From positions 1 through 40,902 of the IMG/VR virus record IMGVR_UViG_3300047409_000338: a stretch of DNA of 40,902 nt. The stretch is one strand, 5' to 3'. Positions 1 to 40,902 of this stretch are shown here, in pieces. Source of the stretch: a virus. The translations under genes were made by a program, and so were the position numbers. The first letter of the stretch is position 1, and every line of letters begins with the position of its first letter. Under the pieces are notes generated by a model, which was not told where the DNA came from, did not search any database, and saw only the letters and a program-made list of their open reading frames with translations.

Positions 1-127
1 GCGGTGCGCGAAGACCTCGCGACGGTCAAGGAAACGGTCAGCAGCCTCAAATGGATGTTTGGGATCACCTGGGCGTTTCTGACGGTGATTCTGGGCGTGG
101 TCGTGCAGCTCCTGTTGCGGCGGCCCT
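1..127. repeat. Terminal direct repeat, left copy (contig closure)
   Basis: The first 127 bases are identical to the last 127 bases (40776-40902). A gene reads straight through the join: its 5' part lies at 40656-40902 and its stop at 127-129. This shows a circular or circularly permuted molecule of 40,775 bp. A length of exactly 127 equals a common maximum assembly k-mer, so the overlap is probably an assembly signature and not a biological terminal repeat. Confidence 0.95.
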
Positions 128-129
128 GA
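1..129 (+). CDS. XhlA-like small membrane protein, 3' part (continues from 40656)
   Basis: This is the C-terminal 42 codons plus the TGA stop (127-129) of the gene that starts at 40656. It holds a short amphipathic stretch (REDLATVKETVSSLKWMFG), then one membrane segment (ITWAFLTVILGVVVQLLL) and a basic RRP end. A coiled coil before a C-terminal membrane anchor is the topology of hemolysin XhlA-type proteins found beside holins. The full product is described at 40656. Confidence 0.85.
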   Translation, partial: AVREDLATVKETVSSLKWMFGITWAFLTVILGVVVQLLLRRP

Positions 130-177
130 CGCGCTGACGCCCCCGATCGCCCGTCCTGCGTCATCCTGACGCCCTCC

Positions 178-203
178 ACCGCACGCCCTGCGGTGACGTC
201 ACC
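178..203. promoter_or_regulatory. Hairpin and 12-bp palindrome upstream of the accessory promoter
   Basis: ACCGCA (178-183) pairs with TGCGGT (189-194). It overlaps a perfect 12-bp palindrome, GGTGACGTCACC (192-203). The site lies 53 bp before the -35 box at 256. A half copy (GGTGACGT) recurs at the ribosome-binding site of the next gene. It could be an operator or the end of the preceding transcript. No T-tract follows, so a Rho-independent terminator is not supported. Confidence 0.4.
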
Positions 204-224
204 CTGCGACATCTCGCGCCATTG

Positions 225-284
225 AAAATAAATCCGCCATCCGTGCATTTGGCTGTTGACAAACCAGAGCGCTGCGGTTAATCT
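225..284 (+). promoter_or_regulatory. Sigma70-type promoter with upstream AT element
   Basis: TTGACA (256-261), a 17-bp spacer and TAATCT (279-284) precede the gene at 303. An AT-rich AAAATAAAT (225-233) begins 31 bp before the -35 box. The promoter at 1232 has the same element at almost the same distance. A strong GGAGGT (291-296) lies 6 nt before the ATG. Confidence 0.7.
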
Positions 285-302
285 CTCTGTGGAGGTGACG
301 TG

Positions 303-938
303 ATGACTGCGACACAGACTCAACAGACCGCGACCCTGACTCAGCCCGACTGGCTCGCCTCAAAGCCCGACTGGGCCCAGGCCGCCATCTTCGCCGAACG
401 CGACGAAGACGAGACCGACACGCAAACCGACTACTTCGCCACGCGGACCGCCGCGCGTGTGTTCTTGGGCTGGTCCCGTCACACAAAGGATCTGTTTAGC
501 GAACTGCGGAAGGCCGCCGCGTTCTTTTCCGAGACCGCCCACCTGGGCCCCGGCCTGGACGTCTATACCGTGAGCGTGGTGTTTACGAACGACGTGCGCG
601 GTAATGGCTGCATGCACTGGACGGGCGCGACCTCGCCGTGGCATACCGAGCTGGTCGAGCGTGGAGGGAAAGCGTTCAGGACGCGCGCCGAGGCCGATGC
701 CTTTGTCGCGACCTCGCCCGCGCCCTACGAGATCAGTGTGGACGGGACGATTGCGACCTTCGCATGGGAGATTAGCAAGACCAGCGTCGAGCACCGCGAA
801 AAATACTCGATGGGCCGCGGCTACTACCTCAAAGCCTCGGGTCGTTACTCGTCGGGCTGGATGGTCAGAAAAACGGCCTTCTTTGGCAGCATCCACGATG
901 TCATCACGCTCGCGCCGGCGCTGGGCAGGGTGCAGTAA
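303..938 (+). CDS. Hypothetical protein, first gene of accessory operon
   Basis: A 211-residue soluble protein. The ATG at 303 is chosen over an adjacent GTG at 300 because GGAGGT (291-296) is then correctly spaced. The N-terminus is Gln/Thr-rich and probably disordered. The rest is rich in Trp, Phe and Tyr, with patterns such as LGWSRHTKDLF and EHREKYSMGRGYYL; such aromatic, charged small domains are frequent in large polyvalent phage proteins, but I do not recognise the family. No signal peptide or membrane segment is visible. It has its own strong promoter and overlaps the next gene (TAATG), so the two are probably translationally coupled. The position, before the packaging genes and under a separate promoter, would suit an early or host-interaction gene. 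That role is inference. Confidence 0.8.
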   Translation: MTATQTQQTATLTQPDWLASKPDWAQAAIFAERDEDETDTQTDYFATRTAARVFLGWSRHTKDLFSELRKAAAFFSETAHLGPGLDVYTVSVVFTNDVRGNGCMHWTGATSPWHTELVERGGKAFRTRAEADAFVATSPAPYEISVDGTIATFAWEISKTSVEHREKYSMGRGYYLKASGRYSSGWMVRKTAFFGSIHDVITLAPALGRVQ

Positions 939-1201
939 TGGAATCCTGCCTGCACTGCCGCCGCCCCGCCACCCGCTACGCCTGCGAGCAGGCCCAGGAC
1001 GACCCCGTCTGTGACCGCTGCTTGTCGAAGCTGTATCTCAACTGTGACGTCTGCGGCGACTCGGTGCCGCTCACCACCGTCGTCGTCCACCTGACCAAGC
1101 GCTCGCGCTCGCATGAGTTTGTCGCCTGCTGCGAAGCCTGCGCCGACCGGCCAGGCCATCGGCCGCTCATCCGCCGGCCGCAGCCGTCATCACGCCCCTA
1201 A
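938..1201 (+). CDS. Zinc-ribbon hypothetical protein
   Basis: An 87-residue protein with four cysteine pairs. CLHC (residues 4-7) and CDRC (about 26-29) lie in the N-terminal half, CDVC follows, and a CCEAC cluster comes after that. This suggests two structural zinc sites. The ATG overlaps the stop of the preceding gene (TAATG), so it is probably co-expressed. The C-terminus is Pro/Arg-rich. Function is unknown. Treble-clef or zinc-ribbon miniproteins are common among phage early genes. Confidence 0.75.
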   Translation: MESCLHCRRPATRYACEQAQDDPVCDRCLSKLYLNCDVCGDSVPLTTVVVHLTKRSRSHEFVACCEACADRPGHRPLIRRPQPSSRP

Positions 1202-1260
1202 AATAAATGCGCCCGGTCGCGTCTTTCCCTCTTGACAGGCCTACGCGCTCAGGCTATGAT
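1200..1260 (+). promoter_or_regulatory. Near-consensus sigma70 promoter for a leaderless gene
   Basis: TTGACA (1232-1237), a spacer of exactly 17 bp and TATGAT (1255-1260) form the best promoter in the window. The ATG of the next gene is at 1267, six bases after the -10 box, so the expected first transcribed base is the A of the ATG. AAAATAAAT (1200-1208) lies 32 bp before the -35, matching the promoter at 256. Confidence 0.85.
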
Positions 1261-1266
1261 TCTCCT

Positions 1267-1452
1267 ATGACGTCCACACAACTTCACGCCATCCACGACG
1301 CCCTCGCCACCGTCGCCATCCGCATCGCCGAGGAACACGCCGCGCAAGCTCGCACCATTCCCGGCGGCCACGACCACCGCTTCGCCACCACCGAACTGGC
1401 GCACTACCTCGCCCTCGCGCAGCGCCTCCGCGCTCGCCTGCAGGCTGAGTGA
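1267..1452 (+). CDS. Small alpha-helical hypothetical protein, probably leaderless
   Basis: A 61-residue protein, mostly alpha-helical by composition, rich in Ala, His and Arg, with heptad-like spacing in both halves. The start is set by the promoter: the ATG lies 6 nt after the TATGAT box and has no ribosome-binding site, which implies a leaderless mRNA. The stop overlaps the ATG of the next gene (TGATG). No family is recognised. Confidence 0.75.
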   Translation: MTSTQLHAIHDALATVAIRIAEEHAAQARTIPGGHDHRFATTELAHYLALAQRLRARLQAE

Positions 1453-1568
1453 TGACTGTCATTTGCGACCGCTGCCACCGCTCGCTCACCGTCTCGACGC
1501 TCGCCTTCGAGCACGTCTTCGGCTACTGCCGCCCCTGCTTCGCCTGGCTCCTGCGCCGTCGCCGCTAA
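1452..1568 (+). CDS. 38-residue zinc-knuckle protein
   Basis: A very short gene coupled to its neighbour through TGATG. It encodes 38 residues with CDRC near the N-terminus and CRPC about 20 residues later, a single Cys4 zinc site, followed by FAWLLRRRRR-like basic residues at the C-terminus. The cysteine spacing and conserved overlap support a real gene despite its size. Function unknown; it is possibly a nucleic-acid-binding accessory protein. Confidence 0.6.
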   Translation: MTVICDRCHRSLTVSTLAFEHVFGYCRPCFAWLLRRRR

Positions 1569-1632
1569 CACTCCGGTCCGCCAATGGCGTAGACTAGCGC
1601 CACCCGTGTAGCACATTGCTGAAGTTCTGCTA

Positions 1633-1887
1633 ATGAATCGGCATCCCGTCAACGCCGGCAAGGGCCGCAAAAAGGGCAGCAAAAACAAGCTGCCCCGCGC
1701 GCTCAAGGAGCACATCCTGCAGGCGCTCGCCGAGCTCGGCGGGACTGAATATCTCGTGCGCCAGGGTGAGAAGAACCCCAACGCCTTCCTCGCCCTCATC
1801 GGCCGCGTCCTCCCGCTCCAGATCAAAGAAGGCGGCCAGGAACCCCAAATGCCCAAGCAAGTGATCCACGAGTTCCACGAGAGCTAG
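1633..1887 (+). CDS. Terminase small subunit-like DNA-binding protein
   Basis: An 84-residue protein with a basic N-terminus (GKGRKKGSKNKLPRALKE), then helices ending in NAFLALIGRVLPLQIK. Short proteins with a 'GR.KGSKNK..' start and a 'NP.AFL.L.G.VLPLQ' core are common directly upstream of large terminases, where they act as or replace TerS. TerL starts 340 bp downstream with one small gene between. A TerS role (pac/cos recognition for packaging) is inferred from family pattern and position. It is shorter than classic TerS proteins of 140-180 residues. The ribosome-binding site is weak (TGAAG). Confidence 0.65.
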   Translation: MNRHPVNAGKGRKKGSKNKLPRALKEHILQALAELGGTEYLVRQGEKNPNAFLALIGRVLPLQIKEGGQEPQMPKQVIHEFHES

Positions 1888-1999
1888 GATCGCCACGTGC
1901 AGCATGTGGGCTCGCTGACCCGGCTGATATGCTCGAGCCTACGCTCGCCGGAGGAGACCTCACACTACACCAGAGAGGGACACCGCCAATGGCGAAAAA

Positions 2000-2015
2000 G
2001 TTCCCTGTTGGGAAC
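2000..2015 (-). terminator. Hairpin with T-tract in leftward direction
   Basis: GTTCCC (2000-2005), loop TGTT and GGGAAC (2010-2015) form a perfect 6-bp hairpin. Five A residues precede it on the + strand. Read on the - strand this is a hairpin followed by TTTTT, the form of a Rho-independent terminator for leftward transcription. It lies in a 146-nt gap (1888-2033) with no convincing gene. A 13-codon reading frame (1990-2031) overlaps it and may be chance. Confidence 0.45.
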
Positions 2016-2033
2016 GTGTCATCAGGTTGACTG

Positions 2034-2231
2034 ATGGATGAGTCGCGCGTACTCAATGATGCGGAGAGGGTGGCCAAGCTCGAGCAGGAGCTGCGCGCGC
2101 TTGAGGATACCGTCGGGTTCCTCATCGTCACCTTGCCGGACAATTGTCTCTCTGCTCACGATATGGAACGCTTGTTGAGCCGCTTGGGGCCTCGCGTGGT
2201 GGATCGGCTGGTGCGTGAGGGCGATGACTGA
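2034..2231 (+). CDS. Small coiled-coil hypothetical protein before TerL
   Basis: A 65-residue acidic protein. Residues 8-30 (NDAERVAKLEQELRALEDTV) look like a coiled coil, followed by a second helix region. The end overlaps the TerL start (ATGACTGA around 2224-2231), so it is translationally coupled to the packaging ATPase. It could assist terminase assembly; this is inferred from position only. Confidence 0.65.
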   Translation: MDESRVLNDAERVAKLEQELRALEDTVGFLIVTLPDNCLSAHDMERLLSRLGPRVVDRLVREGDD

Positions 2232-3630
2232 CCCCGACACCTGCCGCATGGTCTGGCGTGGCGATATTGCCAAGTTCATGCTGGACGAGACCCGGCTCTG
2301 TAATGCAGAAGGCGCATTTAGAAGTGGGAAGACCACGGCCGCCCTGTGGAAGGTCTACAACAGTTGCGTCGCGCACCCCGGCATCTGCTGGCTGATCTGC
2401 CGGTACGGGGACGGCGACACGCAAACCAAGCTGAAACCCAAATGGCGGGACGTGCTGCGCGCCGCCGGCGTGACCGCGCGGTGGGACTCGGCCGAACTGT
2501 GCGACGTGCTCCCGAACGGCAGCAAGGTGCACATCTTCGGCATCAAGGCCCAAGACCAGGTCGCGCGCTACGGGAAACTGCGCGGGTTGACGCTCGCCGG
2601 GGTCTACAACGACCAGACGGAAGAGCTGCCGAAAGACATCTTCCAGGAGCTGATCGGCCGGTTGAGCCAGGCGGGGTTCCCGCATCAAATGCTGCTGACG
2701 CCCAACCCCCCCGACGAGAATCATTGGCTGGTCGAGGAGTTCCCCGTCGACAACCACCGCGCGGGCCGGCAGTATTACTCGATTCCCATCTATGCCAATG
2801 CCGCGAACCTGCATCCGGACGCCATCAAGGGGTTAGAAGACGCCTATCCGCCCGTCCATCCGAAGCACCGCTCGGCCGTGCTCGGGCTGCGGGGACTGAA
2901 CGTCATCGGCGAACCCGTCTACAAAGGGCTCTTCGTCAGGGCGCTGCATGAGCGGCCGTGTCTCTACAACCCGGCCGTGGCCTTGGATGAAGGGATCGAC
3001 TTCGGCAAGCACCACCCGTGCATCGTGTGGCGGCAGACGACGCCACTCGGGACGGTGCAGTATCTCGGGGGCCTCATCGGGCAAAACTTGTATCTCGAGG
3101 ACTTTCTCCCCATTGTGCAGCGGTATCGGCGGGAGTGGTTCCCCGATCCGGTGGAGATCCGGTCGTGTTGTGACCCGGCGGGGTCGCATGACAACAGCCA
3201 GGGCGTGCGCGATAACGGGGTGAGCTTGCTGCAGAAGGCGGGCTTCAGTGTGCGGTGGCTGATGAACAGCAACGCGCCGGACGTGCGGCTGGCGATGGTG
3301 GAGCGGCACGGGGGGTATATGCGGCGGCGGGTGGCCTCTGGCGGGGAAGCGTTCCAGGTGAACCCTGGCCATTGGTTGCGGGTGAGTGCGGAGGCGACGG
3401 TGCCGTGGGCGTTTCTGGCGGACGGCTTCGAGGCCGGGTACGTGTGGGATGAGCACATGGTCAGCGTCGGCAGTAAGCAGGTGCGGAAACCGCGGAAAGA
3501 CGGCTGGTTTGAACACGGGATGAACTGCGCCGAGTATCTCGAGCTGAACTTTGGCAGTCGGCCGTATGTGGCGCCGAAGGTGCGGCCGGCGGTCGATGTG
3601 CCGCAGGGGGAGCATGCGTGGCTGGTCTAA
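2224..3630 (+). CDS. terL: Terminase large subunit (DNA-packaging ATPase/nuclease)
   Basis: About 468 residues. It drives DNA into the prohead by ATP hydrolysis and cuts the concatemer. The N-terminal ATPase domain shows a Walker A motif (GAFRSGKTT, about residues 30-39) and a Walker B region with the acidic pair after hydrophobics (LAGVYNDQTEEL, about 124-135). A coupling-type LTPNPP follows. The C-terminal nuclease domain has candidate metal ligands in DEGIDFGKHH (about 255-264) and CCDPAGSHDN. Length and motif order fit PBSX/T4-type TerL. ATG 2224 is preferred (overlap with the previous stop); an in-frame GTG at 2215 is possible. Confidence 0.93.
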   Translation: MTDPDTCRMVWRGDIAKFMLDETRLCNAEGAFRSGKTTAALWKVYNSCVAHPGICWLICRYGDGDTQTKLKPKWRDVLRAAGVTARWDSAELCDVLPNGSKVHIFGIKAQDQVARYGKLRGLTLAGVYNDQTEELPKDIFQELIGRLSQAGFPHQMLLTPNPPDENHWLVEEFPVDNHRAGRQYYSIPIYANAANLHPDAIKGLEDAYPPVHPKHRSAVLGLRGLNVIGEPVYKGLFVRALHERPCLYNPAVALDEGIDFGKHHPCIVWRQTTPLGTVQYLGGLIGQNLYLEDFLPIVQRYRREWFPDPVEIRSCCDPAGSHDNSQGVRDNGVSLLQKAGFSVRWLMNSNAPDVRLAMVERHGGYMRRRVASGGEAFQVNPGHWLRVSAEATVPWAFLADGFEAGYVWDEHMVSVGSKQVRKPRKDGWFEHGMNCAEYLELNFGSRPYVAPKVRPAVDVPQGEHAWLV

Positions 3631-3650
3631 GCCGGGAGGACGCGAGTGCG

Positions 3651-3893
3651 GTGCCGTCGTCGTGGTCCGTGACGGGCACATGGCGCGTGGTGATGCGGAC
3701 GCTGTATGGCGACGTGACCGCGGCTGACGCGCGGCGGTGTGGGGTGTGGACGGCCGAGACGCTGCGCGTGCGGGGGTTTCGCGTGATGGCGCGGCAGACG
3801 GATCGGAGACGCGATGCGGTACGGGCTGGTCGGCGTGGTGGCCGGGGTCGCGGCGGCGGTGACCTATCAGGGGGGCGTGATGACGTTGATTGA
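3651..3893 (+). CDS. Uncertain small protein overlapping its neighbour
   Basis: About 80 residues if started at GTG 3651, which has GGAGGA at 3635-3640; an alternative GTG at 3618 overlaps TerL by 12 bp. Residues 1-50 read like a normal protein (WRVVMRTLYGDVTAADARRCG). The tail is a run of Arg and Gly that overlaps the next gene and looks like frame shadow. No family is recognised. It may be a real short gene with a poorly defined end. Confidence 0.3.
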   Translation: MPSSWSVTGTWRVVMRTLYGDVTAADARRCGVWTAETLRVRGFRVMARQTDRRRDAVRAGRRGGRGRGGGDLSGGRDDVD

Positions 3894-4065
3894 TCTGGTG
3901 ATTGTGCTGGTGGTCTGCGGGGTGTGTCTCTATTTGGTGGAGACGTATGTGCCGCTGGCCCCCCCCATCAAAGTGGTGATCCGGGTGGTGGTGGTGTTGG
4001 TGCTGGTGTTGTGGCTGTTGCAGGCGTTTGGGATTGTGGGGCCGACGGTGCCGCGGCTGCGGTGA
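3880..4065 (+). CDS. Thivi_2564-like two-span membrane protein
   Basis: 61 residues: MTLIDLVIVLVVCGVCLYLV forms membrane segment 1, then ETYVPLAPPIKVVIRVVVVL and a second segment VLVLWLLQAFG. The pattern of two helices linked by a short 'NTYIPM...IK.I.N' type loop matches the small membrane proteins named after Thivi_2564, which are common in phages and proteobacteria. ATG 3880 fits that family start; an in-frame ATG at 3814 would add 22 residues. A holin-like role is possible but unproven; two membrane helices and the small size would allow it. Confidence 0.7.
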   Translation: MTLIDLVIVLVVCGVCLYLVETYVPLAPPIKVVIRVVVVLVLVLWLLQAFGIVGPTVPRLR

Positions 4066-4069
4066 GGCG

Positions 4070-4390
4070 ATGACCACGCAGGAGGCAGACGATTTCCGAC
4101 GCCTGCTGGCCGACCTGATGACGGTCAAGGCGGCGCGCGACCAGGCCGAGGCCGAGCGGGATCGGCGCGGCGAGTGGCTGCTGGCGCTTGGGCTGTGGCG
4201 TGAACGTGCCGAACACGCCGAGGCGACCCTGGCGGCGATTCGGGCGTGGGCGGATCAGCCGATCCCTGGCGTCTCAATATTCGATGCGCGATATGAACTA
4301 CGGCGGCAGGTGCTCGCCCTGCTCGACGCTGCGCCGAAGGCGGCAGCCGACGGTGCCGGCGTGGGCGGCCCGGTGACAGGTACGACATAG
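4070..4390 (+). CDS. Coiled-coil hypothetical protein
   Basis: 106 residues starting at an ATG 4 bp after the previous stop. Residues 5-60 are highly charged and helical (DDFRRLLADLMTVKAARDQAEAERD) with heptad character. The middle carries AIRAWADQPIPG, then another helix and a small-residue tail. The last 93 bp overlap a gene on the opposite strand (4298-4657), tail to tail. No function is assigned. Confidence 0.55.
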   Translation: MTTQEADDFRRLLADLMTVKAARDQAEAERDRRGEWLLALGLWRERAEHAEATLAAIRAWADQPIPGVSIFDARYELRRQVLALLDAAPKAAADGAGVGGPVTGTT

Positions 4391-4657
4391 CCGTTCAACA
4401 TGGTCCGGCTGGTCGTAATCGGGATGGTGATTCTCGGCCTGACGGTGTCCGCAGCGGACGCAGGGGGCGGGCGGGTCATGGTGTCGACGCTGCTGCATCA
4501 GGGTCCGGTGCCGGACGCGCACGTGGTGGCGCTGCTCGACGGTCATCTCGGCGTAGGTCGGGCGATGGGCGCGCATGTAGGCGGCGTGACACGCGCGGCA
4601 GTAGCGTTGCCCTGACCGGGGCGGGACGCGACGACAACACGAACACCGATGTTCCAC
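4298..4657 (-). CDS. HNH-like zinc-binding protein
   Basis: 119 residues on the - strand from GTG 4657. The N-terminus has CSCC and CRAC cysteine pairs. The core reads CVRCGHRQAENHHPDY, then LCRTCHRAAH, a treble-clef/HNH-type zinc site (C-x2-C, HH, C-x2-CH) typical of short phage proteins related to HNH nucleases. The C-terminal 20 residues overlap the opposite gene and may be unconserved. It stands alone among rightward genes, as mobile or accessory genes do. Nuclease activity is uncertain because no second catalytic helix is visible. Confidence 0.65.
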   Translation of the reverse strand: MEHRCSCCRRVPPRSGQRYCRACHAAYMRAHRPTYAEMTVEQRHHVRVRHRTLMQQRRHHDPPAPCVRCGHRQAENHHPDYDQPDHVERLCRTCHRAAHAGTVGCRLRRSVEQGEHLPP

Positions 4658-4732
4658 GATTGGGATGAGTGGAACAGTAACACCACTGGCGAATAACTGC
4701 GCCGATGGTTGACAGGTGGACTATCATCAGCC

Positions 4733-4933
4733 ATGCCCGCCGTGTCGTGGTGGTACGTGCCGTTGCCGGCCGAGTTTCAGGGCGTGTATCGCTGGTGGAC
4801 CGTCAGCGTGAGTCGCACGCATCTCAAACTGGGGCCGGTGGCGTGGGCCTGGTATCCGTGGTTTGACGGACGCCGACACCTGGACATGATTGTGCTGAGT
4901 CGCGTCGGGGTGACGGTGCCCGGGTGGGAGTGA
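4733..4933 (+). CDS. Trp-rich small hypothetical protein
   Basis: 66 residues with an unusually high tryptophan content (SWWYVPLPAEF, YRWWTVSVSR, VAWAWYPWFDG), suggesting a small beta-rich soluble fold. A TATCAT box (4722-4727) lies 5 nt before the ATG, as at several leaderless genes in this genome, but no good -35 is visible. It is followed after 4 nt by the next gene. No family is recognised. Confidence 0.55.
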   Translation: MPAVSWWYVPLPAEFQGVYRWWTVSVSRTHLKLGPVAWAWYPWFDGRRHLDMIVLSRVGVTVPGWE

Positions 4934-4937
4934 CCCC

Positions 4938-5111
4938 ATGCCTGCCGTGAGCCGGAATCAAGCCATCGCGGCCCGGATTGCCGAACACGCCCCCGACCAG
5001 CTGTATGCGCGCAATGCGGGGCTGGCGAAGCTGCCGCTGTCGTCGTTGCGGCATTTTGCGCGGACCCCGACGAAGGGGTTGCCGATGAAAGCGAAGCGTC
5101 GTGGGCGCTGA
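4938..5111 (+). CDS. Small basic phage protein
   Basis: 57 residues, basic, ending KAKRRGR. The pattern 'LAKLPLSSLRHFARTPTKGLP' resembles the short phage proteins that carry a conserved 'LP..V..EF..ATP..LP' motif near portal genes. It follows the preceding gene by 4 nt. Function unknown. Confidence 0.6.
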   Translation: MPAVSRNQAIAARIAEHAPDQLYARNAGLAKLPLSSLRHFARTPTKGLPMKAKRRGR

Positions 5112-5115
5112 GGCG

Positions 5116-5358
5116 TTACTGCGGCGCGAGCGGCTGGATGGCCGGGTCGCGCGCCGAGATGAGGGCATCGGCGACCCGGTAGGCCATCGTGGCGATCGCC
5201 TCGGGGGTGCCGAGACTGATGCTGGCCTGCGGCGTGCAGAGGCCGGAGACGGCTTGCGCGGCGAACAGGTCGCGCAAGGTGGCGTCGGTGCCGAGCACCT
5301 CGGTCGGGGTCGGGGTGACAACAGCGTGCGTGGTGCCGTGATTGGTGTGAGTCGCCAT
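5116..5358 (-). CDS. Conserved small phage protein, divergent from methyltransferase
   Basis: 80 residues on the - strand from ATG 5358. The core 'LRDLFAAQAVSGL...AYRVADALISARD' matches a widespread small phage protein pattern (RD.FAA.AL.G......A..AY..ADAML..R) of unknown function. It is transcribed away from the methyltransferase gene with only 20 bp between start codons, and that gap is filled by an inverted repeat (5364-5378). Its 3' end abuts the small gene at 4938-5111 tail to tail. Confidence 0.7.
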   Translation of the reverse strand: MATHTNHGTTHAVVTPTPTEVLGTDATLRDLFAAQAVSGLCTPQASISLGTPEAIATMAYRVADALISARDPAIQPLAPQ

Positions 5359-5363
5359 GCGGA

Positions 5364-5378
5364 CGAGTGTAGCACTCG
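5364..5378. promoter_or_regulatory. Inverted repeat between divergent starts
   Basis: CGAGTG-TAG-CACTCG is a perfect 6-bp inverted repeat with a 3-nt centre. It ends one base before the methyltransferase ATG and lies 6 bp from the start of the divergent gene. Its place suggests an operator or autoregulatory site for both genes. It could equally act as a 5' hairpin limiting translation. Confidence 0.5.
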
Positions 5379-6026
5379 ATGAGACCCTATTACGAGCACG
5401 CGGGGATCACGATTTATCACGGGGATTGTCGCGAGGTGATGCCCGCACGCTCGGCGGATGTGCTGGTGACGGACCCGCCATACGGCATGAATTACAACAC
5501 CGACGGCAATCGTTTTACGAAGGGTGGCGGTCGTCACCTGCCGCGCGTGCGTGGGGATGATGAGCCGTTCGATCCCGTGCGGTGGTCGCGGTATCGCGAC
5601 ATGATCTTATGGGGATTCAATCACTACTGCACGACGCTCCCGCCAGGTGGGGCGCTGGTATGGATTAAACGCTCAGATGCGGCCTTCGGCTGCGCGCTGT
5701 CTGATTGTGAACTCGCCTGGATCAAGGGCCGTCAAGGGGTCTTTGCTTTTCGCAATATTGCGCACTCGATTAGCAGTCAGCGACAACATCCGGCAGAAAA
5801 ACCGCTCGACTTGATGATCTGGTGCCTGTCGTTCGTCGGCGATGGGGTCATTTTCGATCCGTTCATGGGCAGCGGGACCACACTCGTTGCGGCCAAACGG
5901 CTGGGCCGAGAAGCCATCGGGATCGAGATCGAAGAACGCTACTGCGAACTCGCGGCCGAGCGGTTGAGCCAGGAGCCACTGCCGTTCGAGCCGCTGCCAC
6001 TCGCCGCGCAGTTGGAGTTGGTCTGA
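5379..6026 (+). CDS. DNA methyltransferase, N6-adenine/N4-cytosine type
   Basis: 215 residues. It transfers a methyl group from S-adenosylmethionine to an exocyclic amino group of DNA bases. Motif IV is DPPYG (residues 32-36). The AdoMet-binding motif I is FDPFMGSGTT (159-168), followed by AIGIEIEERYCELAAERL. Motif IV before motif I gives the beta-class order seen in CcrM- and Dam-like phage orphan enzymes. No restriction enzyme gene is nearby, so it probably protects phage DNA or alters regulation. The recognition site cannot be read from the sequence. The small size leaves little room for a target-recognition domain, most of it between motifs (about 40-130). Confidence 0.9.
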   Translation: MRPYYEHAGITIYHGDCREVMPARSADVLVTDPPYGMNYNTDGNRFTKGGGRHLPRVRGDDEPFDPVRWSRYRDMILWGFNHYCTTLPPGGALVWIKRSDAAFGCALSDCELAWIKGRQGVFAFRNIAHSISSQRQHPAEKPLDLMIWCLSFVGDGVIFDPFMGSGTTLVAAKRLGREAIGIEIEERYCELAAERLSQEPLPFEPLPLAAQLELV

Positions 6027-6238
6027 TGGCCTGGGAGCACGAACCCCCCGAAGATCGCGCGGTGCATGACGCGATGGTCGCACTGGCCGAAGTCTTGTGG
6101 GCGGTGAAGGACGACGCGCACCGGCATTTTCTCGTGCTCGGCGCCGTCGGGTGCGTGCTCGAGACATTCATTCCGGGGATGCGGGCGATGCGCGTGCGGC
6201 AGGCCGAGCGGGCGGCGACGAAAGCGTGGACGCACTAG
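6026..6238 (+). CDS. Small helical hypothetical protein
   Basis: 70 residues from ATG 6026, overlapping the methyltransferase stop (TGATG). It is rich in acidic residues at the N-terminus, has a hydrophobic central helix (HFLVLGAVGCVLETFI, possibly amphipathic and not membrane-spanning), and a basic end. It directly abuts the next gene (TAG then ATG). No family is recognised. Confidence 0.6.
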   Translation: MAWEHEPPEDRAVHDAMVALAEVLWAVKDDAHRHFLVLGAVGCVLETFIPGMRAMRVRQAERAATKAWTH

Positions 6239-6769
6239 ATGCCGCCGCCCCCGCGTCGGCTGGCGCTGAGCGACGTGATGGGCGGGCAGGTGCCGGCGGA
6301 CGCGGTGCCGGAAGATCAGCCGGGCGATCTCGATGAGAACTATTTGCGCGATCACTTCCGGCAGTTGTATCAGCAGACGCACGACACCCCCGCCGGCGCG
6401 ATGCCGGAGGTCGCCCATCCGGCGATCTTTCAGAAAGATCCGCTGATTGTGGGCACGCCCGCCCAAGCGCGCTGGATCTATGACGCCGTGGCGCGGATCG
6501 CGCCGATGTATATGGATAAGGTCAAAGTGATCAGTCGGCCGGCGACCACCGGCAGCATGCGGATGATGGCCGAGGAGGGGAAGCCGCTGACGCAAACGAC
6601 GGGGACGACGCTGCGGGGCACGACGGATCAATGGCAGCACGTCATTTTCATTGCGCCGGATGCGCCGAACCCGCTGCGCGTGTTGGTGCATGAGTTGGCC
6701 CACATCGCCGGAACGCCAGAGGCCGGGGCGCAGCAGATGATTCGCCGCGCGGGCCAGGGCCCATCATGA
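6239..6769 (+). CDS. HExxH-containing protein upstream of portal
   Basis: 176 residues. The notable feature is VHELAHIAGTPE (residues 150-161): an HExxH zincin signature with a possible third ligand E161, preceded by a beta-strand-like HVIFIAPDAPNPLRVL. This suggests a small zinc metallopeptidase-like domain. The N-terminal 60 residues are Pro/Asp-rich. The gene overlaps the portal start (ATGA) and is probably co-translated with it. A role in virion maturation or cell-wall penetration is possible. Proteolysis is not proven: the C-terminus is short after the motif. Confidence 0.65.
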   Translation: MPPPPRRLALSDVMGGQVPADAVPEDQPGDLDENYLRDHFRQLYQQTHDTPAGAMPEVAHPAIFQKDPLIVGTPAQARWIYDAVARIAPMYMDKVKVISRPATTGSMRMMAEEGKPLTQTTGTTLRGTTDQWQHVIFIAPDAPNPLRVLVHELAHIAGTPEAGAQQMIRRAGQGPS

Positions 6770-9135
6770 CGCCCGTCGTCGCCCTGCGCCGCGAGTCCAA
6801 GGCAACCCCCAACGAGGCGCTGCACACCGAGGCGCTGGAACGCTTCCATTTTGTCGCCGACGTCGAACGCCCGCAGCGCACGCGCGAAGACGAAGACTTG
6901 CGCTTCGATGCCGGCGACCAGTGGCCGGAGGACGTGAAGCGCCAGCGCGGGGGGACGAGCGCGACGGGCCAGCCGACGCCCGCCCGGCCGATGATTACCA
7001 TTCGCACGCTCGACCAGCCGACGGCGCAGATTGTCAATCAGGCGCGCACGGCGAAGTTCGGCATCAAGATTTCGCCGAAAAGTGACGCGAGTCAGGACGA
7101 TGCGGATGTGCGGCAAGGCCTGATTCGGTCGATTGAATACGACAGTCACGCGCAGACGGCGTATCTCTGGGCCTACAACCGCGCGGTCGTGTGCGGGCGC
7201 GGGTTTTTCCGCATCGACAAGGTCTATGCGATCGATGACCCGGACGATGCGAGCGAGAACCCGGCGGCGTGGGACCAGGATCTGCGGATTTGCCCGATTC
7301 TCAACGGCGCGAGCGTGTATCTCGATCCGTTCACGCAGGACTTGAACGACCCCGGCGCGGCCGAGTGGGCGTTTGTGACCCAAGACTTGCCGAAAGCCGT
7401 CTATGTGCGGCAGTTCGGGCAGAGCAAGCTCGCCTCGGCCGATGACGAAGAACTGATCGCGATGGGCGACCAGCGGCCCGACTGGATTCTGAAGGACGAG
7501 AAGGCCGGCACGGCGTATCGGGTGGCCGAATACTGGTATGCGACGTATGCGACGCGCACCGAAGTCAATCCGCGTGACCCGTCGCAGACCCGCGAAATCG
7601 CCACGCGCACGATCATGTGGGCGAAAGTGAACGGGATGGAGATTTTGGACGGCCCGCAGGAGTGGGACGGGCAATTTATCCCGATTGTGCCGGTCATCGG
7701 CATCGAAAAGAACCTGAGCGGCGCGCGGCAGTGGGAAGGGATCGTGCGCGGGAACCGCGATCCGTGCCGGATGATCAACTATCTCGTCTCGAGTGACGCC
7801 GAGAACATGGGGTTAGCGACGAAGGCCCCCTGGATCGGCTACAAGGGCCAGTTTGAAGGCTTTGAAGCGCAGTGGCAGGCGGCCAACACGCGCAACCAGC
7901 CGTATCTGGAAGTGAACGCGATTACCGATGGCGTCAATTCGGTGCTGCCGAAGCCCGAGCGCAACATTCCGACCTATCCGCCGTCGACCGAAGCCATCGG
8001 CATGTACGTGAACTTCGTCCGGTCGACGACCGGCGTCCCCGATGCGGCCTTGGGGCACGTCAATGCGAACGATCGCAGCGGCCGGGCCATCGCGCAGTTG
8101 CAGCAGGCGAGCGAGCAAGGCACGTCAAACTTTCCCGACCACCTGCAGCGCGCGATTCGCCACGGCGGCGTGATTTTGAATGACTTGCTCGGCAAGGTGT
8201 ATGACCGGCCGGGCCGGGTTGTGCAGATTCTGACGGGCGATGACGACCAGCAACAGCGCGTGATGCTCAATCAGCCGTTTGTCTCGCAGGGCGGGCAACC
8301 GCAGCCGGTGATGCCCGGTCAGCCGAGTCCGATGAGTCCGAGTGCGGGCCCGATGGGGGCACCCCAACCATCACCCGTTGGAACCGGAGGCCCCATGGGG
8401 CCAAATATGCCCCAAACAGGCTCCGGGATGCCCGTTTCGCCCCAGATTCAGCACTTCGATCTGTCCAAGGGCCAGTATTCGGTCATCGTCGACGTCGGGA
8501 AGTCGTATGCCACGCGAAGGCAAGCGGCGATGGACGGCTTGTCCGCGCTCGCGCAAGCGGTGCCGCCGTTGGTTCCCCAGTTTGCCGATTTGTGGGTGAA
8601 GTCGATGGACTTCCCCGAAGCGCAGGCGATTGCCGACCGCATCAAGCCGCCCGGCGCGCAGACCGACTTGCCGCCGCAGATTCAAGCCGCCGTCCAAGGG
8701 CTGCAGCAAGAAAACCAGCAGCTCAAGATGGCGATTCAGACCAAACAGGTCGAAGCGCAGGCCAAGCTGCAGGAAACGCAAGTCGACAATGCGTCACGCG
8801 AGAAGATCGCCATGATCAATGCGTCGGCGCAGATTGCGGTCGCCGGCGCGAAGATCGATGCGGAAAACGCGCGCACCTATATTGATGCGCTCGAGAACCG
8901 CTGGGGCAAGGCGCTCGATCTGCACATGGAGAAGCTCACGCACGCGACGCAGCTCTTGCATGACGAGCATCAAGGGGCGATGGACCGGACGCATGACGTC
9001 AACATGGCAGGCCTGACCCACGATCAGACGATGCAGCAAGCCGAGCAGGCGCAGGGGCACGCGCAGGCCAATGCGGAGCAGCAGGCGGCGCTCACGCCCG
9101 AACCGGCCCCGGCGACTGACGAGGCGACGGCATGA
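6766..9135 (+). CDS. P22-like portal protein
   Basis: 789 residues. It forms the ring through which DNA enters and leaves the capsid and docks the terminase. The sequence pattern (DLRFDAGDQWPEDV near residue 45, PMITIRTLDQPTAQIVNQAR, NPRDPSQ, KAPWIGYKGQFEG, NANDRSGRAIAQLQ, then ILNDLLGKVYDRPGRV) follows P22 gp1-type portals, which are about 700-725 residues. The C-terminal 200 residues hold a Pro/Gly/Met linker (about 510-560) and a long Gln-rich helical region (LQQENQQLKMAIQ) comparable to the barrel helix of P22 portal. It starts at an ATGA overlap with the HELAH gene. Confidence 0.9.
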   Translation: MTPVVALRRESKATPNEALHTEALERFHFVADVERPQRTREDEDLRFDAGDQWPEDVKRQRGGTSATGQPTPARPMITIRTLDQPTAQIVNQARTAKFGIKISPKSDASQDDADVRQGLIRSIEYDSHAQTAYLWAYNRAVVCGRGFFRIDKVYAIDDPDDASENPAAWDQDLRICPILNGASVYLDPFTQDLNDPGAAEWAFVTQDLPKAVYVRQFGQSKLASADDEELIAMGDQRPDWILKDEKAGTAYRVAEYWYATYATRTEVNPRDPSQTREIATRTIMWAKVNGMEILDGPQEWDGQFIPIVPVIGIEKNLSGARQWEGIVRGNRDPCRMINYLVSSDAENMGLATKAPWIGYKGQFEGFEAQWQAANTRNQPYLEVNAITDGVNSVLPKPERNIPTYPPSTEAIGMYVNFVRSTTGVPDAALGHVNANDRSGRAIAQLQQASEQGTSNFPDHLQRAIRHGGVILNDLLGKVYDRPGRVVQILTGDDDQQQRVMLNQPFVSQGGQPQPVMPGQPSPMSPSAGPMGAPQPSPVGTGGPMGPNMPQTGSGMPVSPQIQHFDLSKGQYSVIVDVGKSYATRRQAAMDGLSALAQAVPPLVPQFADLWVKSMDFPEAQAIADRIKPPGAQTDLPPQIQAAVQGLQQENQQLKMAIQTKQVEAQAKLQETQVDNASREKIAMINASAQIAVAGAKIDAENARTYIDALENRWGKALDLHMEKLTHATQLLHDEHQGAMDRTHDVNMAGLTHDQTMQQAEQAQGHAQANAEQQAALTPEPAPATDEATA

Positions 9136-9365
9136 ATCTGAGCGTGTGCTATCTGCCGGGTCAGGCGCGCGAGGCGATCCGCCGACTTCGTCACGAAGTG
9201 CGCGGGCGCGTCACCACGGCACCGCCCGTGATCGTGCGAACCGACGTCGAGTCGCACGTCGTGCGCCACAGACATCTGGAGTTTGTGCGCTCGCGCGTCT
9301 ATGACGTCCAGCAGGGCCGCTACATCTATCGTCTGGACACGCGCGTGGATGAGACGAACGCATGA
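9132..9365 (+). CDS. Small basic hypothetical protein between portal and scaffold
   Basis: 77 residues, Arg-rich, beta-like (SVCYLPGQAREAIRRLRHEV..., VYDVQQGRYIYRLD). It overlaps the portal stop (ATGA) and the scaffold start (ATGA), so it sits in a tightly packed head operon. No family is recognised. It may be a minor head protein. Confidence 0.65.
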   Translation: MNLSVCYLPGQAREAIRRLRHEVRGRVTTAPPVIVRTDVESHVVRHRHLEFVRSRVYDVQQGRYIYRLDTRVDETNA

Positions 9366-10360
9366 GCCCGACTGAGACACCTGACACGCCGACGGCCGAG
9401 ACCACGGAGTCCTTCAGCGACTACGTGCAGACCGAAAACGCGAAAGAGCGCGCCGACCCGATCGACGCGCCCGCACCCGAGACGGTGCCGTCCGAGGCGC
9501 CGACGCTCGGCGAGGCCCCGGCGGATCGGCCGGAGTCTGGGGAGTCGCCGGCCGTGCCTGGCACCCCGCCCGAGGCCCCCGAGCAGCCGCGCGCCAAAGA
9601 CGGCACCTTCAAGAAAGTCAGCAACACCGGCGAATGGGCGCGCAATCGCACGCTCACGGCGAAACTGCGCGAGACCGAAGCCGCGCTCGAACAGTTGCGG
9701 CAACAGCAACAAACGCCTGCGGCGCCTACGCCTGCCGGCCCGGCGCCTTCCCAGCCGCCGGCCGTTCAGGCGTCCCCGTGGGCCGACCCCAATGACCCGA
9801 TCCCCGCGCTCGACCGCTACTTGAGCGACCCGGACCCGTATGCGACGCTTGCGCTTGAAGCCGCCAAGTGGGCCGTGCGCGATGCGCGGCGGCAGGACGG
9901 CTATCAGCAGCAACTGGCCGCGCACGCCGAGGCCCGCGCCGAAGTCGAAGCGCGCATTACCGCGTTTGCCGAGGCGCACCCCGACTATCAGGAGAAAGTC
10001 GCCGCCATTGACGACGTGAAGTTCGAGCCGCCGGTCTTGCAATCCATCGCCGAAGATGACGCCGGGCCCGACATCGTGTACTATCTCGCCAGTCACGCCG
10101 ACGAGGCGCGCCGCATCGCGGCGCTCACGCCCGTTGCGGCCGTGAAGGAAATCGGCAAGCTCAGTCTCCAGGTCGCCGCTGCCTCGAACGGCTCAGTGGC
10201 GCCGGGTCGTCCAATCAGCCGCGCGAAGGCACCCATTAAGCCGGTGGGCCATTCGCCGATGACGCCCGCTGGGTCGCCCGACCCGGACCAAACCGACTTT
10301 GCCGACTGGGTACGGCAACAGAACGCGGTGGACCGGCAACGGAAACGCGACGGGCTCTAA
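9362..10360 (+). CDS. Scaffolding protein (P22 gp8-like by position and composition)
   Basis: 332 residues, strongly charged and mostly helical or disordered. Residues 1-85 are Pro/Glu/Thr-rich. A coiled-coil-like stretch (LTAKLRETEAALEQLRQQQQ) follows, then helical segments (AAHAEARAEVEARITAFAEAHPDYQEKV), and a short basic C-terminal end (DRQRKRDGL) that could bind coat subunits. Its place between portal and coat and its composition fit an assembly scaffold that organises coat subunits and leaves before DNA packaging. No protease motif is visible, so removal rather than cleavage is expected. Confidence 0.75.
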   Translation: MSPTETPDTPTAETTESFSDYVQTENAKERADPIDAPAPETVPSEAPTLGEAPADRPESGESPAVPGTPPEAPEQPRAKDGTFKKVSNTGEWARNRTLTAKLRETEAALEQLRQQQQTPAAPTPAGPAPSQPPAVQASPWADPNDPIPALDRYLSDPDPYATLALEAAKWAVRDARRQDGYQQQLAAHAEARAEVEARITAFAEAHPDYQEKVAAIDDVKFEPPVLQSIAEDDAGPDIVYYLASHADEARRIAALTPVAAVKEIGKLSLQVAAASNGSVAPGRPISRAKAPIKPVGHSPMTPAGSPDPDQTDFADWVRQQNAVDRQRKRDGL

Positions 10361-10372
10361 GGATGGGCCCGT

Positions 10373-11656
10373 ATGGCCGTTGCCAATACCTTCCGGACTC
10401 CGCAGTGGGTCGTCAAGGAAGTCGGCCGCTCGGCGGTCAATAGCCTCAAACTCGGCGCGAATTGCACGCGCAAATACTCGGCGGATTTCAAGGCCGGGGG
10501 CGCCAAAGTGGGCGCCAGCTTCAACCTGCGCCTGCCGCAACGCTTCGCCACGACGTACGGCCAGGCGTTCCAGCAGCAGGCGATTAGTGACGTCCTCGTC
10601 CCGGTCGTCATCACGCAGCAAGGCAATATCGGCATTTCGTGGTCGACCTTCGACCAGACGTTTAGCGTCGAGGAAGTCCAGGCGCGGTATCTGAAGCCGG
10701 CCGGGCTGCAGATTGCCAACAGCATCGACTTCGACGGCTTCGTGAACGTGATGCCGAAGGCGTTTCATGCGGTCGGCACGCCGGGGACGACCCCGACGAC
10801 CTTGCAGACCTATCTCGATGCGGTCACGAAGATTCGCAACGTCGGCGGCCCCGATGACAGCCTCGTCGCGATGCTCTCGCCGAACATGTCGGCGACGATG
10901 GTCGGCAGCAACCCGACCTTGTTCAATCCGCAGGACAGCATCTCCAAGAACTTCCGCAAAGGGCAGTTCTCCTCCGGCGAGATGGGGCTCGGCATTACCG
11001 ACTGGTACTACGACCAGAACACGCGGCAGCGGACGACGGGCTCGTCGACGACGTTTACGCCCGTGGTCAACCAGACGACCTTTGCCGACGGCATGACGAG
11101 CATCGTCACGGCCGGCAATGCGTCGGGTGCGACGACCTACAAGGCCGGCGACAAGTTCACGATCGCCAATGTCAACGAGATCAATCCGCAGAACTACACC
11201 TCGACGGGCCAGCTCATGCAGTTGACGGTGGTGAACGATGTGACCTCGGTCGGCGTCGCGGCGACCATCACGTTCTTCCCGCCGCTGATTGGGGTCGGCG
11301 CGGGGCCGCTCCCGAACACGCAAGCCAACGTCGACGCGCTGCCGGCGAACAACGCGGCGATCATCCCGCTGGGCTCGACGATTACGACCTCGTCGGGCAC
11401 CTGGACGGCGACCCCCACGCGCGAAGGGCTGGTCTATGCGCCCGAAGCGATTGTGCTCGCGATGGTCGACCCGGACGGCGATCTGCCGGGCGCGGACGCC
11501 AGCAGCATCTCGGATGCGAAAACCGGCTTTGCGATGCGGTACGCGCGGCAGTGGAACGCGCAGAGTGACCAGAAAGTGTCGAGGATCGATGCGTTTTGGG
11601 GTTGGGCCGTCTACCGCCCCGAATGGTTAGTCGCGGTGGAAGGCGGGGCGTCCTGA
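10373..11656 (+). CDS. Major capsid protein, P22 coat (gp5)-like
   Basis: 427 residues; P22 gp5 is 430. It builds the icosahedral shell with an HK97 fold. The N-terminus (MAVANTFRTPQWVVKEVGRSAVNSLKLG) matches the 'ANTLLTP..I..E.L..L.N.L' start of the P22 coat family. The middle contains the conserved 'FNPQDSISKNFRKGQFS..MGLGITDWYYDQN' type segment (about 180-220). A beta-rich insertion (about 230-370) would correspond to the I-domain. The gene follows the scaffold by 12 bp. Its last 30 bp overlap the 3' end of a homing endonuclease gene on the other strand. Confidence 0.9.
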   Translation: MAVANTFRTPQWVVKEVGRSAVNSLKLGANCTRKYSADFKAGGAKVGASFNLRLPQRFATTYGQAFQQQAISDVLVPVVITQQGNIGISWSTFDQTFSVEEVQARYLKPAGLQIANSIDFDGFVNVMPKAFHAVGTPGTTPTTLQTYLDAVTKIRNVGGPDDSLVAMLSPNMSATMVGSNPTLFNPQDSISKNFRKGQFSSGEMGLGITDWYYDQNTRQRTTGSSTTFTPVVNQTTFADGMTSIVTAGNASGATTYKAGDKFTIANVNEINPQNYTSTGQLMQLTVVNDVTSVGVAATITFFPPLIGVGAGPLPNTQANVDALPANNAAIIPLGSTITTSSGTWTATPTREGLVYAPEAIVLAMVDPDGDLPGADASSISDAKTGFAMRYARQWNAQSDQKVSRIDAFWGWAVYRPEWLVAVEGGAS

Positions 11657-12301
11657 GCGCTTGGGCTTCGGCCAATGTCGACGTGGCTGAGTCAAAGCTT
11701 TCTCAACAGACCAATGACGACTGATTCGCAGACACAGGACTTCGGCGGGAATGCCCGTAATGGCGCTCCACTCGGCATACGAGTGCGACACGCCATTCAG
11801 CGTCAACGTGACGTTCGTGCTGCGATTGTTCATCTGGTCGGTGTGCGTACTCCACACGCAGTTGGCCGCGCAGTAGGGTCCATCGTTGTCGCGTCGGTCG
11901 ATCGAGTGTTTCAACGACGGCCGTGGACCCATGTCTTTGAGAAATTGCGCGAACGATGCACGCCACTCGTCGCATACCTGAATCCCACGGCCGCCGTAGA
12001 AGCGGTAGTTGTGGGCTTTCGGATTGCGACACCGATCGTTCATGTGGGTCCACGTCCGGTAGGTGGGTGTGGCGTCCATCCCGTGTGTGGTGAATTTCTG
12101 CCGCGACCATTCGCGTCGATGACAGCCACAGGACGTCGAGAGGTGCTTGACCAGCGAACTACGCGCGATGGCTTTTTCAGTGCCGCATGCACACCGGCAG
12201 AGCCAGTGGGTGTTTTTCGTGAGGCCGACGGGGGTCGCGGCGCGGCGCAGCACGGTCAGTTTTCCGTAGCATTGGCCAGTCATGTCGATGGCGGTGGACA
12301 C
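11627..12301 (-). CDS. HNH-family homing endonuclease next to coat gene
   Basis: 224 residues on the - strand from GTG 12301. The N-terminal zinc part has CRCACG and SCGCHR. The central part shows the YGGRGIQVCDEW and SIDRRDNDGPYCAANCVW motifs (about 105-155) of phage HNH/GIY-like freestanding endonucleases. The C-terminus repeats a helix-turn-helix-like 'YAEWSAITGI...SVEKAL' DNA-binding segment. Such genes spread by cutting phage DNA lacking them. It is inserted on the opposite strand after the coat gene, overlapping its end by 30 bp. A TAATAT box (12308-12313) lies 6 nt before the GTG, suggesting a leaderless transcript. Confidence 0.85.
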   Translation of the reverse strand: MSTAIDMTGQCYGKLTVLRRAATPVGLTKNTHWLCRCACGTEKAIARSSLVKHLSTSCGCHRREWSRQKFTTHGMDATPTYRTWTHMNDRCRNPKAHNYRFYGGRGIQVCDEWRASFAQFLKDMGPRPSLKHSIDRRDNDGPYCAANCVWSTHTDQMNNRSTNVTLTLNGVSHSYAEWSAITGIPAEVLCLRISRHWSVEKALTQPRRHWPKPKRSGRPAFHRD

Positions 12302-12330
12302 CCTGAAATATTAGCATTTTAGGAGCAAAA

Positions 12331-12930
12331 ATGGCAGTTACTCTCTCGACTACACTCGCATCCGCCGCGCTCGCGTCCGATCGCACGATCAAACTCACGA
12401 GTGGCACGGGCGCCGCCGTCGGCATGGTCGTCAAGATGGAGACCGAATGGTCGTCCGTCTCGGCGATTGCCGCCGATGGCGTCACCATCACCCTCGGCCT
12501 GCGCGGCGACAAAGGCTCGGCGGCGCTTCCACACAAGGCGCTCTCGGCCGTGCAAGTCGGCAACGCCGTCGACTTCACGATCACGTCGCCGATTGGCTCG
12601 CCGACGCCGATTCCGCTCACGACCCCCGGCGTCGTCTACTACGGCGTGGCGGGGGCCATTGCCATTCCGGCGCAGGATAGCAATATCTTCCTGAACGGGG
12701 CGGCGGCCATTGCCATGACGCTCGCGATTCCCGGCACCGATATCGACGGGCGGCGCCTGACGATCGCGGCGGCGACCGCCTTCGCGCATACCGTCACCAC
12801 CCCCGCGCTCGGCTTCAAGGGCACCGTGCAGATCGGCACCTTCGGCGGGGCAGTGGGGGACGGGATGACCATCATCGCGCAGGGCGGCCGGTGGCTGCCC
12901 GCCGCGGCGATCAACATCACGTTCAGCTAA
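12331..12930 (+). CDS. Putative beta-rich virion protein (decoration-type candidate)
   Basis: 199 residues with few charged residues and many Thr, Ala, Val and Ile (TLSTTLASAALASDRTIKLTSG, TIAAATAFAHTVTTPALGFKG, ending AAINITFS), the composition of an exported or particle-bound beta protein. AGGAG at 12321-12325 precedes the ATG. It directly follows the coat gene, apart from the inserted HNH gene, so a capsid decoration or head-associated role is plausible. No family is recognised. Confidence 0.65.
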   Translation: MAVTLSTTLASAALASDRTIKLTSGTGAAVGMVVKMETEWSSVSAIAADGVTITLGLRGDKGSAALPHKALSAVQVGNAVDFTITSPIGSPTPIPLTTPGVVYYGVAGAIAIPAQDSNIFLNGAAAIAMTLAIPGTDIDGRRLTIAAATAFAHTVTTPALGFKGTVQIGTFGGAVGDGMTIIAQGGRWLPAAAINITFS

Positions 12931-13086
12931 ATGTCTGGCGGGGACCGTCGTCTCGTGTGGACCGTCGTCCCCATGAGCACGACGGCCCCGCAGGCATTTG
13001 TCGTCACGCATGAGGACCGCTCATGGCCCAACAAGTCATCAACAACTACAACTATGCGGTCCCGGTCACGCCGAGTGACACGCTGA
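12931..13086 (+). CDS. Uncertain overlapping small reading frame
   Basis: A 51-codon frame that begins with ATG immediately after the TAA of the preceding gene. The first 30 residues (LVWTVVPMSTTAPQAFVVTHED) look protein-like, but the last 20 are Ser/Arg/Thr read from the overlapping next gene. It may be a real short peptide, or the 92-nt space may only carry the ribosome-binding region of 13023. Confidence 0.25.
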   Translation: MSGGDRRLVWTVVPMSTTAPQAFVVTHEDRSWPNKSSTTTTMRSRSRRVTR

Positions 13087-13280
13087 ACAGCCCGCAGAAA
13101 AACAACCGCTATCCGGACGCCCTCTGGGTGGGCGGGGCCGGCATTGTCGTCGCCGTGCAACCGGACGGCAGCACGGTCAACTTCACGGTCGTCGCCGGCA
13201 CGCTCCTCCCGTTCATCTGCCAGCGCGTGAACGCCGCGACGACGACGGCGACGCTCATCCTCGGCTTGTGGCAGTTGTAA
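13023..13280 (+). CDS. Small virion protein, spike-base-like pattern
   Basis: 85 residues. The pattern 'YPDALWVGGAGIVVAVQPDGSTVNFTVVAGTLLPFICQRVNAATTTATLILGLWQL' is seen in short structural proteins encoded after coat genes and in the gene transfer agent spike-base (Rcc01079) family. Mostly beta strands are expected. The ATG follows GAGGACCGCTC. The stop overlaps the next start (TAATG). A virion position is inferred from family pattern and synteny. Confidence 0.65.
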   Translation: MAQQVINNYNYAVPVTPSDTLNSPQKNNRYPDALWVGGAGIVVAVQPDGSTVNFTVVAGTLLPFICQRVNAATTTATLILGLWQL

Positions 13281-13639
13281 TGAGCTATCGCACGACGCTC
13301 TACAAAGGCGTGAAACGGCCGGACGGCAAACTCGTCGTGCTCGACGTCGACTATCTCACGCAGACGAGCAAGATCGTCGAGCAGGCCTCGCCCGAGCACA
13401 CGCTCGCGCTCTCGCTCGGCTGGGCCGACTCGCCGCAGGAAGCGATGGCGCGACTGGAAGCCGCCGAAGACCAGATTGCCGTCGATGCGGCCGTCAGTGC
13501 GTCGGATGACCAACATCTGAGTGAAAAAGCGCAGGCCGAAGTCCTCGCCTACGAATCGACGACGCTCGAGCACATCACGGACATCCCCGAAGCGCCGAAG
13601 AAGCGCGGCCGGCCGCGCAAGTCGCCGCATGAGGCCTAG
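13280..13639 (+). CDS. Hypothetical protein with AT-hook-like end
   Basis: 119 residues. The N-terminus is beta-like (SYRTTLYKGVKRPDGKLVVLDVDY), the middle acidic and helical, and the C-terminus ends in PKKRGRPRKSPHEA, which contains an AT-hook core (RGRPRK) able to bind the DNA minor groove. It is coupled to the previous gene through TAATG and stops 2 bp before the next GTG start. It may contact packaged DNA or be a minor head protein; this is inference. Confidence 0.65.
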   Translation: MSYRTTLYKGVKRPDGKLVVLDVDYLTQTSKIVEQASPEHTLALSLGWADSPQEAMARLEAAEDQIAVDAAVSASDDQHLSEKAQAEVLAYESTTLEHITDIPEAPKKRGRPRKSPHEA

Positions 13640-13641
13640 CC

Positions 13642-14385
13642 GTGGCGATTCCGGCCACCACGACCGCGCGCATCCTGATCGACCAGGCGCTCGATGACCT
13701 CGGCGTCAAGGCCGTCGGCGAAGCCTTGTCGGCCGACGACGCGCAGGACGCGCTGCAGCGGCTGAACGACCTGATCGATACGTGGGAACTCCAACCCGGC
13801 ACGATTCTCAACGAAACGCGCGAAGTCTTTCCGCTCATCGCCGGGCGGGGCGGGCCGAATAGCCCGTATCTCATCGGCCCCGGCGCCATCTTCGATACCG
13901 TGCGCCCGACCTACGTCAACGGCTTCAAGCTGCTGCTCGTGACCGGCAGCGCGCCCCAGGAACTGTGGCTCGACAACCTGACCGACCAGGCCTATCGGTC
14001 GATCAGCATGAAGACCTTCAGCGCCATCTACCCGACCGCGGCCTACTTCAACGAGACGTATCCGTGGGCCACGCTCTTTCTCTATCCGGTGCCGACGACC
14101 GGCGCCAATAGCCTCGTCATGTATAGCCTGAAGCCCACGGCGGGGTTTGCCACGCTCACGACGCCGGTGGCGCTCGCGCCCGGCTACCGCGAAGCGATCC
14201 ACTACAACCTGGCGAAGCGGCTCGCGGCGCCGTTCAGTCAGCCGTGGACGCCGCAGCTCGACGACCTGGCGCGCAGTGCGCTCAGTTGGGTGAAGACCGC
14301 GAACACGAAGTCGATGGATCTGGCGCTCGATCCCGCGCTCACCTTCGGCAGTCGCAAGCCCTATAACATACTCACGGATAGCTGA
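13642..14385 (+). CDS. Head-completion/tail-adaptor protein, P22 gp4-like
   Basis: 247 residues from GTG 13642. The N-terminal half is helical (ARILIDQALDDLGVKA....DDAQDALQRLNDLIDTWE), with the 'AL..LN.LID.W' motif typical of gp4-type head-to-tail adaptor proteins. A later part reads YPVPTTGANSLVMYSLKP and ends in helices near 'GYREAIHYNLAKRLAAPF', again as in this family. Gp4-like proteins bind the portal after packaging and seal the head. The length is larger than P22 gp4 (166) but common in related phages. It overlaps the plug gene by one base. Confidence 0.8.
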   Translation: MAIPATTTARILIDQALDDLGVKAVGEALSADDAQDALQRLNDLIDTWELQPGTILNETREVFPLIAGRGGPNSPYLIGPGAIFDTVRPTYVNGFKLLLVTGSAPQELWLDNLTDQAYRSISMKTFSAIYPTAAYFNETYPWATLFLYPVPTTGANSLVMYSLKPTAGFATLTTPVALAPGYREAIHYNLAKRLAAPFSQPWTPQLDDLARSALSWVKTANTKSMDLALDPALTFGSRKPYNILTDS

Positions 14386-15509
14386 TGTCGAAGCTCCCCG
14401 GCTTCGTCGATCAGAGTAACGTCGCGCGCTCGGTCGACATCGACGTCGAACGCACGGTCAATCTCGTCTGGGAAGCCAGCGCCGCCAACCCCAAAGTCCC
14501 GGCCTCTCTGTACTCACGCCCTGGCATTGCACCCTGGCTCGATTTGGGCCAAGGCCCCGTGCGTCAGCTCTACACGCAGGACGATCGGGTGTTCGGCGTC
14601 GGCGGGACGCGCTTTGTCGAACTGCTCGCCGGGCAGACGGGCGTGCTCCGCGGCACGGTCGTCGCCGATGGCAACCCGGCGACGATCTGCAGTAACGGCG
14701 GCAGCGACGGCTCGGGCGGGCATCAACTCTTCATTACGTCCGGCGGCCACGGCTACATCTTTGACCTCGTCGCCAACACGCTCACGGAAATCACCGCTGA
14801 GGGCTTCCCGCGCCCCGTGCTGATGGGCTTTTTTCTCGACGGCTACTTCGGCGCGCTCAAAACGGCGAGTAATCAATTTAATCTCTCGCATCTCGAAGAC
14901 GGCCTGACCTGGGACGCGCTCGACGTCGCCGAACTCAGTCAACAGCCCGGCTGGGTCTTGTCCGTCATCGTCAGTCACAACCAGCTCTGGCCCTTTACCG
15001 TGAGCCGCGTGAATCCCTGGTACGACTCGGGCGCGACCTTCCCGCTCCAGCCGGTGCTCGGCGCCGACATGCAGGTGGGGATTCTGGCGCCCTGGTCAGC
15101 GGCCATCATGGACAACACGCTCTATTGGCTCGGCCAGACGCTCGCCGGCGGCGCGCAAGTCTTTCTCGCCGACGGCTACAGCGCGAAGCGCATCTCGACC
15201 CATGCGCTCGAAACCCGCCTACAGGGCTTGCCGCAGGTATCTGATGCGGTCGCGTGGACGTGTCAACTGGACGGCCACAGCTTCTATATTTTGTATCTCG
15301 CGCACAACGACACACACTGGGTCTATGACGCGGCGAGCCAGCGGTGGACCGAATGGGCGCACTGGGACAGTGATGCCGAGGTGTGGACGCCGTTTCGCGG
15401 GCGGTGTCACACCTTCGGGTTCGGGACGCATCTCATCGGGGACATCGCCACGGGGATGGTCTACGAGCTCTCGAATCAGTGCTACGCCGATCGGCGGGTC
15501 GCCGGATGA
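14385..15509 (+). CDS. Packaged-DNA stabilisation protein, P22 gp10-like (N-terminal propeller part)
   Basis: 374 residues; P22 gp10 is about 470. The start (LPGFVDQSNVARSVDIDVERTVNLVWE) is the conserved 'Q.S..R.VN.D...T.NLY.E' opening of gp10-like plug proteins, followed by beta-propeller blades ending WTEWAHWDSDAEVWTPFRGRCH and IATGMVYELSNQCYAD. In relatives the chain continues directly into a C-terminal domain (IRR.R.AP...). Here the frame stops at that point, and that domain is found at the end of the next gene (residues 409-521). The protein therefore appears split. The TGA overlaps the next ATG (ATGA). Confidence 0.8.
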   Translation: MSKLPGFVDQSNVARSVDIDVERTVNLVWEASAANPKVPASLYSRPGIAPWLDLGQGPVRQLYTQDDRVFGVGGTRFVELLAGQTGVLRGTVVADGNPATICSNGGSDGSGGHQLFITSGGHGYIFDLVANTLTEITAEGFPRPVLMGFFLDGYFGALKTASNQFNLSHLEDGLTWDALDVAELSQQPGWVLSVIVSHNQLWPFTVSRVNPWYDSGATFPLQPVLGADMQVGILAPWSAAIMDNTLYWLGQTLAGGAQVFLADGYSAKRISTHALETRLQGLPQVSDAVAWTCQLDGHSFYILYLAHNDTHWVYDAASQRWTEWAHWDSDAEVWTPFRGRCHTFGFGTHLIGDIATGMVYELSNQCYADRRVAG

Positions 15510-17071
15510 AGCAGACGTTCCTGAAGGCGTCCTACAACATCGGCTGGGCCAGCAGCGACTACCGCGTGGCGCTCGGCGGCGAAGGCGCGGGGACCACGTT
15601 TATTGGCGGCCGGGAGAATTGTGCCCAGGTCGTCGTCCCCGTGGCCGGCACCTTCCGGCATCTGGTCGTCTATTCGCCGGCAGGGAGTCATCCGAATTAC
15701 GACTTCACGCTGCTCCTGAACAACACGCCCTCGGCGCTCACCTGTCATCTGGACGCCGCCGCGATGGTCGCGAGCGACCGCACGCATGCGGTCGCGGTCG
15801 CCGTGGGCGATGACGTGTCGTTTTCCGTCACCGTGAACCCGTTTGGCGTCGGGGCCGGCTATCCGGTCGCCTTCAGTGTCGAGTTCGAGGGCGCGCAGCA
15901 GTTTTATGCGCTCACCGCCATCACCGGGAACCAGACCGGCGGCACCTATAACACGGGCGGGGCCCTCGGCAATGGCGTCCAACAAGTCGCGTCGTTCCCC
16001 ACGCTCTTGTCCAACTCGTTTTCCATCTGTACGACCGCGGGCGTCGTGACCGGCCTGCGGATGCAGACGTTTGCCGGCCCCACCGGGACCAACAGTTACA
16101 CGGCGTTTCTCAGCAAAAATCAGGTCTTGCAGGATGGCGCCGGCGGGACCGTCAATACCGCGTGTGTCTTGACCGGCTCGGCGCTCCAGCACGCCAGCCT
16201 CTTCGCGCTGCCGCTCGCCGTGGGGGATCATCTCGACTTTGCCTTACTCTATACGGGCACGACCGCGCCGGCCGCGCTGGCGCAAGTCACGCTCTCGCTC
16301 ACGTTCCAGCCGGCCGACCCCGACGCCTTTATGAACTGTGGCGGCAGTAACGATACGACCAGCGCGACGGCCGTCGACTGGAAATGGGTCCACTCCGAAC
16401 AACTCGCCGTCTCCGAAGCCGTCGCGCAAGTGCCCACCGGCCCGCGTCCGCTCGTCATCACGGGCCTCTACGTCGATGTGGGCACGCCGCCGGGGGTGGG
16501 CACGAGTCGCGTCATCGTGCTCCGCAAGAATGGGATCGATACCGCCGCCACGCTGACGATCACGGGCACGGCGACGACGGGCGGCCTCACGGGGGTCTCG
16601 GTGCCCTACCAAGACGACCTGATCGATCTGCAGATTACGCCGATCGGCACCCCGCTCACGGGCACGTTTCATTGGGGGCTGTCGCTCGCCCCCCCGCCGC
16701 CGATTCCGCCGCCGCCCCCCGGCACGATCGATCCCATTCGCCGGCTCCGTCAGGCGCCCGTGTTATGGGACGGGGCCGAAGGCAAACGTCTGAAGTTTCC
16801 AGGGTTCGAGTTGCTCACGGAAGCCGGTGGCCCGAGGGATACGGACGTGGCCATGCCCATCGTGCTGCAATGGTCCGATGATGGCGGCCACTCCTGGGGC
16901 CACGAACACCGCAACGAAGGGGCGCGGATCGGCGAACACCGCTACCGCTATCGCTGGCTGCGCTTGGGTCAAGCGAGAAATCGGGTGTTTCGCGTCGTGT
17001 GCAGCGCGGATGCGAAAGTGGTGTTCATCGACGCCCTCCTGTCCCCGGACCCCGTGCAGGGAAGTAGTTAG
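15506..17071 (+). CDS. Jelly-roll-like virion protein carrying the displaced gp10-like C-terminal domain
   Basis: 521 residues, coupled to the preceding gene by ATGA. Residues 1-385 are two similar beta-rich halves (SYNIGWASSDYRVALGGEG; later NCGGSNDTTSATAVDWKW), resembling receptor-binding or decoration jelly rolls. A proline linker (APPPPIPPPPPG, about 395-407) follows. Residues 409-521 (DPIRRLRQAPVLWDG ... LQWSDDGGHSWGHEH ... YRWLRLGQARNRVFRV) match the C-terminal part normally fused to gp10-like propellers. The gene thus looks like an insertion that separated the two parts of the plug protein. Its 3' end overlaps an HNH gene by 4 bp. Confidence 0.8.
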   Translation: MKQTFLKASYNIGWASSDYRVALGGEGAGTTFIGGRENCAQVVVPVAGTFRHLVVYSPAGSHPNYDFTLLLNNTPSALTCHLDAAAMVASDRTHAVAVAVGDDVSFSVTVNPFGVGAGYPVAFSVEFEGAQQFYALTAITGNQTGGTYNTGGALGNGVQQVASFPTLLSNSFSICTTAGVVTGLRMQTFAGPTGTNSYTAFLSKNQVLQDGAGGTVNTACVLTGSALQHASLFALPLAVGDHLDFALLYTGTTAPAALAQVTLSLTFQPADPDAFMNCGGSNDTTSATAVDWKWVHSEQLAVSEAVAQVPTGPRPLVITGLYVDVGTPPGVGTSRVIVLRKNGIDTAATLTITGTATTGGLTGVSVPYQDDLIDLQITPIGTPLTGTFHWGLSLAPPPPIPPPPPGTIDPIRRLRQAPVLWDGAEGKRLKFPGFELLTEAGGPRDTDVAMPIVLQWSDDGGHSWGHEHRNEGARIGEHRYRYRWLRLGQARNRVFRVVCSADAKVVFIDALLSPDPVQGSS

Positions 17072-17643
17072 CGATGCAGCGCACGCTCCAGCGACCAGCC
17101 GCGCCGCAATCGCGATCTCAGCGTATGCCACTTGATGCCGGTCTTGACCGCCCACGCGCGGATCGGATGTGTTTCGTTGCCGAACGTCACGGTCGCGACA
17201 ACCGGAGGCCGAAGCGCATCCTCCATCGAATAGCCACGCTTCAATCGATCGTCTATGGTCTGACGCGGCAGTCCGACTTCTCTGGCCCACTGTGCGAGCG
17301 TTTGCGTGTGGCCTTCATGCGTCAGATACACGCACGCGCGCTGGTTGTTCTGTTGTTCCTTACGGGTCGCCCACCGGCAATTTTCCTTGAAATAGCCGAG
17401 GTCATTGTCAATGCGATCGAGCGACGTGCCGGGTGGTCGTGGTCCGAGGTCTTGAAGAAAGGCCGCGAAGGATTTCCACCGCGCACAAATCTGGATGCCT
17501 CTCGCCCCATAATTCGCGTAAGCCGTGTGCTTGGGATTGCCGACGCGTTGCCGCATGGCATACCAACTGCGGTATTCCCGTGTTCGGTGATGGCGGCGGC
17601 TGTGGCCGTGTTTACAGTGACCGGCTACACTCACTTCAGTCAT
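17068..17643 (-). CDS. HNH-family homing endonuclease next to tail genes
   Basis: 191 residues on the - strand from ATG 17643. It shows YGARGIQICARW and SLDRIDNDLGYFKENCRWATRKEQ (about 50-105), the same motif order as the gene at 11627-12301. Two C-terminal helix-turn-helix-like repeats follow ('LAQWAREVGLPRQTIDDRLKRGYSMEDAL' and 'IRAWAVKTGIKWHTLRSRLRRGWSLERAL'), giving sequence-specific DNA binding. It lacks the N-terminal double cysteine region of the first copy. It is placed on the opposite strand between the plug module and the fibre module. Confidence 0.85.
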   Translation of the reverse strand: MTEVSVAGHCKHGHSRRHHRTREYRSWYAMRQRVGNPKHTAYANYGARGIQICARWKSFAAFLQDLGPRPPGTSLDRIDNDLGYFKENCRWATRKEQQNNQRACVYLTHEGHTQTLAQWAREVGLPRQTIDDRLKRGYSMEDALRPPVVATVTFGNETHPIRAWAVKTGIKWHTLRSRLRRGWSLERALHR

Positions 17644-17677
17644 GGGTGCCGCGTCCTTTTCCGCGGTGACGTGATGA

Positions 17678-17713
17678 GGCGTCCGCGACAGGTGGAACCC
17701 TGTTTCGGACGCC
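17678..17713. other. Strong two-part hairpin upstream of fibre gene
   Basis: GGCGTCCG (17678-17685) pairs with CGGACGCC (17706-17713). Inside, ACAGG (17688-17692) pairs with CCTGT (17699-17703) around a 6-nt loop. No T-tract follows on either strand. It lies in the 98-nt gap between the HNH start and the fibre gene at 17742. It may be a processing site, a Rho-type stop or an HNH target relic. Confidence 0.5.
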
Positions 17714-17741
17714 GCTCAGTCTACCAAACGGCGGTCGCCTG

Positions 17742-18809
17742 ATGGACGTCATTCGTATCCCTTCGGGCACCTACGTCGACGCGCGACCGGATGGGCGCTA
17801 CGCCTGTCTCGTGGTGGATGCCTTCGACGTCGGGACGATCGAGACCGACACCGGCACGCTCACGATTCCCGGCGATGCGCGGCCCCTGTATCTGCGCGTC
17901 ACGCGCGACGGCGCGTTCAAGTTCGCGGGGCAGTCGAGTAACACGCCGCAGACGATTGAATACATTGACGGCACCGGCTGGGTACCCCGCGCGACCGTGC
18001 CCTGCGGCGTGTCGCCGGTCATCTACGACCACTCAGGCACGTTGCACATCTCGGCGTGCGAAGTCGGCGTCGGCACGCAAGGCTACCGCTACGTGGACGT
18101 CGACACGGGCGCGATTGTCTCGGCCGATGCGACCTACGGGTCCGACTTCGGCCTGGCGCAATGGACGCTGCTCGGGGACGGGTTCTACATCGGCCAGTGC
18201 AACACGACGCCCGGCTGCGCGTCGTGGGACGGGACCAACCTGCGGCTGATTGAAGCCGGCAACTGCTTCTTCATTCGCGCGCAACGGGTCGGGAACGACG
18301 TCGCGATTGCGATGGTGAAAGACGCGGGCGTCCCGTCGGTCGTCGTCTTCGCCACGATGGCCGAGCTGCGGTCGGGCGCGACCTTGTCGCCCGGCGGCGG
18401 CACGGTGCATCCCCCCTTGCAACATCCCGTCGTGGATGCGGCGACCGGCGACCGCGTCACCCGGCCGTGGGCGATGTTCTTCGAGCAGCAGACGACCGGC
18501 CAGGCCGACCTCTCGCACGCCATCGCCATCCAGCCGACGCCCGTGCCGCCGCCGGCCGGGTTTGGGATCGTCGCCGGGGGCGGGCCGCTCGTGGCCGCGA
18601 CCGTGCCGACCGATACGCTCACGCTCACGAGTGTCGATGCGTCGGTGGCCTTCACGAGTGACCCGCTGACGAAGACGATCGACCTGTCGGCCGGCGGCAC
18701 GGGGCCGACCAGCACCCACTACGACGCACCGCTCAGTGACGGCGACCTCGTCGCGGCCGATCTCATTTTCGCGGCGGGCGAGTGCATCATCGTGCAGGTG
18801 CCGGTATGA
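17742..18809 (+). CDS. Tail protein with duplicated N-terminal module
   Basis: 355 residues. Residues 1-215 (IPSGTYVDARPDGRYACLVVD ... GYRYVDVDTGAIV ... FIGQCNTTPGCASWDGTNL) are clearly paralogous to residues 1-215 of the protein at 28056. Only the C-termini differ. Here the C-terminus is beta-rich and low in charge (FGIVAGGGPLVAATVPTDTLTLTSVDASVAF), as in fibre shafts. The shared module is probably the virion attachment part and the variable C-terminus the functional end. It overlaps the next gene by 4 bp (ATGA). Confidence 0.7.
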   Translation: MDVIRIPSGTYVDARPDGRYACLVVDAFDVGTIETDTGTLTIPGDARPLYLRVTRDGAFKFAGQSSNTPQTIEYIDGTGWVPRATVPCGVSPVIYDHSGTLHISACEVGVGTQGYRYVDVDTGAIVSADATYGSDFGLAQWTLLGDGFYIGQCNTTPGCASWDGTNLRLIEAGNCFFIRAQRVGNDVAIAMVKDAGVPSVVVFATMAELRSGATLSPGGGTVHPPLQHPVVDAATGDRVTRPWAMFFEQQTTGQADLSHAIAIQPTPVPPPAGFGIVAGGGPLVAATVPTDTLTLTSVDASVAFTSDPLTKTIDLSAGGTGPTSTHYDAPLSDGDLVAADLIFAAGECIIVQVPV

Positions 18810-19330
18810 GCGTGCTGGTCCCGCCGCAGACGTTCCGCAAGACCGAGGGCATCCACCGCGCCGGCCTCAGCACGGCCAAGCCGGCGGCGCCTGACGTGCT
18901 CATCGGCACGCTCTACTTTTCGACCGATACGGGCGTGCTGCAACGATCCGACGGCCAGACCTGGGCCTCCTATACGGGCCGCACCGGCGTGTTCAATTAC
19001 ACCTACAACAGCACGCTCGCCGCGCCCCCGGCGGCGGGGCAATGCCGGCTGAACGCCGCGTTTCCCTGGACGACGGCGACAACCCTCTGGCTGCGCTTCG
19101 TCTCGGCCGATGACCAGGACTTGTATTGGGGGATCATGATTATCCCGACCGGCTCGACGATCGTGCTCCAGGACAAAGACGACCACTCGCGGTATCTGCG
19201 GATGGTGACGACCGGGCCGCCCACCGACCAAGGCCTCTACGCCGCCCTGCCCATGGCCTGGGTGAGTAACGGCACCACGATCAACACGGCCTCGCAGGTC
19301 TTTCTGCGCGTGGCGAGCACGGGGGTCTAA
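18806..19330 (+). CDS. Tail-fibre-like protein
   Basis: 174 residues. The N-terminus has GTLYFSTDTGVLQRSDGQTW (about 37-56), a short motif typical of phage tail-fibre subunits and repeated in the next gene (GTLYYATDTATTDRSDGTTW). The rest is beta-rich with several Trp and Tyr. The ATG overlaps the preceding stop. A receptor-contact or fibre role is likely from motif and position. Confidence 0.65.
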   Translation: MSVLVPPQTFRKTEGIHRAGLSTAKPAAPDVLIGTLYFSTDTGVLQRSDGQTWASYTGRTGVFNYTYNSTLAAPPAAGQCRLNAAFPWTTATTLWLRFVSADDQDLYWGIMIIPTGSTIVLQDKDDHSRYLRMVTTGPPTDQGLYAALPMAWVSNGTTINTASQVFLRVASTGV

Positions 19331-20067
19331 TGGCGAGCCGCCTCCAAGATGTCATCCTGCGCGGGACCGCCGCGAGCCGCCCGCTCGCGACCGCCGTCGC
19401 GCCCGGCACGCTCTATTACGCGACCGACACGGCCACGACCGACCGCTCGGACGGGACGACCTGGCAGACCTTTGCCGATGGGGGGAGTGGCGGCGCCGGC
19501 ACCGTGACGCACACCGCCGGGGCGCTCGCGCTCGGCCAGCTCGTCGTCGGCAACGCGAGTGCCGATCTGAAAGTCGTCGCGGCGACCGATGGGCAACTGC
19601 CGATCGGCAAAACGTCGGATGGGTCGGTCGCGCTGGGCACGCTCACGGCCGGGACGGGCATCACCGTCACCAATGCCGCCGGCGCGATCACGATTGCCGC
19701 GGCCGTCCGCACGGGCACCCTCCAACTCGTGATCGATGGCGGCGGCAGTGCCATCACGACCGGCGTCAAGGCCTATTGCGACGTCCCGGTCGCCTGCACC
19801 ATCACCGCCGCGACGCTCCTGGCCGACGTCTCGGGGTCGATCGTGATCGACGTGTGGAAGGACGTGTACGCGAACTATCCGCCCACCGTGGCCGATACGA
19901 TCACCGCGAGTGCCAAGCCGACGATCACGACGGCGCTCAAGAGTCAGAACACGACGCTCACCGGCTGGACGACGGCCCTCACGGCCGGCGACATTCTCGC
20001 GATCAATGTGGACTCGGCCGCGACGATCACTCGCTGCACGCTCTCGCTCACGATTTCCGTGCCCTGA
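19330..20067 (+). CDS. Tail-fibre-like protein
   Basis: 245 residues, starting at the stop of its neighbour. Residues 25-46 carry the same GTLYY.TDT...RSDGTTW motif as the previous gene. Gly/Ala/Thr-rich shaft-like repeats follow (LTAGTGITVTNAAGAITIAAA). The C-terminal 110 residues (CDVPVACTITAATLLADVSGSIVIDVWKD ... TTLTGWTTALTAGDIL) match a domain often found at the ends of phage tail proteins, which is probably carbohydrate-binding. The next gene overlaps (TGATG). Confidence 0.7.
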   Translation: MASRLQDVILRGTAASRPLATAVAPGTLYYATDTATTDRSDGTTWQTFADGGSGGAGTVTHTAGALALGQLVVGNASADLKVVAATDGQLPIGKTSDGSVALGTLTAGTGITVTNAAGAITIAAAVRTGTLQLVIDGGGSAITTGVKAYCDVPVACTITAATLLADVSGSIVIDVWKDVYANYPPTVADTITASAKPTITTALKSQNTTLTGWTTALTAGDILAINVDSAATITRCTLSLTISVP

Positions 20068-20726
20068 TGGCGATCACCCTCATCAGCACCGTGGCGACCG
20101 TGCTGGGCTCGAGTGGCGGCACGACCAGCGCCATCGACACCACCGGCGCCACGGGAATCGTCCTCCATGTGGCGTCCTATGACAGCAGTGCCATCGCCGT
20201 CAGTGACGCGAAGAGCAATAGCTACACCGGGCTCACGATTCATGCGACATCCAGTCCGTGTAGCCAACTGTTCTACACGGTGACGCCGACGGTCGGGACG
20301 GGCCATACCTTCACCGTCAGCGGCAGCGGCATCTATGCCGCGATCGTGGTGTATGCGTTTGCGGGCGTGGCCAGTTATGGCGGGCAGGAGAACGGGGCGC
20401 TCCATTCAGGCGATGGCCCGTTTGCGGTCGGCAGTGTCACGCCCAGCGTCAACGGCGCCCTGATCGTGACCGGGCTCGCCGGCGATCAACCGACGACCGA
20501 CACCTACCCGTCGGGCTTTACCGGGGGCGTGACGCTCCCCTATGGCGGCGGGTCGAACTTTCAGAACTCGGCCGCCTATCTCATCCAAGGCACGGCCGCC
20601 GCGGTCAATCCGTCGTGGACGTGGACGCCGAGCGGCCATCCGCTGACGGCGGGCGCCGTGGCCGTCTTCCACCCGGCGGCCGCCGTGGCGCACGCGACGA
20701 CGCAGGTCGTGTGGGTCTTGGTCTAA
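20067..20726 (+). CDS. Beta-rich tail or appendage protein
   Basis: 219 residues from ATG 20067, coupled by TGATG. It has almost no Lys or Arg and many Gly, Thr, Ser and Val (TLISTVATVLGSSGGTTSAIDTTGATGIVLHVASYD, TFTVSGSGIYAAIVVYAFAGV). This composition is that of an extracellular or particle-bound immunoglobulin- or jelly-roll-like fold. The last gene of the fibre cluster. No family is assigned. Confidence 0.6.
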   Translation: MAITLISTVATVLGSSGGTTSAIDTTGATGIVLHVASYDSSAIAVSDAKSNSYTGLTIHATSSPCSQLFYTVTPTVGTGHTFTVSGSGIYAAIVVYAFAGVASYGGQENGALHSGDGPFAVGSVTPSVNGALIVTGLAGDQPTTDTYPSGFTGGVTLPYGGGSNFQNSAAYLIQGTAAAVNPSWTWTPSGHPLTAGAVAVFHPAAAVAHATTQVVWVLV

Positions 20727-20731
20727 CGCCA

Positions 20732-20767
20732 CTGACGAACATCTGCGCCATGCGCGTATAGTAGGAG
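20732..20767 (+). promoter_or_regulatory. Candidate promoter and RBS for the ejection-protein operon
   Basis: TATAGT (20757-20762) is a good -10 box. The best -35 is CTGACG (20732-20737) at a long 19-bp spacing. AGGAG (20763-20767) lies 7 nt before the ATG at 20775. Because the -10 box nearly touches the ribosome-binding site, the start of transcription would fall after it, so the element may not be used as a promoter. Confidence 0.35.
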
Positions 20768-20774
20768 CACTTTC

Positions 20775-22175
20775 ATGGCTGCCATTCCGCGTTCCACGAC
20801 CCCGCCGCCGTATCGTGCGGCTGGCCCGGAAACGTCGGGGCCATCGCTCGACGACATCGCCCAGTCGCACGGCTATCCCGACTTCGGCGCGTGGCAGGCC
20901 GCCGAACCCGAACTCGCGCAGCAGGCCTACAACCAGCAGCCGTCGGGCGACCCGAGTCAGGCGACGACCGAGAAGCCGGGACCGCGCGGGTGGCGCACGA
21001 TTCCCTGGAAGCAGCTCGCCATCAACTTCGGCAGCGCCATCGGGTTAGCGTTTCTCGATGCGGCCAGCGGGGCGGCGGCAGTGCAAGGGGCCGACGGCAG
21101 CACCGAAGTCTGGCCGGCCGGGTCGTTTACGCAAACCGGGAACACCATTACGAACGCCGCGGGGGTGACCAAGACCGTCGGGGACAATGCGCTGCTCACG
21201 AGCGTGACCACGCCGGCCGCCGTGGGCGGCGGGGGCGCGGCGGCGCTGTCGCAGTTGTCGCGCTCGGGTCAGCCGCCGCCGCTCCGCAATTCGCCGCAGG
21301 ATCAGCCGCTGCGGTCGGAGCCGCACGACCCCGACCCGGCCAGGAATCCGCCGGGCGGCCCATTTGGTGGCAGCGTCAATCAACCCCTGCCGAGAACGAG
21401 TCCGTTCGGCTACACGCCGCCGCCGGTCGTGCCGCCGACGGTGCCCACGAGTCCCAGCCAGACCTACATCGACCCGTCGCAGCAGCAGCGTCAAGACCAG
21501 CAGTATGCGCCCGGCAGTCTGGATCAGCCGCCACCCGCGCCGCCCAAGCCCGGCTCGAGTTTGTTGGGTAAGATTCTGCCGCTGCTCGGTCTGCCGCTCG
21601 ACTATCTGGCGACCCGGCAGAGTCAAAACGCGACGAATACCGCCACGCAGCAACTCGTCCAAGGCGGCCAGCAAGCCAAAGCCGACTTGAAGAAAGTCTA
21701 CGGCGGCGTGACGCCGGTCCTGAGTCAAGTCGTCCAGCGCCAGCAGGCGAATCTCGCGCCCTACACATCGCTTGGCTCTGGCGCGGCGTCCTTATTGGGT
21801 TACGGGCTCGGCATCCCCGGCGTGCAAGCCGCGCCCTCTGGCGTCTATGCACCGCCCGTCGATCCCTTCGGCACCTACAACCAGATCATCGCGGGCGGGC
21901 CGCCGCCCCCGGCTGGCAGCGTGCTGAAGTCATCGTTTCAACAAGGCGAGTCGCCGTTCCAACCCGCCGCACCCGGCCAGACCGGCGGCACGCCGTTTCC
22001 GACGACTGCGACGGCGGTGGCGCCGCCAGCCGCGGCGAATCTCTCGAGTCTCGACCCGCGCACGCAGTCGCAGAGTAGCTATGTGACCATGCGGTCGCCC
22101 GACGGCGAAGTCGCCGACGTGGCGCGCGACCGCGTGGCGTTTTACCAGGCGCAAGGCGCGCAGGTGGTGGCGTAA
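20775..22175 (+). CDS. Pro/Gln-rich virion (ejection-type) protein
   Basis: 466 residues with a very high Pro, Gln, Ala and Gly content. A hydrophobic segment (INFGSAIGLAFLDAASGAAAV) lies near residue 80. Residues 170-250 are Pro-rich and probably disordered. A helical part (NTATQQLVQGGQQAKADLKKVYGGVTPVLSQVVQRQQANLAPYTSLGSGAASLLGYG, about 290-345) resembles the 'N.A...L..A...A...L...Y..A...L.PY...G..A' repeat of internal virion or DNA-ejection proteins. First of four such large genes in a row. It is probably packed in the head or tail and injected. Confidence 0.6.
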   Translation: MAAIPRSTTPPPYRAAGPETSGPSLDDIAQSHGYPDFGAWQAAEPELAQQAYNQQPSGDPSQATTEKPGPRGWRTIPWKQLAINFGSAIGLAFLDAASGAAAVQGADGSTEVWPAGSFTQTGNTITNAAGVTKTVGDNALLTSVTTPAAVGGGGAAALSQLSRSGQPPPLRNSPQDQPLRSEPHDPDPARNPPGGPFGGSVNQPLPRTSPFGYTPPPVVPPTVPTSPSQTYIDPSQQQRQDQQYAPGSLDQPPPAPPKPGSSLLGKILPLLGLPLDYLATRQSQNATNTATQQLVQGGQQAKADLKKVYGGVTPVLSQVVQRQQANLAPYTSLGSGAASLLGYGLGIPGVQAAPSGVYAPPVDPFGTYNQIIAGGPPPPAGSVLKSSFQQGESPFQPAAPGQTGGTPFPTTATAVAPPAAANLSSLDPRTQSQSSYVTMRSPDGEVADVARDRVAFYQAQGAQVVA

Positions 22176-23252
22176 ATGGCGTTCTTTGATCCGGCCGACA
22201 CCCGCCTCGTCGCCCCTGGCACGTTTCGGCCCACGTCCTCCCCGAGCGGCCTGCCGGCAACATTCACGCCGGGGAAGGTCGTCAACCCGACGCCGGACGA
22301 GGTGGCTCGCCACTTGAAGGACATTTACGCGCCGTCTGGCGCGATTCCGACCAGTGCCATGAATCCGAATGTGCCGGCGCTGTCGGGCACGCCGTTTCCC
22401 GGCGCGACCCCGGCCGTCACGACGCCGACGCCCACGACCACGCCGACGACCACCGCGACGGGCACCGATTACGCGCACCGGCTGCCCAATGAGACGACCG
22501 AACAATGGGTGATCCGGACCGCGAAGGGCATCGGGCGGAACGACATCGCCAATGACCCCGGTGCCGTCTCGTATTGGGCCAATGCGATCGGGTCCAAACC
22601 ACAGTCTGAGGACATGTCGTATTGGTTGACCAAGATTCAGACGCCGGACGCGGGTGGAAGCGGCGACAGTGGAACGGCGGGCGGATTTGGGGCCTTCACC
22701 GCACCGTTTACGGGGACTTACGTTCCTCCCGTAACTAATTTTCAGGCACCGATCGGGACTGACGATCCAGGGTTCAAGTTTGCGGTCGAGCAGGGACAGG
22801 ATGCGATTCAGCGGAGTGCCGCTGCGAAGGGAAACTTGCTGACGGGCGGCACCTTAAAGGATCTGGCGAGCTACACCACTGGAGCGGCGCTCCAGGATTA
22901 TTCGGGGGCCTACAACCGCGCACTGCAATCAGCTACTTTCAACAACAACACCGCACTGGGCGCGTTCGGCCAGAACTACGACATCTTCCGCAACAACCAG
23001 AACGACCCGTTCCAGAAGCTGTACGCGACGACCGGGCTCGGGCTGAACGCGGCGGGCGCGAGTAACAGTGCGCTCGGCAACTACGCGGGCAATCTCGGCT
23101 CGCTCGGCAGCACCTACGGCGGCGACATCGCCAGCATTTCGACGGGCCAGGGCAACGCCCGCGCGCTGGGCACGCAAGTCGGCAGCGCGCAGCAGAACCA
23201 GTGGTATCAGTCGCTCAGCGACTGGCTCAAGAGTCACCCGTTCACGGGCTAG
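22176..23252 (+). CDS. DNA-ejection/transfer-like virion protein
   Basis: 358 residues directly after the previous stop. Residues 60-100 are Thr/Pro-rich. Residues 190-290 (DDPGFKFAVEQGQDAIQRSAAAKGNLLTGGTLKDLASYTTGAALQDYSGAYNRAL) carry the 'DPGY.F....G..A..RSAAA.G...SG....L..Y....A...Y..A..R' signature of a common injected phage protein. This part uses codons with more A and T than its surroundings, a sign of mosaic exchange. The C-terminus is Gly/Asn/Ser-rich. The stop is 2 bp before the next start. Confidence 0.7.
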   Translation: MAFFDPADTRLVAPGTFRPTSSPSGLPATFTPGKVVNPTPDEVARHLKDIYAPSGAIPTSAMNPNVPALSGTPFPGATPAVTTPTPTTTPTTTATGTDYAHRLPNETTEQWVIRTAKGIGRNDIANDPGAVSYWANAIGSKPQSEDMSYWLTKIQTPDAGGSGDSGTAGGFGAFTAPFTGTYVPPVTNFQAPIGTDDPGFKFAVEQGQDAIQRSAAAKGNLLTGGTLKDLASYTTGAALQDYSGAYNRALQSATFNNNTALGAFGQNYDIFRNNQNDPFQKLYATTGLGLNAAGASNSALGNYAGNLGSLGSTYGGDIASISTGQGNARALGTQVGSAQQNQWYQSLSDWLKSHPFTG

Positions 23253-23254
23253 CC

Positions 23255-24934
23255 ATGCCGATTGACCCCAGCGTCCTCCTCTATGGCCTGCAGCCGCAGG
23301 CGCGCACGCCCTATGACGCGCCCGACGTCGTGGCGGAACGCCGCGCCCACGTCGAGCAACTGCGCGAGCAGGCGAAGGCGAAGCAGGACGCCGAGTACGA
23401 GAATCAACTCTACGACTGGGCCGTGAAAAGCAATCTCGGGCCGGACGGGACGCCGGACTTTGAGGGCGTGCGGAAGTCGCTCGCCCAGGTCGCGCCGCGC
23501 TATCTGCAGAAGTTCGATGCGGCGATGAACACCGCGAAGAAGTCGCAGGCCGAGACCTATAAGCTCGAAGACGATCACAACGAAGCCGACGCCAAGACGC
23601 TCGCCCAGTGGGCGCAGGGCATCACCCCTGAGAACTACGGCGACCGGCTGGACTTCCTGCAGAAACGGCGTCCGGATCTCGCGGCGAAGACCGGCTTGCC
23701 GGCCACCTATGACCCGATCGCGGTGCCGACGCGCGTCCAGACCTTGACCACGGCCGCGACGACCATCGCCGACTACAACAAAAACCAGGACACGGTGCGG
23801 TCGCTCGCGCTCGACGGCAAGTTCGACGAGGCGCTCGCGCACTACATCGACCGGCAAGGCCCGAACTTCAAGGACGACAAAGCGACCGCCGAGGGCCTGG
23901 AAAATCTGTTCCACCAGCTCGCCAACCTGGGCGCGTCCCCCACGACGATTCAGGGCTATCGCGACCGGGGCATCAACGACCTGCGCGACACCTTTACGCC
24001 GAACACGCTCACGACGCCCGCGCAACGCACGCAGGCAGACGTCGAGAAGGCCCGGCTGAATCTGGAAGCAATCCGGACGGCCGGCGAAGTGGCCGGACGC
24101 GCCCAGACGGCGACCGACCGCGCCCAAGCGGAAGCCGACCGGCAAGCGGCGGCCAAGGCGCTGGCCGACTGGCGCGATAAGCAGTACGGCTTGCAACAAC
24201 GGACGGCCAGTCGCGCCGATGCTCAGTTAGCGATGAAGCAACGGTCTGCGGCGGCAGGACTCGACCCCGACGCCGTGGCGGGCTGGGTCCAGCATGTGAT
24301 GGATAACGGCACGTTCGTGGGCGTGCCGGCGAACGTCAAGAACCAGGTCATGGGCGAGCTGAAACGCTTGAACGTGAACGTCCAAGACCTGACGAACGCC
24401 GATTTGACCCGGCGCAATGTGGCGCGGACCATCGAGCCGAAGATCGAAGCCGTCAAGGAGATGGCGAAGCAGATCGACCAGATGGGACTCACGGGCACAC
24501 TCGGCGGCCGATGGCGCAAGATTGTCAGTGGCGAAACGGCGGCGTCCGACTTGACCGACCTCACGCCGGCTCAAAAACAGCTCGTCGGGAAGTTCGCCAC
24601 CGAAGCCAGCGGCTTGCTCCTCAGCGGCATTGCGATGGCGCACGGCGGGGCACGCGGCGGCGGCAGTCCGCAACTGCTGGAACAAATCAAGCAGTACCTC
24701 GACCCCGGCAACAAGGACTTGAACGTCTATCTCGGGAACCTCGACGGGGCCAAAGAGTTCATTCACGGCTACGCGACGATGGGCACGCAAGCGCCACGGA
24801 AAACCGGCGGGGGCGGTGCCTATACCGGCGAAGTGCGGAAGACGGCCGACGGTCGCACCATCGGGCGCGTCAACGGGCAAACGGTCGAAGTGGTCGAGAC
24901 GAGTCCTGGCTCGAAGCAGTGGGTCGTGAAGTAA
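23255..24934 (+). CDS. Large helical internal virion protein
   Basis: 559 residues from ATG 23255 (2 bp after the previous stop). Residues 25-60 and 260-330 are strongly charged, long-helix regions (AERRAHVEQLREQAKAKQDAEYENQLY; RAQTATDRAQAEADRQAAAKALADWRDKQ). No membrane segment and no catalytic motif is visible. Size, helix content and place between two other ejection-type genes fit the P22 gp20/gp16-like injected proteins by analogy, not by recognisable homology. Confidence 0.6.
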   Translation: MPIDPSVLLYGLQPQARTPYDAPDVVAERRAHVEQLREQAKAKQDAEYENQLYDWAVKSNLGPDGTPDFEGVRKSLAQVAPRYLQKFDAAMNTAKKSQAETYKLEDDHNEADAKTLAQWAQGITPENYGDRLDFLQKRRPDLAAKTGLPATYDPIAVPTRVQTLTTAATTIADYNKNQDTVRSLALDGKFDEALAHYIDRQGPNFKDDKATAEGLENLFHQLANLGASPTTIQGYRDRGINDLRDTFTPNTLTTPAQRTQADVEKARLNLEAIRTAGEVAGRAQTATDRAQAEADRQAAAKALADWRDKQYGLQQRTASRADAQLAMKQRSAAAGLDPDAVAGWVQHVMDNGTFVGVPANVKNQVMGELKRLNVNVQDLTNADLTRRNVARTIEPKIEAVKEMAKQIDQMGLTGTLGGRWRKIVSGETAASDLTDLTPAQKQLVGKFATEASGLLLSGIAMAHGGARGGGSPQLLEQIKQYLDPGNKDLNVYLGNLDGAKEFIHGYATMGTQAPRKTGGGGAYTGEVRKTADGRTIGRVNGQTVEVVETSPGSKQWVVK

Positions 24935-24935
24935 C

Positions 24936-27152
24936 ATGCCGCAGACCACCGGCGCTATTACCAAAATCGAGATTGTCCCGCCGCCCGGCGCCACCGTCGC
25001 GCAGGACGACTGGGACAAAGCGACCCCGCTGACCCAAGACGATTGGGATACGGCCAAGCCGGTCGCGAATGTCCAAGCGCAGACCAAGACCACGGCACCC
25101 GCCCAGACGGGCGTCTTCAGCCAGGTCGTCGACTACGTCAAAAATGCGGTCGGCATCCCCTTCGAGATGGTCGCGTCAATGCCATCGCAAGCCCTGCATC
25201 ACGAGGACGCCATTGCGGGGATGTTGCAGTCGAATCAAGACCTGTTCAACGAGACCTACAACGCCTTTAAGAAGGGTGACGTGCCGATGGCGGCCGTCAA
25301 GGGGTTCTATTACCTGCTGAACGGCACCGGGCTCGGCGGCCTGCTCAATGAGAGCGGCACCGACTTGAATCAAGGCCGGATCGGGGCGGGACTCGGCAAA
25401 GCGACTGCGGCCGGGATTATGACGGCCGCGCCGGCCGCACTCCCGTTTCTGCACGGCGCCCTGGACAAGGTCGACGCCTACCGCGCCACCAAAGCGACGG
25501 CAGCCGGAAACGAGGCCTATCAGACGAACCTGCGGAAAGCCGTCGGCGGCGTCAGCGAGCATGGGCCGACGGCCGATGTGAATGACCGCGTGGCCATGCG
25601 GCCGTATCTGTCGGTCGTCCATGAGCACGCGCCCATCACGAACGCCGAGACCGGCGCGCAGGGCTTCGCCACGGCGGCCAAGCTCGCCAACGCGCAATTC
25701 GAGTATTCGGCCGAGCCCTTTGCCGCGGACCTGTTGCACACGAACCCGCTCCAAGCGGCGCAAGACGCCGTCCGGAACATGGAAGGGCCGCGCAGCACCG
25801 ACATGGCGGCGGCGATGGATGAGTTGGCGTCCCTCGGCCTTGACCAGGACATGAGTGTCAGCCAAGCCATCGGGATTCTCAAACGCTTGAACGCCGAAGA
25901 GGCGCGCCATCTCAGTCTGCCAGGCGCGACCCGTGCGAACTTGGAAATGCACGACCCACGGTTTGTCGCCAACCAAGCCGCGATGCGGACCTTGCGGAAC
26001 GACATCTACACCCACATGGCCGACAAAGGCGTGCCGGGGATTCGCCAACTGCGATTGACGCATGGGGCGCTCATCGAACATCGCAACGTCGCGCAACGAC
26101 TGATTCATTCCGGCCAAACCGTCGTCGAAGGGGCGGAGAAGCAATCGGCCATGCGGAAGGTCGCGGCCCACGCTGCCCGCTATGCCGCTGCGGGGGTGGG
26201 CGGGCTCGCTGGCCCGCCCGGCGCGATTATCGGCACGGGCGTGGGCGATGTGCTCAATAAGATCATCGCTCCAGGGCTGACGCGCGACGAAGCCTTCCGC
26301 CGCGCGTTTGCGCAGTTGCAGAAGGGTGAGCGGCCGACCGTCGCTGCACGTCCGCGACCCGGCCCGGCCCCCGCGCCGTCGCATATCACCGTGGAACCGC
26401 CCGAATCGCCAGGCCCGACCATCACCGTCGAGCGTCCGGCCGATCCACGCCAGTTGCCGCCGGCGTCGTCGCACATCACGGTCGAACCCGGCACGCCGCC
26501 GACGACCATCACGGTCGAACGGCCGAGCGGCCCGCGCCAGTTGCCACCGGCGCCGCCGCCGCGCCCAGCCGGACCGATTCCGCGCCGCGCCTTGCCGCCC
26601 GGCCCGTCGCCCCTGAGCAGTCGGATGCAAGTGCCGCGCGCGCAAGCGATCGTCGACCCGGAGACCGGACGCACTGTTTATACGTCCGAGCCTGCGAGCG
26701 AAGCGCCAGCGCCACCCCCGGCCGAGCCAGCGGCACCCGCGGCGGCGACCAAGCCCGTGAACTTGCCCGTAATTCGAGACTTCCGGAAGCCGATCTCTGG
26801 CCTGACCGTGAAGGGGTCGCCGGCGAATATGTCATCCATTCCTGCAAGCCTTGAGCAGGGCTATCGAATCCTGCCGGGTATCCGCAAAGTGCCGATGTCA
26901 GAATTTACGCTGGGCAAAGGGCCCACCGGGCACGGCTTTGTCACCGTCGACGACATTGCCAAAGTCAAGGCCTTAGCCGAGCAAATCAAGACCACAAAGA
27001 CCATCAACCCGCTGATTGTGGTGCGCGATAGCGAAGGCCTCTACGTCTTAGAAGGCAGTCATCGCATCAATGCGTTACATCAACTCGGCGTCCGGTCATT
27101 TCCCGCCGTCGTCGTGGATGACGTCTCAGTGGCTGCGAAAGGCGGCAAATGA
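24936..27152 (+). CDS. Ejection-type virion protein with C-terminal ParB/sulfiredoxin-like domain
   Basis: 738 residues. The N-terminus has paired DDWD repeats. Hydrophobic and helical parts (about 60-190) and a long helical middle follow. Residues about 482-540 hold two tandem Pro-rich repeats. The last 90 residues (AKVKALAEQIKTTKTINPLIVV ... LYVLEGSHRINALHQLGV) contain the 'I...G...PL.V....G.Y.VL.G.HR..A....G' signature of ParB N-terminal/sulfiredoxin-like nucleotide-binding nuclease domains. The domain would enter the host with the DNA. The middle resembles no named family. The stop overlaps the next start (ATGA). Confidence 0.7.
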   Translation: MPQTTGAITKIEIVPPPGATVAQDDWDKATPLTQDDWDTAKPVANVQAQTKTTAPAQTGVFSQVVDYVKNAVGIPFEMVASMPSQALHHEDAIAGMLQSNQDLFNETYNAFKKGDVPMAAVKGFYYLLNGTGLGGLLNESGTDLNQGRIGAGLGKATAAGIMTAAPAALPFLHGALDKVDAYRATKATAAGNEAYQTNLRKAVGGVSEHGPTADVNDRVAMRPYLSVVHEHAPITNAETGAQGFATAAKLANAQFEYSAEPFAADLLHTNPLQAAQDAVRNMEGPRSTDMAAAMDELASLGLDQDMSVSQAIGILKRLNAEEARHLSLPGATRANLEMHDPRFVANQAAMRTLRNDIYTHMADKGVPGIRQLRLTHGALIEHRNVAQRLIHSGQTVVEGAEKQSAMRKVAAHAARYAAAGVGGLAGPPGAIIGTGVGDVLNKIIAPGLTRDEAFRRAFAQLQKGERPTVAARPRPGPAPAPSHITVEPPESPGPTITVERPADPRQLPPASSHITVEPGTPPTTITVERPSGPRQLPPAPPPRPAGPIPRRALPPGPSPLSSRMQVPRAQAIVDPETGRTVYTSEPASEAPAPPPAEPAAPAAATKPVNLPVIRDFRKPISGLTVKGSPANMSSIPASLEQGYRILPGIRKVPMSEFTLGKGPTGHGFVTVDDIAKVKALAEQIKTTKTINPLIVVRDSEGLYVLEGSHRINALHQLGVRSFPAVVVDDVSVAAKGGK
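26379..26555 (+). repeat. Tandem coding repeat (two 29-30 residue units)
   Basis: Unit 1 (26379-26468) and unit 2 (26469-26555) each encode SHITVEP ... TITVERP ... PRQLPPA. They form a Pro-rich linker of the ejection protein before its ParB-like domain. The units differ at several positions, so the duplication is not very recent. Confidence 0.8.
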
Positions 27153-27808
27153 CCACCACCGTCGGCAGTCTGCTCCCGTACATCGACCGCGGCTTCCGCA
27201 CGCTCGTCGACGATCAACCGCTCGTCGGTGGCTGGTTGGAGTTCTTCGAGAACGGCGTGCCGTCGACGCACAAACCGACCTTCTCACAGGCCGATCTCGA
27301 TCCGGTGAGCGTCCAGGCGAACCCCCTGCAGCTCGACAGCACCGGCCGCGCGACGGTCTTTCTCGAGCCCGGCTTATACGACGTCACGGTGCGCGACGTC
27401 AATCTGGTGCTGCTCTACACCGTCGAAGGCATCGGCAGCGGCACCGACACCCCCGACACGCCCGTCGCCGTCCCGCTCGACACGTCCGGCGCGCGGAACG
27501 TCACGTCGGGCTACACCGTCCTCGACACCGACCATCTCATTACGGTGAATGAAACCGTCACCGAGCCGGCGATCATTAACTTGCCGAACGTCGCCACACG
27601 CACGACGCCGCTCTGGATTAAGAACGTCGGCCCGAAGCAGGCCAACGTCGTCCCGTTCGGGACGAACACGATTGAGAATGGCCTGACGCATTGGACGATG
27701 GGCGCGGCGGCGTCGCCGACGTACTTCACCATTGAGATTGCGCCCGACACGGGTGGGCTCACGACCTGGTGGATACTGTCCAGCCACAACCCGGCGTCGG
27801 CAGGCTAG
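27149..27808 (+). CDS. Tail-spike/fibre head-binding-like protein
   Basis: 219 residues. The N-terminal 90 residues (QPLVGGWLEFFENGVPSTHKPTFSQADL ... NPLQLDSTGRATVFLEPGLYDVTVRD) follow the 'GG.L.FY..GT..P..TY.D......NP..LD..G.A...L..G.Y.V.V.D' pattern of N-terminal tail-spike or fibre adaptor domains. The C-terminus is beta-rich (LITVNETVTEPAIINLPN). It probably attaches to the tail or baseplate. It overlaps the ejection gene by 4 bp and ends 2 bp before the next ATG. Confidence 0.7.
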   Translation: MTTTVGSLLPYIDRGFRTLVDDQPLVGGWLEFFENGVPSTHKPTFSQADLDPVSVQANPLQLDSTGRATVFLEPGLYDVTVRDVNLVLLYTVEGIGSGTDTPDTPVAVPLDTSGARNVTSGYTVLDTDHLITVNETVTEPAIINLPNVATRTTPLWIKNVGPKQANVVPFGTNTIENGLTHWTMGAAASPTYFTIEIAPDTGGLTTWWILSSHNPASAG

Positions 27809-27810
27809 CG

Positions 27811-28059
27811 ATGGCGCCGCTCCTGCTCGCCTTTGTGCTGCTCGGCGCGCAAACGCCTGACGATTTGCCGCGCCGCATCGCGGCCATTGAAGCCGAACAC
27901 ATCGACGCGCGCATTGCCGTGCTCGAAGCGACCGTGGCCGACTTGAAGAAAACGACGCGCGAAGACACGCTCTGGATTCGCGGCATCATCGCGGCCGGGG
28001 TGGGCGTGACCGGCGTCGGCATTACGCAGTTGCGAAAGAAACGGCCGACCACGCCATGA
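27811..28059 (+). CDS. Small membrane protein with coiled coil (XhlA/spanin-like topology)
   Basis: 82 residues. It begins with a hydrophobic segment (MAPLLLAFVLLGAQ) that may be a signal or anchor. A coiled-coil region follows (RRIAAIEAEHIDARIAVLEATVADLKK), then a second hydrophobic segment (IIAAGVGVTGVGITQL) and a basic tail (RKKRPTTP). The arrangement resembles the gene at 40656 and small lysis-accessory proteins. The ATG at 27811 is preferred over an upstream start because the latter would hide the hydrophobic N-terminus. The ATGA overlap couples it to the next gene. Confidence 0.6.
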   Translation: MAPLLLAFVLLGAQTPDDLPRRIAAIEAEHIDARIAVLEATVADLKKTTREDTLWIRGIIAAGVGVTGVGITQLRKKRPTTP

Positions 28060-29828
28060 GAGTCCTGCACATTCCCTTCGGCACCTACGTCGATGCGCGG
28101 CCTGACGGCCGCTTTGCGTGCCTGGTCGTCGACGACGGCCCGGCGATGCAGCTCGATACCGAGCGGCTGACGATTCCGCGCGACAGTCGGCCGCTCTACG
28201 TGCGCGTGCCCCGCGATGGGCCGTTCAAGTTTGCCGGACAGAGCAGCAACTCGCCAGAGACCATCGAGTGGATTGAAGGCACGGGCTGGGTGCCGCGGCC
28301 GGTGGTGCCGTGCGGCATTTCGCCCGTCATCTACGACCACGCGGGGACGCTCCACATCTCCGACTGCGGCCCGGCGGTGGGCTCGCAGGGGTATCGGTAC
28401 GTCGACTACGACACGGGCGCACTCGTCACCGGCGACCAGACGCTCGGGTCCGACTTCGGCCTGGCCGAGTGGACGTATTTAGGCGATGGCGTCTACGTGG
28501 GGCAGTGCAATGTCACGCCGGGGTGTGCGGTCTACGATGGCACGGCCTTGCGGATGCTCGAGCCCGGCGACTGTTTCTTTATTCGTGGGCAGCGGGTGGG
28601 GCAGGACGTGTCACTGGCGATGGTGCGGCATGCCGGCGACCCGGCCGTCATTGTCTGGGCGACGATGGACGAGCTGCGCGCCTTGCCCGTCATTCCGCAG
28701 ACCCCGCCCGTCGTGGTCTATCCGGCCGTGGCGCCGTTTACCCATGCGGTGTCCATCGCCCCGTTCAAAGACCCCGAGGGCACGTCAGAGGCCGATAGCG
28801 AAGTCGTCATCGACGGCGCCCGTCAAGCGGTGCCGCGGCCGTGCTGGGTGGGGTTCGACCTGGACGGCGGGACGACGGCCATTGACCGGGCGGCCGAAGA
28901 CGAGACGCTGCTCGGCGTCTACGCGCAAGACCACGGCGACCGCGGCGTCGAGCACGCACGCATCGTGGCCGACCGATTGAAGTGTCGCATCGCGTGGCTG
29001 CAGGACAGCCCTGACCCGCCGGTCGTGCCGGCCGAACTCAAGGCGTGGGACCAGGTGTGGGTGGAGGAGTATTTGGTCGCCGGCGAGACGTTGGCGGACG
29101 CGCGGGCGCGGTGGACGCGCGCCGAAGCGGCGGCCCTCGCCAGCCAGTGCCACGACCTCGGCCTGGTCCCGATGTATTACGGGGACTTTGGCGACCAGGC
29201 GACCGTCGACGCCATTGCGTCGTCGCTCACGACCGTGAACACGAACCCGCGCTGGAAGGTGATTGCGCCGTTTCAGTACGAGCGGGTGAACGGCATTACG
29301 GGCCGGCCGCCCATTGCTGAGATGTATGGGCGGACGCTCGATGCCAGTGTGCTCGGCGAGCCGGCATGGACGCCGATGCCGGACCCGCCGGTGCCGCCGA
29401 AGCCGCCCGATCCGCCCATTGAGCCGCCGATTCCGCCCGATCCACCGATTGAACCGCCCGTTGAGGTGCCTATGCCGATTCCGCCTGTGACTAGTTGGCC
29501 GTTTGTCCATCAAGCGGGGAAGTCGCCCGTCTCGCTCACGGTGACGGCGCCGTTCGCCGTGCCGCACCCGACCAGTGGCTACGAGGACTTCCAGACCGCC
29601 ATCCGGGCCGTGAAGCCGGACGGCGACTATGTGGACGGGTTCCTCGGCGGCTGGGCGATGCTGTCGGGCGGGGCCGCGCCCGACGTGGCCGCGGGGAAGG
29701 CGCTGTCGATCCTTCACGACGGGGCCAGGAACAAGAACAAAAACAACTACGGGCAAGGCTATACCGACATCTGGCGGCTGCTCGTCGAGAAGGGCTGCGA
29801 CGTCGACGCGACCTTGGCGGCCCAGTGA
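28056..29828 (+). CDS. Tail protein: duplicated N-module, TIM-barrel-like middle, Pro linker
   Basis: 590 residues. Residues 1-215 are paralogous to the protein at 17742. Residues about 260-440 (CWVGFDLDGGTTAIDRAAED ... CHDLGLVPMYYGDFGDQ ... WKVIAPFQYERVNG) alternate strands and helices like a glycoside-hydrolase-type TIM barrel. A repeated PPDPPIEPP linker (about 445-475) follows, and then a compact C-terminal domain (GYEDFQTAIRAVKPDGDYVDGFLGGWAML). It may degrade or bind host surface glycans. Catalytic acids cannot be assigned with confidence. It overlaps the next start (GTGA). Confidence 0.65.
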   Translation: MRVLHIPFGTYVDARPDGRFACLVVDDGPAMQLDTERLTIPRDSRPLYVRVPRDGPFKFAGQSSNSPETIEWIEGTGWVPRPVVPCGISPVIYDHAGTLHISDCGPAVGSQGYRYVDYDTGALVTGDQTLGSDFGLAEWTYLGDGVYVGQCNVTPGCAVYDGTALRMLEPGDCFFIRGQRVGQDVSLAMVRHAGDPAVIVWATMDELRALPVIPQTPPVVVYPAVAPFTHAVSIAPFKDPEGTSEADSEVVIDGARQAVPRPCWVGFDLDGGTTAIDRAAEDETLLGVYAQDHGDRGVEHARIVADRLKCRIAWLQDSPDPPVVPAELKAWDQVWVEEYLVAGETLADARARWTRAEAAALASQCHDLGLVPMYYGDFGDQATVDAIASSLTTVNTNPRWKVIAPFQYERVNGITGRPPIAEMYGRTLDASVLGEPAWTPMPDPPVPPKPPDPPIEPPIPPDPPIEPPVEVPMPIPPVTSWPFVHQAGKSPVSLTVTAPFAVPHPTSGYEDFQTAIRAVKPDGDYVDGFLGGWAMLSGGAAPDVAAGKALSILHDGARNKNKNNYGQGYTDIWRLLVEKGCDVDATLAAQ

Positions 29829-30874
29829 GCGCCCATGCGTTTTATCTGCCGGCGCTTGGCAGTGGCCCGACGCCGCCCCCGGGCCGGCACTGGCCGCTCG
29901 CGTCCCGTGAGCCGTTGCCGCCGCCGCCGACACTGACCGCCAGCCAGCCGCCCGACCCGAAGTCGCAGTGCTGGAGCAACCAGCCGTATGACTCGGCGCT
30001 GCCGCCGGTACCGGACCACCCGGAGCGGTTCTTCTGCCGGGGGAACTTCTGTCTCATCGTGCCGGGGTTCACGGGCGGCTACAACGACAAGGACCGGCGC
30101 GTCGTGATGACCTGGGACGTGCCGACGATGCCCGAGGCCGACGAAGACTACGTGCTGGACTACTACGCGACCGTCTTCACGCATGTGCTCTTGTCCATTC
30201 CACACGGCAAGAACAACGGCATGACGCTCGAGCAACTGACGACCGCGGCACTCAAGGCGAAGGCGCGTGGGCTGTTCGTGATGATGAACGCCGTGAGCGA
30301 CGGCGACAGCTTCGACGTGGCGGTGCCGTGGCTCGACCACTTGCTGGCGAAGGGCGCGCTCGTGCCTGGCGAAGACAGCGTGTGTTTCTGCTGGCAAGTG
30401 GACCGCTACTACGACCCGCCGCGGCTCTGCGACGAACTCATCGTGCAGTCGGCGTATTGTCTGCCGCACAACCTCGGCCGGTGGGTGCACTGGCTGAACG
30501 GGGCGTGTGCGTGGTGGACGCCGGAAGACGAGCACAACCCGGACGGGTCGTGCATGCGGTTCGGCGTGTGCGACCGCTTCTCGTTCCAGACGTTCGCGGT
30601 GAACTACCTCGACGGGCACCTGGGGCAGTTGGATCATCAAACGCAGCTCGATGAACTGCAAAGCAACGACGCCAAGGTGTTGCAGTCGTTGCCGCCGCCG
30701 CTGCGGCTCTGCTGTGCGGAACAGTCGGCGCAGGGACTCTACGATTTTCCGACCGATGCCATGGCATTATACGGACGCCAAAAAGGGCGCTACGTCATGG
30801 CGAGTCACTATCAGGGAAAAGTCATGGAAGGCTATTTCAACGACGCATCAAGAGACGATGGCTCGCCGCTCTGA
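29825..30874 (+). CDS. Putative glycoside-hydrolase-like tail protein
   Basis: 349 residues from GTG 29825. The N-terminal 90 residues are Pro-rich with several Cys. The rest looks like a TIM barrel: NFCLIVPGFTGGYNDKDRRVVMTWDVP, LDYYATVFTHVLLSIPHGKNNG, LKAKARGLFVMMNAVSDGD, SVCFCWQVDRYYDP, FQTFAVNYLDGHLG. Such proteins occur in tail modules and are presumed to act on surface polysaccharide or serve as receptor-binding parts. Its 3' end overlaps an HNH gene by 17 bp, which may have changed its last residues. Confidence 0.6.
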   Translation: MSAHAFYLPALGSGPTPPPGRHWPLASREPLPPPPTLTASQPPDPKSQCWSNQPYDSALPPVPDHPERFFCRGNFCLIVPGFTGGYNDKDRRVVMTWDVPTMPEADEDYVLDYYATVFTHVLLSIPHGKNNGMTLEQLTTAALKAKARGLFVMMNAVSDGDSFDVAVPWLDHLLAKGALVPGEDSVCFCWQVDRYYDPPRLCDELIVQSAYCLPHNLGRWVHWLNGACAWWTPEDEHNPDGSCMRFGVCDRFSFQTFAVNYLDGHLGQLDHQTQLDELQSNDAKVLQSLPPPLRLCCAEQSAQGLYDFPTDAMALYGRQKGRYVMASHYQGKVMEGYFNDASRDDGSPL

Positions 30875-31382
30875 TATATCCGAACGCTTGTGGGCGAAGG
30901 TGGCGGTCGGCCCAGCGGACACTTGTTGGCTGTGGCAACGCAGGAGTCTCGTCGACGGTTATGGCCGTATCCGCTGGAACGGCCACATGCACCTCGCGCA
31001 TCGTGTCGCGTGGCAACTAACCCGCGGTCCAATTCCTCATGGACAATTAGTCTTGCATCACTGCGATGTGCGACTGTGCTGCAATCCGGCACATCTGTGG
31101 TTGGGCACCGATGCTGACAACTGCGCTGACATGATGCGGAAGGGACGAGGCGGACAACTCCGAGGGCCAGCGCACTACGCTTATGGCAAGCCTGGACACC
31201 GCGCCGGCACCGACAATGGCCGCGCCAAACTCACTGAGGCTGACGTGTTGGCGATTCGAGACGTGTCTCGGCTGGGGCTCAAGACGAAACACATTGCGGC
31301 GTGCTTTCAGACGCCACGGGCGACGATCAAGTTCATTCTCGCCCGTCGCAGTTGGAAACACTTGCCAGAGGTTCAGCCATGA
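30858..31382 (+). CDS. HNH homing endonuclease, third copy
   Basis: 174 residues from ATG 30858. The N-terminal 'LWAKVAVGPADTCWLWQRRSLVDGYGRI' and the HNH core 'LAHRVAWQLTRGPIPHGQLVLHHCDVRLCCNPAHLWLGTDADN' (about 45-95) are the classic phage HNH signature: HH, then CCNPAHL. The C-terminus (LTEADVLAIRDVSRLGLKTKHIAACFQTPRATIKFIL) is a helix-turn-helix for target binding. It belongs to a different subfamily from the two - strand genes. Its composition is more AT-rich than its neighbours, as expected for a mobile gene. It starts inside the 3' end of the preceding gene. Confidence 0.9.
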   Translation: MARRSDISERLWAKVAVGPADTCWLWQRRSLVDGYGRIRWNGHMHLAHRVAWQLTRGPIPHGQLVLHHCDVRLCCNPAHLWLGTDADNCADMMRKGRGGQLRGPAHYAYGKPGHRAGTDNGRAKLTEADVLAIRDVSRLGLKTKHIAACFQTPRATIKFILARRSWKHLPEVQP

Positions 31383-31624
31383 ACATCCAGCAACTGCTCG
31401 ACTCCTGGCTCGGCACCCATCCCGAGGCGCAGCGGTTTGTGACGAAACTCTATTTCATCCCGGACGGGACACGCCCGCCGCCCGAGGTGACGCACACCTT
31501 CCGGCTGCGCTCGACCGCGTCGGCTGACCGGCAGGTGCTCATCGGCGTGGTCGTCACCCCCGAGTTCGCGCTTATTCTGCGCGCGTCGCTCGGCCTGGCG
31601 GATGCCACGCCCCAGGTGCCATGA
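31379..31624 (+). CDS. Small hypothetical protein
   Basis: 81 residues from ATG 31379, overlapping the HNH stop (ATGA). It reads as a compact alpha/beta protein (MNIQQLLDSWLGTHPEAQRFVTKLYFIPDG, QVLIGVVVTPEFALILRASLGL). No family is recognised. It was probably coupled to the tail gene before the HNH gene arrived. Confidence 0.6.
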   Translation: MNIQQLLDSWLGTHPEAQRFVTKLYFIPDGTRPPPEVTHTFRLRSTASADRQVLIGVVVTPEFALILRASLGLADATPQVP

Positions 31625-31710
31625 CCATCGCCGTCGTCGTGGGCGCCGCGGTCGGCGTCATCGTGGGCGGGCTGCTCGTGGCGGTCGTGCTGCTCTTGCA
31701 CAGTGAGTAA
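31621..31710 (+). CDS. 29-residue single-span membrane peptide
   Basis: The ATG overlaps the preceding TGA (ATGA). The product is almost entirely one hydrophobic helix, VVVGAAVGVIVGGLLVAVVL, with repeated small residues (G/A every 3-4 positions) that favour helix packing. Size and glycine pattern resemble pinholin- or holin-type peptides. This could be part of the lysis system, since no other clear holin is found nearby. The inference is weak because of the length. Confidence 0.5.
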   Translation: MTIAVVVGAAVGVIVGGLLVAVVLLLHSE

Positions 31711-31725
31711 GCGGCAGGCGATACT
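31696..31725 (+). promoter_or_regulatory. Candidate promoter for zinc-ribbon gene
   Basis: TTGCAC (31696-31701), an 18-bp spacer and GATACT (31720-31725) end 6 nt before the ATG at 31732. The spacing from -10 to start codon matches the other leaderless genes of this genome. There is no ribosome-binding site. Confidence 0.5.
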
Positions 31726-31731
31726 CGCGGC

Positions 31732-31938
31732 ATGTCCCTCTTGGCCACGCTCAAAGCCAAGCTCCTGACGCCGTCGGCGCCGTCGCGGTGCGAAGCGTGT
31801 AAGCAGTCGGTGATGCCGCTCGAATCCTATTTCCCCAACGAATACTTCTGCCCGTGCTGTGCGCGGTCGTTCCACGCCGTCTACGTCGATGGCGACTGGC
31901 GCACGGACTTGCGCCCGCCACGCAAGCGCCGCCGGTAA
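31732..31938 (+). CDS. Zinc-ribbon hypothetical protein
   Basis: 68 residues. Cys pairs CEAC (20-23) and CPCC (about 40-43) form a zinc ribbon, followed by ARSFHAVYVDGDWRTDL and a very basic end (PPRKRRR). It probably binds nucleic acid or acts as a structural accessory protein. It lies between the tail module and the toxin-antitoxin pair with its own candidate leaderless promoter. Confidence 0.6.
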   Translation: MSLLATLKAKLLTPSAPSRCEACKQSVMPLESYFPNEYFCPCCARSFHAVYVDGDWRTDLRPPRKRRR

Positions 31939-31946
31939 ATTGTAGG

Positions 31947-31952
31947 TATAAT
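31947..31952 (+). promoter_or_regulatory. Consensus -10 box of the brnT-brnA operon
   Basis: A perfect TATAAT lies 7 nt before the GTG start of brnT, so the mRNA should begin at or next to the start codon. No good -35 is visible at 16-18 bp. BrnA in known systems represses its own operon, so the AT-rich stretch around 31941-31957 is the likely operator. Confidence 0.55.
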
Positions 31953-31959
31953 ATAGTCG

Positions 31960-32226
31960 GTGTTTGACTGGGGCGAGAAGAAGTATGCGGAGAATCTGCG
32001 CGACCACAAAATCCGGTTCGATCGGGCCTATGAGTTTGACATGGGCAAGATCCGCATTCTGCCCACCTACCCAGGCACCGATCCGGTTCGCTACCTGATC
32101 TTGGGCGCGCTCGACGGCAAGCTCTATTCGGCCGTCGTCACCCCACGCGGCGGCCTGCTGTGGCTCATCAGTCTGCGCCGCGCCAACCGACGAGAGGAGA
32201 AACTGTATGCGACATCGAGCGTCTGA
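31960..32226 (+). CDS. brnT: BrnT family toxin (RNase of type II toxin-antitoxin)
   Basis: 88 residues. BrnT toxins have a RelE-like fold and stop growth by cutting RNA. The family pattern is visible in order: FDWGEKKYAENLRDHKIRF (W.E.K...N...H.I.F) at the N-terminus, PVRYLILGALDGKLYSAVVTPRGG in the middle, and LISLRRANRREEKLY at the C-terminus (I S.RRA...E...Y). The length is typical. The start is GTG 31960, 7 nt after a TATAAT box and without a ribosome-binding site. The toxin gene comes first and overlaps the antitoxin by 20 bp, the usual BrnTA order. It lies 380 bp from attP. Confidence 0.85.
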   Translation: MFDWGEKKYAENLRDHKIRFDRAYEFDMGKIRILPTYPGTDPVRYLILGALDGKLYSAVVTPRGGLLWLISLRRANRREEKLYATSSV

Positions 32227-32530
32227 TACCCCCACCCGAGAACATCCCGAATGGACCGAGGCGATGCTGGCCGCGTCCAAGTCGGGCGCGGAAGTGTTCT
32301 CGGCGAAGTTCCTGCGCGCGATGAAAGCGGAACAGCAGCGCCGACGGGGCCGTGGCCCGCAGAAGGCGCCGAAGAAGCTCGTCATTACGGCGCGCTTCCG
32401 GCCGGAAGTGCTGCAGTATTTCCGCAGCCAGGGGCCGGGCTGGCAGACCCGCATGGACGAGGCGCTGTTCGCCCTCGTGCAGCGACGGACGAAGGCCGGG
32501 GCCAAGGGTCGCCGGGCTGCGGTTCGCTAA
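32207..32530 (+). CDS. brnA: BrnA family antitoxin (ribbon-helix-helix)
   Basis: 107 residues. BrnA binds and neutralises BrnT and, through a C-terminal ribbon-helix-helix, represses the operon. The diagnostic segment KLVITARFRPEVLQYFRSQ, then GPGWQTRMDEALFALV, matches the 'V.I..RLD.DVL..F...G.GWQTRIN..L' pattern. A longer N-terminal part (residues 1-55, charged) would contact the toxin. GAGGAG (32193-32198) precedes the ATG. The basic C-terminus (RRTKAGAKGRRAAVR) may extend DNA contact. Co-location with integrase and attP fits a role in prophage maintenance or host defence. Confidence 0.85.
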   Translation: MRHRASDTPTREHPEWTEAMLAASKSGAEVFSAKFLRAMKAEQQRRRGRGPQKAPKKLVITARFRPEVLQYFRSQGPGWQTRMDEALFALVQRRTKAGAKGRRAAVR

Positions 32531-32595
32531 GGTTTCGTCGGATTCCTTTGGAGAACTTTTTGGAGAAGTAAGCGAACCCTCGAAAACACCCCGTA

Positions 32596-32678
32596 AACAT
32601 TGATGCGCCCGTAGCTCAGTCGGATAGAGCACCGCCCTCCTAAGCCGTAACAGGCACAACCCACCTTCGCTCAATGTT
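32596..32678. repeat. Inverted repeat bracketing the att core
   Basis: AACATTGA (32596-32603) and TCAATGTT (32671-32678) are perfect 8-bp inverted copies placed on either side of the tRNA-like segment, 67 bp apart. They could be accessory-protein (IHF/Xis-like) sites or part of the integrase core region. Confidence 0.5.
32605..32644 (+). other. attP: attP core: 5' half of a tRNA-Arg(CCT) gene
   Basis: From 32605 the sequence has a tRNA acceptor 5' strand (GCGCCCG), the TA at positions 8-9, D-stem GCTC/GAGC, D-loop AGTCGGATA, and an anticodon loop CTCCTAA with anticodon CCT at 32639-32641. Identity to a tRNA stops near position 39: the 3' anticodon strand, T-arm (GGTTCRA) and acceptor 3' strand are absent. 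This is a tRNA half, not a gene. Next to the integrase gene it is best read as attP identity with a host tRNA-Arg gene, with crossover in or near the anticodon loop. Confidence 0.85.
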
Positions 32679-32697
32679 CATCGAATCGACCGCTAAC

Positions 32698-33930
32698 TCA
32701 TAGACCCGTCGTGAGTTCCGTCTTGTGGCGGTGCGTGGCGCTATGTGGCGCATTTTCGCCTTTCGCCCCCCATTTTTGGGTATTTTTTTGGAGAACTTTT
32801 TGGAGAAGGGGTGGGCACTTTTCTTTTGGAGAATTGAGCGTCGCCCCGAGGGCCGCGACGACGGCCTGCGTGCGCGTGCTGGCCGCGCCCTTGGTGTAGC
32901 GCAGCGTCGTCTTGATGTCCGCATGGCGGAGGTACTCGGCGACGCCAAAGACATCCCCGGACGCTTCAACGAGGGCCGTGGCGATCGAGTGTCGTAAGTC
33001 CCGTGGCAGCATCCCCTCTAGGCGCGTGGCGTCCTGGTGCCGGTGCTCGCGGCGGAGGTCGCGCTGCGTTTTCTTGACGGCCGTCTTGAAGCCGCGCAGG
33101 ACGACGCCCTTATTCCACTCGCCGCCGGCATCGCGTGCGAAAAACTCGCGCAGCGCATCGACGGCCTGCGGCAGCAGGGGAATCCACCCGGCATCGACGC
33201 CTTCTCCCTTGCGGCGGGGTTGCAAATAGAGCTGCGGCGGCGTGGTCGTCCAGTTCACATCCTCGGGCGTGAGTTGCTGCAGGAGCGCGGGATTCTGTCC
33301 CGTCCAGGCCCAGACCGCCAGCCGGGCTTTGCATTTACTCGGCGCGCCCGTCGTCAGGTTCTTGTCGGCGACGTTGTTGATAATGCGTTGCACGAGTTCA
33401 AGCGTGCGCGCCCGAATGTCCCCCGATCGCGGGGTCTTCGGTCGCTTGATGAGGAAGATGGCATGCACCCGTCCGTCATCTTCGAGTCGAGCATCGGCGA
33501 CCGCCTGGGCGACTTTGCGAAACGACGAGATGCGCTTCGCCAGCGTGCTCTGGTTGTAGCCTTCGCGGAGCCAGTCGGCCACGATGCCATTCAGGCGCGT
33601 CTTGGTCTGCGTCGCGAAGTCATCCGACCCGCAGGCGTGGACCCACGCGCGTAACCGGCCGCGCTCATCCAACTCGGGCAGGGTCTCGCCGAGACGCGCC
33701 AGATAGGCGTCGATGACCTGCGCGACCGTGCCGAGGGCGAGCGTCGGCGTCATGGCGTGCAGTTGAGCCGCCCGCAGTTCTTGTGCGCGGCGAATCTCGG
33801 CGAGCGGCGTCTTGAGCGGGAAGCGCAGCTCGACCGTCTTGTGGCCTTTCACGTAGACGACGGCGGCGATGCCGCTGCCGTCCTGGTACACATATTTCGC
33901 GATCCGTTTGCGCGGACTGTGACGGGGCAT
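32698..33930 (-). CDS. int: Tyrosine site-specific integrase
   Basis: 410 residues on the - strand. It recombines attP with a host tRNA-Arg site. Parts in order: an arm-binding-like N-terminus (YVYQDGSGIAAVVYVKG, about 14-28), a core-binding SAM-like domain (about 68-155) and a catalytic domain (about 175-365). Catalytic motifs: K241 (PRRKGEG), R313 and H314 (PRDLRHSIATAL), H336 (LRHADIKTTLRY) and the nucleophile Y345. The usual Arg I position (TG.R) reads TGQNP, so the first catalytic arginine is not where expected. The last about 45 residues are encoded by the arm-site repeats. ATG 33930 overlaps the stop of the upstream gene (TAATG). Confidence 0.92.
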   Translation of the reverse strand: MPRHSPRKRIAKYVYQDGSGIAAVVYVKGHKTVELRFPLKTPLAEIRRAQELRAAQLHAMTPTLALGTVAQVIDAYLARLGETLPELDERGRLRAWVHACGSDDFATQTKTRLNGIVADWLREGYNQSTLAKRISSFRKVAQAVADARLEDDGRVHAIFLIKRPKTPRSGDIRARTLELVQRIINNVADKNLTTGAPSKCKARLAVWAWTGQNPALLQQLTPEDVNWTTTPPQLYLQPRRKGEGVDAGWIPLLPQAVDALREFFARDAGGEWNKGVVLRGFKTAVKKTQRDLRREHRHQDATRLEGMLPRDLRHSIATALVEASGDVFGVAEYLRHADIKTTLRYTKGAASTRTQAVVAALGATLNSPKEKCPPLLQKVLQKNTQKWGAKGENAPHSATHRHKTELTTGL

Positions 33931-34145
33931 TACATGATCCTTCCGGGTCCGCGAGGGGCGCGCTGCCGCGGCGGCGCGTCGATCAGGACGCGGGCCAGAT
34001 CCTCCACGACGTCCATGAGGCGGGCCGTATAGTCGCCCCCCGACTCGCCGAGGCGCTGGTGGAGATCGTCCAACGGGACGGGCGCGCCCTCGATACAGTG
34101 AAAGACGTGCTTGCCGAGCCGACGGCGCGGATGGTAGCGGGGCAT
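33930..34145 (-). CDS. Small protein coupled to integrase
   Basis: 71 residues, - strand. It begins MPRYHPRRRLGKHVF, similar in pattern to the integrase start (MPRHSPRKRIAKYVY). A helical acidic part (ARLMDVVEDLARVLID) follows, and a basic end. Its TAA shares an A with the integrase ATG (TAATG), and its own ATG lies 1 nt after the stop of the upstream gene. The coupling suggests a role in integration control, for example as a directionality or accessory factor. This is inferred from position. Confidence 0.6.
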   Translation of the reverse strand: MPRYHPRRRLGKHVFHCIEGAPVPLDDLHQRLGESGGDYTARLMDVVEDLARVLIDAPPRQRAPRGPGRIM

Positions 34146-34146
34146 G

Positions 34147-34479
34147 TTAGTGGGCTTTCTGGCGGCGTCGGCCGGGCACGACCGGCCAATGGCCGCGGCG
34201 GCGATGCGGCAGGGCTAAGGTGCCGAACCAGGCGCAGGCGTGCTTGATGCTGTCCTTGCCGTCGGGCTCATGTAAAAGATGATCGAGCATCATCGCGCCG
34301 ACGAGCAGGTGGCCCGGCCGGTGCCGGGCGAGTTGATGCACGAGGCTGAGGACGTCGTCGAGTTTGTAGGAGTGTGACCCGGCGACTGAGCCGGGCAAAG
34401 AGGCGTTGGGCGCTTTCGAGCCCGTGCTGTATTTCTTGATCGGACGCGCAGAGAAAACCAGCGGCAGCGGCGGCTTCAT
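34147..34479 (-). CDS. Hypothetical protein of the repressor-integrase operon
   Basis: 110 residues, - strand. AAGGGGGG lies just before the ATG at 34479. The middle (YKLDDVLSLVHQLARHRPGHLLVGAMMLDHLLHEPDGKDSIKHACAWFG) reads as a real helical protein. Its first 212 bp overlap the 3' end of the repressor gene in another frame. Either the repressor ends sooner in nature, or the two frames join by a shift at the G-run (34486-34491). The stop is 1 nt before the next ATG. Confidence 0.5.
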   Translation of the reverse strand: MKPPLPLVFSARPIKKYSTGSKAPNASLPGSVAGSHSYKLDDVLSLVHQLARHRPGHLLVGAMMLDHLLHEPDGKDSIKHACAWFGTLALPHRRRGHWPVVPGRRRQKAH

Positions 34480-34774
34480 GCGGGCCCCCCTTGGGGTGAG
34501 CGGGGGTCGGGTCGGCCAGGACGTCGATCCCCATAAAGAGGCGCGCGACGGGGAGGTGTCGCTCGCGGGCGAGGCGATTCACAATGTCGAGCGAAATCCC
34601 GCGCTGCCGGCCACGCAGCCATTCGGAGACGGTGCTCGGCCGCAAGCCGAGCTGTTGCGCGACGCGGTATTCGCTGGTCGGCTCGCCGCGGGCGGCCAGT
34701 TCGCTTTTGACGGTTTCAAAGATGACGGCGAACGCTTCCAGGAACATGTCTTCGGCCGTGCGGGGGATGTTCAT
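34268..34774 (-). CDS. Phage repressor with XRE-type helix-turn-helix
   Basis: 168 residues, - strand. Residues 35-75 (EYRVAQQLGLRPSTVSEWLRGRQRGISLDIVNRLARERHLPVARLF) form a Cro/CI-type five-helix DNA-binding domain. It should hold the lysogenic state by binding the 34788-34892 region. The C-terminal 75 residues show no LexA-like peptidase motif, so RecA-driven self-cleavage is not expected. They also overlap another frame and become Arg/Pro-rich, which makes their reality doubtful. A TTGACA-17-TACAAC promoter ends 8 nt before the ATG, implying a leaderless or near-leaderless mRNA, as for lambda cI made from its maintenance promoter. Confidence 0.75.
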   Translation of the reverse strand: MNIPRTAEDMFLEAFAVIFETVKSELAARGEPTSEYRVAQQLGLRPSTVSEWLRGRQRGISLDIVNRLARERHLPVARLFMGIDVLADPTPAHPKGGPHEAAAAAGFLCASDQEIQHGLESAQRLFARLSRRVTLLQTRRRPQPRASTRPAPAGPPARRRDDARSSFT

Positions 34775-34782
34775 GAGTCTTA

Positions 34783-34811
34783 GTTGTAAACGTTCTTAAC
34801 ACCACTGTCAA
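34783..34811 (-). promoter_or_regulatory. Leftward repressor promoter
   Basis: On the - strand: TTGACA (34806-34811), a 17-bp spacer and TACAAC (34783-34788). The repressor ATG (34774) lies 8 nt after the -10 box, so the transcript starts within about 0-2 nt of the ATG. Confidence 0.75.
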
Positions 34812-34892
34812 CGGAAAACGTGTACGGATGGCGAATACGTGCGCGAATGGCGTTGAACGGGCCTGTCGCATAACGCTACGGCGAAAAAACGT
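34788..34892. promoter_or_regulatory. Three AAACGT repeats, candidate operators
   Basis: AAACGT occurs at 34788-34793, 34816-34821 and 34887-34892. The first touches the -10 box of the repressor promoter, the second lies just upstream of its -35, and the third abuts the -35 of the rightward promoter. Extended forms share AAACGT followed by a pyrimidine/T-rich half. The arrangement fits a three-site immunity switch. An ACGTACGTACG alternation overlaps the rightward promoter spacer. Confidence 0.5.
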
Positions 34893-34893
34893 C

Positions 34894-34922
34894 TTGACGT
34901 ACGTACGTTGTGTGAGTATCTT
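34894..34922 (+). promoter_or_regulatory. Rightward early promoter (PR-like)
   Basis: TTGACG (34894-34899), a 17-bp spacer and TATCTT (34917-34922). The next in-frame start of the Cro-like gene is GTG 34929, 6 nt after the -10 box, so the mRNA is expected to be leaderless. The longer frame from TTG 34908 begins inside the promoter and cannot be the start. Confidence 0.7.
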
Positions 34923-34928
34923 TCCCTC

Positions 34929-35216
34929 GTGGTCGCGAACGACGCCCCCCGACGCGCTTTCCGCATCTTTCTCGCCACGAAGGACACGACCCAGCAGGCG
35001 GTCGCCGAGCAGATGGGCGTCTCGGCCGGCCTGATTTCGTTCGTGCTGTCGGGGGTGCGGGCGCCCACGCCGCGGTTCATTACGCGCTTCAATCACATCA
35101 CCCACATCAACCTGAAAAAGTATCCGCGGGATGCCAAGGGCCGGCTGACCGGCGGCCCGATGCCGCCCAAAGGTCCGGCCCCCGAGGCCGAGTCTGAGCT
35201 GCTCCCCAGCTCCTAA
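34929..35216 (+). CDS. Cro-like helix-turn-helix regulator
   Basis: 95 residues from GTG 34929 (start set by the promoter). Residues 10-55 (RRAFRIFLATKDTTQQAVAEQMGVSAGLISFVLSGVRAPTPRFITRF) make a helix-turn-helix with recognition helix SAGLISFVLSG. It is divergently transcribed from the repressor, the position of Cro. It should bind the same intergenic repeats and shut off the repressor in lytic growth. The C-terminal 35 residues are Pro/Lys/Glu-rich and probably flexible. Confidence 0.75.
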   Translation: MVANDAPRRAFRIFLATKDTTQQAVAEQMGVSAGLISFVLSGVRAPTPRFITRFNHITHINLKKYPRDAKGRLTGGPMPPKGPAPEAESELLPSS

Positions 35217-35233
35217 CCCTGTGGAGGCCGATC

Positions 35234-35452
35234 ATGCGTCTAGCCGACGCGCCCGATGTGATCACCCGCGCCGTGGTCATGGAGATTTTTCAGTACCGCA
35301 GTTTGAACGCGCTCTATCGCGCCGTGCAGGCGGGGAAATTTCCCCCACCGGACCTGACGCAGCCGGCGCGGTGGAGTCGGCAGCGGCTGGAACTGTGGTG
35401 GACGGAAGGGCAGCGCAGCGGCCGCCGTCAGACGCATCGGATTGCGGGCTAG
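35234..35452 (+). CDS. AlpA/excisionase-like winged helix protein
   Basis: 72 residues. GGAGG (35223-35227) precedes the ATG. 'ITRAVVMEIFQYRSLNALYRAVQAGKFPPPDL...ARWSRQRLELWW' is the pattern of AlpA/MerR-type small DNA-binding proteins: S..TLYR.V..G.FP.P.......W....V..W. Members act as excisionases or transcription activators for integrase. It is expressed early from the rightward promoter, fitting an Xis role for prophage exit. No experimental-grade distinction is possible from sequence. Confidence 0.75.
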   Translation: MRLADAPDVITRAVVMEIFQYRSLNALYRAVQAGKFPPPDLTQPARWSRQRLELWWTEGQRSGRRQTHRIAG

Positions 35453-35469
35453 TCGTGGAGTTGTCCCTG

Positions 35470-36117
35470 ATGACCAGGCGGCCGAGTTTTCAGTTCTACC
35501 CGGAAGACTTCCTCGTGGGCACGAACGGGATGAGTCGCGCGGCGGTGGGCGCCTATATCAACATGCTGTGCCAGGCGTGGGCGGCGGGTCCGGTGCCCGA
35601 TACGCCGCGGGCGCTCTGGAAGGCGCTCGGGCTCGGGCCGGATGATCCGTCGTTCGATCACGTCTGGCCGGAAGTGCGGCCCAAGTGGGTGCTGCGGCCC
35701 GAAGGCTGGATCAACCTGCGGCTCGAGGAAGTGCGCGCCACGCAAGACCGGTACAGCGAACAGCAACGCGCCCGCGGGCAGCGCGGCGGGCGGACGACGC
35801 AGGGTCGCTCGAGCGCTGGCTCAAGCAAACGCTTAAGCACTCGCTCAAGCTCTGCACTTGCACTTGCACTTGCTTCTGCACTTCCTTCTCCTTCTCCTTC
35901 TGCAATTAAGAAAGTACAGCGCGCAGACGCGCCGGATATGCACAAGGTGCTTGTGAAACTCGCGCACAGCGTCCTCGACGACCAGCCCGGCCCCACGGCG
36001 GACAGCGAGCTCGCGGAGGAACTCAAGACCCGCGCCGCGAAGGCCCGTATCCCCTACAACGGCCGCGCGGTCACGAAAGCCCTGGATGCGGCACGCGGCC
36101 ATCGGAGTCGGCGATGA
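35470..36117 (+). CDS. DUF1376-type replication-associated protein
   Basis: 215 residues from ATG 35470. The N-terminal domain (FQFYPEDFLVGTNGMSRAAVGAYINMLCQAWAAGPVPDT..ALWKALGL) matches DUF1376, 'FY..D......MS....GAY..LL...W..G.LP.D', found in phage replication-initiation regions. A linker of Ser/Arg and then (Ala-Leu)n and (Pro-Ser)n hexanucleotide repeats (about 110-145) joins a basic C-terminal helical region that may contact DNA or a helicase. No helicase or helicase-loader gene is recognised beside it. The ATG start is chosen from the family N-terminus; a longer frame upstream is shadow. It overlaps the next gene by ATGA. Confidence 0.8.
   Translation: MTRRPSFQFYPEDFLVGTNGMSRAAVGAYINMLCQAWAAGPVPDTPRALWKALGLGPDDPSFDHVWPEVRPKWVLRPEGWINLRLEEVRATQDRYSEQQRARGQRGGRTTQGRSSAGSSKRLSTRSSSALALALASALPSPSPSAIKKVQRADAPDMHKVLVKLAHSVLDDQPGPTADSELAEELKTRAAKARIPYNGRAVTKALDAARGHRSRR
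35854..35907 (+). repeat. In-frame hexanucleotide microsatellites
   Basis: Nine hexamers in register: GCACTT x3, GCTTCT, GCACTT, CCTTCT x3, GCAATT. They encode (Ala-Leu)3-Ala-Ser-Ala-Leu-(Pro-Ser)3-Ala-Ile. The T-rich codons (CTT, TCT, CCT) are rare elsewhere in this genome. Slippage would change linker length without a frameshift. Confidence 0.85.
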
Positions 36118-36446
36118 AGGATCGGCAGAAGGCTTTGGCGTCGGCGCTCCGGTATCGTGAACGCCATAAGGCGCAACTGAAAGCCCGAATGGCGGCTTAC
36201 CACCGCGCACATGGCGAAGCGGCGAATGCGAAGCGGCGCGCTGTGCGCGCCGAGTGGAAGGCCCAGGGGTTGTGTTGCTGGTGCGGCGGCCTGTGCGTGC
36301 CTGGGATCGGCAAGTGTGCGGCGTGTCAGGCCAAACAACGCGCGGCACAAGGTCGCTCGACACAGCAGCCATCTGAACGTGCCGACGCCTATGCGACTCG
36401 GGTGCTCCAGAAACTGGCGATTAAAGGCGTCGAGGATTTGGTCTAA
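36114..36446 (+). CDS. Basic zinc-finger protein, HNH-associated type
   Basis: 110 residues. The first 50 are strongly basic and helical (ALASALRYRERHKAQLKARMAAYHRAHGE). CCWCG (about 54-58) and CAACQ (about 69-73) form a C-x2-C...C-x2-C zinc site. The C-terminus is Gln/Ser-rich. Such proteins are often found beside DUF1376 genes and resemble the N-terminal part of some HNH nucleases, but no HNH core is present. Coupled to the upstream gene by ATGA. Confidence 0.65.
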   Translation: MKDRQKALASALRYRERHKAQLKARMAAYHRAHGEAANAKRRAVRAEWKAQGLCCWCGGLCVPGIGKCAACQAKQRAAQGRSTQQPSERADAYATRVLQKLAIKGVEDLV

Positions 36447-36450
36447 GCCG

Positions 36451-36648
36451 ATGACCTTCCTACAGCAGCTCATCCGGCGCTGGCGCGAACGGCACGTCGA
36501 TGCGGCGTGGGCGCCGACGGGCTATCGGTATTCGTTTCGCGGCTATGACAGCTCGAAGCCGAGTCTGGCGGCGCGGCGGGCGCGGGAGTGTGAAGTGGAA
36601 CAGCGGGCGCTCGCGCAAGCGCGGGCGGGGACGAAGGGGACGCGATGA
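36451..36648 (+). CDS. Small basic hypothetical protein
   Basis: 65 residues from ATG 36451, 4 bp after the previous stop. TFLQQLIRRWRERHVDAAWAPTGYRYSFRGYDSS is amphipathic and basic. The C-terminus is a charged helix (ARRARECEVEQRALAQARA). No family is recognised. It is part of the early rightward operon. Confidence 0.6.
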   Translation: MTFLQQLIRRWRERHVDAAWAPTGYRYSFRGYDSSKPSLAARRARECEVEQRALAQARAGTKGTR

Positions 36649-36697
36649 GCGAACACAACAGACGTGTTGATCATGGCAGAACAGGAGTCACGACCAG

Positions 36698-36817
36698 GTG
36701 GCCGATTCATATCGCCTGTCAGCAGGCCCATACCTGGAAACAGGTCATCGCGGACCCGTCGCGCCCGCGCCCGAGTCGCGGCTGCGGATTCCGACCGTCG
36801 ATGAGATTTTCAAGTGA
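36698..36817 (+). CDS. 39-residue hypothetical protein (frame uncertain)
   Basis: GTG 36698 with AGGAG (36683-36687) at 10 nt gives a clean peptide, ADSYRLSAGPYLETGHRG ... RLRIPTVDEIFK. A competing ATG at 36645, coupled to the previous stop (ATGA), opens another frame whose later part looks like shadow. I prefer the GTG frame on composition. One short gene is likely here; its exact frame is uncertain. Confidence 0.35.
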   Translation: MADSYRLSAGPYLETGHRGPVAPAPESRLRIPTVDEIFK

Positions 36818-36842
36818 ACCGCAGCAGAACTGTTGTGTTCCG

Positions 36843-36974
36843 TTATTTCGTCGCGATCGTCTTGCGCGGCCGGCCGCCCTTTTTGCCGTTGGCGCGCGCC
36901 GCGGCCTTCTGCGCGGCCGAGGCGACGGCGCCGCCGCGACGGCCGAGGGCCACGGCATGGGGGTTTTTCGCCAC
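36843..36974 (-). CDS. 43-residue basic protein, KNPHAVA family
   Basis: A - strand gene from GTG 36974, too short for many gene finders. VAKNPHAVALGRRGGAVAS, then a Lys/Ala-rich helix and KKGGRPRKTIATK. It is a clear paralog of the gene at 40486 (MAKNPHAVAMGRLSRQ). The RGG and GRPRK motifs suggest nucleic-acid binding. A TATACT box lies 6 nt before the start, so the mRNA is probably leaderless. It is antisense to the surrounding early operon. Confidence 0.6.
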   Translation of the reverse strand: MAKNPHAVALGRRGGAVASAAQKAAARANGKKGGRPRKTIATK

Positions 36975-36980
36975 GGGGGC

Positions 36981-37010
36981 AGTATAACCGCAGCGGTGCG
37001 CCTGGGACAA
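36981..37010 (-). promoter_or_regulatory. Leftward promoter for the KNPHAVA gene
   Basis: On the - strand: TTGTCC (37005-37010), an 18-bp spacer and TATACT (36981-36986), ending 6 nt before GTG 36974. The paralog at 40486 has a similar set (TTGCCC-18-TAAACT). Confidence 0.6.
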
Positions 37011-37019
37011 ACCCGGCCC

Positions 37020-37048
37020 TTGACAACCCCACCGCTGGGGTTTAGAGT
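37020..37048 (+). promoter_or_regulatory. Rightward promoter for the recombination operon
   Basis: TTGACA (37020-37025), a 17-bp spacer and TAGAGT (37043-37048). AAAGGA near 37056 precedes ATG 37070, so this transcript would have a normal short leader. It is divergent from the promoter at 36981-37010; the two -35 regions are 9 bp apart. Confidence 0.7.
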
Positions 37049-37069
37049 AGTCGGGAAAGGACGGACGAC

Positions 37070-37423
37070 ATGACGACCCTGATCGCGACCGAGACCCTCC
37101 CCGAGACGACCCCGACCGCCGCCGCGCTCGCGCATGCCGCCGCCTGGCTGCAGCAGGCCTTGATTCACGACGTCGGCCACGCGCTGGCCGAGCAGCCCCA
37201 GGTCACGACGCGCACGCGGCTGATGGCCGCTGTGGCGTATCGCTTGTGTGTGTTCGACACGCTGCCGAAGCTCACGCAGCAGATCGTCGCCGACATCGCC
37301 GATGCGGACGACGGCGACATGCATGGCCACGACGCGCGGATTGCGCGGCGCGTGATTGACGAGTTTACCGGGCGGCTGTTTCAGCTTGGGGCTGACGCGG
37401 TGCCGTCCTACTACCGGAAATAA
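37070..37423 (+). CDS. Helical hypothetical protein
   Basis: 117 residues, almost all helical by composition (AALAHAAAWLQQALIHDVGHALAEQ, RTRLMAAVAYRLCVFDTLPKLTQQIVADIADAD). It contains several His and Asp residues, which may be incidental. It has its own promoter and is the first gene of the recombination transcript. No family is recognised. Its TAA is followed at once by a hairpin. Confidence 0.7.
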   Translation: MTTLIATETLPETTPTAAALAHAAAWLQQALIHDVGHALAEQPQVTTRTRLMAAVAYRLCVFDTLPKLTQQIVADIADADDGDMHGHDARIARRVIDEFTGRLFQLGADAVPSYYRK

Positions 37424-37427
37424 AAAA

Positions 37428-37447
37428 GGGACCGTGCGGACGGTCCC
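37428..37447 (-). terminator. Hairpin with T-tract in leftward direction, before recT
   Basis: GGGACCGT (37428-37435), loop GCGG, ACGGTCCC (37440-37447): a perfect 8-bp stem. Six A residues precede it, so on the - strand it is followed by TTTTTT, a textbook Rho-independent terminator for leftward transcription. On the + strand it is only a 5' hairpin ending 12 nt before the recT ATG, with AAGGAG just after it. Confidence 0.7.
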
Positions 37448-37459
37448 CAAGGAGAAGTA

Positions 37460-38281
37460 ATGGCCCCCCAGACAATAGCACAGACGACCACGATGACGGC
37501 GCCGCCGAGCGCCCCGACGTCCAACGGCCTCACGGCCGACCAGATTGCGCTCATCAAGCGCACCATCGGCAAAGACCTGACCGATGCCGAACTCGACCTG
37601 TTCATCTACCAGTGCAAGCGGACGGGCCTGGACCCGCTCGTGAAGCAGATTTATCCGATCAAGCGTGCCGGGCGCATGACCATCCAGGTCGGCATCGACG
37701 GGTTCCGGCTGATTGCGGAACGGACGGGGCGGTATGCCGGCCAGCTCGGGCCGTTCTTTTGCGGCGACGATGGCGTGTGGCTGGACGTGTGGCTGAAGGC
37801 CGAGCCGCCGGCGGCGGCGCGCATCGCCATTCTGCGGAAGGACTTTAGCGAGCCGCTGTGGTCGGTCGCCCGGTTCGCGTCGTTTGTCGCCGACAATTTG
37901 TGGCGCAAGATGCCGGAAGTGATGATTGCGAAGGTCGCCGAGATGGCGGGCTTGCGACGGGCGTTCCCGCAGGAATTGAGCGGCATTTACGGGACCGAGG
38001 AGATGCAGCAGGCCGACGCGCCGACGCTGACCGTGGTCGAACCCCTGGCCGAACCGCCGAGCGTGACGGTGGTCGAGGCCGGTCCCGAGCGGTCGGACCC
38101 GCCGAAGGGGTTTGAATCGTGGCTGCTCGATATGCAGGCGGCGGCCGACGAAGGGACCAAGGCCTTACAGACGGCGTGGAACGCGAGCCGCGTCGAGCAC
38201 CGGCGGTATCTGGCGACGGCGCACGGCGACGTCTGGGCCGCGCTCAAAGAGAAGGCGGCGGGCGTCAAGGTGCCGGAATGA
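37460..38281 (+). CDS. bet: RecT/Bet single-strand annealing protein
   Basis: 273 residues. It coats and pairs single-stranded DNA during phage recombination. The core (about 25-190) is typical of lambda Bet: LIKRTIGKDLTDAELDLFIYQCKRTGLDPLVKQIY, GRMTIQVGIDGFRLIAERTGRYAGQ, GVWLDVWLKAEPPAAARIAILRKDF, and KMPEVMIAKVAEMAGLRRAFPQELSGIY. The C-terminal 80 residues are variable and acidic, ending in a helical domain that may bind the exonuclease or SSB. AAGGAGAA precedes the ATG. It overlaps the exonuclease gene by ATGA, so the pair is made together. Confidence 0.95.
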   Translation: MAPQTIAQTTTMTAPPSAPTSNGLTADQIALIKRTIGKDLTDAELDLFIYQCKRTGLDPLVKQIYPIKRAGRMTIQVGIDGFRLIAERTGRYAGQLGPFFCGDDGVWLDVWLKAEPPAAARIAILRKDFSEPLWSVARFASFVADNLWRKMPEVMIAKVAEMAGLRRAFPQELSGIYGTEEMQQADAPTLTVVEPLAEPPSVTVVEAGPERSDPPKGFESWLLDMQAAADEGTKALQTAWNASRVEHRRYLATAHGDVWAALKEKAAGVKVPE

Positions 38282-38952
38282 CGCCAAGTCTCATCATCCA
38301 TCGCTGCGACCAGCGGACGGATGCGTGGTTTGCGGCCCGGTGCGGCAAGGTGACGGGCAGTCACGCGGCCGACATGCTGGCGACCATCAAGAGCGGGGAA
38401 GCCACGGGCCGGCGGACGTTGCGCGAGTCGCTGGTCGTCGAGCGCCTGGCCGGGCAGAAAGTGGAAAACGGCTTTGTGAGCGCCGATATGCAGCGCGGCA
38501 CGGACCTGGAACCGGCGGCGATTGCCGCCTATGAAGCGCAGACCGGCGTGCTGGTGCAGGCGGTCGGCTTCGTCGAACGGATGGATCTGGCGGTCGGCTG
38601 TTCGCCCGATGGCGTGCTCGGCGCCTGGGATGGGCTGCTCGAAGTCAAATGCCCGCGAGCGACCACGCATCTCGGCTATTGGCGCAGCGGGGGCGTGCCC
38701 TCGGCGTATGTCGCGCAACTGCGCCATGCGCTGTATGTGACGGGGCTCCCGTATATCGACTTCGCGTCGTTTGATCCGCGCTTTCCACCCGAGTTGCAAC
38801 TGTTCGTCGTGCGCTTCACGGCGGCGGATGCGGACTTGCCGGCCTACGATCGGTTGGTGCGCGCGTTTCTCGCGGAAGTCGACACGGAACTGCAAGCCGT
38901 GCGGACGATGATCAACCTGCGCGGCACGTTGCGAGAAGCGGCGCATGTCTAG
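38278..38952 (+). CDS. YqaJ/lambda-exonuclease-type recombinase nuclease
   Basis: 224 residues. It degrades one strand of double-stranded DNA ends 5'-3' to give the single strands used by Bet. The PD-(D/E)XK core is visible: R..AWFAARCGKVTGSHAADML near the N-terminus, GTDLEPAAIAAYE (E78), CSPDGVLG (D111), and LEVKCP (E122 and K124). Length and motif spacing are normal for the YqaJ family. The stop overlaps the next start by 8 bp. Confidence 0.93.
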   Translation: MTPSLIIHRCDQRTDAWFAARCGKVTGSHAADMLATIKSGEATGRRTLRESLVVERLAGQKVENGFVSADMQRGTDLEPAAIAAYEAQTGVLVQAVGFVERMDLAVGCSPDGVLGAWDGLLEVKCPRATTHLGYWRSGGVPSAYVAQLRHALYVTGLPYIDFASFDPRFPPELQLFVVRFTAADADLPAYDRLVRAFLAEVDTELQAVRTMINLRGTLREAAHV

Positions 38953-39424
38953 CGCGTGCGCGATCGGCGAAGATACAGGCGAGATGGCGAAGCCCGCCCC
39001 GCTGCCGCTCGTGCTCGTCGTGCCGGTCGATGGCCAACTGGACCGCCACCAGGTGACACGCCTGCTCGGGGTGTTTCCGTCCTATGCCGGCGCGTCGGTC
39101 ACGGTGACGATCGAGAAAACCAAAGCGACACGCAGCGCCGCCCAACTGCGGTGGCTCTGGGGTCGAGCCTTGCCGCTCATCGCGGACCATTGCGGCTATG
39201 ACGCGCACGAACTCGAGCGCCTGCACTACGACTTGTTGGCGGTCCGGTTTGGGACGCATGCGGAAGTGCCGCTCTTGGCGGCGGCGCCGCCGCGCATCGT
39301 GCCGCGCATGAGCACGCGGGATTTGAGCGTGGGCGAAATGTCGCTGTATATGGATTGGCTGGTCCGCTACGCGGCGGACAGTTTGGGCGTGGTCGTGCCG
39401 TTGCCCGACGAGGTGCCGGTGTAG
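38945..39424 (+). CDS. NinB-like recombination accessory protein
   Basis: 159 residues. The pattern 'RSAAQLRWLWGRALPLIADHCGYDAHELERLHYDLLAVRFG ... STRDLSVGEMSLYMDWLVRYAADSLGVVVPLPDEV' matches the NinB/Orf-like family: Q...Y....P.IA...GY...E.H..L...F, then ST..LS..EM..YM......A...G...P.P. These proteins bind single-stranded DNA and work with phage recombination systems. It directly follows the exonuclease gene (8-bp overlap) and ends at the structured non-coding region. Confidence 0.75.
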   Translation: MSSACAIGEDTGEMAKPAPLPLVLVVPVDGQLDRHQVTRLLGVFPSYAGASVTVTIEKTKATRSAAQLRWLWGRALPLIADHCGYDAHELERLHYDLLAVRFGTHAEVPLLAAAPPRIVPRMSTRDLSVGEMSLYMDWLVRYAADSLGVVVPLPDEVPV

Positions 39425-39624
39425 GGATCGACTGGGGCCGACCGTCGTGACCTCTCCTGATGTGGCGACGGGTATCCGGTGCGCAGGTGCTAACGAAGGC
39501 TGAAAACAGCCCTGTGACGAAGTGGTGATCGTGCGAATCGCGTCGTGAGAACGCCGGGGGACAGAAGCACCACGGACAAAGGCGTGACAAGCCGGGAGAG
39601 ACCGGCATGTGAGGAGCGGACACG
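39425..39624 (+). ncRNA. Candidate structured RNA (200 nt), upstream of VRR-NUC
   Basis: No reading frame is convincing in the largest rightward gap of the recombination region. Several stems nest cleanly: GGAT (39425-39428) with ATCC (39474-39477) enclosing CCGTCG (39442-39447) with CGACGG (39466-39471); GGCTG-AAAA-CAGCC (39498-39511); GTGGTG (39522-39527) with CACCAC (39568-39573); GCCGG-GAGAGA-CCGGC (39591-39606). The stretch is purine-rich with GNRA-like loops. It ends at the GAGGAG of the next gene. It could be a cis-regulatory leader, a ribozyme-like element or a guide-RNA scaffold (HEARO/omegaRNA type is one candidate). Identity is not established. Confidence 0.6.
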
Positions 39625-40047
39625 ATGCGTAACCAGCCCGAGAAGATCATCCAGCAGCAGATCGTGACGCTGTTGCGCTCGATTGGCGCGACGGTCTATG
39701 TCCTTGGCGTGCATCGCCGGCGGGGGGATTATCCCGGCACAATGCAGACGCCGGGCCTGCCGGATCTGTATGCCTTTCTGCCGTTCTCGCTGGGGGTCTC
39801 GAATCGCGATGGGGTGGTGGAAGGCTCAGTGACGCCCAATAGTGTGTGGATTGAAGTGAAGGCGCCGGGGGGCCGCTTGAGTGAGGCCCAGTGGGCCTTT
39901 CGCATTGCCTGCGTGACCAAATCCATTGGGCACGTCATTGGCGGCGTCGATGAAGTGCTGGCATTCCTGGTCGCCGGCGGCTGGCTCAAAGCGGACGGCG
40001 TCGCCCACTATCGCCGGCCGGCCGCTCACTCGGAGGTGACACGATGA
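39625..40047 (+). CDS. VRR-NUC domain nuclease
   Basis: 140 residues, the usual size for single-domain phage VRR-NUC proteins. Active-site pattern: E6 near the start (QPEKIIQQQIVTLLR), GLPDLYA (D47), VWIEVKAPGG (E77 and K79) and LSEAQWAF (Q89). The fold is of the restriction-endonuclease type; relatives include Fan1 and phage Holliday-junction-type nucleases. In this operon it probably resolves branched DNA from recombination, in place of a RusA or RuvC. GAGGAG (39611-39616) lies before the ATG at the end of the structured region. Confidence 0.9.
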   Translation: MRNQPEKIIQQQIVTLLRSIGATVYVLGVHRRRGDYPGTMQTPGLPDLYAFLPFSLGVSNRDGVVEGSVTPNSVWIEVKAPGGRLSEAQWAFRIACVTKSIGHVIGGVDEVLAFLVAGGWLKADGVAHYRRPAAHSEVTR

Positions 40048-40247
40048 GTGAGCCGACCGACTCTCAGGTGCTCGAGGCCATGCGCCAGTACGGCGGCAGC
40101 TTTGTGCAGGGCCTGGCCGCGCTCTACCTGCGCGCCGACCCCGAGAATCAAGCCAAACTGCGCGCCGCGTTTAGCGATGAGTGGCAGCACTACGGGAAGC
40201 TCGCCACGATGGCGCCCCGGCCGCGCCTGCGATTAGAGACGCCGTAA
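40044..40247 (+). CDS. Small conserved-type phage protein
   Basis: 67 residues, ATGA overlap with the nuclease gene. 'VLEAMRQYGGSFVQGLAALYLRADPENQAKLRAAFSDEWQHY' is a pattern common in phage small acidic proteins of unknown function. It is helical with an aromatic core. Coupled to the next gene through TAATG. Confidence 0.7.
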   Translation: MSEPTDSQVLEAMRQYGGSFVQGLAALYLRADPENQAKLRAAFSDEWQHYGKLATMAPRPRLRLETP

Positions 40248-40477
40248 TGGGTCATCGCTTCGTGCCCACATCGACCATTCTGCGGCGCATGGCCCAGCGC
40301 GACCAGCGGATCGCGCGGATGTCCGTCGGCGTGCGCGCGCTGGCGGTGAAGCGCCGCTATTGTCCGATGTGTGACGTCTGGTTGCCCGTGCGTGAGACGA
40401 CGTGCCGCGCGTGTGGCCAGCCGACCGAGCCGGCCGCCGAGGGCGCCGAGTTGCCCAAGCCCGAGCGCGTAGAGTAA
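40247..40477 (+). CDS. Zinc-ribbon protein
   Basis: 76 residues from ATG 40247. The N-terminal helix is basic (STILRRMAQRDQRIARMSVG). CPMC and CRAC about 16 residues apart form a zinc ribbon. The C-terminus is acidic and Pro-rich. Coupled to the preceding gene by TAATG. Function unknown. Confidence 0.7.
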   Translation: MGHRFVPTSTILRRMAQRDQRIARMSVGVRALAVKRRYCPMCDVWLPVRETTCRACGQPTEPAAEGAELPKPERVE

Positions 40478-40480
40478 ACT
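40451..40480 (+). promoter_or_regulatory. Promoter for the second KNPHAVA gene
   Basis: TTGCCC (40451-40456), an 18-bp spacer and TAAACT (40475-40480) end 5 nt before ATG 40486. It lies inside the 3' end of the preceding gene. The expected transcript is leaderless. Confidence 0.5.
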
Positions 40481-40485
40481 CGGGC

Positions 40486-40659
40486 ATGGCCAAAAACCCG
40501 CACGCGGTCGCCATGGGCCGCCTGAGCCGGCAGACCCCCAGCCCCAAACAGATCGCCGCCTCCAAAGCCAACGGGCAGCGGGGCGGGCATCCGAGCTTGT
40601 TCAAGAAGAAGACATCGAAGGCGCCGAAGCCGGGCGCGACCGGCGAGGGCGGCGCATGA
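40486..40659 (+). CDS. 57-residue basic protein, KNPHAVA family
   Basis: MAKNPHAVAMGRLSRQTPSP, then a Lys/Ala helix (KQIAASKANGQRGGHPSLFKKKTS) and a Gly/Pro end. Paralog of the 36843-36974 gene. Short proteins that begin 'NPHAVALGRLGG' and contain Lys/Gly-rich helices are common in phages and presumably bind nucleic acid. No ribosome-binding site; the start follows a -10 box. It overlaps the last gene by ATGA. Confidence 0.65.
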   Translation: MAKNPHAVAMGRLSRQTPSPKQIAASKANGQRGGHPSLFKKKTSKAPKPGATGEGGA

Positions 40660-40902
40660 GTAGCAGCAACCTGACCCTCTACCGCGTACTCGTCAAGCTC
40701 GGCGCGACCGACACCGAGGCCGAGACCGCCGCGACCCTGGACACGAGTACCCTCGCCACCGGCGCGCAGCTGGGGGCGGTGCGCGAAGACCTCGCGACGG
40801 TCAAGGAAACGGTCAGCAGCCTCAAATGGATGTTTGGGATCACCTGGGCGTTTCTGACGGTGATTCTGGGCGTGGTCGTGCAGCTCCTGTTGCGGCGGCC
40901 CT
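40656..40902 (+). CDS. XhlA-like small membrane protein, 5' part (continues at 1-129)
   Basis: Across the contig join this gene encodes 82 residues. SSSNLTLYRVLVKLGATDTEAETAA is followed by a coiled-coil-like stretch (REDLATVKETVSSLK), one membrane segment (ITWAFLTVILGVVVQLLL) and RRP. XhlA-type proteins lie on the inner face of the membrane and help holins or endolysins. Here no holin or endolysin is adjacent, so the role is open. Coupled to the preceding gene by ATGA. Confidence 0.75.
   Translation, partial: MSSSNLTLYRVLVKLGATDTEAETAATLDTSTLATGAQLGAVREDLATVKETVSSLKWMFGITWAFLTVILGVVVQLLLRRP
40776..40902. repeat. Terminal direct repeat, right copy
   Basis: Identical over 127 bases to positions 1-127. 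It should be counted once when the genome is closed into a circle. Confidence 0.95.

Follow-up and report, generated by a model that had tools for sequence, protein, structure and literature searches.

The RecT- and YqaJ-encoding operon of the viral record IMGVR_UViG_3300047409_000338 contains a gap of 200 nt (39425-39624), and the question it raises is whether this gap holds a functional RNA. We analysed the record over its full 40,902 nt, called here the window. The gap sits between the stop codon of a 159-aa ORF (38945-39424) and the ATG of a 140-aa ORF (39625-40047) and is covered by short or antisense ORFs only, with no convincing frame; inspection of the ORFs agrees with an earlier note on this DNA that had called it noncoding. 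That note had also listed four exact stems, all of which we located in the sequence (Table 1), and had proposed a folded RNA that regulates, guides or is processed. The window itself begins and ends with an exact 127-bp direct repeat (1-127 and 40776-40902) and is therefore a complete phage genome, terminally redundant or circular. It carries a terminase-like large subunit ORF at 2215-3630 and, 10.3 kb apart, the two parts of a diverged duplicated gene segment (17748-18124 and 28062-28432; 71-72% identical over ~370 nt).

By energy, the fold of the gap is unremarkable. The plus strand had a minimum free energy of -75.9, compared with -71.5 ± 4.45 for shuffled sequences (z -0.98; 40 of 200 shuffles were as good), and the minus strand gave a z of -1.88. 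Energy alone would not support an RNA; the comparison of related sequences, unlike energy, provides what we judge to be decisive evidence for a structured one.

The route to these relatives was a sensitive blastn search of the gap against annotated phages, which picked up short alignments with its 3' part in unrelated phages, at places that carry no annotation. The first were Caulobacter phage BL57 and Microcystis phage Mwe-JY26, where the match lies inside tRNA clusters, and Synechococcus phage MinM2, where it lies upstream of an HNH gene. At least 120 contigs of IMG/VR contain the resulting pattern, as do 53 bacterial genome stretches, the majority of the latter with the full motif and a base-paired P3. 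The GTGACA...GGAGAGA core occurs once in the window and was absent from its shuffles, and the hairpin version occurred 131 times in the true sequence of all loci and 0 times in the reversed sequence. A covariance model of P2 and P3 (R1) matched the window copy, which was in its training set, at 39549-39609 with 49.5 bits (E 1.7e-9). In phage genomes R1 typically marks one site with 1-3 clustered copies.

Members of the family share a fixed order of parts: stem P1, an ACGCC loop that forms an H-type pseudoknot (P2) with a downstream GGCGU, an unpaired GACA, and hairpin P3 with the loop GAGAGA. The shared text reads ACGCC, a loop, GGCGTGACA, a stem, GAGAGA and a stem. The window copy fits this family of P1-P2 pseudoknot, GACA and P3 with a GARAGA loop, and the member is the 3' part of the gap, 39522-39606. 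P1 has 2-5 pairs in a fixed geometry (stem, GA, ACGCC, one base, stem), and it averages 2.22 pairs, compared with 0.74 ± 0.10 after shuffling of the 3' sides among sequences (z 15.5); neighbouring registers scored lower, and all six pair types are present. P3 is 98.6% paired, with changes on both sides at four of its five pairs and a covariation score of 0.366 (0.080 when shuffled, at most 0.054 for slid partners). The search pattern left the stem sequences of P1 and P3 free, except for the closing G of P3, while the invariance of P2 in the pattern-selected set follows from the construction of that pattern. In members found otherwise, the pairing of P2 is kept with other bases (ACACC/GGUGU; CAAGUU/AACUUG in L187, ACUGG/CCAGU in L191 and GGCG/CGCC in L193).

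Table 1. Features of the window copy and its surroundings (window coordinates).
Feature	Position	Strand	Basis
Stem GGAT/ATCC, enclosing CCGTCG/CGACGG	39425-39428 / 39474-39477	+	Sequence
Stem CCGTCG/CGACGG	39442-39447 / 39466-39471	+	Sequence
Hairpin GGCTG-AAAA-CAGCC	39498-39511	+	Sequence
5' domain, with both 5' hairpins	39425-39521	+	Sequence and a look at relatives
P0, 5' strand, GTGGTG	39522-39527	+	Pairs with 39568-39573; covaries in class II relatives, where the spacing is the same (z 4.5)
P0, 3' strand, CACCAC	39568-39573	+	Partner of 39522-39527
P1, 5' strand, GTC	39542-39544	+	Pairs with GAC 39560-39562; class II covariation z 6.4, class I geometry z 15.5
P1, 3' strand, GAC	39560-39562	+	Class II P1 covariation
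P2, 5' strand, ACGCC, in P1 loop	39551-39555	+	Pseudoknot with 39581-39585
P2, 3' strand, GGCGT	39581-39585	+	Pseudoknot partner of ACGCC 39551-39555
Unpaired conserved GACA, with one extra A in the window copy	39586-39590	+	Two alignments
P3 hairpin GCCGG-GAGAGA-CCGGC, conserved loop	39591-39606 (arms 39591-39595 / 39602-39606)	+	Covariation; R1 match
Accessory segment, 202 nt	39421-39622	+	Missing from L195/L196 (alignment)
Downstream gene, VRR-NUC nuclease	39625-40047	+	PF08774, 22.0 bits, just under the cut-off of 23.8 (Pfam)

The window copy belongs to a class (class II) that is marked by YGAGAACGCCNGG and was found in 24 contigs in a second scan. A direct pairing search in these relatives scored an additional stem, P0, which in most members lies 16-20 nt before GAG and 7-10 nt after NGG (z 4.5) and varies from GTGGTG/CACCAC in the window to GTGGCG/CGCCAC, GATCGC/GCGATC, GTGCAA/TTGCAC and GCTAGA/TCTAGC. 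Because P0 covaries in class II, the GTGGTG/CACCAC stem of the earlier note is real. P1 in this class has 2.67 of 3 pairs (2.05 ± 0.10 when shuffled; z 6.4). Comparison backs two of the four listed stems, P0 and P3 (GCCGG/CCGGC); the core pseudoknot P2 was absent from that list. Several class II relatives have a further pseudoknot-like domain upstream, and the 5' domain of the gap is a possible counterpart of it.

In the pair tables of P1 and P3, 36 cells are G-U and 4 are A-C, an excess that points to selection on this strand, as RNA. The alignments show that the element is an RNA under selection on this strand with a conserved secondary structure that covaries in P0, P1 and P3. Neither a lack of covariation nor conservation as protein code only, the outcomes that the earlier note had named as fatal to its folded RNA, was found.

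The wobble count also bears on a different kind of explanation, that the element is a DNA-level site, such as a recombination joint or a single-strand replication start, that folds as single-stranded DNA. Such strand-specific wobble is what RNA selection predicts, and we consider a DNA site very improbable, even though two aspects of distribution fit it. One is that the element is accessory in the family of the window phage. In two near relatives (L195 and L196), whose upstream protein is 89% identical to that of the window, GTGCCGCT is followed directly by CGATGCG, the region of the nuclease start codon, and the genes overlap. The models gave no match to the element in these two records, nor any above background in a whole 42-kb relative. 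The absence is clean, and the 202-nt segment was therefore gained in the window phage or lost in the relatives as one unit. The other aspect is that in freshwater phages the P3 half travels together with the gene after it, and the 5' half with the gene before it. Five of these phages (L033, L053, L077, L103 and L117) have the same downstream gene and P3 stem behind differing 5' halves, and the conserved GGCGTGACA looks as if it were a recombination joint for module exchange.

Rfam 15 (4227 families), including the HEARO, intron and riboswitch models that the earlier note had advised running over the gap, gave no match over the window element even at E <= 10. On 16 related loci, it found tRNA, GOLLD and tmRNA elsewhere and none over the elements. 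An intron, riboswitch or ribozyme known to Rfam was rejected on this ground, and with it the intron relic and the HEARO/omega-RNA scaffold, which that note had named as known structured RNAs upstream of nuclease genes. The likeness to HEARO/omega-RNA, a structured RNA beside a nuclease gene, is limited to the window; no IscB- or TnpB-type family was present among the window genes tested, as the earlier note had observed, or among the families listed for 59 downstream genes, which are of any kind. A CsrA site was also considered and rejected: P3 pairs the first G of GGA, and CsrA is missing from some hosts. The E. coli Pas sRNAs lie near capsid and tail genes with no link seen, and the BstA aba element differs in sequence and is DNA-based (PMC8585504). 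Literature searches on structured RNAs of phages, antitermination of the put kind, theta ribozymes and the leaders of prophages, mainly in journals outside subscription, yielded no earlier description. The element appears to represent a new RNA family, absent from Rfam 15.

Annotated copies occur in phages of Proteobacteria, Cyanobacteria and Actinobacteria, with hosts that include Escherichia, Klebsiella, Cronobacter, Pseudomonas, Stenotrophomonas, Vibrio, Mannheimia, Aggregatibacter, Morganella, Iodobacter, Rhodobacter, Phaeobacter, Sinorhizobium, Brevundimonas, Caulobacter, Gordonia and cyanobacterial hosts. Nearly all of these copies lie in stretches without annotation. For strand statistics, we used the annotated records instead of a crude ORF caller, which was dropped after calling 89% of GC-rich DNA coding and 70 of 106 elements 'covered'. 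Elements usually lie in untranslated sequence on the coding strand, in left-operon leaders, before terminase genes (the small subunit in Itty13, Vibrio phage PE002 and CS01) and in tRNA arrays. In 23 of 27 annotated contexts, the element and the gene or tRNA that follows share a strand; the awkward copies were L187, L194 and L225, opposite to adjacent genes, and L192, in a convergent gap. The position is usually at the start of transcription units, with one site per phage and no constant partner gene. Among 59 first downstream genes, which we searched for a partner protein, no family occurred more than twice; they include a methyltransferase, portal, head-tail adaptor, ParB, DnaT-like protein, HNH protein and primase, and a tRNA gene often stands in place of a protein gene. 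The link to a nuclease gene suggested by the earlier note is not borne out, and the VRR-NUC neighbour of the window copy is incidental.

These neighbours also speak to whether the structure controls translation initiation, riboswitch-like, with the GGAGAGA loop acting as or hiding a Shine-Dalgarno sequence. The loop does contain GGAG, and several downstream genes lack another Shine-Dalgarno sequence (L006, L123). However, tRNA genes are direct downstream neighbours, the first genes come from many unrelated families, and the distance to the start codon ranges from ~6 to >100 nt, which makes this explanation improbable.

Spacing is tight at tRNAs. Nine elements have tRNAs downstream on the same strand (1.3 expected) and 0 on the opposite strand, and in seven of the nine, 5-14 nt separate P3 from the tRNA 5' end; before protein genes, P3 often ends 7-30 nt from the start codon. 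The tRNA spacing is not predicted by the antitermination that we favour below and better fits an RNA processing or stability element, in which the pseudoknot and hairpin would mark or survive cleavage (by RNase E, III or P, or self-cleavage) and shield the mRNA 5' end or free the tRNA. Invariant unpaired bases within a pseudoknot are ribozyme-like, and theta ribozymes, which are HDV-like and cut at tRNA 3' ends in phage tRNA arrays, offer a precedent (PMC10879173). The element shares their tRNA-array setting and nested pairing, but we rejected it as a theta ribozyme because, compared by description and position, it is not an HDV double pseudoknot and lies 5' of the tRNAs (PMC10879173). Against processing in general, the element of lambdoid leaders is separated from the first gene by 250-400 nt that include a terminator, and the family alignment had no strong conservation 3' of P3 or 5' of P1 that would make a candidate cleavage site. 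We consider processing unlikely, though not negligible.

Alternatively, the element may be a module of a larger stand-alone noncoding RNA that acts in trans, like GOLLD or ROOL, with its own promoter and terminator. Many copies do lie in gaps of 380-950 nt, the upstream pseudoknot domain is common to class II relatives, a few copies are antisense to their neighbours, and the leader of the E. coli prophage locus L227 reads as promoter-like sequence, element, tRNA and terminator. GOLLD also lies near the element in Caulobacter phage BL57. The element resembles GOLLD, ROOL and OLE in being structured, noncoding and set in phages and tRNA arrays, but its core is only 45-85 nt, it has no Rfam match, and GOLLD is separate in the same phage. 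Minimal copies of 45-60 nt (L047, L056, L012) are squeezed in between neighbouring tRNAs or genes, where neither a promoter nor a terminator would fit, and we think a stand-alone RNA distinctly unlikely. In BL57 (L001; 2262-2748, minus strand, and 3326-3644, plus strand), GOLLD and a permuted tmRNA lie beside three element copies within a single tRNA region, and Brevundimonas phage Bajun (L225) has a similar layout.

The reading that we tentatively favour is an element that counters termination in cis and would thus do the work of HK022 put with another fold. Where a phage has a CI-type repressor near by, the element is found past it on the same strand, in the leader of the left operon or its first large gap (mEp390, P7641, Cruim01, Medea1, Mannheimia phage 587AP2, Aggregatibacter phage S1249, BUCT708 and a UTI89 prophage). 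This leader is the place of nutL in lambda and putL in HK022. In mEp390, promoter-like sequence (2574-2603) is followed by the elements, a terminator-like hairpin and the first gene, and a put-like placement after an early promoter and ahead of terminators is also seen in the UTI89 and 4750 prophages. In the E. coli prophage loci L226 and L227, the stretch from the element to the first gene contains strong intrinsic terminators, hairpins of 13-14 bp with CTTTTTACA behind them, and mEp390 has a similar hairpin, its stem altered by compensation, followed by CCTTTTCAC. The second of two terminators in L227 ends 20 nt before the ATG. A promoter cannot fit into that space, so transcription that starts upstream has to read through for the gene to be expressed. 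Lambda nut-tL1 and HK022 put are arranged in the same way, with a left-leader position and terminators before the first gene, and we therefore favour an RNA antiterminator. Two side observations concern the same leaders. Those of mEp390 (L177 2820-2905) and Klebsiella phage P7641 (L178 2818-2900) share a second conserved block, GGGACTGGAAGAGTTACCACTTGGAGACGGTCC...GTCCTGGACAGTGGCGCTT. In L226, past the leader terminator, the inverted repeat ACAGAGAAGAACA...TGTTCTTCTCTGT (4350-4440) stops at the region of the yfdP ribosome-binding site, and mEp390 has a similar repeat near 3187-3275.

Some observations count against antitermination. Four copies are awkwardly oriented, and no intrinsic terminator was seen in the window, on the plus strand from the element to the contig end, or in most GC-rich cases. 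A script found a terminator in the gap in 3 of 15 annotated cases; it missed mEp390, whose hairpin was seen by folding, owing to its T cut-off.

Lambda nut (boxA and boxB) is likewise sited in leaders and has a small hairpin with a purine-rich, GNRA-like loop. The element differs in its extra pseudoknot and in a loop kept across phyla instead of co-varying with N; an unsystematic look saw no boxA, and no linked N gene was recognized. The first gene of mEp390, P7641 and two E. coli prophages had no match to an N-type antiterminator in Pfam or PHROGs; N proteins diverge fast. HK022 put is a structured RNA of ~70 nt in phage early leaders that needs no phage protein and consists of two consecutive bulged stem-loops, with no pseudoknot mentioned (PMC9378689). 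It shares the left-operon leader with the element, whose fold differs in its pseudoknot, and in the literature found it is confined to a few lambdoid phages, whereas the element is spread over phyla. We rejected membership of the element in the HK022 put class, as fold and sequence differ and the HK022 region searched (25-31 kb) had no motif match (best R1 12.9 bits, E 0.5).

Under antitermination, the operon RNA would include the element, whether in an untranslated leader, a gap between operons or a tRNA array. While still nascent, this RNA would bind either RNA polymerase or an elongation factor that is universal, such as NusA, and elongation would become resistant to intrinsic terminators, Rho or both, with no dedicated phage protein. 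HK022 put itself suppresses termination in cis by way of the beta' zinc-binding domain. Because no partner gene recurs and the hosts span phyla, the partner is likely to be a host component that is universal; the cis action, the effect on transcription and the binding partner are all inferred. Of the earlier note's proposal, the conserved folded RNA is supported; a guide role is not.

Of 5426 complete E. coli genomes, 1568 (29%) contain a match to the left leader of mEp390, mostly through a 91-nt piece with the first copy, and no annotation was present there among the matches listed. These copies keep the architecture with a GAAGAGA loop and show compensation in P2 (CACC/GGUG against AACC/GGUU) and P3 (CCUCG/CGAGG against CCUGG/CCAGG). 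R1 scored the first mEp390 copy at 16.5 bits (E 0.07) and did not detect L226 or L227; the membership of the E. coli copies therefore hangs on their homology to mEp390.

A compact RNA with strong covariation is present in phages of many bacterial phyla, lambda-like coliphages among them, yet it has no Rfam entry or annotation. It is possible, if doubtful, that it is a general RNA-only antiterminator in phages of Proteobacteria, Cyanobacteria, Actinobacteria, Firmicutes and Acidobacteria, replacing N in the prophages of about one-third of E. coli strains. RNA-only processive antitermination would then be no peculiarity of HK022, the element would explain the expression of long operons and untranslated tRNA arrays in many phages that have no N-like gene, and it would be a portable genetic part. 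Even with another function, it would be a testable and common regulatory RNA in coliphages that are convenient for laboratory work.
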